DNA of 39,133 nt, from positions 1-39,133 of the IMG/VR virus record IMGVR_UViG_3300034073_001791; one strand, 5' to 3'. A model generated the notes under the pieces. The model did no database searches. It was not told the DNA's origin and worked only from the letters and a program-made list of their open reading frames with translations. The position numbers were made by a program, and so were the translations under genes. This stretch comes from a virus. Shown piece by piece: positions 1 through 39,133 of the stretch (position 1 is its first letter; every line of letters begins with the position of its first letter).

Positions 1-166
1 TGAAGGAGTTGATCTTGAAGGAGCTGACCTTAGAGGATCTTTTCTTGACGGAGCTAATCTTATAGGAGGGTGCCTTAGAGGATCTTTTCTTGACGGAGCT
101 TCCCTTGCAGGAGCTTCCCTTGAAAGAGCTAATCTTGAAAAATCTTCCCTTGTAGGAGTTGACCTT
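1..166. repeat. Terminal redundancy, left copy (equals 38858-39023)
   Basis: These bases are identical to 38858-39023. The sequences diverge at base 167 (C here, G at 39024). The match lies wholly inside the pentapeptide-repeat gene, so it marks both circularity of the assembly and the repeat nature of the gene. It need not be the biological terminal repeat of the packaged DNA. Confidence 0.9.
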
Positions 167-409
167 CAAGGAGCGAACCTTGAAGGAGCGAACCTTGAAG
201 GAGCTATTAAAGTGAGTATATTTTGTAAATGGTCTCATGGCGTTACAGATGGGCTGATTCATATTGGGTGCGAAAAAAAAACTATAGGAGATTGGGATGA
301 GTTTTTTTCCTCTGATCGAATTATTACAACAAAAAGAAATACCGAAGATTTTAAAAGAATACAAGCGGTGTATCTTGCTTATCGTGCGTATCTAACTCAC
401 TTAAAATAA
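1..409 (+). CDS. Pentapeptide-repeat protein, 3' part (5' part lies at the right end)
   Basis: The reading frame is open from base 2 to a TAA at 407-409. It encodes consecutive A(D/N/S)LxG-type pentapeptides (for example EGADL, RGSFL, DGANL), then a non-repeat C-terminal domain of about 65 residues that starts near VSIFCKWSHGVTDG. The same reading frame begins at 38772, so the gene is split only by the arbitrary ends of the assembly. Joined through the identical 166 bp it would give about 164 aa, or more if further 150-bp units exist. Pentapeptide repeats fold into a right-handed quadrilateral beta-helix. Some family members (Qnr, MfpA) mimic DNA and bind gyrase, but no such role is shown here. 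A C-terminal domain of this look is familiar from other phage pentapeptide proteins. It is the first gene of the only rightward operon. Confidence 0.85.
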   Translation, partial: EGVDLEGADLRGSFLDGANLIGGCLRGSFLDGASLAGASLERANLEKSSLVGVDLQGANLEGANLEGAIKVSIFCKWSHGVTDGLIHIGCEKKTIGDWDEFFSSDRIITTKRNTEDFKRIQAVYLAYRAYLTHLK

Positions 410-416
410 ACAATCT

Positions 417-605
417 ATGCAAGTATTCACAGGCGCACAAGCGCAACAAATGATTAGTAATGAAACCTACCCCGTAGGATCAATCGGGATAACAAGGAAG
501 CCGACAGGATGGGCGTATTGGTTTTGGGATGGTTTTATTTTTGATTCAGGTTTGGAGGAAACCGAAGACCAGGCATTAAGAACGGCTAAAAAAAATTGGA
601 GATGA
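417..605 (+). CDS. Hypothetical protein, 62 aa
   Basis: A small acidic-aromatic protein of unknown function. It begins MQVFTGAQAQQM and has a Trp-rich centre (GWAYWFWDGF). No transmembrane segment, signal peptide or catalytic motif was recognised. It starts seven bases after the pentapeptide gene stops. Its leader and start region (404-425) match 21 of 22 bases of the pentapeptide gene leader (38759-38780), so the translation-start region appears duplicated. Its TGA stop is followed in the same frame by a remnant of a lipoprotein-like gene, so a readthrough product is conceivable but unproven. Confidence 0.65.
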   Translation: MQVFTGAQAQQMISNETYPVGSIGITRKPTGWAYWFWDGFIFDSGLEETEDQALRTAKKNWR

Positions 606-767
606 ACGGCATACATATCAAAAACTGGTTACGTGTCTGAAATCAACCCAAAAAAGGGTTATTTTACAGTGTACTTCCCGTGCGAAAATCAAAGCTGTTC
701 AATACATAAAAAAGATAATCATCCATGCCTATCAACTATTCCGAATATCATCCAAAATGGTCGCTGA
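606..767 (+). pseudogene. 5'-truncated remnant of the lipoprotein gene at 1027
   Basis: Directly after the TGA of the preceding gene, and in the same frame, the sequence reads TAYISKTGYVSEINPKKGYF and then TVYFPCEN. This aligns closely with residues about 18-45 of the intact lipoprotein (ETSYISRTGYVSEI...GYFMVYFPCEN). The signal peptide and lipobox are missing, no start codon precedes it, and the tail diverges and overlaps the HNH gene before a TGA at 765-767. It looks like a partial duplication of the downstream gene that lost its 5' end, or like the scar of a recombination that brought in the HNH gene. Readthrough of the upstream TGA would express it, but no evidence supports that. Confidence 0.6.
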
Positions 768-1030
768 TAAGTAAACTAATCCGATTTCGGAGAGCGAAAA
801 ACAAATGCGAATGGTGCAAAGCTGAAAACTACGCTTTTCATCCAATTACCGGTAGCAAGGTGATCCTAACCGTGGCACATATAGACCACAACAAGGATAA
901 TAATCGATTTAACAATCTGGTTGCACTCTGCCAGCGATGCCATCTCAACCACGACAAAGAACAACATGCACAGAATCGGAAGTATGGAATAAAATGGAAG
1001 GGTAAACATCAAATCAAACTAGAGCTATGA
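725..1030 (+). CDS. HNH endonuclease-like protein, 101 aa
   Basis: A small HNH nuclease. The zinc-binding pair CEWC (residues about 28-31) and CQRC (about 69-72) brackets the beta-beta-alpha metal core, with VAHIDHNKDNNRFNNL giving the first His and the Asp/Asn positions and CHLNHD the final His. HNH proteins of this size occur in many phages as packaging nucleases, restriction-like enzymes or free-standing homing endonucleases. Here the gene is far from the terminase, in the rightward accessory operon, and sits between a decayed and an intact copy of the lipoprotein gene. That would fit a mobile homing-type insertion. The role is uncertain, but the fold assignment is firm. Confidence 0.8.
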   Translation: MPINYSEYHPKWSLISKLIRFRRAKNKCEWCKAENYAFHPITGSKVILTVAHIDHNKDNNRFNNLVALCQRCHLNHDKEQHAQNRKYGIKWKGKHQIKLEL

Positions 1031-1254
1031 AAACCATAATCGCCATCGCCATCCTGCTAGCTCTGTCATCCTGCGCAGAGACCAGCTACATCTCACGCAC
1101 CGGGTACGTGTCGGAGATCAACCGAAATCGGGGATACTTCATGGTCTATTTCCCCTGCGAAAATGCTCGATATAAACGGCAACCCTGTGGGGTCTGGATT
1201 CCTTACCAATTAGATTCAACTATTAGTTTATTCCAAAAATTTGAAGTCAAATGA
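1027..1254 (+). CDS. Small lipoprotein, 75 aa
   Basis: It has a bacterial lipoprotein signal: MKTIIAIAILLALSSC, with the LSSC lipobox giving the lipidated Cys at residue 16. The mature part (about 59 aa) holds two Cys in PCENARYKRQPCG. It overlaps the HNH stop by ATGA. A phage lipoprotein this small could be an outer-membrane spanin-like lysis protein or a superinfection-exclusion protein, but it sits away from the lysis genes at 1.5-3.5 kb and no partner was recognised. A truncated second copy lies at 606-767. Confidence 0.7.
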   Translation: MKTIIAIAILLALSSCAETSYISRTGYVSEINRNRGYFMVYFPCENARYKRQPCGVWIPYQLDSTISLFQKFEVK

Positions 1255-1445
1255 AAATATACATAATTGAAAAAAACCAAACTAAGAGAGCCTACCTGAG
1301 CTTCTCTAGGCTGATCTCAGAAGAAAATATAGAACTCTATTGTAAGTCATTTGGAGATCAAATGCCAGTAAAAATAGGCCTTCCTGTTAGCCTAGCGGTC
1401 GGGCAAATAACAATAAGTTCAATGGATGTTGATGAAAGAATTTAA
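1251..1445 (+). CDS. Hypothetical protein, 64 aa
   Basis: The last gene of the rightward operon, joined to the lipoprotein by an ATGA overlap. The product (MKIYIIEKNQTKRAYLSF...) has no recognised motif, signal or membrane segment. It is followed by an intergenic stretch with a strong hairpin, where it converges with the leftward genes. Confidence 0.6.
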   Translation: MKIYIIEKNQTKRAYLSFSRLISEENIELYCKSFGDQMPVKIGLPVSLAVGQITISSMDVDERI

Positions 1446-1492
1446 CCTGTAAGGCCTGCGAAAATCGGCAAATATCAAGCGGGCAAAATGTA

Positions 1493-1517
1493 TAAGGCAG
1501 GTAATTAACCTGCCTTA
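1493..1517. terminator. Hairpin between convergent operons
   Basis: A perfect 10-bp inverted repeat, TAAGGCAGGT / ACCTGCCTTA, has a 5-nt loop (AATTA). It lies between the last rightward gene (stop 1445) and the last leftward gene (stop 1555). There is no clean T-run on either side, so it may be a weak or factor-assisted bidirectional terminator or simply an RNA 3'-end stabiliser. Confidence 0.5.
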
Positions 1518-1554
1518 AATGAGTAAGTAACGGCTGAAGAAGTGGTAAAAGTTA

Positions 1555-2019
1555 CTACTTCTTTTTTTTTGCACCAAAGAGCAAATGATACGCTTTTTGA
1601 GTAGCAAGGATCAAGGCTCCCGCTGGTACCTTTTTAGCTATAATCATTCCCAATACCTCCGAAGCGATATTTGTCCATTCCTTCTTTCTTCCCTCCTTTA
1701 GCTTTCCTGAAATATAATTCGTGTAGATTGCCCAGGCTTCCTCTTTGGTATGGCCTGAATTAACCAATCCGTCCAAACTTGCCAGCTCCCTAACTAATTC
1801 AGGCAAGTGAACTTTTGCGAAATTAAAAGCCTGAGTAGCGTTTTCTTTTTGTAGTTTTTCGAGTACCCACTCAATCTTTCCTTCGTGATTTTCAATAGCA
1901 TCCTTAAGAGCTTGAGTAACCTGGACAGCGATCGGTGCTTTGTCCTCCAGTAAATCGGAAATGTCACTAAAGACGTTTCGGATGAATTGTGCGATTTTGT
2001 CAAAGATTTTCATAATCAT
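1555..2019 (-). CDS. Hypothetical protein at the end of the lysis module, 154 aa
   Basis: The last gene of the leftward transcript. It starts with ATGATTATG overlapping the lysozyme stop (ATGA), and a second in-frame ATG lies two codons on. The protein is predicted mostly helical, with an amphipathic N-terminus (KIFDKIAQFIRNVFSDISDL), a hydrophobic stretch near residues 123-148 (VLGMIIAKKVPAGALILA) and a GAKKKK end. The location suggests a lysis or late accessory function, but the family was not recognised. Confidence 0.7.
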   Translation of the reverse strand: MIMKIFDKIAQFIRNVFSDISDLLEDKAPIAVQVTQALKDAIENHEGKIEWVLEKLQKENATQAFNFAKVHLPELVRELASLDGLVNSGHTKEEAWAIYTNYISGKLKEGRKKEWTNIASEVLGMIIAKKVPAGALILATQKAYHLLFGAKKKK

Positions 2020-2459
2020 GTAAAATATAGTTTAGCTTCTTGTTCTCTTCTTCTTGTCAATCCTGCAAGCGGTTTCCCGTTCGCCTTATCCCACTTTAAA
2101 AACTCGCTGTAAATAGTAGGATCGGCAGGATTTATGTTTACTTTTTTGAGTAGTGTTGACTTGTTTAAATTCGCTATTCCACAATTATACGCAAAAGACA
2201 CGAGTGCTGAAAATTGGTTTTCATTTAACACCGTTTTTAAAAGCGTCCTGACTCGCTTGGCGAAGTCTTCGGCAATCATGTTAAAAAGCTGATCGGCTCG
2301 ATCCTGAGTGATTTTATCTCCCATCCTGACAGGCCTTCCATCCTCGTAATAGGTATTTCCGTAACCGATTGTCGGAATATTTGCCGGGCAAAGGTAGGCA
2401 TCAAGTTCACATCCCTCAAACTCGTGCATTAAGTTTATTCCTGCGCTATTAAGTTTCAT
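2016..2459 (-). CDS. Endolysin, GH24 lysozyme-type muramidase, 147 aa
   Basis: It cleaves the beta-1,4 bond between N-acetylmuramic acid and N-acetylglucosamine of the host peptidoglycan at the end of infection. The GH24 signature is clear: the catalytic Glu in MHEFEGCELDAY, the TIGYGNTYYEDGRPVRMGDK segment supplying the other catalytic residues, the helix with NENQFSALVSFAYNCG, and the C-terminal GLTRRREQEAKLY. Length fits phage lambdoid R-type enzymes (about 150-165 aa). There is no signal peptide, so export depends on the holin upstream, whose stop overlaps this start (TAATG). Confidence 0.93.
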   Translation of the reverse strand: MKLNSAGINLMHEFEGCELDAYLCPANIPTIGYGNTYYEDGRPVRMGDKITQDRADQLFNMIAEDFAKRVRTLLKTVLNENQFSALVSFAYNCGIANLNKSTLLKKVNINPADPTIYSEFLKWDKANGKPLAGLTRRREQEAKLYFT

Positions 2460-3004
2460 TATTTTTTCGGGTTACAAATTTCTGATTCCTCAATTTTGCT
2501 GATAAATTTAGATTCAACTATGTCAGTTATTTTTTCAACCAAGGAAAAAATATAGGGCTTTTTTCCGAACCTCTTTTCAATATTTTCACCGATCGAAATA
2601 TATTCCCGAAGTACTAAAATTGTAAAAATAAAATTTCGTATGAAATTGATAGTATGCAATCCTTGTTCAGCTACCCAGGAATCAGACTGCCCGATACTTT
2701 TGTAAATTTCAAAAATCAGCCAAAAAAAGAAAAAGTACATTAACACTTTATAAAAAGTAAAAGCTATTTTGGCCGATTGTATTTTTTCGCCTAAATGCTT
2801 GCTGGCAATTACACCTGTGACAAAATCAAAAAAAATAAAAATCACAAAAAGTATGGTGAAGGTCAAATTGATTCCAAGGAATGAACCGTTATAAATACCC
2901 TCTAAAAAAATCGAAAAAGGAACGGTCATTAAGGCCAAGGATCCTTTTTTATACGTAAATGCGGAAATAATGGAAGTTTTCAATAAAGCTCGAATTGGAT
3001 TCAT
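2459..3004 (-). CDS. Phage holin family protein, 181 aa
   Basis: An inner-membrane protein with about three to four hydrophobic segments: LALMTVPFSIFLEGIY, FTILFVIFIFFDFVTGVI, VLMYFFFFWLIFEIY and FIRNFIFTILVLREYISIG. The FFDFVTGVIASKHLGEKIQS region resembles the conserved core of the toxin-secretion/phage-lysis holin family (Pfam Phage_holin_4_1), and the N-terminal length and charged tail also agree. It lies immediately before the lysozyme, so it most likely forms the lesion that releases the endolysin and sets lysis timing. Confidence 0.8.
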   Translation of the reverse strand: MNPIRALLKTSIISAFTYKKGSLALMTVPFSIFLEGIYNGSFLGINLTFTILFVIFIFFDFVTGVIASKHLGEKIQSAKIAFTFYKVLMYFFFFWLIFEIYKSIGQSDSWVAEQGLHTINFIRNFIFTILVLREYISIGENIEKRFGKKPYIFSLVEKITDIVESKFISKIEESEICNPKK

Positions 3005-3345
3005 TTTTTCTTTATCCAGTAAATTATTGCAAAGACTAAACCTGTAATTATAATCACACCGCTATACATAATTAAATAGTTGAAATTGAATACGTAATGA
3101 ATGATATTGAGAATATTTAACAGTCCCAAAGAAATGATAGAAACCCAGGAATAGAGGCAATATTTATGAATGTAGGCGTAAAAGGCCATAAAAACGACAA
3201 AGGCAAGACTGTGCGATGTTATCTCCAGTACCCACCAGTTTTCAAATGACCAAATATCAAAATAGCTCAATACCCACCAGACAAAATCAAGTGACAGAAG
3301 AATAAATGGAATATCTTTTACCCCTGTTTTTAAAACTCTAAGCAT
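3001..3345 (-). CDS. Small membrane protein of the lysis region, 114 aa
   Basis: Three to four transmembrane helices are evident (IPFILLSLDFVWWVLSYF, LAFVVFMAFYAYI, VSIISLGLLNILNIIHYVF, IMYSGVIIITGLVFAIIYWI), ending IKKK. The start chosen is the ATG at 3345 (MLRVLKTG), because the 16 codons upstream are hydrophilic and overlap the upstream small gene, whose TAG overlaps this ATG. It may be a second holin, an antiholin or a pinholin-like protein. No family was recognised. Confidence 0.7.
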   Translation of the reverse strand: MLRVLKTGVKDIPFILLSLDFVWWVLSYFDIWSFENWWVLEITSHSLAFVVFMAFYAYIHKYCLYSWVSIISLGLLNILNIIHYVFNFNYLIMYSGVIIITGLVFAIIYWIKKK

Positions 3346-3454
3346 CTGGTTTTTTTTTGGGTTTCCTTTTCGGCGATCCGCCTCCCCCTCCACCTATTGG
3401 TTTCGGCTTTTCTTCGCTTGGTTTATTTTTTTTCGGCGTCTGCTGGAATTTCAT
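3338..3454 (-). CDS. Lys/Pro-rich 38-aa protein with a hexaglycine
   Basis: A short frame running from ATG 3454 to TAG 3338-3340. The product begins MKFQQTPKKNKPSEEK and continues KPIGGGGGGSPKRKPKKK. It overlaps the genes on both sides (31 nt upstream, 8 nt downstream), as packed phage genes do. No domain is present, and the composition suggests a flexible basic tether. Expression is unproven. Confidence 0.45.
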   Translation of the reverse strand: MKFQQTPKKNKPSEEKPKPIGGGGGGSPKRKPKKKPDA

Positions 3455-3578
3455 TTTGTGCTATTCCTTGATTAATAATTTTTACTATTTTTTCAACTTC
3501 AGCAGTGTATTTTATCGGAAACATCTGCAATAGTTCCTGAATCTGATTGAGTTGGTCTTGGTTTAATGTTGCTTTCAT
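3423..3578 (-). CDS. Hypothetical protein, 51 aa
   Basis: ATG 3578 overlaps the upstream stop as ATGA, and TAA is at 3423-3425. The protein (MKATLNQDQLNQIQELLQMF, then KYTAEVEKIVKIINQ) looks like one or two amphipathic helices with an acidic, Lys-ending tail. Its place between tail and lysis genes is where many Bacteroidota phages carry small helical proteins. No function can be assigned. Confidence 0.65.
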   Translation of the reverse strand: MKATLNQDQLNQIQELLQMFPIKYTAEVEKIVKIINQGIAQNEIPADAEKK

Positions 3579-3832
3579 AAAATTAATACGTTGATTTTTG
3601 TTGCAATATAATTATATGCCTGATCATTTGACCCAGTCCAACTATTGTAATCTTCTGATGACATCGTTGCATTTCCATCTGATAAGATTTCACCTGCGCT
3701 GTTTGCCTCTTTTAGCATCCAATAGAATGTACATGAGGTTGATAGGTCATCTTTGATTATGTAAGCCTCAAGAATTGAGGCTGTTTTATTTTCTCCGTTT
3801 TTCCAAATAGAGATTGGTTGTATGTTTTTCAT
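3575..3832 (-). CDS. Hypothetical virion-associated protein, 85 aa
   Basis: It lies directly after the distal tail fibre gene. The protein (MKNIQPISIWKNGENKTA..., with DGNATMSSEDYNSWTGSNDQAYNYIATKIN) has a beta-rich N-terminus and a conserved-looking W-x-GSND-x-A-Y segment. Proteins of this pattern commonly follow fibre genes in phages of Bacteroidota. A tail accessory or fibre-assembly role is inferred from position only. Confidence 0.65.
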   Translation of the reverse strand: MKNIQPISIWKNGENKTASILEAYIIKDDLSTSCTFYWMLKEANSAGEILSDGNATMSSEDYNSWTGSNDQAYNYIATKINVLIL

Positions 3833-3843
3833 ATTTATTTTAG

Positions 3844-5514
3844 TTAGGCAAAAGCGCCCATGTTTCTAAGTCCTTTTACTATTTGTGCCAATGTGTACCC
3901 GTCAAATGTATCTGTGTCGGTTATATTTGTTCCTCCACCTCCTACTCTTGTCGCAGCGGCCACGGAAGTAGTCGGCTGTACAATAGGTGTGGCGTTCCAT
4001 AAGGCTAATTTTTGCGCAGCTGATGTACCTATTTTTGTACCTGTTGTTGTGTTAAATGCGATATTACAACCGTCAGCCGCAGTCAATACACCTGTTGCAG
4101 TTATTCTCCATTTTTCGGTTACACTAGCACCAACTGATGTTCTAAAAATTAAATCAGTTGCGCCGGATAATCCTGTATTGGTTCTCAAGGCTGTAATTTC
4201 GGCCTGACCTTGTGCAGCATCAACTGTGGCTGAATTATTAAATCTTAATGTAACGCCTGTGTTATTTCCCGAAAAAGGATTTTGAAGATTAATAAGAACA
4301 GCAGTATTTGTGTCCGAACCTGTTACAATATTAGTTCTACCACTTACCCTAGCTGTCCCGGAGATGTCCAGCAAAAATCCAGCGTCAATAAATGTACCAC
4401 CATTTTGAATAAGGACGTTTCCGTTGCTAAATATTTTTAATCGTGAAACTGGTGCACCTGTGGAATTAGCACTCATTATGTCCCAATCGCCAACGCCAAA
4501 ACTCCCAAGTCTAGTATATCTTAACCGACCTCCAAAATTAGTCAGTGTTGGAACGTAACTAGGAGATGTGATAAAATCTAAATTAATTGAGTTTCCGTTC
4601 GTATTGTCTGATTTGTGAATCGCAACATACATATTTCCGCTCCCTGATTCACGGGTATGAAATATAGCTTCGGGAGTATTTGTACCTATGCCAAATCGCT
4701 TATTAACAGTGTCAAACCACAATCCATTATCACCGCTTTGCGTTCCTGTACCTGTCCAAAATGACACTTGACCCGATACACCCGTTCCCGATACCCTTGC
4801 ATTAATCTGGCCTTGAGTCTTATTAAATGCCTGAAGAATTGTGTCGGTGCCGGCTATTGCTGTATTTCCTGCAACTGAAAAACCTGTCAATACTGTGCTA
4901 GTCCCTACCGCAGCTGCACTAGCAGCCGAAGCGGCAGCGGCATTGGCTGAATTCAAAGCGTTACTTGCCTGCGTAGTTGCTATTCCTGCCTGAGTCGTTG
5001 CAATTCCCGCCTGAGTCGTTGCAATTCCCGCCTGAGTAGTTGCGGTTGATGCTGATGCACTAGCCGAACTGGCCGAAGCCAAAGCGTTAGCTTCCGATTG
5101 AGCAGAAGCCTGCTCGGAAGCAAAAGCATTTTGCTCGGATTGTAGCGCATCACTAGCAGATTGAGCGGAAGCCTGCTCGCTATCCAAGGCATTAGATTCC
5201 GACTGGCTAGCCTCGTTAGCCTTGGTTGTAGCTATCCCTGCTTGAGTTGTAGCTATCCCCGCTTGAGTCGTTGCGGTTGATGCTGATGAACTAGCCGAAC
5301 TGGCAGAATTAGAAGCGGAATTGGCAAAATTATTCGCATTGGAAGCCGATGCACTAGCCGAACTGGCCGAAGCCGAGGCCGAATCAGCGGAGTTCTCGGC
5401 ATCCTCTGCGTATTGTCTAGCCTCTTCGACTGCGGTTACCAAGTCATTATTGGCAATTACTTCCACCTCAAAAACATTAGGTGTCGGATTGTTAACTGAT
5501 GCGTCATAGCTCAT
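3844..5514 (-). CDS. Distal tail fibre / receptor-binding protein, 556 aa
   Basis: The N-terminus (about residues 1-30) is the likely attachment segment. Residues about 30-205 form an Ala/Ser-rich coiled-coil shaft with tandem TTQAGIA heptads. This is followed by a beta-structured fibre region (GIGTNTPEAIFHTRE..., LDISGTARVSGRTNIVTGSD) of the kind seen in trimeric tail fibres. The C-terminus (GTKIGTSAAQKLALWNATP, then TDTFDGYTLAQIVKGLRNMGAF) is a motif seen on many phage fibres and may be a trimerisation or tip element. No intramolecular chaperone was recognised. It probably binds the host surface. Internal repeats make it prone to length variation. Confidence 0.8.
   Translation of the reverse strand: MSYDASVNNPTPNVFEVEVIANNDLVTAVEEARQYAEDAENSADSASASASSASASASNANNFANSASNSASSASSSASTATTQAGIATTQAGIATTKANEASQSESNALDSEQASAQSASDALQSEQNAFASEQASAQSEANALASASSASASASTATTQAGIATTQAGIATTQAGIATTQASNALNSANAAAASAASAAAVGTSTVLTGFSVAGNTAIAGTDTILQAFNKTQGQINARVSGTGVSGQVSFWTGTGTQSGDNGLWFDTVNKRFGIGTNTPEAIFHTRESGSGNMYVAIHKSDNTNGNSINLDFITSPSYVPTLTNFGGRLRYTRLGSFGVGDWDIMSANSTGAPVSRLKIFSNGNVLIQNGGTFIDAGFLLDISGTARVSGRTNIVTGSDTNTAVLINLQNPFSGNNTGVTLRFNNSATVDAAQGQAEITALRTNTGLSGATDLIFRTSVGASVTEKWRITATGVLTAADGCNIAFNTTTGTKIGTSAAQKLALWNATPIVQPTTSVAAATRVGGGGTNITDTDTFDGYTLAQIVKGLRNMGAFA
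4967..5043 (-). repeat. 21-bp tandem repeat coding TTQAGIA, array 1
   Basis: Between three and four copies of a 21-bp unit encode the heptad TTQAGIA within the fibre shaft. Copies are nearly identical at DNA level, consistent with recent expansion by slippage. A two- to three-copy array of the same heptad lies at 5214-5274. Confidence 0.8.
5214..5274 (-). repeat. 21-bp tandem repeat coding TTQAGIA, array 2
   Basis: A second array of the TTQAGIA/TTKA heptad lies closer to the N-terminus of the same fibre shaft. The two arrays are separated by Ser/Ala/Gln/Glu repeats (SEQASAQS type), so the shaft is built from at least two repeat families. Confidence 0.75.
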
Positions 5515-5882
5515 AACGAGGAAGCGGTTAAGTTTACTGTTATAGTCCCTTTCAAATACGTGTATTTTTCACCGTTGGAATTTTCAAAAGTGATGTCATA
5601 GACCCATTTAGTGGTTTGGGAGTTCCAAAATTCCTCACCCAAGATAAAATTAAGAACGTTGTTTGAGGCTCCCGATATTGTCAAGCCATTTCCAACGGTA
5701 AAAATTAAAAAAGGTGTTTCATTTACGTTATAGGTTTTCTTAACCTCCATGCGAATAGCGTCGTAGGTAGTAAGGTCGATTGGTTGACCTCCAGTTTTCC
5801 ACGTTGTAGGCACAGAAAGGTAGTTCCCTTGAACTATCCCAATGTTTAAAACGCCCTGTTTGGAAGAATTAAGACTTGCCAT
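5511..5882 (-). CDS. Tail/baseplate-associated beta-sandwich protein, 123 aa
   Basis: The gene sits between the two fibre genes and overlaps the start of the distal fibre. The protein (MASLNSSKQGVLNIGIVQGN..., PTTWKTGGQPIDLTTYDAIRMEVKK) has alternating short beta-strands. The pattern 'low-complexity start, x-W-K-T-GG-P-DLT-x-Y-A-R-M-x-V' resembles small baseplate-like domains found next to receptor-binding proteins. The role as a fibre connector is inferred from that pattern and from position. Confidence 0.65.
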   Translation of the reverse strand: MASLNSSKQGVLNIGIVQGNYLSVPTTWKTGGQPIDLTTYDAIRMEVKKTYNVNETPFLIFTVGNGLTISGASNNVLNFILGEEFWNSQTTKWVYDITFENSNGEKYTYLKGTITVNLTASSL

Positions 5883-5990
5883 TTTTGTTCAAAATATTGT
5901 TCACCAAGTGATTCCGCAAAGTAAACGTTGTTATGCGAGCGGTTAAAATCATTTTAGTTTTTATTTTGGGTTAAATATAATAGATTTCCG

Positions 5991-7853
5991 TTAACTTGGA
6001 TCTGTTCCAATATATACTGCTAACAAATCATAGTAAAGAGCTCCAATTTGAACCCTTATCCATCTGTCGGGAGTTGATGTTCCTGAAGTTAAAGCCCTAC
6101 CAAGTTTCCAATAATCTGCCGTAGTGCCTACGGGAGCAGTAGTTTGAACACCTCCAACATGGGTTCTAATTCCTGCACCATCAAAGTCGATAAAACTTGC
6201 AGTTGCTCTCTGAATATTTAAGTTTTTTCCAGACGCGACATTCAAAACTATACTATCATCTGATGCAAAAGTCAAATAAGCATCACCGCTTCCAGTTCCT
6301 AAACCAATCGTTCTAGATGCCGAACTATTTAAAATTATATTTCCTACAAATGTAGCCCCGCCATTAACTTGTAATTTTGCTCCATTGTCTGATGATGTGC
6401 CAATTAAAATATTCGTACCATTGTCGATAATCTGACTGTTTCCGATAGTTGTTCCACCTGTAAATTTAGGCAAATAGTTAGTTGTTCCCGATCCGCCAAC
6501 GCCTCCCAATCCTGTTAAGGTGTAGGTAGGAATATTCAATGTAGCACCTATCAATGTAGCAGCACCGCTTGAGCCAGTTGTGGTAAGTGTAATTGAGTTC
6601 TGCTTATTGTTAAATGTTGACCAGTCAGTTGACGACAAAGCTCCTCGATTGGAAGCCGAAGCGGTGGGAATGTTAATGGTAATTACTGGAGTAGTCGTTC
6701 CGTTGGCAACACTGGAGGTAATATCTGTTCCGCTTGTTCCGATTGTCAAGGCTGACACCGAAGTAACGGTACCCACATTCCAAGACCTGTTTGCAGATAA
6801 ATCAAAGGAAGTTCCGTTTATGGTTATTGTCCGTGTATTCGGAACTGCATTTGTTATCCCATATCCTGAAAGCGTAGTAGGTGTACTCGTAATTTTTGAC
6901 CAAGCTAAACCAGTTATCCAAGATGGGTTGGAATAAGTTGAATCAGTTCTAACGTCGCCGACTGTCCAAGACCTGTTAGCACTTAAATCTAAAGCAGTTC
7001 CGTTTATGGTTAACGTTCTAGTTGATGGAACGTAAGCCGTGCCAATTATTGAGCTCAAAGACTTATTTTCCCATAATAAATTTGACTGCAATTGAAGTAA
7101 ATCGCCAGTTGTCGGGCTAGTAATCTTAACTGACTCATTTTTATTAATATTTGCTCCAAAAGTAGGCCTCACAAAAATTACACCTTGATTACTTGACTTA
7201 GTTACCACCGCAGCGACCTCCACGATATTGTTAGGTGCAACGGGCAAAGTAGTCTGAAACCCTCCAGCTACGGTAGTCGATGCGTAAAGAATGTCGCCCT
7301 CGTTATAGGTGTTGGTATTGATTCCTCGGATCCTTCCAAACCACAATACTTTCCCATCTTCCCCATCATCAATAGTTTCGGCGGTAACACCCATGTAACG
7401 GGAAGTTGCATAGGTGCCATCCGCTAAGTAAGGAGTAATAAGCAATCGACCTGAATTTCCTACCGTTCCCGCAAAACGGACATTGGTTCCTTTCGGGATG
7501 GATGAACCTGTTTGATTTTTTACGGGATAAAAAAGGTCTTCGCCGATCTTCATAATATAGCCGTTCAAGACTATATCTACCGTATTGTCATCCTCATCCC
7601 AATAAAAAGTTCCCTGATCAGTCGGCGTGTTTGTAGGCGTAGTGTCGAGTTTCAAAAACCCACCCGATAGGCCGAACTCGCCTAGATCAACATTTTCACC
7701 CGCCCCGACATACGGCACAAACTCCGAAGCCACACCGCTTCCAGGAGGGTTTACAGGACTACCAGGATCGCCTTCAATAAACCCAGGAACTACGGTTGAT
7801 GCACCCTGCTTATAGATTTTATTGGTATAGGTGGTTATTGCTATATCTGCCAT
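5991..7853 (-). CDS. Tail fibre protein, 620 aa
   Basis: A Gly/Thr/Ser/Asn-rich fibre. After an N-terminal attachment region with a Pro-Gly stretch (GDPGSPVNPPGSG) there are two copies of a module containing TRT(L/I)TINGT and FDLSANRSW, then SNRGALSSTDWSTFNNKQNS and a distal beta-helical part. These modules are frequent in tail fibres of phages of Flavobacteriia and Cytophagia. The start ATG overlaps the stop of the upstream tail gene. It probably carries or assists host recognition with the 556-aa fibre. Confidence 0.8.
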   Translation of the reverse strand: MADIAITTYTNKIYKQGASTVVPGFIEGDPGSPVNPPGSGVASEFVPYVGAGENVDLGEFGLSGGFLKLDTTPTNTPTDQGTFYWDEDDNTVDIVLNGYIMKIGEDLFYPVKNQTGSSIPKGTNVRFAGTVGNSGRLLITPYLADGTYATSRYMGVTAETIDDGEDGKVLWFGRIRGINTNTYNEGDILYASTTVAGGFQTTLPVAPNNIVEVAAVVTKSSNQGVIFVRPTFGANINKNESVKITSPTTGDLLQLQSNLLWENKSLSSIIGTAYVPSTRTLTINGTALDLSANRSWTVGDVRTDSTYSNPSWITGLAWSKITSTPTTLSGYGITNAVPNTRTITINGTSFDLSANRSWNVGTVTSVSALTIGTSGTDITSSVANGTTTPVITINIPTASASNRGALSSTDWSTFNNKQNSITLTTTGSSGAATLIGATLNIPTYTLTGLGGVGGSGTTNYLPKFTGGTTIGNSQIIDNGTNILIGTSSDNGAKLQVNGGATFVGNIILNSSASRTIGLGTGSGDAYLTFASDDSIVLNVASGKNLNIQRATASFIDFDGAGIRTHVGGVQTTAPVGTTADYWKLGRALTSGTSTPDRWIRVQIGALYYDLLAVYIGTDPS

Positions 7854-10048
7854 TAGGTTGTAGGTATTTCTCCAAGATTAAAGAACTCCACTCGATTAAT
7901 ATCTCTGTACACATCCCATTCCATTGCGGTAATTGCCCAAAGATTTCCATTGTAGGCATAGGATTGATAAGGCTTCAACTCTGTATGAATCACATCGGCA
8001 ATCAATCGCTCATTTGTCCTTCCTTTTAGGTTAGCCAAGTCCTGCGCTATGATTGACATTAACGGTAAAGATTCTATTCCATCCCTTGTCCAATTTTCAG
8101 ATACAGGATTGCCGGTAGTGGTTAGCTTGATGGCCGAAGTAGAGGCATTTGATTCAGCATCTCCAATATTGGTATCGTATTCAGGATGCACATTTGAGTA
8201 AGGATTGTCAGTTACCGCTTTGGTTGATATAGTAGCCAAAGTCAACGCCTCATTTTCCTCAATAGTTAGTTTTAGATTCCTGTAAATAACTGCGTATTGA
8301 TGCCTAGTACCTGACTTTAGGATAAGTTGGTAAAGAGTAATTTTTACCGACCCATCCTCAGGGACCAAAACATTTGAAATAGCAATCGAATTAAATACTC
8401 TTTGATTTGTCACATCAAAAGTCATAATCGTATCCGTTGCTGTCCATCCAAAAGTAGTCCCATCAATTCGGTACATGAATTGAGTTCCGATTTGAATTTT
8501 TATACCTATGGCATGATTTGCAAATGTTCCAGGATCCGTACTGGTAACAGCATCCACCATGAATTCAAGCTCAAAGGTTAGCTTATTAGCCGTTTCTTCT
8601 ACAATTGTGATCGGTATCAACGTGTTAAGGGTATCGGCTTCTATTCCTGAAATATTGGTGTCAAGAACTCCTGCTGTTGTCGTTGTAGTCCAAATCTTTA
8701 CACCTTCATTCCCTGATCTTGATTCGTATTGAATTAAGGCAGTATCACCACTTGGAGTACTATCTACCTGATTGACCCCTATTGCATTAAAGTAATTCCA
8801 AAGCCTTAGATAATAAATGTTGAATGTTGGACCTGAAAAAAAACTTTTTGACCAATTATCCTGACCAAAAGTAGCCTCAAAAACACCTCCCTTAGCTTGG
8901 CTGTTTAGCTTGCCAAGGTTTAGGTTAACAGTAAACTCATTAAATACCCTCCTAGCGGTTATCTCGGGAAAAGATACATCACATTCAATATCGGTGCCAT
9001 TGGCAATGGTTATTTCATCATCTAAGGTCGTGTCAGGAAGGTACTTAAAAGCTGTGTAGGTAGTTTTCGCAAGTTCGCCGATCCTGACTATCCAAAACTC
9101 CTCATCCCATAAAAAAACCCGACAAAGAAATGGCTTCAATAAAGATTCAAGCATTTCAGATATGAATACTTGATTGTTTAGAATCTGTGAACCGTTAAGG
9201 TATTGCGGTTGTCCCTCGGGATATAGCGATACCTCCGGAATAATAAATTGCTCGAAAACATTTTCTATTTCATACATCCTACTTTCATGGACTTGGCAAG
9301 CCATATTGACATTTCTAAAGTCAACATAGGATTGATTCAGTCCGCCTATTAGGTTAGCATAAGCAAGATTTCTAACAGCAGGTGCATAAAGTTGAGGAAT
9401 AGCTCGGATAGCATCAAAGCCCTTTAGCCCATCCACCGCCGTGAACGTTTGAACGGTCGGCCCCGATATATCATTTATGGTCACAAAGTCGGGTGTAATG
9501 TATCCTGTAAACTTTACGTCTAAGCCCACCTTTAAAACTACCTTCCAGGTTCTATTGTCACCCACCAAAAATTCTTTGAATTGGTCATTTGTACCTACCA
9601 AAGTAAAGTCTAAAGAAGTTCCTACAATCGTGTCAAGAATGTCACCGCCCAAATTTCCAAAGCGAAGGACGCAAGATTGAACCTCTATCTCTGAATCGGA
9701 TCCGCCGTAGCCATCTTGGTAAATTTCCAAGCGAACGCAAGCCCCGTTATCTTTGTCCTGTCTTGATTCCCTGTAATACTTTAGACCGTACCCATCCACA
9801 GGCTGAAAGGCTCCCGAAGCCACGCCAAGAATTGAAACGTCACTTTCAGGCATGGTAAAGTTAAAGGAAGTCGAAGTCGATATACTCACCCCACCCCTGA
9901 ACCATTCTACGGAATTATAGCCTGGATCGAGTGTCACGGCAATAGCCAAGACATCTCCAGCGGTATAGAAAATCTGTGGAGGCTGACCGTTGATAGTGAT
10001 AACCCCTCCGCCCTCTGACATTCGTATTTTTAACCTATAATCTGCCAT
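7853..10048 (-). CDS. Tail tip / distal tail protein, 731 aa
   Basis: A large structural protein immediately after the tape measure, the usual place for tail-tip and baseplate hub genes. Residues about 10-80 look like a small beta-grasp or InlB-B-type repeat domain (GGGVITINGQPPQIFYTAGD, ending SFNFTMPESDVSILGV). The rest is beta-rich with segments such as FTLVGTNDQFKEFLVGDN, FTGYITPDFV and LLKPFLCRVFLWDEEFWIVR. A YAYNGNLWAI element near the C-terminus is typical of tail proteins in this phage group. The exact equivalent (Dit, Tal or hub) was not decided. Confidence 0.75.
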   Translation of the reverse strand: MADYRLKIRMSEGGGVITINGQPPQIFYTAGDVLAIAVTLDPGYNSVEWFRGGVSISTSTSFNFTMPESDVSILGVASGAFQPVDGYGLKYYRESRQDKDNGACVRLEIYQDGYGGSDSEIEVQSCVLRFGNLGGDILDTIVGTSLDFTLVGTNDQFKEFLVGDNRTWKVVLKVGLDVKFTGYITPDFVTINDISGPTVQTFTAVDGLKGFDAIRAIPQLYAPAVRNLAYANLIGGLNQSYVDFRNVNMACQVHESRMYEIENVFEQFIIPEVSLYPEGQPQYLNGSQILNNQVFISEMLESLLKPFLCRVFLWDEEFWIVRIGELAKTTYTAFKYLPDTTLDDEITIANGTDIECDVSFPEITARRVFNEFTVNLNLGKLNSQAKGGVFEATFGQDNWSKSFFSGPTFNIYYLRLWNYFNAIGVNQVDSTPSGDTALIQYESRSGNEGVKIWTTTTTAGVLDTNISGIEADTLNTLIPITIVEETANKLTFELEFMVDAVTSTDPGTFANHAIGIKIQIGTQFMYRIDGTTFGWTATDTIMTFDVTNQRVFNSIAISNVLVPEDGSVKITLYQLILKSGTRHQYAVIYRNLKLTIEENEALTLATISTKAVTDNPYSNVHPEYDTNIGDAESNASTSAIKLTTTGNPVSENWTRDGIESLPLMSIIAQDLANLKGRTNERLIADVIHTELKPYQSYAYNGNLWAITAMEWDVYRDINRVEFFNLGEIPTT

Positions 10049-11868
10049 TAGCCTTTCCGATTTTTTGAATTAGCCTCGTTGAACACATAAACCAAGTCCT
10101 GACCTTTCACCCTAAACTCGCCGACTAGATTAAGTGATCGGTCAAATTGCAATCCTTGACCACCGCCTGCAAAGGAAGTGCCCATGCCTGAAGCACCGGA
10201 GAAAGAACCTCCACCGCTACGACTACCACCAAAGGCTGAAAAAGCAGATGCAACCAATCCAAGTGAGGCTGCAATAAATCCAGCCAAAGTAAAAGGTGCG
10301 GCTGGCCCTGTTGCTGCTGCTGCGGATGTTGCGCCAGCAACCGCATTTGAGCCAGCTATTTTAAAGTTTGTCGCAATCAGTTTAGCGGCAAAACTAGCAA
10401 ACTGACCAAGGAAAGTTCCTAATTGAGGATTTTCAAATGCTTTTCCAATCAATGATCCAAGGCCTGTAAATGCTTGAGATAGGTCTTCAACTGTAGTTTT
10501 TATTTTGTCCGCTTCTGTTTGAAATTGACTAGCAATTCCTGTAATCGGTAAAGTTGTAGAAATACCTGGTGCGTTGGCAATAGCGTTTTGAAGGCTGTTA
10601 GGATCAACCAACCCGCCTGTCTGTAATTGTTCTCTCCTAGCTCTTAACTGTCTTGCTAAATCCTCAAGGTTTGATCCGGGCAATCCAATCCTAGGCAAAT
10701 TGGATAAGTCCTCAAATGATCTTTTTAAATTATCAACATCGGTTTTTAATTCTTTAAAATCACTCTTTAACGGATCTAAAATATTGGCAAATTCTTCATT
10801 ATAACTAACTATTGATTCAGCAAAACCATCAATATTTATTTGAAGGCCTTTAGAAGTTGTTGATAGACTTCTAATTTCACTTTCTAATTTCTTTACTTTT
10901 TCGGATTGAATTGCAAATAAGTCAACACCTGTACCGGTTCCTGCAGTTGTGCCCGTTGCCACGGCTAATCCTGAAGGTGATGGAACTTGTGACGTTGCTT
11001 TCAAAATTGCCTGCTCTAATTCTAGCTTTTTTTGTAATGCAATAATTTGATTATCAATTACCTGCTTTTCTTTGTTTAACTCAGGTATTCTTTTAGTTGC
11101 TAAATCTGCCTCAGCTCTTTGAATTATTGATTTAGTAAGTAAATCATAAGAAGTTATTAACTGACCATTCAACAATTTTTCCCGATCAGCATTTCTAAAA
11201 ATTTCAGGGTATCTTTTTTGAAGTCTATCAATCGCTGATAATCTTTTATCTCTTGCTAATGTTTCGTCTTCAATTATTGACCGTAAAGCATTAATAGTTG
11301 TTATTTCGGCAATGCTTCTTGATTCTGCATTATCAATCTCATTAGCTAAATCTTTCAGTGATTTTGTAGCCTCCTCATTTGATTTTGTAAAATCAAAAAC
11401 GCCTTGTTCATACAAAACCAAAGCAGTAGTAATAGCTGAAATACCCAAAGTTAAAATATTGCCAGCCGAAAAAATTGAGCCAAGTATTGAATTAAATGAT
11501 TGACCGGAGGCTCTTGCGTTCTGAAATGAACTTGCTAACTGTGTAATGTTATTCGATACACCAATAATTCCGAAAGGTGCATCCTGAATAATCCTTGCAA
11601 AGTCAATCCCGACAGAATTATAATTCGATGTGGCTCTAGTCAAAGGATCAATACCAGCAGTCCTCAAAGATTGCATCCCAGCCTTTAAGGATCCGATCTG
11701 CTTATTGAGATTTATAATTTCAGTAGGATCGGCCGCAGTCCTTAACTTTTTGTCAAGGTCATCCAATTCTCGCTGTAACTGTTCGAGTGAACGGATTGAA
11801 CCGTCAACATTTTTTATTAGCCCATCGGCTACCGCACCAATCTCAACTTTAATTTTTGGATCCGCCAT
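10048..11868 (-). CDS. Tail tape measure protein, 606 aa
   Basis: It sets tail length and is later released through the tube. Features: N-terminal coiled coil (GSIRSLEQLQRELDDLDKKL), a conserved-looking membrane-active segment (FARIIQDAPFGIIGVSNNIT...), a hydrophobic stretch (ILTLGISAITTALVLY), long central coiled coils and an Ala/Gly-rich C-terminal hydrophobic region (AAPFTLAGFIAASLGLVASA). It directly follows the two-frame chaperone gene, the standard order. At about 0.15 nm per residue the tail would be roughly 90 nm (inference). The start overlaps the upstream frame by 20 nt. Confidence 0.85.
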   Translation of the reverse strand: MADPKIKVEIGAVADGLIKNVDGSIRSLEQLQRELDDLDKKLRTAADPTEIINLNKQIGSLKAGMQSLRTAGIDPLTRATSNYNSVGIDFARIIQDAPFGIIGVSNNITQLASSFQNARASGQSFNSILGSIFSAGNILTLGISAITTALVLYEQGVFDFTKSNEEATKSLKDLANEIDNAESRSIAEITTINALRSIIEDETLARDKRLSAIDRLQKRYPEIFRNADREKLLNGQLITSYDLLTKSIIQRAEADLATKRIPELNKEKQVIDNQIIALQKKLELEQAILKATSQVPSPSGLAVATGTTAGTGTGVDLFAIQSEKVKKLESEIRSLSTTSKGLQINIDGFAESIVSYNEEFANILDPLKSDFKELKTDVDNLKRSFEDLSNLPRIGLPGSNLEDLARQLRARREQLQTGGLVDPNSLQNAIANAPGISTTLPITGIASQFQTEADKIKTTVEDLSQAFTGLGSLIGKAFENPQLGTFLGQFASFAAKLIATNFKIAGSNAVAGATSAAAATGPAAPFTLAGFIAASLGLVASAFSAFGGSRSGGGSFSGASGMGTSFAGGGQGLQFDRSLNLVGEFRVKGQDLVYVFNEANSKNRKG

Positions 11869-12217
11869 TTTCTCTAGCTTTTATTCTTTTCTGCCTTACA
11901 ATTTCGCCTAATTTTTTGGCTTTCTCGATACTTTTTTCTGAAACCACATGTTTAGTCTTTTTCTCCCACGGAAAAGGCATGACATTGCTCATTTTTATGT
12001 TAGTGCCTTTCTTTAGCCACGGCTGAATAATTACACCAGTCAATTCCCTGTGTAACATAAAATTTTCCCTAATATCCAGCTCATGACCTTCGATAACCGC
12101 ATCAATTTCCGAACGGGATAAAATGCAAAGGTCTTGATAAGGCATTTTTAAACGCCCTACCAAGACCAGAAGATAGTGTCGGATATTTTTAAACTTTACG
12201 TCAGGCTCTCCATCGTT
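11849..12217 (-). CDS. T part of the tail assembly chaperone (made as G-T fusion by -1 frameshift)
   Basis: This frame has no good initiation codon of its own: its first candidates are a TTG at 12163 and an ATG at 12148. It is open without interruption from the A-run in the upstream gene. Read after a -1 slip it continues NDGEPDVKFKNIRHYLLVLV and then GRLKMPYQDLCILSRSEID, with a basic C-terminus (KKLGEIVRQKRIKARENG). The arrangement and position (between tail tube and tape measure) match the lambda gpG/gpGT system, in which the fusion recruits the tape measure during tail assembly. Sequence similarity to known T domains was not established. Confidence 0.75.
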   Translation of the reverse strand, partial: NDGEPDVKFKNIRHYLLVLVGRLKMPYQDLCILSRSEIDAVIEGHELDIRENFMLHRELTGVIIQPWLKKGTNIKMSNVMPFPWEKKTKHVVSEKSIEKAKKLGEIVRQKRIKARENGGSKN

Positions 12218-12546
12218 TTTTTTTGGATTTCCTCAAGATTAATTCCCAGTTCATCCATTAAATCTTTCTCAATCAATGGCGCCAATTCCTTGTAATTTTC
12301 GCCTGTGAAATACAGTTGCAAATCCTTTACAGTATATTTTACCTCCTGCTTTAATCGCTTACAGGCCGTTTCGTAGCACTTGAAAAAAAGCATAAACCAT
12401 ATAGCCTTGGTCGCATAAGAAGTTGAAAGTAAGTGATGCCACGGCTTACCATAGAAATCCTCAAATTCAGCTAATGCTCCCAAGTTGGCATAAAAACTCA
12501 ATTCCCCTAATTCGGGGACTGTAATCCTGTGATACTGCGCTGGCAT
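12196..12546 (-). CDS. Tail assembly chaperone, G-like short form, 116 aa
   Basis: A helical protein located between the tail tube and tape measure genes, the conserved place of tail chaperones. It begins with a short beta-strand segment (YHRITVPELGELSFYANLGA), followed by helices (LAEFEDFYGKPW, AIWFMLFFKCYETACKRL) and an acidic C-terminus (LIEKDLMDELGINLEEIQKK). The Lys codons at its end are the slippery A-run, so a fraction of ribosomes should continue into the next frame to make the long form. Confidence 0.75.
   Translation of the reverse strand: MPAQYHRITVPELGELSFYANLGALAEFEDFYGKPWHHLLSTSYATKAIWFMLFFKCYETACKRLKQEVKYTVKDLQLYFTGENYKELAPLIEKDLMDELGINLEEIQKKTMESLT
12217..12223 (-). promoter_or_regulatory. 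Predicted -1 ribosomal slippery site
   Basis: The minus strand reads CAA AAA AAA ACG in the zero frame, nine consecutive A (12216-12224), which contains the heptamer A AAA AAA. A -1 shift here leads directly into the long downstream frame, while the zero frame ends 20 nt on at TAA (12196-12198). The frames agree arithmetically: upstream codons start at positions divisible by 3, and downstream ones are shifted by +1 in coordinate, which is -1 on this strand. No obvious strong downstream stem was seen. Confidence 0.75.
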
Positions 12547-12547
12547 G

Positions 12548-12976
12548 TTAAGTAGTTACGGTTCCAAATGTCGGTGCCCCATCAAAATCAAGGGTCGCCG
12601 AAAAGCTGATTTGTGTATCTGTGTCCGCTGTTATAGATACGTTGTTGACCTGTACATCAACGGTCACAATCTCATCACCTGGAGAAGTACCACCCCAAAC
12701 CGCAGGAACAATATTTCCCAATTGCTGAGCAATATCAAAAGCTGTGATGTTAGGTGCGGTCGGAGTCTTGTTATAATCCCCTGTAAAGTCGATTGAACCT
12801 GACTTTTGACCACCGGGTATTCTTTGTGAATAATCCCCGGTACATCTATTCCGAACTTCAATCGCCGTATTTGAGAAAGTTATAGTGGATGCGGACTTGC
12901 AAACCAATTCTACTTCCTGACCTCCGATAGTAAGAAGAAGCGCAAAGTCTGATCCGTTAACGAATAAATCTGCCAT
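12548..12976 (-). CDS. Major tail tube protein, 142 aa
   Basis: A beta-rich protein of the size and position of a siphophage tail tube subunit. It begins MADLFVNGSDFALLLTIGGQ and contains the strand-loop pattern STITFSNTAIEVRNRCTGDY, GSIDFTGDYN and a Thr-rich end (TQISFSATLDFDGAPTFGTV). It lies between the tail terminator and the chaperone. The hexameric tube would be stacked around the tape measure. Assignment is from fold pattern and gene order. Confidence 0.75.
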   Translation of the reverse strand: MADLFVNGSDFALLLTIGGQEVELVCKSASTITFSNTAIEVRNRCTGDYSQRIPGGQKSGSIDFTGDYNKTPTAPNITAFDIAQQLGNIVPAVWGGTSPGDEIVTVDVQVNNVSITADTDTQISFSATLDFDGAPTFGTVTT

Positions 12977-13016
12977 GTCTTTTTTATTTTAGTCAAATAT
13001 GAATGATTTTTTTTTA

Positions 13017-13472
13017 TTACGCAACTTGCCATATATCAAAGGAATAGCGAAGTAATTTTCTGTAAGCTATTTGAGTAGTTCCCTGCTCGATAATTGATTG
13101 CGAAAATGATTTAATGTCAATAATCAGCCAGTCCGAAGGCATAACCAATATTGACTTTGTGATCATTGGCCGAATAGAAGAAGAAATATTTTCAGAAGCC
13201 AATTTCCCCGAAGCCCCCATTGGAAATTTTGTTACTATATCAATAGTCAAATTAGCCGTCTGTCTTGGTGAACATCGATTCCCAATTAACTCCGTGTCGG
13301 TTTGATCGGTAATCAGCACATAAGCCTGACCGCCTAAGTAATTTGCAGGTGTTACCATTGGATTTAAAAAGCTATCCTTTACCGGAATTGTCACCCCTCC
13401 AACTATCAAAGGAGTTATCGCATCTATAACAGCCTTTCTCAAATCAGAAGCTACTTCTTTATTTAATTGCAT
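13017..13472 (-). CDS. Tail terminator / tail completion protein, 151 aa
   Basis: It follows the gp10-like gene and precedes the tail tube. Alpha-beta composition: N-terminal helix (MQLNKEVASDLRKAVIDAI), then strands (GGQAYVLITDQTDTE, TANLTIDIVTKF) and a C-terminal QIAYRKLLRYSFDIWQ. Such proteins cap the tube and join it to the head. Family naming relies on synteny more than on motif. Confidence 0.65.
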   Translation of the reverse strand: MQLNKEVASDLRKAVIDAITPLIVGGVTIPVKDSFLNPMVTPANYLGGQAYVLITDQTDTELIGNRCSPRQTANLTIDIVTKFPMGASGKLASENISSSIRPMITKSILVMPSDWLIIDIKSFSQSIIEQGTTQIAYRKLLRYSFDIWQVA

Positions 13473-13959
13473 CTTTAATTCGTTTCTCTATTTTTTCTTT
13501 CAAATTGGCTGTAAATCGGAATACATTGGGATAGAAATACGGCTTACCTTTTAAAGTTCCTTTTCCTGTTTTCCAGTATAGGAATGCTGCCTTTCTTATT
13601 TCATCGGTATAACCTGGTCTTGCAAGCAATTGCGCAGCCTCAAGACCTGTGTTAAATTCCATGTACCCATCAAAGTCATCCATCCTGTTATTGGGATTGG
13701 TCTGCACAAATATTTCCCATGATATTGCTTCGCCTTGAAAAAAGGCTCTAGGCTCGGATCGGATCCGTTGATTAATATTCAATTTTGTTTCAGACGTTTG
13801 AGGCATACCGACAATGTAGGAAGGTGCATCCTGCGCAGCATATTTTTCTATATCCTTTGCAGTTTGCTCCAGTTCTTCCGAAATAGCTACAATAGCCTTA
13901 GTCCCCTTTTCGGAAAGTGCCTTGATAGCCTCATCCAATCCTGTTACTCTAATAGCCAT
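13459..13959 (-). CDS. HK97 gp10-like tail-component protein, 166 aa
   Basis: It begins with a typical gp10 pattern: MAIRVTGLDEAIKALSEKGT, a long helix with KDIEKYAAQDAP, then a middle region with basic loops and a C-terminal helix LKEKIEKRIKDAI. HK97 gp10 proteins act at the head-tail joining stage. Here the gene lies in the expected place between head closure and tail terminator, and its 3' end overlaps the next start by 14 nt. Confidence 0.75.
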   Translation of the reverse strand: MAIRVTGLDEAIKALSEKGTKAIVAISEELEQTAKDIEKYAAQDAPSYIVGMPQTSETKLNINQRIRSEPRAFFQGEAISWEIFVQTNPNNRMDDFDGYMEFNTGLEAAQLLARPGYTDEIRKAAFLYWKTGKGTLKGKPYFYPNVFRFTANLKEKIEKRIKDAIK

Positions 13960-14325
13960 TTATGTCGTCTCGTTAAAGTTAGGATTGTCGGCCTGACCAA
14001 CTCGAACCATAGTAATAATATATTCCTTAGTCATTCGTTCATCCATCAACTCCACCGAATTGATTTTGTGATAGGCACCCCTGTAAAGAATCTGCATGGA
14101 TTCATCGGGTTGAAAGGTCGATCGCCATTGAACACCCATCCGATAGGTTCTTGGAAGTGTCATCTGTAACGCCTCCACCCGATTTCCACCCCTTACCTGC
14201 ATTATCCGTGCAAAGGTAGTCAATACAGGTGTCCATGCTACCAACGCACCTCCGTAACCGTCATCGGTTGAGCCGAAATTTCCAAAGGTTATGGATTGGT
14301 CGTAGGATCCGAAATTTATACCCAT
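13960..14325 (-). CDS. Head closure / head-tail adaptor protein, 121 aa
   Basis: It resembles the SPP1 gp16 / HK97 head closure family: a small beta-barrel, with G-x-D-x-GG-A-x-AW (DDGYGGALVAW), an RIMQVRGGNRVEAL strand-turn segment, and the RYR-type core YRMGVQWRSTFQPDESMQIL then Y-x-I-x-x-V. It seals the connector after DNA packaging. Its start overlaps the end of the gp6-like gene. Confidence 0.75.
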   Translation of the reverse strand: MGINFGSYDQSITFGNFGSTDDGYGGALVAWTPVLTTFARIMQVRGGNRVEALQMTLPRTYRMGVQWRSTFQPDESMQILYRGAYHKINSVELMDERMTKEYIITMVRVGQADNPNFNETT

Positions 14326-14771
14326 AAATCCTCCCTGAATTTCATTTCACTCATGATGGATAAATTGATTGCCTGATTCACCGCTTCCGATACGCCGTTC
14401 TGTCGGTACGCAAAGCCAGTGGCTACCCGTTGCAATACAGCCACCTTCAAGGTCATCGGTGCATTTTGATAACCTGCCTGATAGGTGTAATTTTTCACCT
14501 CGTTTTCATCGGTAGTCACATCCGATACCCAAGGGCCTATGGGATACACTCGCTCACTTTTTGGATTATTGCTTATTGTCACATTCCTGACCGATAGCAA
14601 TTGTCCTGAGTTCTTTTCGGTCGTGTCGATAGATGCTGAAAGCAAAGTAGTAATCAAGTCATCCCAGTCGGTCTGATCGGGTGACATTTGAAGCCAGTTC
14701 TTTGCCTCCGATAAGGTCACCGCCTGGAAAGATGGATCCTCAATGCTTATAATAAATTTACTTGGTGGCAT
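14316..14771 (-). CDS. gp6-like head-tail connector (DNA packaging) protein, 151 aa
   Basis: The N-terminal helix pattern FQAVTLSEAKNWLQMSPDQT with DDLITTLLSASIDTTEKNSG is the hallmark of the HK97 gp6 / phage gp6-like connector family. The C-terminal helices (MTLKVAVLQRVATGFAYRQNG) fit too. The protein forms a ring below the portal. It is separated from the capsid gene by the sugar-modification cassette. Confidence 0.8.
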   Translation of the reverse strand: MPPSKFIISIEDPSFQAVTLSEAKNWLQMSPDQTDWDDLITTLLSASIDTTEKNSGQLLSVRNVTISNNPKSERVYPIGPWVSDVTTDENEVKNYTYQAGYQNAPMTLKVAVLQRVATGFAYRQNGVSEAVNQAINLSIMSEMKFREDLWV

Positions 14772-14898
14772 ATTTCAAGTCTTTAATTTTTACCCACATC
14801 GCTAATTTTGTTTCAACCAATAAAACATTTTTACTTTCGCCAAAGTCGATAACATCTCCTTTTTCAAAGTGCAAGTAGTTAACCAATAGCTTAATCAT
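14758..14898 (-). CDS. Hypothetical protein, 46 aa
   Basis: A short gene from ATG 14898 to TAA 14758-14760, overlapping the connector start by 14 nt. Product: MIKLLVNYLHFEKGDVIDFG, then ESKNVLLVETKLAMWVKIKD, ending KYATK. The GDVIDFG/LLVETKLAMWV strands suggest a small SH3-like or KOW-like beta barrel. It resembles the short proteins often placed upstream of connectors in phages, but its function is unknown. Confidence 0.6.
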   Translation of the reverse strand: MIKLLVNYLHFEKGDVIDFGESKNVLLVETKLAMWVKIKDLKYATK

Positions 14899-14922
14899 GG
14901 TTAAAGGTATTTATTTTTGATT

Positions 14923-15468
14923 TTACAACAAATGTTTTTTGTATTTCCACGGCTCCGTATCGTTCCAAATTCGATAGCAATGAAAAACGTAAAGATTTTT
15001 TAATTGACCCAGCTTCAATCCCGTAGCCCTCACCTGCTCGGAAAAGATAGCATCGCATGAAGCGTTTTTTTCCATAAATCCTCCCACCGCCTTCCAAGTT
15101 GATTTCCTGAAAGCCATAAAGTAACCTGCAATAACTTCCCCTCTCCCCATTGGTTCTATGCCTATTTCGTTGTAAGTCAAAGCGATTTGATAATGATTTT
15201 TTATATCGGTGTCAAAGCTGAATTTTCCTTCATGTAATTGATAGGTCTGTTTAATTCGATTTGTTCGGCAGCCAACCAATCCAAACCTATCCCCATCTAA
15301 GGACAAAGAATCTTCAATACGTTTTCCCCAGTCATCAGTAAGATAGGAAATATCCCCATCCTGCAAGACAATCCAGGTGTCATCCGGAACATTCAAGGAT
15401 TTTATAAAATCGTTATAGGCCTTGCCTATATTTTTGTCTGATCGGAATGGGTTTGAGTAAATTATCAT
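14923..15468 (-). CDS. Glycosyltransferase-like protein, GT-A fold, 181 aa
   Basis: The opening IYSNPFRSDKNIGKAYNDFI and the acidic motif WIVLQDGDISYLTDDWG (DGD as a DxD-type nucleotide-sugar/metal site) point to a GT-A, family-2-like glycosyltransferase. A later FMAFRKSTWKAVGGF is the 'G-x-x-GxF' acceptor-side element seen in GT2 enzymes. At 181 aa it is shorter than usual (230-300), but both ends of the core are present. With the neighbouring sugar enzymes it could glycosylate a virion protein or a host glycan. Confidence 0.75.
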   Translation of the reverse strand: MIIYSNPFRSDKNIGKAYNDFIKSLNVPDDTWIVLQDGDISYLTDDWGKRIEDSLSLDGDRFGLVGCRTNRIKQTYQLHEGKFSFDTDIKNHYQIALTYNEIGIEPMGRGEVIAGYFMAFRKSTWKAVGGFMEKNASCDAIFSEQVRATGLKLGQLKNLYVFHCYRIWNDTEPWKYKKHLL

Positions 15469-15842
15469 TTAAAAAGCAAATAGATAGGTTGAGCTTTATA
15501 TTGATCTAAATTATTCTCCCAATTTCCTTCGTCATAATACAATTTGTCATCATCGTAAATGTCAACAAATGCGTTTTCAGTAGCATAGTAGTAAGCCAAA
15601 AAATATTGTTCGGTTTTTTTATTGTAAACCATAAATATTTGAGTCTCAATAATATTTGGATTTGCTGAAGCAAATGAAAACATATCTGATCCTTCGATAT
15701 AAAATGATATGATCCCTATACCAAATTTTTCCCTGTAATACTCTATTCTTTTTATTTCATCTTTTTTTTCAGATTGTTTTTTATTTCTCTGATTTTCTAA
15801 TGATTTTCTAAACTCTTCTAATTCAATTGTCTGATTTCTCAT
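15465..15842 (-). CDS. Hypothetical protein in the sugar cassette, 125 aa
   Basis: The N-terminal third is a charged helix (IELEEFRKSLENQRNKKQSE), followed by a beta-rich, Tyr-rich domain (KFGIGIISFYIEGSDMFSFA, QYFLAYYYATENAFVDIYDD). No family was recognised. It overlaps the glycosyltransferase start by ATGA, so the two are coupled. Confidence 0.65.
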   Translation of the reverse strand: MRNQTIELEEFRKSLENQRNKKQSEKKDEIKRIEYYREKFGIGIISFYIEGSDMFSFASANPNIIETQIFMVYNKKTEQYFLAYYYATENAFVDIYDDDKLYYDEGNWENNLDQYKAQPIYLLFK

Positions 15843-15855
15843 TTGTTGTTTGTTG

Positions 15856-17070
15856 TTAGTTGATCACCTCCCAGTTAGGTATCGGGATTATGTACTTTGC
15901 GTTTGGAATCAGCGGTCTAAGTTTGGCAATGATTTCTTCTTTAAAGTTCCAAGAAAGAATCAATACGTAGTCAGGCTGAAAATTAATTATTGACTCAAGA
16001 CCAATAATCGGAATACCTGTCCCCGGGGAATACTTACCGATTTTTTCAGGAGTTTCATCGCAGATGAACTCAATCAAGTCAGTACCGATTCCACAAAAGT
16101 TAAGCAAAGTGTTTCCCTTGGCTGAAGCTGCGAAGGCACAAACTTTTTTATCCTTGGCAATAGCTGTAAGATTTTGGCTGATTTGATCTTTTAATTGATA
16201 GATGTTGGCCGCCCAAGTTTGATAGTCGGACAATTCATTCCAAAAGTTTACCTCGTAATCCTCTGTAATTTCCTTATCGCCTTTCTGCTTTCTTATCTCG
16301 TATCGCATCGTTCCTCCGTGAATATCCTGATAGGATAGATTCACCAAGTGAAGATTAACTTTCTCGCATAGGTCCATCATTGGACGAATAGACCAATAGG
16401 TCATATGTTCAAAATAAACTTGGTCGAATTGATTTCCTTCCATCGTTTCCATCCAATAGGGATTTTCAATTACCAATACCCCGTCAGGTTTCAGGGCAAT
16501 CTTGCATGCCTCCAAGAACTCGGTTACGTTGTCAAGGTGTGCGAATACGTTGGTAGCGGTGATTAGGTCGCAAGTATCTTCAAAATAACTAGCAACTCTT
16601 AACCCCCAAAATGCACAAATAGATGGTATTCTCTTTTTCCTTGATATGTCACAAAGATTTTTAGCTGGATCAATATTAGTAACATGATGGTTTAATATTT
16701 TTCTAAACTCATAAAGTAATGTGCCATCATTTCCAGCAATATCTAAATGCCTTGTTTCTTCATTTAACCCATACTTATCTTTCAACTCCAAAGCCATTTT
16801 TTTGCAATGTTCAATGTAGCCTTGATTCACAGAACTCCGATAGGTGTAATTTCTGAAAAGTTGCCTTCCACTTACCACTTCGGTAAGTTGTGACAATCCG
16901 CAATTATCGCACCATGCCACGACTAAAGGAAGCCTCGGCGCATTAATAGCCTCTTCCTGCGTTTCAAATAAATTGTTGGCAAGCGGGATCAACCCGAGGT
17001 CAAGGTATGGTTTTAGTTCTCCGTGTCCGCAGACTCGGCATGCTGTATGCTTTTGTGAAATAATTTCCAT
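15856..17070 (-). CDS. Sugar C-methyltransferase-like SAM enzyme, 404 aa
   Basis: Three domains are in the order of the sugar C-methyltransferases (NovU, TylCIII and EryBIII type). First, an N-terminal zinc site has CRVCG at about residue 12 and CDNCG near 54. Second, a Rossmann SAM domain has HLDIAGNDGTLLYEF as a motif I variant, with TNVFAHLDN and GVLVIENPYW. Third, a C-terminal domain has VCAFAASAKGNTLLNFCG, GKYSPGTGIPI and PDYVLILSWNF. The segment FEHMTYWS, then IHGGTMRYE, matches the family's catalytic Glu/His region. It would methylate an NDP-hexose. Its 5' end overlaps the SDR gene by 58 nt. The start is fixed by the zinc motif. Confidence 0.85.
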   Translation of the reverse strand: MEIISQKHTACRVCGHGELKPYLDLGLIPLANNLFETQEEAINAPRLPLVVAWCDNCGLSQLTEVVSGRQLFRNYTYRSSVNQGYIEHCKKMALELKDKYGLNEETRHLDIAGNDGTLLYEFRKILNHHVTNIDPAKNLCDISRKKRIPSICAFWGLRVASYFEDTCDLITATNVFAHLDNVTEFLEACKIALKPDGVLVIENPYWMETMEGNQFDQVYFEHMTYWSIRPMMDLCEKVNLHLVNLSYQDIHGGTMRYEIRKQKGDKEITEDYEVNFWNELSDYQTWAANIYQLKDQISQNLTAIAKDKKVCAFAASAKGNTLLNFCGIGTDLIEFICDETPEKIGKYSPGTGIPIIGLESIINFQPDYVLILSWNFKEEIIAKLRPLIPNAKYIIPIPNWEVIN

Positions 17071-17729
17071 TTGGAAATATTTAATGATGAATCTTTAGGT
17101 GAAGAATTGTCGGTTAATGGCTTTCCTGTGATGTCAGGGTTTCGCCTTCTTGCATAGTCCAGTATAGTTTTCTTTTCTGTACCAATATTGATTAATCCTG
17201 TAAGATCGGATTTGGAAGCCTCCAGTATCATAGGTGCAATCACATCGACGTAATCTTTTGAAGTCCAAAGGTTGTTGTAGGCGTGTTCATGCGGGAATTC
17301 AGAAGCTCCAAAGCTAGTGCGAATAATTAAATGATTGGGCACCATTCTAACTGAACATTCACCGCCCAATTTTGACCAAGCGTAATTATTTACGGGTAAG
17401 ACAGGATCGGTTTCGTTGTAGTTTCCTAAAGTACCTGGATATACATAATCGGATGAAATGTAAACCAGTCGCTTTCCTGCAATCAAACAAGCTCTTGCGA
17501 CATTGGAAGCCCCGATTATATTCGTTGTTATCAATGCTAGATTTGGTGCCGTTGTGAGTTCGGCGGCTGCTAGAATGATTGTGTCAAATGAATAACATCG
17601 AAATGTGTAAAATAAATGATCTTCCTCAGTAATATCACAATGACTTGACCCAAGACAAATTAAATCCTGATCCAACTTTTTCAATTCGGTGCCCAGCAAG
17701 CCAGTACCACCTAAGACTATTGTATTCAT
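17013..17729 (-). CDS. NAD(P)-dependent SDR, RmlD/epimerase-like, 238 aa
   Basis: Nucleotide binding motif IVLGGTGLLGTEL at the N-terminus, the Ser of VYISSDYVYPGTLG and the catalytic YAWSKLGGE (YxxxK) identify an extended SDR acting on NDP-sugars, closest in layout to RmlD/4-keto reductases or epimerases. It is short (the family is usually 280-330 aa): the C-terminal substrate domain ends early, and the last 19 codons overlap the methyltransferase start. This may be truncation with takeover of the overlap. It probably makes the precursor for the adjacent methyltransferase and glycosyltransferases. Confidence 0.85.
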   Translation of the reverse strand: MNTIVLGGTGLLGTELKKLDQDLICLGSSHCDITEEDHLFYTFRCYSFDTIILAAAELTTAPNLALITTNIIGASNVARACLIAGKRLVYISSDYVYPGTLGNYNETDPVLPVNNYAWSKLGGECSVRMVPNHLIIRTSFGASEFPHEHAYNNLWTSKDYVDVIAPMILEASKSDLTGLINIGTEKKTILDYARRRNPDITGKPLTDNSSPKDSSLNISKWKLFHKSIQHAESADTEN

Positions 17730-17730
17730 A

Positions 17731-18930
17731 TCAATTGTGAATTAACAGGCATCCTTCGACCCGATTAAATGAACTCGCCCCGTACACTTTTGCTATATCA
17801 TTAAAGAAAAACCAGTCAGCTGAATGGCTTTCAATATCATTCCATCCTACTCGCCTAGCTACCTCATTTCTGATTAACACCCCTGCGCAATCAATATACC
17901 CTCGCTCTAGTCGGCAGTCAATAGTTTTCCATCCAATGTAGCTGTGAACCATTTTTGAGCAATAGGCAGCCACTATCTTTTCGGCATCAAAGCCTGAAAG
18001 CATTTTTTCTAAGTAGGCAGGAACGTGATAATTATCAGCGTTGGTAATCAATACATAACCGTTATTAGGTAATTTCTGTAGTTCCTCGGATCTGATCTTG
18101 TGTCCCCAATTTCCCGACCTCTTATCTGTTTCAAAATACTTGATCCTATTGTCACCTATTGACTTAACAATTTTTGACAAGCCAGTTTCATTTGGTCCAT
18201 CATGGATTAACAATAACTCCCAATTTTGGTGAGTTTGGGCAAGCATCGAAGAAATTATAAAAGGATAGCTGTTATAGATCGGGCAAATGACTGTTACCTT
18301 ATCCGTTTTCGCTTCTTTGAACTCTTTTAGGTGTTCATTCATTCTTTTCAAATATGAACTGTTACCCGTATCCCAAAGCGGTGAAGTAGAAAGCGGTGCA
18401 ACCTGATTTACTTGGTATCCCATCCTCTGAACCTGTAGCATTAATGTATCTTTTCCACGGTGCTCAAATTCATAGCAGTCGATTTTTGTTTCGAGCTTTC
18501 CAAATACCAGCTTTTTAGCAATTTCCTTTGTGATACAAAACCCGGTAGTCCGAACGTGTAACGGTGCATTCTTGGAGGCTATCTCCATGCAGTTCAATCC
18601 ATCGCCTTCGGTAAAGTATTTCACAAAATCTTTCCGCATTGGAATAACATCGTCAGTAATCCATAGCAATCTGTCAAAGTCGGGAAAATTTCTAATCTCT
18701 CCTCGGCAAACCTGAGCTAGGGCTCCAATGTCCATTCCTTTATTTAGCCTTCGGAAATATTTGGTCTTTGTGACCTTACAAAGATTCTGAATAGGTGTAT
18801 CCTCATACCTATCCACACTCTGAATTACCACCAGTTCGGAGTTTGTTTGATCGCATTTCTTCCAACAATTAATCCAACGTTCGATATTTTCAAATCTGTT
18901 GTAAACAATGATACCTACTATTGTTTTCAT
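17731..18930 (-). CDS. Two-domain glycosyltransferase (GT2-like), 399 aa
   Basis: Two GT-A-like units in one chain. Residues 1 to about 195 begin MKTIVGIIVYNRFENIERWI and carry DDV in LLWITDDVIPM. From about residue 210, VTVICPIYNSYPFIISSMLA and NWELLLIHDGPNET are a classic GT2 start, with ITNADNYHVPAYLE as the acidic metal site and IESHSADWFFFND near the end. The second unit is the more canonical. It lies one base before the SDR start. It may transfer the modified sugar made by the downstream enzymes. Confidence 0.85.
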   Translation of the reverse strand: MKTIVGIIVYNRFENIERWINCWKKCDQTNSELVVIQSVDRYEDTPIQNLCKVTKTKYFRRLNKGMDIGALAQVCRGEIRNFPDFDRLLWITDDVIPMRKDFVKYFTEGDGLNCMEIASKNAPLHVRTTGFCITKEIAKKLVFGKLETKIDCYEFEHRGKDTLMLQVQRMGYQVNQVAPLSTSPLWDTGNSSYLKRMNEHLKEFKEAKTDKVTVICPIYNSYPFIISSMLAQTHQNWELLLIHDGPNETGLSKIVKSIGDNRIKYFETDKRSGNWGHKIRSEELQKLPNNGYVLITNADNYHVPAYLEKMLSGFDAEKIVAAYCSKMVHSYIGWKTIDCRLERGYIDCAGVLIRNEVARRVGWNDIESHSADWFFFNDIAKVYGASSFNRVEGCLLIHN

Positions 18931-19124
18931 TGCTTTTCTAATATTATTTCAACACTCCCTTCGATTGGGCATTCTTCATGAATTTTATCCTCAGGTAATT
19001 CTCCTGTTAAATTAAACTCAATTCTCAAGGACAATGCTAGATTGCAATAATTTCGTCCGTCGAAATTGTCGTAATTACAAAATGGGCATTGATTACAATT
19101 TTTAACTATTAGCTCCAGCTTCAT
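18927..19124 (-). CDS. Cys-rich small protein, 65 aa
   Basis: It has an N-terminal CNQCPFC with a later NYCNLA and ECPIEG, enough for one metal site. The C-terminus is hydrophobic-acidic (GSVEIILEKQ). The gene overlaps the glycosyltransferase start by ATGA and is the first gene after the capsid terminator. It may be a zinc-binding accessory of the sugar cassette, but no family was recognised. Confidence 0.6.
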   Translation of the reverse strand: MKLELIVKNCNQCPFCNYDNFDGRNYCNLALSLRIEFNLTGELPEDKIHEECPIEGSVEIILEKQ

Positions 19125-19197
19125 ACTTCAAAAATTTCTAAATTTTCTCATTGTTTTTCGTGTTTGTTTTGTTTCCCAAATCTAATAAAAAAATAAT

Positions 19198-19229
19198 AAA
19201 AAAAAGCCGTGAAATAAATCACGGCTTTT
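19198..19229 (-). terminator. Rho-independent terminator after the major capsid gene
   Basis: A stem of 11 bp (AAAAGCCGTGA / TCACGGCTTTT) with a six-base loop is followed on the minus strand by a run of eight T. It lies 25 nt after the capsid stop, so capsid expression is separated from the sugar and tail genes, probably with partial read-through. Confidence 0.85.
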
Positions 19230-19253
19230 AAACAAAACAACAAACAACAAAGA

Positions 19254-20528
19254 TTAAGTAGTTTCCAAAATTGTTTTGGCTGCACTAAAGGTACCCTTAA
19301 CCAATACCGGAGTATCATTCGCAGAAATGAATTGAACAAGTCTTTGCTCGATTCTTACAGTTTTCAAATTATCAATAAAGTCATCTCCAGCCTCTCCGAT
19401 TGCTACTTGAATACCTGTTCTCAATCGAACATTGATAACTGACAAGTCACCTCCAACAAAGTCAGCAGCGGTACCAGTCAAGGCATTGGTAGGGATAATT
19501 CTAACGCCCCAAGCATTCAAGTTACCCTGAGCATCAAAAGTAACCCCGGAAGGCAAGATATACTGCTTATCGCCATCCTTCTCTGAAAGCATCACATGAA
19601 ACTGTCCCGTCTCGACAAAGACCCCGTTAACCACGCCATTTGCCGCCCTTACCTGAGCGATGATTCCGTGAATAACATCCCAGTTTGTCGCTGATTCAAC
19701 CTTACCCGCCATTGATCCTCCTGTGAAAGTGGTAGATTTACCAAGCAATCCCTGAAGCTGCGGATCAGTTCCGGAACCTGTGAAAAGCTGATTTTCAATT
19801 ACGGTCTCAACCCTCTTAACACCGTTGGTTTGAATGTAAGAGAATAGATACCCAGCATCTTCCAGCATCTCGGTAGTAACTTTCATGTGAACCCCGATTT
19901 TGTTGACCTTCGCTCTTTGCTCCTTGTATTGAACATCAAGCTGAGTTTTTTCAACACCTTCACCAATAAATACTGGGGTACCTTCTTGGTCGTATTCTTC
20001 AACCCATACAGCGTACTGAGTTCCGATAGCACCTACTGATACATTGGATAGGTAGGTAAGCAGTCTTTGTCTGATTGGCGAAACGACCCCTGTGAACTCG
20101 GAAATAGTTACCTGAGAAGAACTATTAGCGTTAGCAATAGTCGAGGCTAAAGTGATAGTTCCTACGGTCTTTTCCTGAATTTCAAAAGTCAAAGGGCCTG
20201 TCAATTTTTCACCAGTCGATTTAATTCGCTCAATTTCTTTTTTAACTGGCGCATAAGCCTTCATGAATGCGTCTTTGAAAGACTCCTCATTTACTTGCTT
20301 TTGCACCGCTGATTTTTGAATAGAAATATCCAACTTATCCAGCTGAGACTGCATCTTCTGTGCATCTTCCTTAGAAAGAACGCCATCCAATGATTTTAGT
20401 ACGGCTTCGGCCTTATCGAAGGCCTTCTGCGCCAAATCTTCCGCATTGGAAGCCTTGGTCTTTAGTGCGACCCCAGCTTCGTCAATAGACTTCTGAAGGT
20501 CGGCTTTGATTGTTTCTAAATTTTCCAC
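19254..20528 (-). CDS. Major capsid protein, HK97 family, 424 aa
   Basis: The layout is that of HK97 gp5. An N-terminal helical delta/scaffold domain (about residues 1-105, ENLETIKADLQKSIDEAGVA..., many Lys/Glu/Ala) would be removed by the upstream protease. A beta-rich capsid domain follows (ATIANANSSSQVTISEFTGV, EEYDQEGTPVFIGEGVEKTQ, KVNKIGVHMKVTTEMLEDAG, LFTGSGTDPQLQGLLG, VRIEQRLVQFISANDTPVLV). The overlap with the protease gene agrees. No dedicated scaffold gene was seen. Confidence 0.92.
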   Translation of the reverse strand: MENLETIKADLQKSIDEAGVALKTKASNAEDLAQKAFDKAEAVLKSLDGVLSKEDAQKMQSQLDKLDISIQKSAVQKQVNEESFKDAFMKAYAPVKKEIERIKSTGEKLTGPLTFEIQEKTVGTITLASTIANANSSSQVTISEFTGVVSPIRQRLLTYLSNVSVGAIGTQYAVWVEEYDQEGTPVFIGEGVEKTQLDVQYKEQRAKVNKIGVHMKVTTEMLEDAGYLFSYIQTNGVKRVETVIENQLFTGSGTDPQLQGLLGKSTTFTGGSMAGKVESATNWDVIHGIIAQVRAANGVVNGVFVETGQFHVMLSEKDGDKQYILPSGVTFDAQGNLNAWGVRIIPTNALTGTAADFVGGDLSVINVRLRTGIQVAIGEAGDDFIDNLKTVRIEQRLVQFISANDTPVLVKGTFSAAKTILETT

Positions 20529-21163
20529 GATTCAAATGAAAGTTTAAGTTCGATTGGTTTTTCATCGGCTTTTTCATTTGAAGTGGTCTTTGCCGGCTTC
20601 AATTGTAACAAAAGTGATTCTATTTCCTTGATGCACTCATCGGAGGCATCTGAAGTTCTTATAAATTTTTCCAGGTTCTTGAGGTAGTCTGAAAATTCCT
20701 TTGCTTCGATAAATGTCGTTTCGGGATTGGCACCTAAGAACTGTACCGCTGACCCTTCATACATCATTAGCTCCTTAATCCTGTTAGCTTTAGCTAATTG
20801 ATCGAATTGCTCCTTGATTGTCCTGAAACCAAATGAATGCTGATTGATAATACCCGACTCAACCATTTTGATAAAATCCTGACCCATCATGTGAGTCCCA
20901 GCCTTCATAGTGTATCGAAGTCCTTTTGTGTCCTCCTCAAGTTCTTCAATAACTCCAGGCACCTTAGTCTTATCGTGATCGAGCAAGTACTTAATCAATC
21001 GCTTTCCCTTAGGGCCACGTTCCTGGATGGTCTTTGTAAACGCTCCCTGTTCGATAATGTCGCCGTCAAGGTCTTTATTTCCGAACATGGCAAAATAACC
21101 CGATACGATACCCTGTTTTGTATCTGAATTTGTAAAGCCTTGGTTTAGTCCTTTGGTCAACAT
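20516..21163 (-). CDS. HK97-type prohead protease, 215 aa
   Basis: A serine protease of the U35 type that processes the capsid. The N-terminus GIVSGYFAMFGNKDLDGDII is characteristic, LIKYLLDHDKTKVPGVI supplies the catalytic His, and IINQHSFGFR supplies the catalytic Ser. The C-terminal 50 residues are a Lys/Glu tail. A Bacteroidota-type promoter lies just upstream, and the gene overlaps the capsid start by 13 nt. Confidence 0.92.
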   Translation of the reverse strand: MLTKGLNQGFTNSDTKQGIVSGYFAMFGNKDLDGDIIEQGAFTKTIQERGPKGKRLIKYLLDHDKTKVPGVIEELEEDTKGLRYTMKAGTHMMGQDFIKMVESGIINQHSFGFRTIKEQFDQLAKANRIKELMMYEGSAVQFLGANPETTFIEAKEFSDYLKNLEKFIRTSDASDECIKEIESLLLQLKPAKTTSNEKADEKPIELKLSFESWKI

Positions 21164-21180
21164 TAGCTTATTCGTTTAAG

Positions 21181-21213
21181 CAAATATACGTGAGAAAAAA
21201 AATAATATCCAAA
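21181..21213 (-). promoter_or_regulatory. Predicted Bacteroidota promoter for protease and capsid
   Basis: On the minus strand TTTG (21213-21210) is followed by 21 nt and TATATTTG (21188-21181), a full match to the Bacteroidota TTTG / TAnnTTTG consensus. The ATG of the protease is 17 nt further on. It lies in the only gap between the MuF-like gene and the protease, so it would boost capsid expression. Confidence 0.6.
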
Positions 21214-21215
21214 TA

Positions 21216-21971
21216 TTAAAAAGACTCAGGGTAATTTCTCCTAGCATACCGCTCTGAAAAGTACACCACCGTACACGAGCAATTTACAGTCTGAGCAGCA
21301 CCGCCCGAAATATCCCCTGGTTTCAACATCACAACCTGCACTCCGTTTGGGTTTGTGAACTGGAAAAAAGCATCCTTAGGAATCGGTTTGTTTTGCGCTT
21401 CCAAATGTTGAATCCTCGGCTCCTTTGATCCACCCCATACCCAAATTTTATAAAGATTCTGTCCTGTCTCATTCGCCCATTCAGTTGCTGATCTTTCTTT
21501 ACCCATAGCATTTGCTCTAGTCGATTCCGTTCGAGCTATCGCTCGAGCCCTTGTAACGGATCCAACCTGACGGGCTAGTAACCTTGCAGTCATGAACGGG
21601 TTTAGGCCTTGTTCTACGGCCATGGCTAGAGTTTCCTGTATCTTGCTTAACGTATTTTCATTGACCGAAGAAATTAGAGTGCCAAGGTTGGTCAATACCC
21701 AGTCTTTGATCCAAGCAGTCCACACCGATAAAAAAAAATCGCTAGGCGCAAAGACTTTCTCCCGAACCCTAATTCGATTGTATTCTTTCTTTGCAGAATC
21801 AACAAAAACTTTAGTATAAAACTCCACGTAAGCATCCTGCATAATTTTGGGATCAAAGTTCTTTGCCTGCTCTTTGAGTGCTTTGGTAAACAATTTCGTA
21901 CCAAACCGTTCATATTGCTTAAGCGCAGTCGCATTCTGCCTCCGTATTTGTGCAAGATTTATTTTGGCCAT
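21216..21971 (-). CDS. Minor head protein, Mu F-like / SPP1 gp7 family, 251 aa
   Basis: The C-terminal part carries the head morphogenesis signature: RARAIARTESTRANAMG, PRIQHLEAQNKPI and a terminal TVNCSCTVVYF. The N-terminal half is helical. In Mu and SPP1 these proteins are minor head components bound near the portal. The order portal, MuF, protease, capsid is standard. The start overlaps the portal stop. Confidence 0.87.
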   Translation of the reverse strand: MAKINLAQIRRQNATALKQYERFGTKLFTKALKEQAKNFDPKIMQDAYVEFYTKVFVDSAKKEYNRIRVREKVFAPSDFFLSVWTAWIKDWVLTNLGTLISSVNENTLSKIQETLAMAVEQGLNPFMTARLLARQVGSVTRARAIARTESTRANAMGKERSATEWANETGQNLYKIWVWGGSKEPRIQHLEAQNKPIPKDAFFQFTNPNGVQVVMLKPGDISGGAAQTVNCSCTVVYFSERYARRNYPESF

Positions 21972-23341
21972 TACTCTTGAAAATCAACAAAGTCAGTCCC
22001 ACCGCCTCCAAGTGCTTCATTCATTGGTATCAACCCTTGATTCACCCAGTGGTTATCCATACCCTCGGATTCTGAGACGTCAAATCCTACCATAGTTCTA
22101 AGTTCGTTAAAGGTAATGGCAGGACTTTTCCCGAAGGTGTCAAAAATCAATTTTACATCTGGCTGAAGTTCGGCATAAGAGGACGTATCGAAGTCAACTA
22201 CGTAATCCATCCCGTACCTTGATCCTATCCACTCGGTCAGCTTTTCCTCAAAGAGCTGTAATTGAGGCATGACCACGTCAGTAACCAATGATTTTTGGGC
22301 GTGTTCTAGGTTTGCGTTTGTCGCATTTGGCTGAAATAAAACTGGATTAACACCCCATAGACCGCATAAAGTCTGCAAGTCCATGTTTTGGGAATTGATA
22401 ATATCCAATGCCACAGGTGAAAGACCAATGGCGTCATATCGCATAGGAAGACTGGCGGCAATCACTCGGTTAATATTCGCATTTCCATTGATTCGTTCAT
22501 CCACCCTTTGATCTATCATTTGCCTTTGTTCGGGTGTCGGCCAAAATTCAGGGTTCTGCACGTTCGGAGAAAGAATGCCTTTGGCACCTTGATTCAAGTA
22601 CGCGTTGGTCTTCGCCTGTACCGAATAGGTGTTACCCTGCATGGTCTTTAATCCAGGTAAAAGAGGTGACATTCCCCGAAGTTGTTTTCCGTTTAAATCC
22701 CAGCTAAGGTTAGGCTGTTTGATATGCAAAACATCGCTTGCTGGAATCTCTATGGTTTGGTTTCCGATTGCAAGTTTATAGCCCCTGACAGGTTGCATCA
22801 TGCCTCCCATGACCAGCTCGACATAATTTGCAGGAAGAACGTACAATTCCTTAAACTTACCTTTATTCAGTCCTTCGGAAGGGGAATAGCCATAAATGAA
22901 CACCTCACCTGATGTATTGTACCATGTACTAACGTCGTTTAGGAATTCACTCCAAGTTTGAGATGGATTTGGTTTTTGAAGCAGTCTTACTACTGGATCC
23001 GATTCAGGAACCTCCACTAGTTCTTTTGTTCGGTAGATGGATGCCTGAGCTCTGTTAAGGTCTTTGCGTGAATATTTCGCAGATCGGTATTTTGATTCCC
23101 TTGAATTGTTCTTGAACACCGCCACAGGACAGGACTTTGACTTATCGGCTATCTTTCTGATTATCGAATAGATCAGCGCATTGCCTCGGTATCCTTCATC
23201 GACAAAAGTTTGATTGGTGCCATCGTACCAAATCAGAATGCCAGAGGTGTTAAAGTAGGGGTAAACTATTTCATTGAGCAAGTTCTTCCCCCCCGGTGCT
23301 GATTGAGGTGTAAGATATTCCCGTATAGCTTTCAGTATCAT
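21971..23341 (-). CDS. Phage portal protein, HK97-type, 456 aa
   Basis: It forms the dodecameric DNA entry vertex. Portal hallmarks: the early YRGNALIYSIIRKIADKSKS helix, SWSEFLNDVSTWYNTSGEVF-like wing (here TWSEFLNDVSTWYNTSGEVF), SDVLHIKQPNLSWDLNG, the stem region with MSPLLPGLKTMQGN, and the later crown helix region LEHAQKSLVTDVVMPQLQLF. Length is usual for the family. Confidence 0.92.
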   Translation of the reverse strand: MILKAIREYLTPQSAPGGKNLLNEIVYPYFNTSGILIWYDGTNQTFVDEGYRGNALIYSIIRKIADKSKSCPVAVFKNNSRESKYRSAKYSRKDLNRAQASIYRTKELVEVPESDPVVRLLQKPNPSQTWSEFLNDVSTWYNTSGEVFIYGYSPSEGLNKGKFKELYVLPANYVELVMGGMMQPVRGYKLAIGNQTIEIPASDVLHIKQPNLSWDLNGKQLRGMSPLLPGLKTMQGNTYSVQAKTNAYLNQGAKGILSPNVQNPEFWPTPEQRQMIDQRVDERINGNANINRVIAASLPMRYDAIGLSPVALDIINSQNMDLQTLCGLWGVNPVLFQPNATNANLEHAQKSLVTDVVMPQLQLFEEKLTEWIGSRYGMDYVVDFDTSSYAELQPDVKLIFDTFGKSPAITFNELRTMVGFDVSESEGMDNHWVNQGLIPMNEALGGGGTDFVDFQE

Positions 23342-23390
23342 TTCATCACTTTTGGAAATAAAAGTAAGTAATTATCAATCATTTCAAAAA

Positions 23391-23552
23391 TTACCGTTGA
23401 TATACAGCCACAATCAAGGCTCCATACACTCCGACAAAAAAGAACCTTGCAACCCAATGCCATGCGAAAGGATTCAATGAAATGCAAACAAAAGCAGTTA
23501 GCAGGTATATTACCAGTAGGCTTCCAAGGATGAATAATAGGTGTCTTTTCAT
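23391..23552 (-). CDS. Small membrane protein, 53 aa
   Basis: ATG 23552 overlaps the terminase stop by ATGA, and TAA is at 23391-23393. Two hydrophobic segments are clear: LLFILGSLLVIYLLTAFVCI and WVARFFFVGVYGALIVAVY, joined by a short SLNPFAWH loop. Coupled to the terminase large subunit gene. A small two-helix protein here could be membrane-active, but its role is unknown. Confidence 0.7.
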   Translation of the reverse strand: MKRHLLFILGSLLVIYLLTAFVCISLNPFAWHWVARFFFVGVYGALIVAVYQR

Positions 23553-24757
23553 ATTGAGAAATTAAAGGTACTGCCTAACATCAATTCGGTAAATCCCCAA
23601 ACCAAGGCGTCAACCCTGTCAGGTGATTTTCCTTTTTCAGGATCAAAGGTAATCATTTGAGCCTCAAGTAGGGGATATTGGCCGATATGGAAAATTTTCC
23701 CTTGTTCGTAAAGTGAATAAATGGGCTCCGCCCTGATATACTTTCCTTTCGTGGCCGTGACCAGTTTAATCCTTTGCTTTTCACCAGCCGAACGAATAAC
23801 AGCCTCCACCATGTCGCCGCCTTGGTTCTTTTCAGCGACAATACAATCAGCATTCCATCTTTCCCGAGCCTTAACCGCAATAGCTCCCCATTGGTTTGGA
23901 GAATACTTTCCCGATAGGTCTTCCAGGACATATCCGTACCCAGCCTTATCTTTTCCGCAAACTATAATACCTGTTTCATCGGATTCCATGTTTGCAGTGG
24001 CAGCGGGATCAATAGCCACTACTATTCTATGTAATTCAGGTGCATTTGGTATCCGTGACCGTTCAAGTATCGGTCTATTCCATAGCATCCCTTCGGCATC
24101 ATCCAGCCATTTCCCCAAAAATAGGTGTTCGTATCTGTGTAGGTTTTCTTGTCGTGTTCGCTTCGCTTGATCTATAAAAGATTGAGAAAGATATTTCCTA
24201 TTTTCTAAAAATGTGGTGTGAATATAGGTGGTATCGTCTCGTTTATTGGATATGAACCGCTTATAAATCCAATGTGACTTAAAGCTAGGATTCATAACCA
24301 AAATCACTTTATTGGGTAGGTCAACCGATCGGATAGAAAGATCAATCCTATCAAATACATCTTCTTCAACCAGCTCCTCGGCTTCATCTAACACCCAGGT
24401 AGTCACCCCTGCAATAGACTTCAGGTTTGCAGTAGCAGTTCCCTGTGATGTTTTTATTCCACGAAAAAGAATCTTTGAGCCTGTCTTGATATTTGTGATT
24501 TCCGTTTGAGTAATCTCAAAATCATTTGTGTAGCCTAGACTTTCAATCTTTTCAATGAACTCCGGAATGATTGAAATGTGAGCTGAGACCAATGTCCACC
24601 TGGTGAACAAAATGATGTGGCCTGATCTGTATGTTAATCGAAGAAGTGAATAAGTAACCGAATAGGATTTCCCGGAACCCCTGCCACCGGTGATTAAAAA
24701 ATATCGTGTCGGGTTTGGGTATGCAAATAGAGTTTTATAGTTCGCTAGTATCCCCAT
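23549..24757 (-). CDS. terL: Terminase large subunit, 402 aa
   Basis: DNA-packaging motor. The ATPase half has a Walker A LITGGRGSGKSYSV, the Walker B TTWVLDEAEELVEED, and the coupling region VILVMNPSF. The nuclease half has the three acidic patches IVVAIDPAATANMESDET, VAEKNQGGDMVE and PDRVDALVWGFTEL. It resembles the PBSX/XtmB type. The 23-nt overlap with the small subunit gene and the portal downstream agree with the assignment. Confidence 0.96.
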   Translation of the reverse strand: MGILANYKTLFAYPNPTRYFLITGGRGSGKSYSVTYSLLRLTYRSGHIILFTRWTLVSAHISIIPEFIEKIESLGYTNDFEITQTEITNIKTGSKILFRGIKTSQGTATANLKSIAGVTTWVLDEAEELVEEDVFDRIDLSIRSVDLPNKVILVMNPSFKSHWIYKRFISNKRDDTTYIHTTFLENRKYLSQSFIDQAKRTRQENLHRYEHLFLGKWLDDAEGMLWNRPILERSRIPNAPELHRIVVAIDPAATANMESDETGIIVCGKDKAGYGYVLEDLSGKYSPNQWGAIAVKARERWNADCIVAEKNQGGDMVEAVIRSAGEKQRIKLVTATKGKYIRAEPIYSLYEQGKIFHIGQYPLLEAQMITFDPEKGKSPDRVDALVWGFTELMLGSTFNFSI

Positions 24758-25109
24758 CCTCCCATTCTATCTTTGGTAAGATCGTCTTTCCGTTGGAAGT
24801 AACATCTTGATAGTTCATTTGCAAAGACCTGTGTTCATCAGGTGAAGCAATTAATTTGTAAAGAGCTAACTGCAAAGCTGGTGCATTGGATTTGTACCAC
24901 TTGGAACGGAGGGAAGTTTTTATCTCAATCCTGTTCTTTTCCAATGCTTCAAACATTCTTTTATATTCGTTCGAATCGTTCGGGAAATGATCGTAAAAAG
25001 CAGTTTTTCCGCATGGCAAAAAAACAATAATATCCTCAATGAAAAACAGTTTATGCTTTTCAATAGCTTCCAATGCTTTACTTAATAATTCTTCGGTCTT
25101 GTATGCCAT
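24735..25109 (-). CDS. Terminase small subunit-like protein, 124 aa
   Basis: It lies directly before terL and overlaps it. The protein is helical with a DNA-binding-like N-terminus (MAYKTEELLSKALEAIEKHK, FFIEDIIVFLPCGKTAFYDHF), and NRIEIKTSLRSKWYKSNAPA in the middle. This fits recognition of packaging sites by a terminase small subunit. The ATG at 25109 is preferred, since it overlaps the upstream stop as TGATG; the GTG one codon earlier is an alternative. Confidence 0.75.
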   Translation of the reverse strand: MAYKTEELLSKALEAIEKHKLFFIEDIIVFLPCGKTAFYDHFPNDSNEYKRMFEALEKNRIEIKTSLRSKWYKSNAPALQLALYKLIASPDEHRSLQMNYQDVTSNGKTILPKIEWEDGDTSEL

Positions 25110-25714
25110 CACTCAAATTCTGCTTTGCAATCTACACCATTTCTTTTAACTGAAATACTCGGATCAAGTTTAACCATTCGCCTAACTATCACATCGCAGT
25201 ATTTCGGGTCAAGTTCCATGCCGTAACATTTTCGATTTAGTTGATTGGAGGCAACAAAAATACTGCCTCCACCTGCAAAAAAATCTAAAATTATAAAACC
25301 AAAATTTGAATATCCTTCAATTATAGGGCTTAAAAAAGACATTGGTTTTTCATGCTTATGGTTTTCTGACCTCCTATATTCCCCCTTAATAACACTTCTA
25401 GTACCATTACCTTTATTGTATCTAACTTTGGGATTTCCATTTATTTCATGGCTAACCAAAACATGATCTAAAAAAATTTCATTACCTCCCTCTTGTGGAA
25501 TTGCTGTTCCGCTATGGTGAAAAATAAAAAAATTTTTTAAATAAAAAGGACTATTTTTCAATTGCCTAATAATTGCACGGTCATTATTGAAAATAAAAAT
25601 GTGGCAATTTTCAGAAAAAAGCAAAGCGTTAGTGTAATCAAAATCTATTTCATATGGCGGATCAGTAAACACCATCTCGGCCAGCTCTGGTTCCAAATAG
25701 ATTTCTACTGCCAT
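25109..25714 (-). CDS. DNA N4/N6-methyltransferase, short form, 201 aa
   Basis: Motif IV is at residue 17 (MVFTDPPYEIDFDY) and motif I is near residue 145 (IILDFFAGGGSIFVAS), followed by GMELDPKYCDVIVRRM: the beta-class order, modifying adenine-N6 or cytosine-N4. The family ending KLDPSISVKRNG is what one sees in phage ParB-methyltransferase fusions of about 400 aa. Here nothing precedes motif IV beyond 16 residues, so the ParB half and part of the N-terminus are gone. A ParB-like leader fragment lies at 26560-26613. It may still be active, as the SAM and catalytic motifs are intact. Confidence 0.85.
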   Translation of the reverse strand: MAVEIYLEPELAEMVFTDPPYEIDFDYTNALLFSENCHIFIFNNDRAIIRQLKNSPFYLKNFFIFHHSGTAIPQEGGNEIFLDHVLVSHEINGNPKVRYNKGNGTRSVIKGEYRRSENHKHEKPMSFLSPIIEGYSNFGFIILDFFAGGGSIFVASNQLNRKCYGMELDPKYCDVIVRRMVKLDPSISVKRNGVDCKAEFE

Positions 25715-25728
25715 TATTATTTTAGTTT

Positions 25729-26124
25729 TTATGAATTGAAAATTTCATCGAAAGTTTCTTTTAATTTCGGGTAAACTGTGTACAATCTATCCTTATATCC
25801 TTGACTTATCTCTGTCAACTTACCATTTTTTATTTTTTCAAAATCCTTTTTCCATTCATCAGGAACAGAGAAAATGTAAGTGGCATAAGTGCTATCGAAA
25901 TCATCATCTTCATCGCGTAAGTAATTTGGATGTGCTTGAAGTTCTTCTTCGCCAAAACCACAATCTCTGTTATTACCACCTACTCTTGTATAAATATGAA
26001 TTTCTTCACCATCAACAAAACAATCTCTAAATCTTGGATACTGATCAGGATGTTTTTCTCCTAACATTGGAAGAATAAAGAATGTAGCAGGATTTGTTCC
26101 ATTAATCATATTGTATAAACTCAT
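25729..26124 (-). CDS. Hypothetical protein, 131 aa
   Basis: An acidic, Tyr/Phe-rich protein (SLYNMINGTNPATFFILPML, RVGGNNRDCGFGEEELQA, YATYIFSVPDEWKKDFEKIK). The pattern is conserved-looking and reminiscent of small proteins encoded by other phages, but no function is known. It lies between the short methyltransferase and a broken zinc-finger gene. Confidence 0.7.
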   Translation of the reverse strand: MSLYNMINGTNPATFFILPMLGEKHPDQYPRFRDCFVDGEEIHIYTRVGGNNRDCGFGEEELQAHPNYLRDEDDDFDSTYATYIFSVPDEWKKDFEKIKNGKLTEISQGYKDRLYTVYPKLKETFDEIFNS

Positions 26125-26127
26125 AAG

Positions 26128-26259
26128 TTACCTTTTGTTTTGTTTGTTAAATTCTCTTTTTAAGTCTCCAATTGTATAAATTTCTTGTGCTGTATTGTCA
26201 AGAGGATAAACAGGAATACTATCATCCAGAAATTGACAAAGTTCATTCTTCCAATGCTT
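26128..26259 (-). pseudogene. Out-of-frame tail of the zinc-finger gene
   Basis: Beyond the stop of the zinc-finger ORF another frame stays open for 43 codons: KHWKNELCQFLDDSIPVYPL, then DNTAQEIYTIGDLKREFNKQ, to TAA at 26128-26130, two bases before the next ATG. It has protein-like composition but no start codon. A single-base shift near the direct repeat AAAGCATT (26276-26253 area) would join it to the zinc-finger protein. It may be a frameshifted gene or the result of programmed slipping. Confidence 0.5.
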
Positions 26260-26518
26260 TGCTTAATGCTTTTTTCCATTCCTCACTTAGCGGTATATTT
26301 TTTCTTGCCTTACTTTGACAAGTTTTAGAACAATAAACTCTATTTTTTAAACTAACTGAATGTTTGTTTTCTATTTCACTTCCGCATAATTTACAGTTTT
26401 TTACAATCTTTAACGATTGACCGTAACATTTAATTGAGCAAAATTTCGGAACCCTTGATTTACATTTTTTCTTACTTTCAAATTCCTTATTGCAATTTTT
26501 ACAAATAAATACATTCAT
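26243..26518 (-). CDS. Zinc-finger protein resembling homing-endonuclease DNA-binding modules, 91 aa
   Basis: It carries about eight Cys in CxxC pairs: MNVFICKNCNKEF, KFCSIKCYGQ, CKLCGSEIE and VYCSKTCQSKARK. The end PLSEEWKKALSKALEE resembles a NUMOD3-type helix from HNH/GIY-YIG homing endonucleases, where such fingers bind DNA. No nuclease domain remains. The gene interrupts the space where a ParB-methyltransferase gene would be. Its reading frame seems to continue in a different frame (26128-26259). Confidence 0.7.
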   Translation of the reverse strand: MNVFICKNCNKEFESKKKCKSRVPKFCSIKCYGQSLKIVKNCKLCGSEIENKHSVSLKNRVYCSKTCQSKARKNIPLSEEWKKALSKALEE

Positions 26519-26559
26519 AAGTCAAATATACAAAAAAATCCCATTCACCGAATGATAGA

Positions 26560-26613
26560 TTAAACAATCGGATTCGGCTTTATCTCTGCAAGTTTGACCG
26601 TTCTAAAATTCAT
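26560..26613 (-). pseudogene. ParB-like N-terminal remnant (17 codons)
   Basis: The frame encodes MNFRTVKLAEIKPNPIV then stops. It resembles the opening of phage ParB-methyltransferase fusions (T-V-K-x-x-x-I-K-P-N-P-x-N-P-R). No ParB continuation is seen. With the N-terminally short methyltransferase 850 bp downstream, it reads as the left end of a gene broken by insertion or deletion. It is a very short match, so the call is tentative. Confidence 0.4.
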
Positions 26614-26616
26614 GTT

Positions 26617-26646
26617 CAAATCTAACAAAAAAAAAGCCCGATCAAA
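26617..26646 (-). promoter_or_regulatory. Predicted promoter for the packaging operon
   Basis: TAGATTTG (26624-26617), a perfect TAnnTTTG, follows TTTTG (26647-26643) after about 18 nt. It lies between a strong terminator and the packaging genes, where a new transcript is expected to begin. Only three bases separate it from the ATG of the ParB-like remnant, so that ATG would not be translated from it. Confidence 0.4.
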
Positions 26647-26659
26647 AATCGAGCTTTTT
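26627..26659 (-). terminator. Rho-independent terminator
   Basis: Minus strand: GCTCGAT, loop TTTTG, ATCGGGC, then nine T. The single U-G wobble pairs on this strand but would be A-C on the other, which supports the direction. It ends the transcript of the 140-aa gene. Confidence 0.85.
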
Positions 26660-26675
26660 AAACCAATTTAACCAG

Positions 26676-27098
26676 TTAACCCAAAGTCGCAAGAAAAGCA
26701 TTAACAGCCTCTTGAGTATATTTTTTGTTGAAATGCTGATTTCTAAAAGGATTTCCTTTAGTGTTAAGCCATTCACCGAAAGATCCAATTTTTTTAGCAG
26801 CCTTAATCGGCGCAAGAATGTCAGCAGACGCTTCTTTGTTCGCTGATAATTTTGCTTTTCTTTCTGCAATCTCCCTATCGGCCTTAACCTGCTCATTAAG
26901 AAAAAAGGTCTTCCAGTAATTTTCTTTAGCCTTGTCACCGGCTAAGATTGCAGTAACGATGCTGTTATGGTATTCAGCTCGCTGTTCAGCTGCAGCATAA
27001 CCAATATACTGTGGATCAAAATTGGCTACGGTACAAATTTGCAAAAAATTGAAGTAGTTTCTTTTTGCGTTTTCGATTTGTTCGGCTGTGTAAGTCAT
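26676..27098 (-). CDS. Hypothetical protein, 140 aa
   Basis: A mostly helical, Lys/Ala-rich soluble protein (MTYTAEQIENAKRNYFNFLQ, QVKADREIAERKAKLSANKE, YTQEAVNAFLATLG). It is alone between a predicted promoter and a strong terminator, so it is a single-gene transcript, which often marks a highly expressed accessory gene. Function is not recognised. Confidence 0.75.
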   Translation of the reverse strand: MTYTAEQIENAKRNYFNFLQICTVANFDPQYIGYAAAEQRAEYHNSIVTAILAGDKAKENYWKTFFLNEQVKADREIAERKAKLSANKEASADILAPIKAAKKIGSFGEWLNTKGNPFRNQHFNKKYTQEAVNAFLATLG

Positions 27099-27120
27099 AG
27101 GGTTGATGTTTTTATTTATG

Positions 27121-27152
27121 TAAATATAAGAAAAAACTTAGATTCAATGCAA
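27121..27152 (-). promoter_or_regulatory. Predicted promoter for the 140-aa gene
   Basis: TTG (27152-27150), 21 nt, TATATTTA (27128-27121): one mismatch to TAnnTTTG with the same spacing as the protease promoter. It lies between the terminator after tRNA-Met and the single gene. Confidence 0.45.
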
Positions 27153-27160
27153 GTATTTAT

Positions 27161-27188
27161 AAAAAAAAGTCTGAAAATTTTTCAGACT
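27161..27188 (-). terminator. Terminator after tRNA-Met
   Basis: AGTCTGAAAA / TTTTCAGACT hairpin followed on the minus strand by eight T. It separates the tRNA from the downstream single gene. Confidence 0.8.
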
Positions 27189-27224
27189 CTTTAAACCAAA
27201 ATACACCCTATGAATTAACCGTGT

Positions 27225-27295
27225 TGCGGGCAGAGGAATTGAACCTCCATCATCGAGCTTATGAGACTCGCCAGTTACCGTTACAAGCAACCCGC
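27225..27295 (-). tRNA. tRNA-Met (anticodon CAT)
   Basis: Cloverleaf: acceptor GCGGGTT with TGCCCGC (one wobble and one mismatch at the base), anticodon stem CGAGT/GCTCG with loop CTCATAA (anticodon CAT), T arm GGAGG-TTCAATT-CCTCT and discriminator A. CCA is not encoded. It could be elongator Met or a lysidine-modified Ile2 tRNA. It is 71 nt without CCA. Confidence 0.85.
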
Positions 27296-27305
27296 TATCA
27301 AAGAT

Positions 27306-27332
27306 AAAAAAAATCTAGGACAGTATCCTAGA
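27306..27332 (-). terminator. Terminator between the two tRNAs
   Basis: TCTAGGA, five-base loop, TCCTAGA, then eight T on the minus strand. It follows tRNA-Arg by 40 nt, so the two tRNAs may be transcribed separately or the terminator aids 3'-end formation. Confidence 0.75.
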
Positions 27333-27371
27333 CATTTTTATTAACCAAATAACCCAATAATCCTATGACTG

Positions 27372-27442
27372 TGAGGCTAGTGGAATCGAACCACCATCTG
27401 CGATATAGAAGATCGCTATTTTTACCATTAAAATATTACCCC
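27372..27442 (-). tRNA. tRNA-Arg (anticodon TCT)
   Basis: Acceptor GGGGTAA with TAGCCTC (wobbles and one mismatch), anticodon stem GCGAT/ATCGC perfect with loop CTTCTAT (anticodon TCT), T arm GTGG-TTCGATT-CCAC, discriminator A, no encoded CCA. It reads AGA, a codon common in A+T-rich genes, and could supplement the host. Confidence 0.85.
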
Positions 27443-27484
27443 ATTTCGCCGTCTTTCCAGGCTTTCATCTCGCTTATACGCAAG

Positions 27485-27787
27485 TTATAAGCAATTGCTA
27501 AGAACCTGCTTCCAATTGATTTTTTCACCACAATAAGGGCAGTAGACAAATCTACTTAAATAGCCTTTTCTGCCATCTACTATTTGATTTTTTGTTTGTG
27601 GTTCTCCATTAAGTAAACCATACTTTTTGAAAGTAGGTTGAATGTTTACAATTCTTTCTACTTCAAAGTCAATAGTAGATTTGTTTACTTTCTCTCCACT
27701 CAAAAATCCTAGTAAACAATCGCAACTGCTTATAACAGCAGTCTTGCGTAATGCGGGGTTTAGTGGTTTATCAATCTTTTGTTCCAT
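27485..27787 (-). CDS. Zinc-ribbon protein in the attC-like region, 100 aa
   Basis: It starts MEQKIDKPLNPALRKTAVIS and ends with a CPYCGEKINWKQ zinc-ribbon half. An earlier in-frame ATG (27823) adds 12 implausible residues. The first 18 codons overlap the right half of an attC-like palindrome (LNPALRKTAV is its translation), so the true start might be further in. The stop is directly followed by a copy of the TAACTnnCGTATAAGCGA element. It looks like a gene captured as a cassette. Function is unknown. Confidence 0.6.
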   Translation of the reverse strand: MEQKIDKPLNPALRKTAVISSCDCLLGFLSGEKVNKSTIDFEVERIVNIQPTFKKYGLLNGEPQTKNQIVDGRKGYLSRFVYCPYCGEKINWKQVLSNCL

Positions 27788-27863
27788 AATTAAGCATTTG
27801 TGGTTTAACAAAGTGTAGTGCATTTTAAGCCCGCACTAACGCAAGGCTACGAACCGTTATGCT
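27728..27863 (-). repeat. attC-like imperfect palindrome, 136 nt
   Basis: On the minus strand the left arm begins GCATAACGGTTCG and contains CTTGCGTTAGTGCGGG; the right arm contains CCCGCATTACGCAAG and ends GTTATAAGC. CTTGCGT pairs with ACGCAAG, TGCGGG pairs with CCCGCA, and GCATAAC roughly mirrors GTTATAAGC, with unpaired bases between. The layout (outer simple sites, inner arm with extra bases, long loop, 57-141 nt) is that of integron attC sites. No integron integrase is in the window, so the naming is by shape only. Confidence 0.5.
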
Positions 27864-27876
27864 ACATTTTGCTTTG

Positions 27877-27906
27877 CCGACGCTCTACCAATTCCGCCAC
27901 TCCCCC
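27877..27906 (-). pseudogene. tRNA 5'-half-like fragment
   Basis: The minus strand reads GGGGGAGTGGCGGAATTGGT, then AGAGCGTCGG, the 5' acceptor and D arm of a Leu-type tRNA. No matching anticodon arm, T arm or 3' acceptor follows. About 13 bases on, the sequence runs into the attC-like element (GCATAAC). It could be a broken tRNA. Confidence 0.5.
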
Positions 27907-27970
27907 ATTTTTACAGTAGGTTGTAAGGTACTCGTTAGTTACTCTTTCCCTTACCCCTTTATTAGACCTG

Positions 27971-28010
27971 TAATAACATTTTTATTTATTTGACGTGTGG
28001 AATGTTATTA
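27971..28010. repeat. Perfect 10-bp inverted repeat
   Basis: TAATAACATT and AATGTTATTA are separated by 20 nt of A+T-rich sequence. The intergenic stretch 27907-28071 around it holds no convincing ORF. Its core AACAT/ATGTT is shared with the inverted repeat inside the tRNA-like element at 28072-28168. Confidence 0.6.
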
Positions 28011-28071
28011 AACCACCTACGTATAGTATACTCATCTAAGAACTACCAAAGATTCATATCTAACTTTCGTA

Positions 28072-28168
28072 GTCAGGACAGGATTCGAACCTGTATTTAT
28101 AACATCCGTAATGCGTGCGAAAACCCACATCCAACTATGTTATGCGTCTGACAATTCCGCCACCTGAC
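28072..28168 (-). tRNA. tRNA-like element with expanded anticodon region
   Basis: The ends are tRNA-like: acceptor GTCAGGT with TCCTGAC, Leu-type D arm GGCGGAATTGTCAGACGC and a good T arm ACAGG-TTCGAAT-CCTGT. Between them lie about 49 nt that do not form a normal anticodon arm. They instead hold a 7-bp inverted repeat (ATAACAT at 28143-28137, ATGTTAT at 28105-28099) and an attC-like right arm (CGCATTACGGATGTTATAA). At 97 nt it is long even for a class II tRNA. It may be an unusual Leu/Ser-type tRNA or a tRNA with an insertion; the isotype cannot be given. Confidence 0.45.
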
Positions 28169-28245
28169 TATTTTTATTCATCCCACTACCCGACATGGCA
28201 GTGATTATTTTGAAGATTGGCAGTTTCGCTTATACGGTAGTTAGC
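28095..28245 (-). repeat. Second attC-like element, about 151 nt
   Basis: The left arm GCTAACTACCGTATAAGCG begins inside the stop codon region of the 83-aa gene. The right arm CGCATTACGGATGTTATAA lies in the tRNA-like element. CCGTA pairs with TACGG and GCG with CGC around unpaired bases, and TAAC pairs with GTTA outside. The left arm is repeated 16 of 18 bases at 27487-27470, after the next gene. The length slightly exceeds the known attC range, and a tRNA-like sequence lies inside. Confidence 0.45.
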
Positions 28246-28492
28246 GGTCAGTGCTAACTCTCCGTTCCAATTCAGCTTTATAGTCTGAAAAATTAAGTTG
28301 TCTTTTAGCTTCTTCACCGTAATATGTTTTTTCATCATACCATATATCTTCACCGCCGACACCACCGCCAATCCTTACCGTAAATCCTTCTTTTGATTTA
28401 CGTTCAATCCAGTTAAGAATATTTTTTAAGTGGCTCGTTTCCAAATCAGCCAACTTGATTTTTTCCCCATCTCTTGTCTTATGAAATTTCAT
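28241..28492 (-). CDS. Hypothetical protein, 83 aa
   Basis: A charged soluble protein (MKFHKTRDGEKIKLADLETS, LKNILNWIERKSKEGF, VRIGGGVGGEDIWYDEKTYY). No family was recognised. The start region MKFH-T-GE-K-L-D-E-SHL is typical of small phage genes. Its stop TAA lies within the left arm of an attC-like element, as cassette genes do. Confidence 0.65.
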   Translation of the reverse strand: MKFHKTRDGEKIKLADLETSHLKNILNWIERKSKEGFTVRIGGGVGGEDIWYDEKTYYGEEAKRQLNFSDYKAELERRVSTDR

Positions 28493-28541
28493 TTTGTCTT
28501 AATTTAAAGATTGGTAGTGACAAATTATCCCCAAGTAATTT

Positions 28542-28658
28542 AACCCAGTCCAGTTTCCAAGCTGGATGCGCTAATCGCACCTACCCCGAACATCGCACCC
28601 TTGGCAGTGCTGGTAATAATGGCAGACCTATTACTACCTGTTCGCATTCGGCCGGGTT
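28542..28658 (-). ncRNA. Structured RNA candidate, 117 nt
   Basis: A G+C-rich island in an A+T-rich gap between two genes folds almost completely: closing helix AACCC/GGGTT; CCGAA/TTCGG; hairpin GGTAGTAAT/ATTATTACC; hairpin GCAC/GTGC; hairpin TGCG/CGCA; hairpin TCCAG/CTGGA with an eight-base loop CTTGGAAA. One pair is G-U on the minus strand and would be A-C on the plus strand, favouring minus-strand RNA. No convincing ORF was seen. The segment GGGGTAGGTGCGATTAGCGC, then ATCCAG, is vaguely tRNA-like, but no T arm follows. Confidence 0.5.
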
Positions 28659-28661
28659 ATT

Positions 28662-28934
28662 TCAAACACACAATCCGCAACTACCAAATGACAATCCTAT
28701 TGCTAGTTGTTCGCAAATTTCAAAATATTCATCTTCTGAAATACCATACTTTAATAAAATTTCAGGTTTTGGATCAATCGATGTAAACTGCATATCTCCA
28801 CACCCACCATCTTCTGCATTTCCTGAATCTCTATCATATTGTTCTCCAAAATCATTAGAATCTGCATCAATTCCATTAATTTTAAAAATTGGTGTATAAC
28901 AAAAAGATTCTCCAAATGTTAATTTAAGAGTCAT
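28662..28934 (-). CDS. Hypothetical protein, 90 aa
   Basis: An acidic protein (MTLKLTFGESFCYTPIFKIN, DADSNDFGEQYDRDSGNAED, ILLKYGISEDEYFEICEQLA). Its many Asp/Glu and the late C-G-x-C (FGSCGLCV) do not make a known motif. It lies three bases before the structured RNA candidate. Unknown function. Confidence 0.65.
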   Translation of the reverse strand: MTLKLTFGESFCYTPIFKINGIDADSNDFGEQYDRDSGNAEDGGCGDMQFTSIDPKPEILLKYGISEDEYFEICEQLAIGLSFGSCGLCV

Positions 28935-28961
28935 TTCTACCTTCTTAATTTTTATAATAAA

Positions 28962-29210
28962 TCATTTTAATTCAATCAATTTTCCTGTTACCTCCCCATT
29001 CCAATTACACAGATTCCCATCTTTCTCAAATCTGATCTGCTTTTCCCGATAAAGGTAATTAGCCGAGATCATTTGCATCTGAAGTTGAACTATTTCGATA
29101 TTTTGAAACAACCCTTTACCGTATTCCTTCCACTCCGACCAATGGCCATCATTTTTTCGATAGCGAATGGCCAGCGAATAGTCTGTCTTGATTACCTTAG
29201 TCTTAGCCAT
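28962..29210 (-). CDS. Hypothetical protein, 82 aa
   Basis: It starts MAKTKVIKTDYSLAIRYRKN (ATG 29210; six further upstream codons would overlap the HTH gene more deeply and look spurious). The overlap with the HTH gene is eight bases, so the two are coupled. Content: HWSEWKEYGKGLFQNIEIVQ and NLCNWNGEVTGKL, with Trp/Tyr strands. Possibly a partner of the XRE regulator; no family was recognised. Confidence 0.65.
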   Translation of the reverse strand: MAKTKVIKTDYSLAIRYRKNDGHWSEWKEYGKGLFQNIEIVQLQMQMISANYLYREKQIRFEKDGNLCNWNGEVTGKLIELK

Positions 29211-29406
29211 CCTTCGGCTTGAATACAAGTTCCATGCCGATAGCGTCCAGTATCAGCCTAGTTTTTGCCACCGTAACCGACTCTTTCCCGTTTTCCAAAT
29301 GATAAATCGGAGCATGGCTGATCCCTAATTGCTCGGCTAATTCCAGCTGAGTTATACCCTTAGCCTTCCTATGTTCTTTAATAAGTAATCCTTCTAACTT
29401 TCCCAT
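29203..29406 (-). CDS. XRE-family HTH transcriptional regulator, 67 aa
   Basis: A Cro/C1-type helix-turn-helix: IKEHRKAKGITQLELAEQLG then ISHAPIYHLENGKESVTVAK covers helices 1-4, with the recognition helix SHAPIYHLENG. The C-terminus (TRLILDAIGMELVFKPKDG) resembles HipB-like antitoxins, but no HipA toxin is adjacent. It may repress phage or host genes or be the DNA-binding half of a small two-gene unit with the next gene. TAAATTTG, a TAnnTTTG match, lies four bases before the ATG. Confidence 0.85.
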   Translation of the reverse strand: MGKLEGLLIKEHRKAKGITQLELAEQLGISHAPIYHLENGKESVTVAKTRLILDAIGMELVFKPKDG

Positions 29407-29433
29407 AATTCAAATTTACAATATAAATTAGAA

Positions 29434-29619
29434 TCAATCTTGAAAATAGGAATTTTTATCTTTTTTGTCTTCCTTGCATAAATAGTATGCAAAGTCTGAC
29501 AGAACATAGATAACTATTAACCACAGCCAAAATCTAATGCCGACTCCGACTTCAAGAAGGTGAAGCCAGGGCAATGATCCTAATAAGACCATTACCCTGA
29601 ATAGGTGCTTTTTTTCCAT
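29434..29619 (-). CDS. Small membrane protein, 61 aa
   Basis: Two hydrophobic segments (HLFRVMVLLGSLPWLHLLEV and FWLWLIVIYVLSDFAYYLC) followed by a charged KEDKKDKNSY tail. The gene overlaps the stop of the SSB-like gene. Its function is unknown; the place among early genes suggests a host-takeover or exclusion role (inference). Confidence 0.65.
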   Translation of the reverse strand: MEKKHLFRVMVLLGSLPWLHLLEVGVGIRFWLWLIVIYVLSDFAYYLCKEDKKDKNSYFQD

Positions 29620-29894
29620 TAGAAGGGCAATTCTGAATCTTCTTCAACTGGTGCCGGTACTGGATTCTGCTTTGGCTCGGGCTTCCAGGTGTCAACCTGG
29701 ACTGAAAGGTCTTTCCCGTACTGGTCGGCCTCCCTTTTTCGATTTATAGTTAGGTTAATGTACTTCTTACCGTTCTTTGATTCGGTAATGTGTTCTTTAG
29801 GAAGGTCTGATAGGCAAATGCTGACCTTAAAAAAGTCACCGTACTTGCCCGATTGAGTCTTTCCGCTTCCGCAGTAGATTGTTTTGTTTTCCAT
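29619..29894 (-). CDS. SSB-like ssDNA-binding protein, 91 aa
   Basis: The end VEEDSELPF has the acidic, aromatic-terminal tip typical of single-strand binding proteins (DDDIPF in E. coli), which recruits repair and replication partners. The body is a small beta-rich domain (YCGSGKTQSGKYGDFFKVSI, KYINLTINRKREADQYGKDL). It is shorter than standard SSB (150-180 aa), as in several phages. It lies among recombination and replication genes. Confidence 0.7.
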   Translation of the reverse strand: MENKTIYCGSGKTQSGKYGDFFKVSICLSDLPKEHITESKNGKKYINLTINRKREADQYGKDLSVQVDTWKPEPKQNPVPAPVEEDSELPF

Positions 29895-29907
29895 TTTATT
29901 TCATTTT

Positions 29908-30735
29908 TTATGACCATAAGGTCGGTTGAATTTTTTCTAATTTAGTCTTAGCAAATCCGAATTTCTTAATTTCCTCTTTTGCTAATTTTTCCTCTTTAAG
30001 CCATTCGTTGGCTTTTAAATTAAACTCTTTTTTGATCTCAAATCCATAACCTTTTCGATTCAATCTTTCCGCAGCGATCAATGTCGAACCGCTCCCAGCT
30101 ACGGGATCAATAACCACGTCACCCTCATCGGTAAATATTTCAATTAAGCTTTTAAGCAATTCAACAGGCTTTTGAGTCGGGTGAATTTTTTCTGATTCTG
30201 TATCTCTTGGCCAATCCATGCAGTTAAATATCATTTTTCCGTTGTTGCGAAACTTTGGAAGCCTATCCCTATATAAAATCAAACCGTATTCACAATTACC
30301 AACTACTTTCATATTTGCCTTTAAAACCTGAGCTGAAAAGTTTTTCCTAAAGACTAGATTTATGTAGTTGTTCAATCCATAACGTTTAGCCAGTTCAATC
30401 AAATACATTTGCTGATCAAATGCACAAAAAATAATCATACAAGGCGCCTCACTTTTTTGTCTTGAAATACCTTCTTCTTTTTTCTGCTTTGGCTCCGATT
30501 TTAGCATTGTTGAACAAAAGTGCATAAACTCCGCAGGTCTAAAATCTTCATCTGTGTCGAAAAAAGATTTTCCAGCCAATTCACTTTCTCCATTTGAATT
30601 GTCGCCGTCCTTGTACCATGCAGGGTTTGAGGCATAAGCATTATTCCCTAAGTTGTAGGGAATATCTGCAATAATAAGCTGCGCCTTTGGTATTGCGTAG
30701 CTTTTATAGTTCTGAAAATGATCTCTGTAAATCAT
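29908..30735 (-). CDS. DNA N4/N6-methyltransferase, 275 aa
   Basis: Motif IV is near the N-terminus (LIIADIPYNLGNNAYASNPA, a D-I-P-Y variant of DPPY), motif I is toward the C-terminus (DVVIDPVAGSGSTLIAAERL), and the typical HPTQKPVELLKSLIE lies between: beta-class order. It probably modifies adenine-N6 or cytosine-N4 and could protect phage DNA from restriction. The ATG overlaps the stop of a 28-codon frame (TTATGATT), which suggests coupling. Confidence 0.9.
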   Translation of the reverse strand: MIYRDHFQNYKSYAIPKAQLIIADIPYNLGNNAYASNPAWYKDGDNSNGESELAGKSFFDTDEDFRPAEFMHFCSTMLKSEPKQKKEEGISRQKSEAPCMIIFCAFDQQMYLIELAKRYGLNNYINLVFRKNFSAQVLKANMKVVGNCEYGLILYRDRLPKFRNNGKMIFNCMDWPRDTESEKIHPTQKPVELLKSLIEIFTDEGDVVIDPVAGSGSTLIAAERLNRKGYGFEIKKEFNLKANEWLKEEKLAKEEIKKFGFAKTKLEKIQPTLWS

Positions 30736-30818
30736 AAGTGTGTATTAATATCGGGTTTCATAAAGTCCATGCAGTCCATGCAGTCCATGTTAAATGATCG
30801 GGTTAGGTCGAATTTCAT
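30732..30818 (-). CDS. Short leader-like ORF with MDC repeats, 28 aa
   Basis: From ATG 30818 to TGA overlapping the methyltransferase ATG. Product: MKFDLTRSFNMDCMDCMDFM, then KPDINTHL. The MDC-MDC-MDF part comes from a 9-bp direct repeat (30764-30790). N-M-D-C-M-x-x-M-K resembles the start of many phage DNA methyltransferases (N-x-D-C-x-x-x-M-K), so it may be a leftover methyltransferase N-terminus, or a translated leader that couples to the next gene. Confidence 0.5.
   Translation of the reverse strand: MKFDLTRSFNMDCMDCMDFMKPDINTHL
30764..30790. repeat. 9-bp tandem repeat, three copies
   Basis: AGTCCATGC, AGTCCATGC, AGTCCATGT in direct tandem. It lies inside the 28-codon frame, giving MDC units. 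Confidence 0.85.
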
Positions 30819-30832
30819 ATTGTTTATTTATT

Positions 30833-30840
30833 CAAATCTA
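30833..30840 (-). promoter_or_regulatory. TAnnTTTG-type promoter motif
   Basis: The minus strand reads TAGATTTG, a full match to the Bacteroidota -7 element, 14 nt before the 28-codon frame and just after the RusA-like stop. A -33 TTG at 18-21 nt is not evident, so confidence is low. Confidence 0.3.
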
Positions 30841-30846
30841 ATATAT

Positions 30847-31191
30847 TTATTCAAAAGGTAAAAGAGAAAATATTCCAATTGTCATAAATTCCTGACCTTT
30901 TTTTACAATGCACTTCCGGATGTTCATTTCAAAAACTTGCCTGTCATCAAATCCAAATTTTTTTTGGCAAATATCCAAAATCAACTTTACAGGATTGTCT
31001 AGGTCGGAGGCTACATTGGAAAAGCCAAAGAAAAACTCAATCCGAAGCATAGCTTTTTTATCAATGCTTTTTTTTGGCATTCTAATCAGTATTGACTTCT
31101 CATAATCTTTGTACGCTTGAGTTTTAAAACGCTTTCCCTTCCACGCCTCATTGACCGATAATGGCTTTTCATTGATCCGAAATTGAATCAT
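30847..31191 (-). CDS. RusA-like Holliday junction resolvase, 114 aa
   Basis: The RusA family pattern: N-terminal FRINEKPLSVNEAWKGKRFK, central acidic motif SDLDNPVKLILDICQKKFGF and FDDRQVFEM, giving the Asp residues that bind metal. It cleaves four-way DNA junctions formed in recombination-linked replication, matching the ERF protein and SSB. The start lies inside the 3' end of the C5 methyltransferase gene. Confidence 0.9.
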   Translation of the reverse strand: MIQFRINEKPLSVNEAWKGKRFKTQAYKDYEKSILIRMPKKSIDKKAMLRIEFFFGFSNVASDLDNPVKLILDICQKKFGFDDRQVFEMNIRKCIVKKGQEFMTIGIFSLLPFE

Positions 31192-32158
31192 TATATTTTT
31201 CTATTGCTTTAAATATTTGTAAAACGACCTGAGGAACTATTGCATTTCCTGAGGCTTTGATTGATTCGTTTCGCCACTTTGCTTCAGAAATGGCAGTAAG
31301 GTCCAATCTGTCGGAAAACCCATCATTTCGAGTGTAAATAGGGGAGACAGTTGGGAAGTCTTCCCAGGTTGATGGAATGCATCCGGCAAGGTGTTTTTTT
31401 CTGTCCTGCCTGATTGCTCTAATGCTTCGGTTGACCTCGCCCCTTTGTAATCCCTTGTTGCAGGTGTCGGAAGAAGACCATTCATTGCCAAATCCTTCAG
31501 CGGTGCGCTCCAGTTGTGTCCTTGATTGCTGATTATCCTGCCTGATGGAGTTATATCTCTGCGTGGATTCGTCATACAATCCATTGCTTGAGGTGTCGGA
31601 AGTAAATTCTTTTTGGCATAATTGCTCAAACCCCATTGGCTTGAATTGTCGCTTCTCCGATCTGAACAGTCGGGAGTAGCCAACAAACCATACTCTATCC
31701 CTTCTGTGTGCAGCGTTGACGGATACAGCTGGAAGTACATACGGTTGTACTTCGTACCCTTCAGCTTCCAAGTCAGTCTGCACCTCGTGGAATACCAATC
31801 CCCCATTCCAATTAACAAGGCCGAGAACGTTTTCACCCACGACCCATGTCGGTTGAATTTCCCGAATTGCTCTAAGCATTTCCGGCCAGAGGTGTCTATC
31901 ATCTTCTTTTCCAAGTCGATTTCCTGCTGCTGAGTACGGTTGGCAGGGGAATCCTCCTGTAAGTATGTCGATCTGTCCTCGATGAATAGTGAAGTCTGTT
32001 TTTTTGATGTCATGATAACTAATTGCTTTAGGCCAATAATACTTTAAAACTTTTTGTCCGAACTTGTTCCATTCGCAATGGAACAAATTCTCCCACCCCA
32101 TCCATTCGGCAGCTAAGTCAAAGCCACCTATACCTGAGAATAATGATCCGTGCCTCAT
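31169..32158 (-). CDS. C5 cytosine DNA methyltransferase, 329 aa
   Basis: Motif I GSLFSGIGGFDLAAEW, motif IV with the catalytic Cys in LTGGFPCQPYSAAG, motif VI ENV (VVGENVLGLV), motif VIII HRRDRVWFV, and at the end motif X ASGNAIVPQVVLQIFKA. The region between VIII and X is a low-similarity target recognition region (SDTSSNGLYDE...). The ATG at 32158 overlaps the HTH stop by ATGA and gives the family's typical N-terminus; the ATG at 32185 would add nine residues. The cytosine modified is not predictable. A second long frame lies inside this gene. Confidence 0.95.
   Translation of the reverse strand: MRHGSLFSGIGGFDLAAEWMGWENLFHCEWNKFGQKVLKYYWPKAISYHDIKKTDFTIHRGQIDILTGGFPCQPYSAAGNRLGKEDDRHLWPEMLRAIREIQPTWVVGENVLGLVNWNGGLVFHEVQTDLEAEGYEVQPYVLPAVSVNAAHRRDRVWFVGYSRLFRSEKRQFKPMGFEQLCQKEFTSDTSSNGLYDESTQRYNSIRQDNQQSRTQLERTAEGFGNEWSSSDTCNKGLQRGEVNRSIRAIRQDRKKHLAGCIPSTWEDFPTVSPIYTRNDGFSDRLDLTAISEAKWRNESIKASGNAIVPQVVLQIFKAIEKYNDSISDQ
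31237..32013 (-). CDS. Nested same-strand ORF inside the C5 methyltransferase, 258 codons
   Basis: An open frame of 258 codons in a second frame of the methyltransferase gene. It does not look like random translation. It has a WVKTFSALLIGMGDWYSTRC then RLTWKLKGTKYNRMYFQLYP block, three L(L)xTPxxxD repeats (GLLATPDCSDR, NLLPTPQAMDC, GLLPTPATRDY) and MMGFPTDWTLLP near the end. From memory, proteins of this pattern exist beside or fused to phage cytosine methyltransferases. Either both frames are translated, or the nested frame is a remnant of an alternative target-recognition domain. Its start is not fixed. Confidence 0.5.
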   Translation of the reverse strand: MTSKKQTSLFIEDRSTYLQEDSPANRTQQQEIDLEKKMIDTSGRKCLEQFGKFNRHGSWVKTFSALLIGMGDWYSTRCRLTWKLKGTKYNRMYFQLYPSTLHTEGIEYGLLATPDCSDRRSDNSSQWGLSNYAKKNLLPTPQAMDCMTNPRRDITPSGRIISNQGHNWSAPLKDLAMNGLLPTPATRDYKGARSTEALEQSGRTEKNTLPDAFHQPGKTSQLSPLFTLEMMGFPTDWTLLPFLKQSGETNQSKPQEMQ

Positions 32159-32370
32159 TTCTTCCTTGCATGAATAGGTATCCAATACTTTGCGAAGATG
32201 GTCTTTCCATCACTTGACGTAATCATGCTTGTTTCGATTTCTAAGCCTTCTTTTCTTAGCCTATTTATGACTGAAGATAGCCTGTACACCTGATACAGGT
32301 CAATAGCCTCCAACCCGGTCAAGGAATGACCTGACTTAAGATGCTTTCTGATTTCTGCGTGTTTGCTCAT
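32155..32370 (-). CDS. Helix-turn-helix domain protein, 71 aa
   Basis: A winged-HTH pattern: MSKHAEIRKHLKSGHSLTGL, EAIDLYQVYRLSSVINRLRK and EGLEIETSMI... (recognition helix then beta wing, KTIFAKYWIP). It resembles the small HTH proteins that often precede replication or methylation genes in phages. Coupled by ATGA to the cytosine methyltransferase, so it may be co-regulated with or control that gene. Confidence 0.75.
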   Translation of the reverse strand: MSKHAEIRKHLKSGHSLTGLEAIDLYQVYRLSSVINRLRKEGLEIETSMITSSDGKTIFAKYWIPIHARKK

Positions 32371-32381
32371 AGGTTTTTAGT

Positions 32382-33437
32382 TTAAAATGGTGATTCGATT
32401 TCTTTTTCAAAATTATCCCAGTCAAGGTCTTTGAATACCTGATTTTTAAAATAGTCTTGATCCACAGGTTTATTTTCATCTTTCGTTTCAGTAGGCATAA
32501 AATCAGTTCCATCTTTGCTTAGGTACCTGTTTTTTTTCCTGCTGAAATCTAGCTCAATCTCAAAGGGAATACCTACCAGCTTTTGTTTTTTAATCTTATC
32601 GGTCTTAATAACTACCGAAGTATCATTAGGATCCGTTCCTCTTTTAGGCCTCCAAACAGAAATGGCATTGTCGGTACTGTCGGCAAATGTACCTCCACCC
32701 TTGATGCTGTATAGGTTCGGCGGTGGATAGTTACCTGATGGCTCTTTCCTTGGCGTTGTTTGATGCATAACCAGGTGGTAACTCACATTATTTTTCCTCG
32801 TAAAATTGATTCTATCCATCATAAACCTGGAAGCATAAAGATGTTCAGGCTCGCCTCCCATCATTTCATGTCTGATCTTGATGTAAGGATCAACTATCAC
32901 CGCTTTTACACCTTTTTCCCAAATAAGGTATTCAAATACGCTTTCAATAGCTTCTATCCTAAAGTCAGGCATCTTGTCTTTTTCAGGATATACAAAGAAA
33001 AAATGGTCTTTAACTTTTTCAAATGCTTTCAAATATTCCTGCTCTGAAAGATCGAAATTTCTGTAATGTCTATCGGTTGACTTCCCTGTAATGGTATGAA
33101 TAATGTCATCAAAAAATTCATCGGGCGGATAGTTTTCCGGGGAAAAAAAAGCAAACTTCCATCCTTCATTTATAGCCTTTAACACGCAAAGGAAAATTAA
33201 AAATTGGCTTTTGCCTTCATTGTTGTAGCCAGTCCAAATGTTAAATTCTCCTTGCCTCCAGGACCACATTTTATTCTTACCTCCCATGGCCTGAATTTCA
33301 TCCATATCCTTTAGGTAGGTCTTAGATCCTGCTTCCTTACCCTTTCGGAACATGGTAAGCATAGATTCCTTTTGGCTATCAAAAGTCTTTATAGCACTTT
33401 CGCAAAAATCGAGATCAAAAGTTGTTTTAGATTTCAT
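32382..33437 (-). CDS. RecA/DnaB-like replicative ATPase, 351 aa
   Basis: A RecA-fold ATPase: Walker A WTGYNNEGKSQFLIFL, Walker B KAVIVDPYIKIRHEM, then the HQTT motif (YHLVMHQTTPRKE) and an arginine-finger region GGGTFADSTDNAISVWRPKR with FSRKKNRYL, as in DnaB and Twinkle helicase C-domains. The DnaB N-terminal domain is absent; residues 1-60 are helical. It probably is the replicative helicase, loaded by the upstream proteins. Confidence 0.85.
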   Translation of the reverse strand: MKSKTTFDLDFCESAIKTFDSQKESMLTMFRKGKEAGSKTYLKDMDEIQAMGGKNKMWSWRQGEFNIWTGYNNEGKSQFLIFLCVLKAINEGWKFAFFSPENYPPDEFFDDIIHTITGKSTDRHYRNFDLSEQEYLKAFEKVKDHFFFVYPEKDKMPDFRIEAIESVFEYLIWEKGVKAVIVDPYIKIRHEMMGGEPEHLYASRFMMDRINFTRKNNVSYHLVMHQTTPRKEPSGNYPPPNLYSIKGGGTFADSTDNAISVWRPKRGTDPNDTSVVIKTDKIKKQKLVGIPFEIELDFSRKKNRYLSKDGTDFMPTETKDENKPVDQDYFKNQVFKDLDWDNFEKEIESPF

Positions 33438-33742
33438 TCGCCAAACAATTCATCAAGCCTCTGATTTACCCTGTCAAAGGTGCCGTTGCGCTTACTCACT
33501 TCTTCCATCCATTGGCGTTCATATTGATTCACCTGCGATTCGGAAGCCTTAAACATCAACTCTAACTCCCTTATTTCTTGCTCCGCTAGGTTGAGCCTAG
33601 ATAGGTAATATCCCTGCAAACCATGAAGCCTTTTAAGATTCTTGGCAATTAACGCCCAATTCTTTTGCTCATAGGCAATGGCAAGTTTTGACCAAATATC
33701 TTTGTTAGTCTGATTTAGTGTTTTAATGTCCAGTTTTTTCAT
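33434..33742 (-). CDS. Hypothetical helical protein, 102 aa
   Basis: It has a long helical centre (LNLAEQEIRELELMFKASES, QVNQYERQWMEEVSKRNG) and lies between the replication protein and the helicase, coupled to both. Candidates would be a helicase loader or accessory; none is demonstrated. Confidence 0.7.
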   Translation of the reverse strand: MKKLDIKTLNQTNKDIWSKLAIAYEQKNWALIAKNLKRLHGLQGYYLSRLNLAEQEIRELELMFKASESQVNQYERQWMEEVSKRNGTFDRVNQRLDELFGE

Positions 33743-33745
33743 AGG

Positions 33746-34363
33746 TTAAAATGGGTTTCTTTCAAGGGAGGATAGATCAGGTCTTTTGTACACATATCCT
33801 TGAGGCTCCGGAATAGGGTTGTACTTAGTCCAGTTCACAAAATGTTCCTTGGCATCTTTTTCAGATGTCTTGTAATCTTCCTTTAGGATGCATTCAAGCC
33901 GGAATTTATTGATATGTTCTTGAACTTCTTTTACCTCTTTCTTCCAAAGAATAGCAAGGGACTCAAGCCACATTTTGTTGTACCAAAGTTTTCTAAAAAT
34001 GTCATTATGATTTTTAATATCATTTTCATTTTCATTATCATTTACATTATCATTTACATTGCCTTCAGGTTTGCTTATGATTTGCTTATCTTTTGCTTCT
34101 GTTTTGCTTTTCTTTTGCTTATCTTTTGCTTCATCCTTGCTTAAATTTTGCTTTTCTTTTATACCGTTTTTATACTTAGCAATATTCGCATCTAATTGAG
34201 GTTTTATTAGAGTAAAAACAGTTTTGCAAATTCCTTTTAGTTCAATTTCTTGAAAGTCTAAAGCATAGGAATAAATCGCATTCCAAACTTCAGCTTGATC
34301 TTCTTTAGGCAGTCCTTTAATTGCCTCATAAAAAGAGCGGTAAATAATCATTGAATCTCTCAT
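33746..34363 (-). CDS. Replication initiation-type protein (DUF6291/DnaD-like), 205 aa
   Basis: Residues 1-65 match the phage DUF6291 pattern (MIIYRSFYEAIKGLPKEDQA, EVWNAIYSYALDF, GICKTVFTLIKPQLDANIAK). The middle is a charged linker with KDKQ and NDN repeats (VNDNVNDNENENDIKNHND). The C-terminus (LWYNKMWLESLAILWKKEVK, EHFVNWTKYNPIP) resembles DnaD-like/DUF7833 domains of replisome organisers. It precedes the helicase, so it likely helps origin recognition or helicase loading. A pseudoknot-like RNA element lies just before the start. Confidence 0.75.
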   Translation of the reverse strand: MRDSMIIYRSFYEAIKGLPKEDQAEVWNAIYSYALDFQEIELKGICKTVFTLIKPQLDANIAKYKNGIKEKQNLSKDEAKDKQKKSKTEAKDKQIISKPEGNVNDNVNDNENENDIKNHNDIFRKLWYNKMWLESLAILWKKEVKEVQEHINKFRLECILKEDYKTSEKDAKEHFVNWTKYNPIPEPQGYVYKRPDLSSLERNPF

Positions 34364-34373
34364 TGGTATAAAT

Positions 34374-34450
34374 GAAAAAGCCCCTATCCGGCGAGAGTTG
34401 GAGTAGGGGCATAGGTTTTCACCTTTTGTGAAATCTTAACGGCTCTCGCC
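34374..34450 (-). ncRNA. Pseudoknotted leader RNA / attenuator candidate
   Basis: On the minus strand: GGCGAGAG (34450-34443), a small TTTCAC/GTGAAA hairpin, GCCCCT (34410-34405), CTCTCGCC (34397-34390) and AGGGGC (34385-34380), then TTTTTC. GGCGAGAG pairs with CTCTCGCC and GCCCCT with AGGGGC; these cross, giving an H-type pseudoknot whose second helix is also a terminator hairpin. It lies about 11 nt before the ATG of the replication gene, so it could attenuate transcription or gate ribosome entry. No known riboswitch class was matched. Confidence 0.55.
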
Positions 34451-34494
34451 TTCCATTAAGACTTCTTATAACATTCAAATATAATCTTTTTCTC

Positions 34495-34605
34495 TCATTT
34501 TTTTAGTTTTATGATGTCTAGTGTAAAGATTTCATCTGCCTTCCTAGGCTTTTTCCAGTCATTCAGTCGGCTTTGGAAAATTAGGATCTTCTTCTCTGTA
34601 TCCAT
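34495..34605 (-). CDS. Hypothetical protein, 36 aa
   Basis: ATG 34605 to TGA 34495-34497; product MDTEKKILIFQSRLNDWKKP, then RKADEIFTLDIIKLKK. It overlaps the end of the upstream gene by 47 nt in another frame. The basic and Trp content is protein-like, and the following gap holds the pseudoknot element. Expression is uncertain. Confidence 0.45.
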   Translation of the reverse strand: MDTEKKILIFQSRLNDWKKPRKADEIFTLDIIKLKK

Positions 34606-34948
34606 GCTTGATTAGTAATATTTCAATTTCATCCAGCAAGTCGGCATACTTACTGCCACCCTCATCTATTGCTTTGTGTAGGGATTCAAAGACCTTTACA
34701 AAGGAATGGAACTGCTTGATGGTTACTTCACCTTGGTCATAACCTTGCAGGAACCTAAAAGCCTTGGAGGCATTTCTTTTCAATGAACTAACCATATTCT
34801 TATGTTTGTTCCATAGGTCATGATCGTAGTCCACCAGCCATTTGCAATCCTCGTAATTATCGAGCATTATCTCTTGGATAGCTAGGTAGATAAGGTACTT
34901 TTGAGTTATCCTGTAAGCCGCCTCAGATTTGATTTGTTCGGGCGTCAT
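34559..34948 (-). CDS. Hypothetical protein, 129 aa
   Basis: A mostly helical, acidic protein (PEQIKSEAAYRITQKYLIYL, NKHKNMVSSLKRNASKAFRF). No motif was recognised. It overlaps the upstream 44-aa gene as ATGA. The position among early genes suggests a DNA-metabolism accessory. Confidence 0.7.
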   Translation of the reverse strand: MTPEQIKSEAAYRITQKYLIYLAIQEIMLDNYEDCKWLVDYDHDLWNKHKNMVSSLKRNASKAFRFLQGYDQGEVTIKQFHSFVKVFESLHKAIDEGGSKYADLLDEIEILLIKHGYREEDPNFPKPTE

Positions 34949-35079
34949 CTCAATATAAGTTTAATAGTCCCGTCAATCTCATACATATCACCTACCTCAT
35001 AGTGTCCGGTAGTGCATTTATAACGAATCATGGCAAGCCTAACCTGGTGGTTAAGCCTGTCCATATTCCAAAACTTCAT
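34945..35079 (-). CDS. Hypothetical protein, 44 aa
   Basis: ATG 35079 to TGA 34945-34947, overlapping the next ATG as ATGA. Product MKFWNMDRLNHQVRLAMIRY, then KCTTGHYEVGDMYEIDGT. Strong coupling on its 3' side supports it as a real gene. Function is unknown. Confidence 0.6.
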   Translation of the reverse strand: MKFWNMDRLNHQVRLAMIRYKCTTGHYEVGDMYEIDGTIKLILR

Positions 35080-35083
35080 CGAG

Positions 35084-35263
35084 TTAACTTTGAGCTCTAT
35101 CATACCATTCGTCTATTTGAGCTATGCACTCCTCTACACTTGAGCCGTAGCCCGACCAAATATCAATCATTTCAAAATCGTAATATACCCAGTCAGGGTG
35201 ATACCAAGTGTAATAATTACCTCTTACGGGATCGGGAGTTATTATGCAGTTTCGGTAGGTCAT
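35084..35263 (-). CDS. Hypothetical protein, 59 aa
   Basis: ATG 35263 to TAA 35084-35086; product begins MTYRNCIITPDPVRGNYYTW and is rich in Tyr, Trp and Asp (YHPDWVYYDFEMIDIWSG). It fills an otherwise empty 317-bp gap together with the 44-aa gene. No motif was recognised. Confidence 0.6.
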   Translation of the reverse strand: MTYRNCIITPDPVRGNYYTWYHPDWVYYDFEMIDIWSGYGSSVEECIAQIDEWYDRAQS

Positions 35264-35265
35264 AA

Positions 35266-35715
35266 CTAAAATAAATTATTTTGGCTGAAAATATCTTTTG
35301 GTTTTTTCTTTAGGCCGTAGATAATTACCTCGTCAGTTTCTTTAACTCGGAAAACATCCATTATCCCTTTATAATTATTTCGGTCTTTCATTTCTAAAAA
35401 ATCAAACAAAAAGTCCAACACTACTTTGTTATAAATAGTTATTGTTTTTGTGTTCTTTTCTTTCGACACCAAAGCATGATAATTCATTTCAGGATTATTA
35501 TGAAATCCGAAATATAGAGTATCGTCCTTTTTTGCTATGGTGAAACACCTAAAATTTCCAAAGTTGCCCCATTGACCAAAACAGATCGAATAACTGGATG
35601 TTTTCTCCTTTGTTTTGTCCCGGTAAATCACCGAAATTTTATTCGGTTTTATACTTTTGTTGCCTTGTACTGACTGAGGCGTTACAAATCCTAAATTCTC
35701 TTTAAATAATTCCAT
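35266..35715 (-). CDS. Hypothetical protein, 149 aa
   Basis: An alternating-strand protein (NKISVIYRDKTKEKTSSYSI, FGQWGNFGNFRCFTIAKKDD, FGFHNNPEMNYHALVSKEKN) with a C-terminal helix and NNLF end. No family was identified. It lies three bases upstream of the 59-aa gene. Confidence 0.7.
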   Translation of the reverse strand: MELFKENLGFVTPQSVQGNKSIKPNKISVIYRDKTKEKTSSYSICFGQWGNFGNFRCFTIAKKDDTLYFGFHNNPEMNYHALVSKEKNTKTITIYNKVVLDFLFDFLEMKDRNNYKGIMDVFRVKETDEVIIYGLKKKPKDIFSQNNLF

Positions 35716-35751
35716 AGCTTTTTTTTGTTTTGTTGTTTAAATTGATAATTA

Positions 35752-36024
35752 TTAGTTAGAAAGTTCTGATAGTTTCAGATATGCCTCTGAAAACTTGTCC
35801 TTAAATTCCTTTTCGGTTACCTCGATAACTTCATTAGAAGTTATTACACCCGAATGCATGCCTATCTCTACCTGTTCAATCAGCGGATAACCGCAGGATG
35901 ACATTTTTACGTGAAGCAAGGTTTTTGCATCCACGACGGCATAATACCATTCGGAGTGAGCCAACTTGAAGAACTCCGGAAGGTCAATCTCCGTTTTTAC
36001 TGTTTTTTGTAGTGTGATTTTCAT
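35752..36024 (-). CDS. Hypothetical protein, 90 aa
   Basis: An acidic protein (MKITLQKTVKTEIDLPEFFK, LAHSEWYYAVVDAKTLLHVK), mainly beta with a helical end (EFKDKFSEAYLKLSELS). Small early gene without a recognisable motif. Confidence 0.65.
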   Translation of the reverse strand: MKITLQKTVKTEIDLPEFFKLAHSEWYYAVVDAKTLLHVKMSSCGYPLIEQVEIGMHSGVITSNEVIEVTEKEFKDKFSEAYLKLSELSN

Positions 36025-36039
36025 TGTTTTTTTGTTTAA

Positions 36040-36053
36040 GCCCCCGAAGGGGC
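36040..36053 (-). other. UUCG-tetraloop hairpin between early genes
   Basis: The minus strand reads GCCCC TTCG GGGGC. The C(UUCG)G loop with a five-base G/C stem is exceptionally stable. It lies 15 nt before the 90-aa gene. There is no T-run, so it may protect or process mRNA rather than terminate it. Confidence 0.6.
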
Positions 36054-36059
36054 GGTTGA

Positions 36060-36530
36060 TTATTCTTTCCAGTATCTTAATTCGGGGTAATACCCGGAAA
36101 CATGACCTTCTTCGGTAGTGTCAACGACCTTCCAGCCGTCAACCAAAAGGCCAAATGCCTCTTTGAATTCCTGGGTCGTGTCCCAGTGAGATTGTGAGTT
36201 GTGTCCTCCGCCGTACCCACGGCCTTCCCAAGTGTGGGCGTGGGCTGGTATTTCACCCTGATATTTATCAGGGTATCCAAGCCTAACGATATGAAATGCC
36301 TTTGGGGCCGTCTTGCTTATGTCCCAAAACTCTACTTCCTGTTCGTAGGATTGGAAGATATCTATATTTACCGTGCCGTGCTTAGCACGAAAGGACATGT
36401 CACATTGGACTCCTTTTTCTCCTTCATAAGTCTCTTCTGTTAGGCGGACCTTAGTTGGCTCGCCAAATTTTTCAGTATAGTACTGAAGTTGAGTTAGTTG
36501 CTTTGATAGCATTGTTAATTCTGTCGTCAT
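36060..36530 (-). CDS. Hypothetical protein, 156 aa
   Basis: An N-terminal helix (TTELTMLSKQLTQLQYYTEK) precedes a beta-rich domain with Trp and His (GEIPAHAHTWEGRGYGGGHN then SQSHWDTTQEFKEAF). The GRGYGGGHNSQSHW segment is striking but matched to no family. Function is unknown. Confidence 0.7.
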   Translation of the reverse strand: MTTELTMLSKQLTQLQYYTEKFGEPTKVRLTEETYEGEKGVQCDMSFRAKHGTVNIDIFQSYEQEVEFWDISKTAPKAFHIVRLGYPDKYQGEIPAHAHTWEGRGYGGGHNSQSHWDTTQEFKEAFGLLVDGWKVVDTTEEGHVSGYYPELRYWKE

Positions 36531-36591
36531 AACCGTGTTTTTTTGTTGTTGATGTAAATATCTAATTTATTTCTTTGATTCTAAAATATTT

Positions 36592-36939
36592 CTAAACTTT
36601 TTTCTGGATCCTTCCTAAATTTTCCGCTTCCTCAACTATCCTGCGAACTTCGGCAGGGTGGATTTGCTGATCCTCAGCTATCTCCTTGCATTGATACCCC
36701 CAATTAGTAAGGATAACAACCCGATTTATTATGTCAGGCGTTACCTCTCTTTGCACCTTGGTATTTGAATTAACCTTTACTACCTTTCTTGGCTGTGCAT
36801 CATGTAGGCATAGCTTTTTGTAGATAATATGATAGACCTGATTTCTATTTAGTCCTGTTACCTGCTTTATGTCATTTAGGTTCGCACCTGCTGAATACAT
36901 TTCTCTTATCGTTTGAAGTTGTTTTGCTGTGAATTTCAT
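36592..36939 (-). CDS. Protein with two helix-turn-helix units, 115 aa
   Basis: Residues 1-45 form one homeodomain-like HTH (FTAKQLQTIREMYSAGANLN, DIKQVTGLNRNQVYHIIYKK). Residues 68-105 form another (TPDIINRVVILTNWGYQCKE, IAEDQQIHPAEVRRIVEEAE). It likely is a DNA-binding regulator of early genes. It overlaps the next gene start (TGATG type). Confidence 0.75.
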   Translation of the reverse strand: MKFTAKQLQTIREMYSAGANLNDIKQVTGLNRNQVYHIIYKKLCLHDAQPRKVVKVNSNTKVQREVTPDIINRVVILTNWGYQCKEIAEDQQIHPAEVRRIVEEAENLGRIQKKV

Positions 36940-37136
36940 CTGAATAATTTTTGAAAGATTGATCCTGTATTTTGTGCGTGTTCGTAAAGTTTGCTCTGAA
37001 TGATGTTAGTCAGTTCGACAGCAACCAGGTGATTAACCTCTATCGGTTGGCCGTTGGCTTCTATTACCAGATTCCCTTCATCGTTAACATGAAAAAGAAG
37101 TTCTGTCTGGCCCTCCTTGATTTGGTATTTGATCAT
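36936..37136 (-). CDS. Hypothetical protein, 66 aa
   Basis: A small beta-then-helix protein (MIKYQIKEGQTELLFHVNDE, LVAVELTNIIQSKLYEHAQN). It overlaps the neighbours on both sides. No motif. Confidence 0.65.
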   Translation of the reverse strand: MIKYQIKEGQTELLFHVNDEGNLVIEANGQPIEVNHLVAVELTNIIQSKLYEHAQNTGSIFQKLFR

Positions 37137-37615
37137 TTTATTTGAAGTGAAAAATTTTCAACCAAAACCGCACCTTCTACCGTCACACCGTTCTTAATTG
37201 CTTCCTTTATTTTGAGCTTGTCCGCAGATACGGTTTTTTTGACCACTGTAAGACTTTCAGGCAGTTGGTCGATATTGACTACCTCTACAGCTTCCGAACG
37301 TCTAAGGGATAGCTTAAAAAGACTCGATTCTATCTTGTCAATTCCAGCCGATAACATCGCTTGTCTTACCGCCTCTTTCATCTTATCAATGGCTCGATCT
37401 TTAGCCTCTTTCATTGCCTTCAATCGCTTGATCTCGACTTCAATAGCATCCGAATCAGCTTCCTTGTTTCGGATTACTTTTGCATAGTCTATTGACTTTT
37501 GAGTAAGTTCCTGCTGATTGATTACCAGCATCCCTTCCAGTTCGGGAGTAAGTTCCTCGGTTTCAAGTAAGGAGGCGATCATTTGCGCCTCCGTGGTTAG
37601 TGTGTAGAGATTCAT
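37133..37615 (-). CDS. Gp157-like protein, 160 aa
   Basis: It matches the Siphovirus Gp157 pattern: an N-terminal helix (NLYTLTTEAQMIASLLETEE), the coiled coil (IEVEIKRLKAMKEAKDRAID, KMKEAVRQAMLSAG), then IDKIESSLFKLSLRRSEAVE and LPESLTVVKKTVSADKLKIK. In Streptococcus phages the family is linked to phage resistance and found beside recombination genes. It overlaps the ERF gene by four bases. Confidence 0.8.
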   Translation of the reverse strand: MNLYTLTTEAQMIASLLETEELTPELEGMLVINQQELTQKSIDYAKVIRNKEADSDAIEVEIKRLKAMKEAKDRAIDKMKEAVRQAMLSAGIDKIESSLFKLSLRRSEAVEVVNIDQLPESLTVVKKTVSADKLKIKEAIKNGVTVEGAVLVENFSLQIK

Positions 37616-38169
37616 TTTGCTGTTTGGTTTATAACTGCGTTTAAATTATCCATCATTTCTTTACTGATTCGGTACTTCGCCTTGATTACCTCTAGCTTTC
37701 CGCCGTTTCGCAAGTATTCCTGCGCTTTGTCGAAGTCCGATTTATTTAACCAAGGTCGGTTGTCCTCCGCTTGCGTTTGCCTTATTGGCTTGGTTGCCGC
37801 CTCGGCATCGTCATCTGCAATCGCTAGGTTTAGAATGCTTGTGATGGCATACCTTCTAGCGTATGAAATAGCAGACCCCTGCGCTTGTGGATCGTTTTGC
37901 TTGACCACCTGAAGCGTGTAGGTAGCTGAGATAAATTCGCCTGACTCAGCATGAATAAGCATTGTGGTCAAGCCTCCTTCGTTTGGGAATTGTGTAATAA
38001 CTAGCCCAGCCTGCTCAAGCGGATCGCTTATTTCTGTCAGGATATGCGGGAGTGATGCGTAACTAGATTTGAAGAAAGGATTTTTTGAATCCTTGCTGAT
38101 CTTTCCAACTAAGGAATGAAACTTCGCCAGCCCCTTGGTTAAGTTTGTGATTTTGTCTGATTTTTCCAT
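37612..38169 (-). CDS. ERF-family single-strand annealing protein, 185 aa
   Basis: The ERF core is clear: ITNLTKGLAKFHSLVGKISK, DSKNPFFKSSYASLPHILTE, QGSAISYARRYAITSILNLA with an ADDDAEAA acidic end. This group (P22 Erf type) anneals complementary single strands and helps circularise or recombine phage DNA. With RusA and the SSB-like protein it forms a recombination set. Confidence 0.93.
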   Translation of the reverse strand: MEKSDKITNLTKGLAKFHSLVGKISKDSKNPFFKSSYASLPHILTEISDPLEQAGLVITQFPNEGGLTTMLIHAESGEFISATYTLQVVKQNDPQAQGSAISYARRYAITSILNLAIADDDAEAATKPIRQTQAEDNRPWLNKSDFDKAQEYLRNGGKLEVIKAKYRISKEMMDNLNAVINQTAK

Positions 38170-38171
38170 TT

Positions 38172-38447
38172 TTAAAGATTTTTTTCAATTTCCCATTCTA
38201 CCGCCATCAAAATTGACGGCTTTTCATACATAGACACCCAGTCTTGAAATTCCTCCGACCACTTTTCAAGTATATCAGTTTGCAAAATTTCTATTTCGGT
38301 ATCCTGGTACCCAGGATAATCGTCATCAGATTGCTCACCAAAATGCCTGACTTGGTAATTTCCAAACCAGACCATTTGTTCACCCTCGTAAGTAAAGGTT
38401 ACCTCTTGATTATAAAAGGTTTCCGTGTTGTCAAACCGCTTACCCAT
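38172..38447 (-). CDS. Hypothetical protein, 91 aa
   Basis: Aromatic and acidic protein (MGKRFDNTETFYNQEVTFTY, MVWFGNYQVRHFGEQSDDDY, LEKWSEEFQDWVSMYEKPSI). Second gene of the early operon. No family. Confidence 0.65.
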   Translation of the reverse strand: MGKRFDNTETFYNQEVTFTYEGEQMVWFGNYQVRHFGEQSDDDYPGYQDTEIEILQTDILEKWSEEFQDWVSMYEKPSILMAVEWEIEKNL

Positions 38448-38646
38448 GATTGCAAGCGATTAAGTTATAAGCCTGTCTTAATGCGTCCCGGTGATGCTTG
38501 CAGTCGGGATCGGTGAATGAATCCCATAGCTCGGAGTCGGTTGTAAGGACCTTTACGGCCTTACCTTTGTAAAAGGCTCGGACCAAGTAGTGGCCATAAC
38601 CGGGGCCTCGTTCCATAATCATTTGTACTTTTCTGAATTGTTTCAT
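38440..38646 (-). CDS. Hypothetical protein, 68 aa
   Basis: The first gene of the leftward early operon, next to the divergent promoter region. Basic protein (MKQFRKVQMIMERGPGYGHY, LVRAFYKGKAVKVLTTDSEL) with a DCKHHRDALRQAYNLIACNH tail. Possibly a host-takeover protein given its first place (inference). No family. Confidence 0.65.
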   Translation of the reverse strand: MKQFRKVQMIMERGPGYGHYLVRAFYKGKAVKVLTTDSELWDSFTDPDCKHHRDALRQAYNLIACNHG

Positions 38647-38670
38647 AAAATGTTGTGTTTAATTGTTTCT

Positions 38671-38702
38671 CAAATATCGAAGTTAAATATTAGAATCAAA
38701 AA
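38671..38702 (-). promoter_or_regulatory. Predicted early leftward promoter
   Basis: On the minus strand TTTTTG (38702-38697), 18 nt, GATATTTG (38678-38671): one mismatch to TAnnTTTG. It lies in the 125-bp A+T-rich divergent gap, about 25 nt before the first early gene. Facing rightward, TAGATTTA at 38742-38749 is a weaker candidate for the pentapeptide operon. Confidence 0.4.
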
Positions 38703-38771
38703 TTTTTCTTTACTTTTTTTCTAATAATCAAATATTTTTTTTAGATTTAATGCGAACAAAATAAACAAGCT

Positions 38772-39133
38772 ATGCAAGTAATAAAATCAATTAGTAACTC
38801 GATTCTTTATGAATCAAGCAAATCAACAATTAAAGAGGCCGTTGAACAGGCTATTCTTGAAGGAGTTGATCTTGAAGGAGCTGACCTTAGAGGATCTTTT
38901 CTTGACGGAGCTAATCTTATAGGAGGGTGCCTTAGAGGATCTTTTCTTGACGGAGCTTCCCTTGCAGGAGCTTCCCTTGAAAGAGCTAATCTTGAAAAAT
39001 CTTCCCTTGTAGGAGTTGACCTTGAAGGAGCTGACCTTAGAGGATCTTTTCTTGACGGAGCTAATCTTATAGGAGGGTGCCTTAGAGGATCTTTTCTTGA
39101 CGGAGCTTCCCTTGCAGGAGCTTCCCTTGAAAG
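38772..39133 (+). CDS. Pentapeptide-repeat protein, 5' part
   Basis: It starts at ATG 38772 with a helix-forming leader (MQVIKSISNSILYESSKSTI, KEAVEQAILEG) and then enters pentapeptide repeats. The frame is open to the window end and continues at base 2 of the window. The start lies 22 bases after a TAGATTTA motif. The leader AAATAAACAAGCTATGCAAG recurs at the next gene (404-425). The repeat part contains a 150-bp tandem duplication, so the protein size is uncertain. Confidence 0.85.
   Translation, partial: MQVIKSISNSILYESSKSTIKEAVEQAILEGVDLEGADLRGSFLDGANLIGGCLRGSFLDGASLAGASLERANLEKSSLVGVDLEGADLRGSFLDGANLIGGCLRGSFLDGASLAGASLE
38858..39133. repeat. 150-bp tandem repeat in the pentapeptide gene (right copy of the redundancy)
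   Basis: The unit beginning at 38871 recurs at 39021, a period of 150 bp (50 codons, ten pentapeptides). The second unit runs off the window at 39133. Bases 38858-39023 equal 1-166. Within each unit CTTAGAGGATCTTTTCTTGA occurs twice. Copy number in the real molecule cannot be fixed from this sequence. Confidence 0.9.

Follow-up and report, generated by a model that had tools for sequence, protein, structure and literature searches.

The stretch of DNA analysed here, hereafter the window, is a virus record of 39,133 bases in which two overlapping reading frames lie on the minus strand. The longer, main frame encodes 338 amino acids from the listed TTG at 32185, or 329 from an ATG at 32158; the ATG appears the likelier start, because it forms an ATGA overlap with the stop of the upstream gene. 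The main protein matches the Pfam family DNA_methylase (PF00145) over 324 of 324 positions at 4.6e-45 (154.9 bits against a curated cut-off of 22) and TIGR00675 at 2.4e-41 (142.5 bits against a curated cut-off of 100.65). Its translation contains, in order, the methyltransferase motifs FSGIGGF (I), PCQP (IV), ENV (VI), HRRDRVW (VIII) and GNAIVPQV (X). By these matches the main frame is a complete C5 cytosine methyltransferase, a short solitary enzyme of a tailed phage; cytosine methylation itself is inferred. Two more DNA-methyltransferase-like genes, with the motifs DIPYNLG and TDPPYEI, are located at 29908-30735 and 25109-25714 of the window, both on the minus strand, and the phage thus seems to carry three methyltransferases. 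The gap between two genes of this methyltransferase module contains tandem repeats of 'tgcagtcca' (30765-30793).

The second frame is in the +1 register relative to the methyltransferase and lies entirely within its ORF (Table 1), spanning PCQP, motifs VI and VIII and the recognition region before it stops inside motif X. The original prediction had described a long frame nested in a C5 methyltransferase that itself holds all of its motifs, and both parts of this description are confirmed. The 258-residue product matches PHROG_1008 at 2.5e-26 (93.9 bits, residues 18-238) and, on this match, is a member of that family, whose nested products are about 220-350 amino acids long and begin at their own ATG. 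No Pfam or NCBIfam match to the nested protein was found, even at E 10. PHROG_1008 is labelled 'DNA methyltransferase', a reading of the nested frame that was rejected, as the frame carries neither methyltransferase motifs nor a Pfam or NCBIfam domain match. Judged by its translation, the label is wrong for the nested protein and, we infer, probably derives from the overlapping gene.

Table 1 Features of the methyltransferase (main) frame and the frame nested within it, in coordinates of the window
Feature	Position	Strand	Basis
C5 cytosine DNA methyltransferase, main frame	31169..32185	-	Pfam PF00145; PHROG_363 4.3e-69; TIGR00675
Methyltransferase motif IV, catalytic PCQP	31937..31948	-	Sequence
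Methyltransferase motif VI, ENV	31826..31834	-	Sequence
Methyltransferase motif VIII, HRRDRVW	31688..31708	-	Sequence
Methyltransferase motif X, GNAIVPQV; nested frame ends within	31226..31249	-	Sequence
Nested protein, PHROG_1008 family, 258 aa, ATG start, +1 frame of the methyltransferase	31237..32013	-	PHROG_1008 match; purifying selection
Nested ATG start codon	32011..32013	-	0/41 third-base differences in the main codon supplying the ATG (61 common-motif pairs)
Predicted sliding-clamp binding motif, Q6-T-S-L-F10	31984..31998	-	Motif counts; frozen Q, L and F codons
Variable linker, residues 11-42, weakly constrained	31888..31983	-	Divergence and pLDDT
Conserved core, residues 43-112, GRKCLEQ...WYSTRCRLTWKLKGTK...FQLYPS...GLL	31678..31887	-	Near-invariant residues
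First L(P/A)TP block, LLATP	31672..31686	-	Translation
Second block, LLPTPQAMD, on DNA that also encodes SDTSSNGL in the variable region of the methyltransferase	31591..31605	-	Sequence
Third block, LLPTPATRDYKG	31462..31476	-	P182, T183 and P184 near-invariant
C-terminal signature, GKTSQLSPLFTLEMMGFPTDWT	31300..31365	-	Near-invariant; main third-position divergence 0.02-0.06

In the nested protein a short N-terminal segment leads into a linker, in which the third-position divergence of the main frame is 0.28-0.29 over most of the stretch and pLDDT is below 50. The core that follows has near-invariant residues at G43, C46, W73, S75, L80, W82, R91, L96 and G109 and is predicted to form two helices and a beta hairpin, with pLDDT of about 80 for these parts in the model of one homologue (L016). 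The motifs quoted for this protein in the original prediction are present, with the correction that the first of its three LLPTP blocks reads LLATPDCSD. The L-x-P...MGFPxxW core of the C-terminal signature is also found in proteobacterial phages. Two AlphaFold runs yielded only low-confidence models (pLDDT 59 and 63), Foldseek returned no match in the PDB and only a family member among viral models, and an HMM search of the PDB returned nothing; no solved relative is known. Among the nested homologues there is no conserved set of acidic, His or Lys residues hinting at an enzyme. A convincing Shine-Dalgarno sequence before the nested ATG was not found in the AT-rich phage of the window; Paenibacillus phages have GGGAGG 12 nt upstream of the nested ATG, a long spacing.

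The openness of the nested frame was compared with that expected under synonymous-codon permutation of the methyltransferase. For the window gene 7.3 nested stops are expected and none is present, with 0 of 300 permutations equally open, while the +2 frame contains 20 stops against 18.9 expected in the same permutation. Across 39 non-redundant genes a mean of 7.5 stops is expected in the nested span and 0 observed, and 37 of the 39 outdo all 300 permutations; the +2 frame of the permuted genes has 21.7 stops against 21.2 expected, as chance predicts. Relatives gathered mostly via the nested protein have the frame in the same +1 register in 90 of 90 cases. This set is biased by its mode of collection, and a second set was therefore picked by the methyltransferase protein only: all 80 of these viral relatives contain a +1 frame of 174-345 aa, with the longest +2 run mostly 25-60 aa. 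As controls served 12 distinct R-M-like chromosomal C5 methyltransferase frames of Bacteroidia, recovered by a motif filter, in which the longest +1 run is 31-104 aa, no more than in shuffled sequences, and the MGFP signature is absent. A chance open frame is ruled out by the permutations together with the chromosomal controls, and ascertainment bias from the nested-protein search is removed by selection on the main protein.

Substitution patterns were examined in a codon-position test with 71 gene pairs, in which every gene was used once. The third-position divergence of the main frame is 0.27 before the overlap and 0.30 after it, compared to 0.17 and 0.14 within. From the recognition region to motif IX (TRD-IX), change is fastest at main position 1, the third position of the nested codons (0.191 against 0.142 and 0.091), and transitions that are synonymous in the nested and nonsynonymous in the main frame (0.091) exceed those that are synonymous in the main frame and alter the nested protein (0.048). 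In the recognition region, the nested protein is better conserved than the methyltransferase. Among isolated substitutions, main-synonymous changes creating a nested stop occurred at 11 of 1375 opportunities in the overlap compared to 71 of 394 in the flanks. The deepest constraint along the gene falls on the nested C-terminal signature, and main third-position divergence is back to 0.31-0.42 around or just beyond the nested stop. Purifying selection thus acts on the proteins of both frames. A real nested frame with a spurious main frame was likewise rejected, both frames being constrained and all methyltransferase motifs lying in the main one. The original prediction had held that both frames look like real protein, to be refuted by nested stops in close relatives or by free variation at main-frame synonymous sites. 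The permutation, codon-position and substitution tests support dual coding, and neither refuting observation is made: no stop breaks the frame in the relatives, 80 of 80 of which keep it, and third-position divergence is halved inside the overlap. That the methyltransferase gene is dual-coding is near-certain; translation of the nested frame is inferred, without ribosome or peptide data.

The nested family overlaps a methyltransferase in all loci examined, comprising 80 viral contigs and 80 bacterial contigs, the latter probably prophages. A standalone nested gene was not found in bacterial contigs of 84,980 species, of which the best 80 loci all overlap a methyltransferase in the +1 register; a plasmid search gave five nested-family matches, for which the overlap was not checked one by one. 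The arrangement is found in Paenibacillus, Lactobacillus and Bacteroides phages and, more distantly, in phages of Klebsiella, Salmonella (epsilon15), Edwardsiella, Xanthomonas, Rhodobacter, Acinetobacter, Synechococcus and Escherichia (N15 gene 58, K1G, Bas72 and a Krischvirus), in all cases as +1. The distant groups have 0 nested stops compared to 2.6-8 expected under synonymous permutation, and most share an L-x-P...(M/L)MG(F/Y/W)PxxW C-terminal signature. The evidence in these groups is frame openness, as substitution patterns were not studied in depth.

Several individual loci deserve mention. Many cultured Bacteroidota have members of the nested family on chromosomal contigs (L174, L178, L182 and others), probably in prophages. 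In Klebsiella virus KpV2811 (L257) the gene at 2722-3258, three genes downstream of a dual-coding methyltransferase, is annotated as the beta subunit of DNA polymerase III, the sliding clamp. Marine phage KM23-C739 (L005) has a split methyltransferase (1291-1533 and 1540-2127) with motif I in the nested frame and the remainder in the main frame, which suggests a frameshift mutation or a sequencing error. Six Bacteroides contigs (L217, L218, L229, L231, L232 and L239) contain TGA codons in the methyltransferase frame, mostly at conserved tryptophan positions (AAE*MGW, SR*RQAS), and have the nested frame open over 303-353 aa; either the enzyme has decayed and the nested gene has been retained, or TGA is read as Trp.

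At residues 6-10 of the nested protein of the window, QTSLF fits the bacterial sliding-clamp motif consensus QL(S/D)LF (PMC9690074). In the Bacteroidota/Firmicutes branch, QxxLF or QxxLxF is present in 89 of 95 non-redundant loci compared to 6.0 expected under synonymous recoding, and the combination of an ATG at most 15 codons upstream, the motif and an open frame after it is present in 88 of 95 compared to 0.63 expected, although related loci are not independent. The main codons supplying the ATG, Q, L and F show third-base differences of 0.00, 0.05, 0.06 and 0.02, with most neighbouring codons outside the motif and the acidic tail varying at 0.2-0.5. The main placements of the peptide, 17, 11 or 9 codons before PCQ, are encoded by the unlike methyltransferase residues TDFTI, ANKID and SIDIV/TIDLI, which indicates that the predicted clamp peptide has been kept through relocation. 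In the models the motif lies in the low-confidence, unstructured N-terminus, and by a motif of this kind in an exposed terminus the nested protein fits the pattern of bacterial clamp-binding proteins.

The motif is missing from the proteobacterial members, which keep the frame and the C-terminal signature; clamp docking therefore cannot be the whole function of the family, whose primary role may be a more basic one within a methyltransferase complex. Bacteroides relatives have lost the peptide from the nested protein, and their methyltransferase often carries QSTLF, QPSLF, QTSLF or QASLF in a segment inserted behind motif VI. Of nine main-frame QxxLF-type matches, eight are in loci without the nested motif (Fisher 2.6e-6, inflated by kinship); the main-frame match QRGLVF of L183 is outside the methyltransferase insertion. 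These comparisons demonstrate an exchange of the predicted motif between the nested protein and the methyltransferase in one clade, on which the case for exchange mainly rests. The two proteins would be functionally linked, because QxxLF sits in the methyltransferase where the nested copy is missing.

Like the original prediction, which raised a partner role, we favour a partner of the methyltransferase, and we propose for the nested protein a non-enzymatic function that in this branch consists in tethering the enzyme to the replication clamp; both the interaction and DnaN binding are inferred, and we regard the proposal as evenly balanced between right and wrong. In the Bacteroidota/Firmicutes branch the clamp peptide, QTSLF in the window, would be presented on a flexible linker followed by the conserved core. 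By docking on the DnaN ring of the host, for which there are no binding data, the nested protein would recruit the methyltransferase to phage DNA that has just been replicated, or keep it there, whereupon progeny genomes would be methylated ahead of cutting by host restriction enzymes. In the Bacteroides sub-branch, the peptide would have been lost from the nested protein and often gained by the methyltransferase. Translation and the benefit against restriction are inferred as well, and the antirestriction role originally suggested remains open, in the broad sense only of a phage methyltransferase protecting DNA. A wider picture, in which we place somewhat less than even confidence, is that of a widespread and probably ancient overprinted pair: the +1 protein would be obligatory in a lineage of C5 methyltransferases of Bacteroidota, Firmicutes, Cyanobacteria and Proteobacteria phages, the two products would form one complex, and a clamp tether, its peptide movable between the proteins, would operate in one large branch.

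The same motif near the N-terminus, carried on a linker, could also belong to a protein that acts independently of the methyltransferase, binding the host clamp to block or redirect replication and sharing DNA with the enzyme only for compactness. The toxin SocB blocks DnaN via such a motif (PMC9690074). However, the clamp motif can reside in the methyltransferase instead, the nested protein is not found without an overlapping methyltransferase in the loci examined, and many loci are on bacterial chromosomes, probably as prophages, a setting in which constitutive blocking of the clamp would carry a cost; we consider this explanation unlikely. Similar weight, and no more, is given to a non-enzymatic chaperone, specificity or assembly subunit to which the clamp motif was a later addition in one branch. 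In favour of such a subunit, most of the proteobacterial and cyanobacterial phages that share the frame and the C-terminal signature lack the motif, and the variable region of the nested protein is encoded by the same DNA as the target recognition region, so that both necessarily change together. Yet there is no evidence here of an interaction, and C5 methyltransferases normally act as monomers without needing a partner.

A nuclease, for instance a restriction endonuclease inside its own methyltransferase, might be suspected from the company of the enzyme and from the Holliday-junction or HNH nucleases that are often nearby in phage loci, but the nested protein has no catalytic-looking conserved residues and no nuclease family match in Pfam, NCBIfam or PADLOC, which leaves this reading very improbable. 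Finally, the nested frame might be untranslated, its conservation reflecting the main protein alone or a DNA or RNA constraint such as signals or recombination repeats for recognition domains, and the L(P/A)TP blocks do coincide with repeated short DNA (D2, 84% over 25 nt). DNA-level repeats or signals are rejected as the cause, because DNA conservation would not track codon phase, whereas the observed constraint follows the nested codons, whose third position is the fastest. The constraint is also sharply marked at the ATG and the clamp motif of the nested frame, relaxed in the linker and gone near the nested stop, and an untranslated frame is hardly tenable.

The original prediction considered the nested protein unrecognised, which holds for the most part, except that two GenBank records annotate the frame and PHROG_1008 holds the family under a mistaken label. 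In Paenibacillus phage Diva gp50 is recorded as 'g49 internal gene' and in coliphage K1G ORF30 as 'putative Mte8-like protein', both without function; as in the window, both are nested +1 inside a C5 methyltransferase. The term 'Mte8-like' is mentioned in passing in one paper (PMC5582158), and no description of the dual coding or of a function was found in the open-licence literature. In several public records (SCS92, FoX4 and Cy-LDV1; loci L256 1195-1857, L289 1192-1917 and L259 1672-2226) the nested frame is annotated as the enzyme under the label 'methyltransferase', and the real methyltransferase frame is missed. Dual coding explains this wrong-frame annotation as well as the mislabelling of PHROG_1008. 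Taken together, a widely annotated enzyme gene holds an unstudied second protein across a very wide range of phages, spanning hosts of several phyla and including laboratory coliphages, among them N15 and BASEL phage Bas72. Should the nested protein indeed be a partner of the enzyme, studies that expressed, deleted or recoded these methyltransferases have probably done the same to a second protein without knowing it.

Overprinting is in itself a known kind of gene arrangement; unusual here are the length, the breadth and the proposed mechanism. To our knowledge, tailed phages rarely have long overlaps with clear selection on both of the encoded proteins. Lambda Rz/Rz1 is comparable in that a tailed-phage gene is nested +1 in that of its partner and the products cooperate, but sequence and function are unrelated; furthermore, Rz1 is small, and other phages also have it un-nested, whereas the family of the window is found only nested. 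Hda and SocB likewise carry a short QxxLF-type motif near a terminus, although no homology to the nested protein was detected and clamp binding by the latter is inferred. The nearest functional likeness is with DNMT1, which is recruited by PCNA (PMC9690074): in both cases a C5 methyltransferase would reach new DNA through a clamp peptide, docking being inferred for the phage system. DNMT1 differs in being eukaryotic and in having the peptide within the enzyme, whereas here it usually resides in the overlapping protein. If the nested protein is a partner of the methyltransferase as proposed, phages would have evolved a clamp-coupled maintenance methylation parallel to that of DNMT1 and PCNA.
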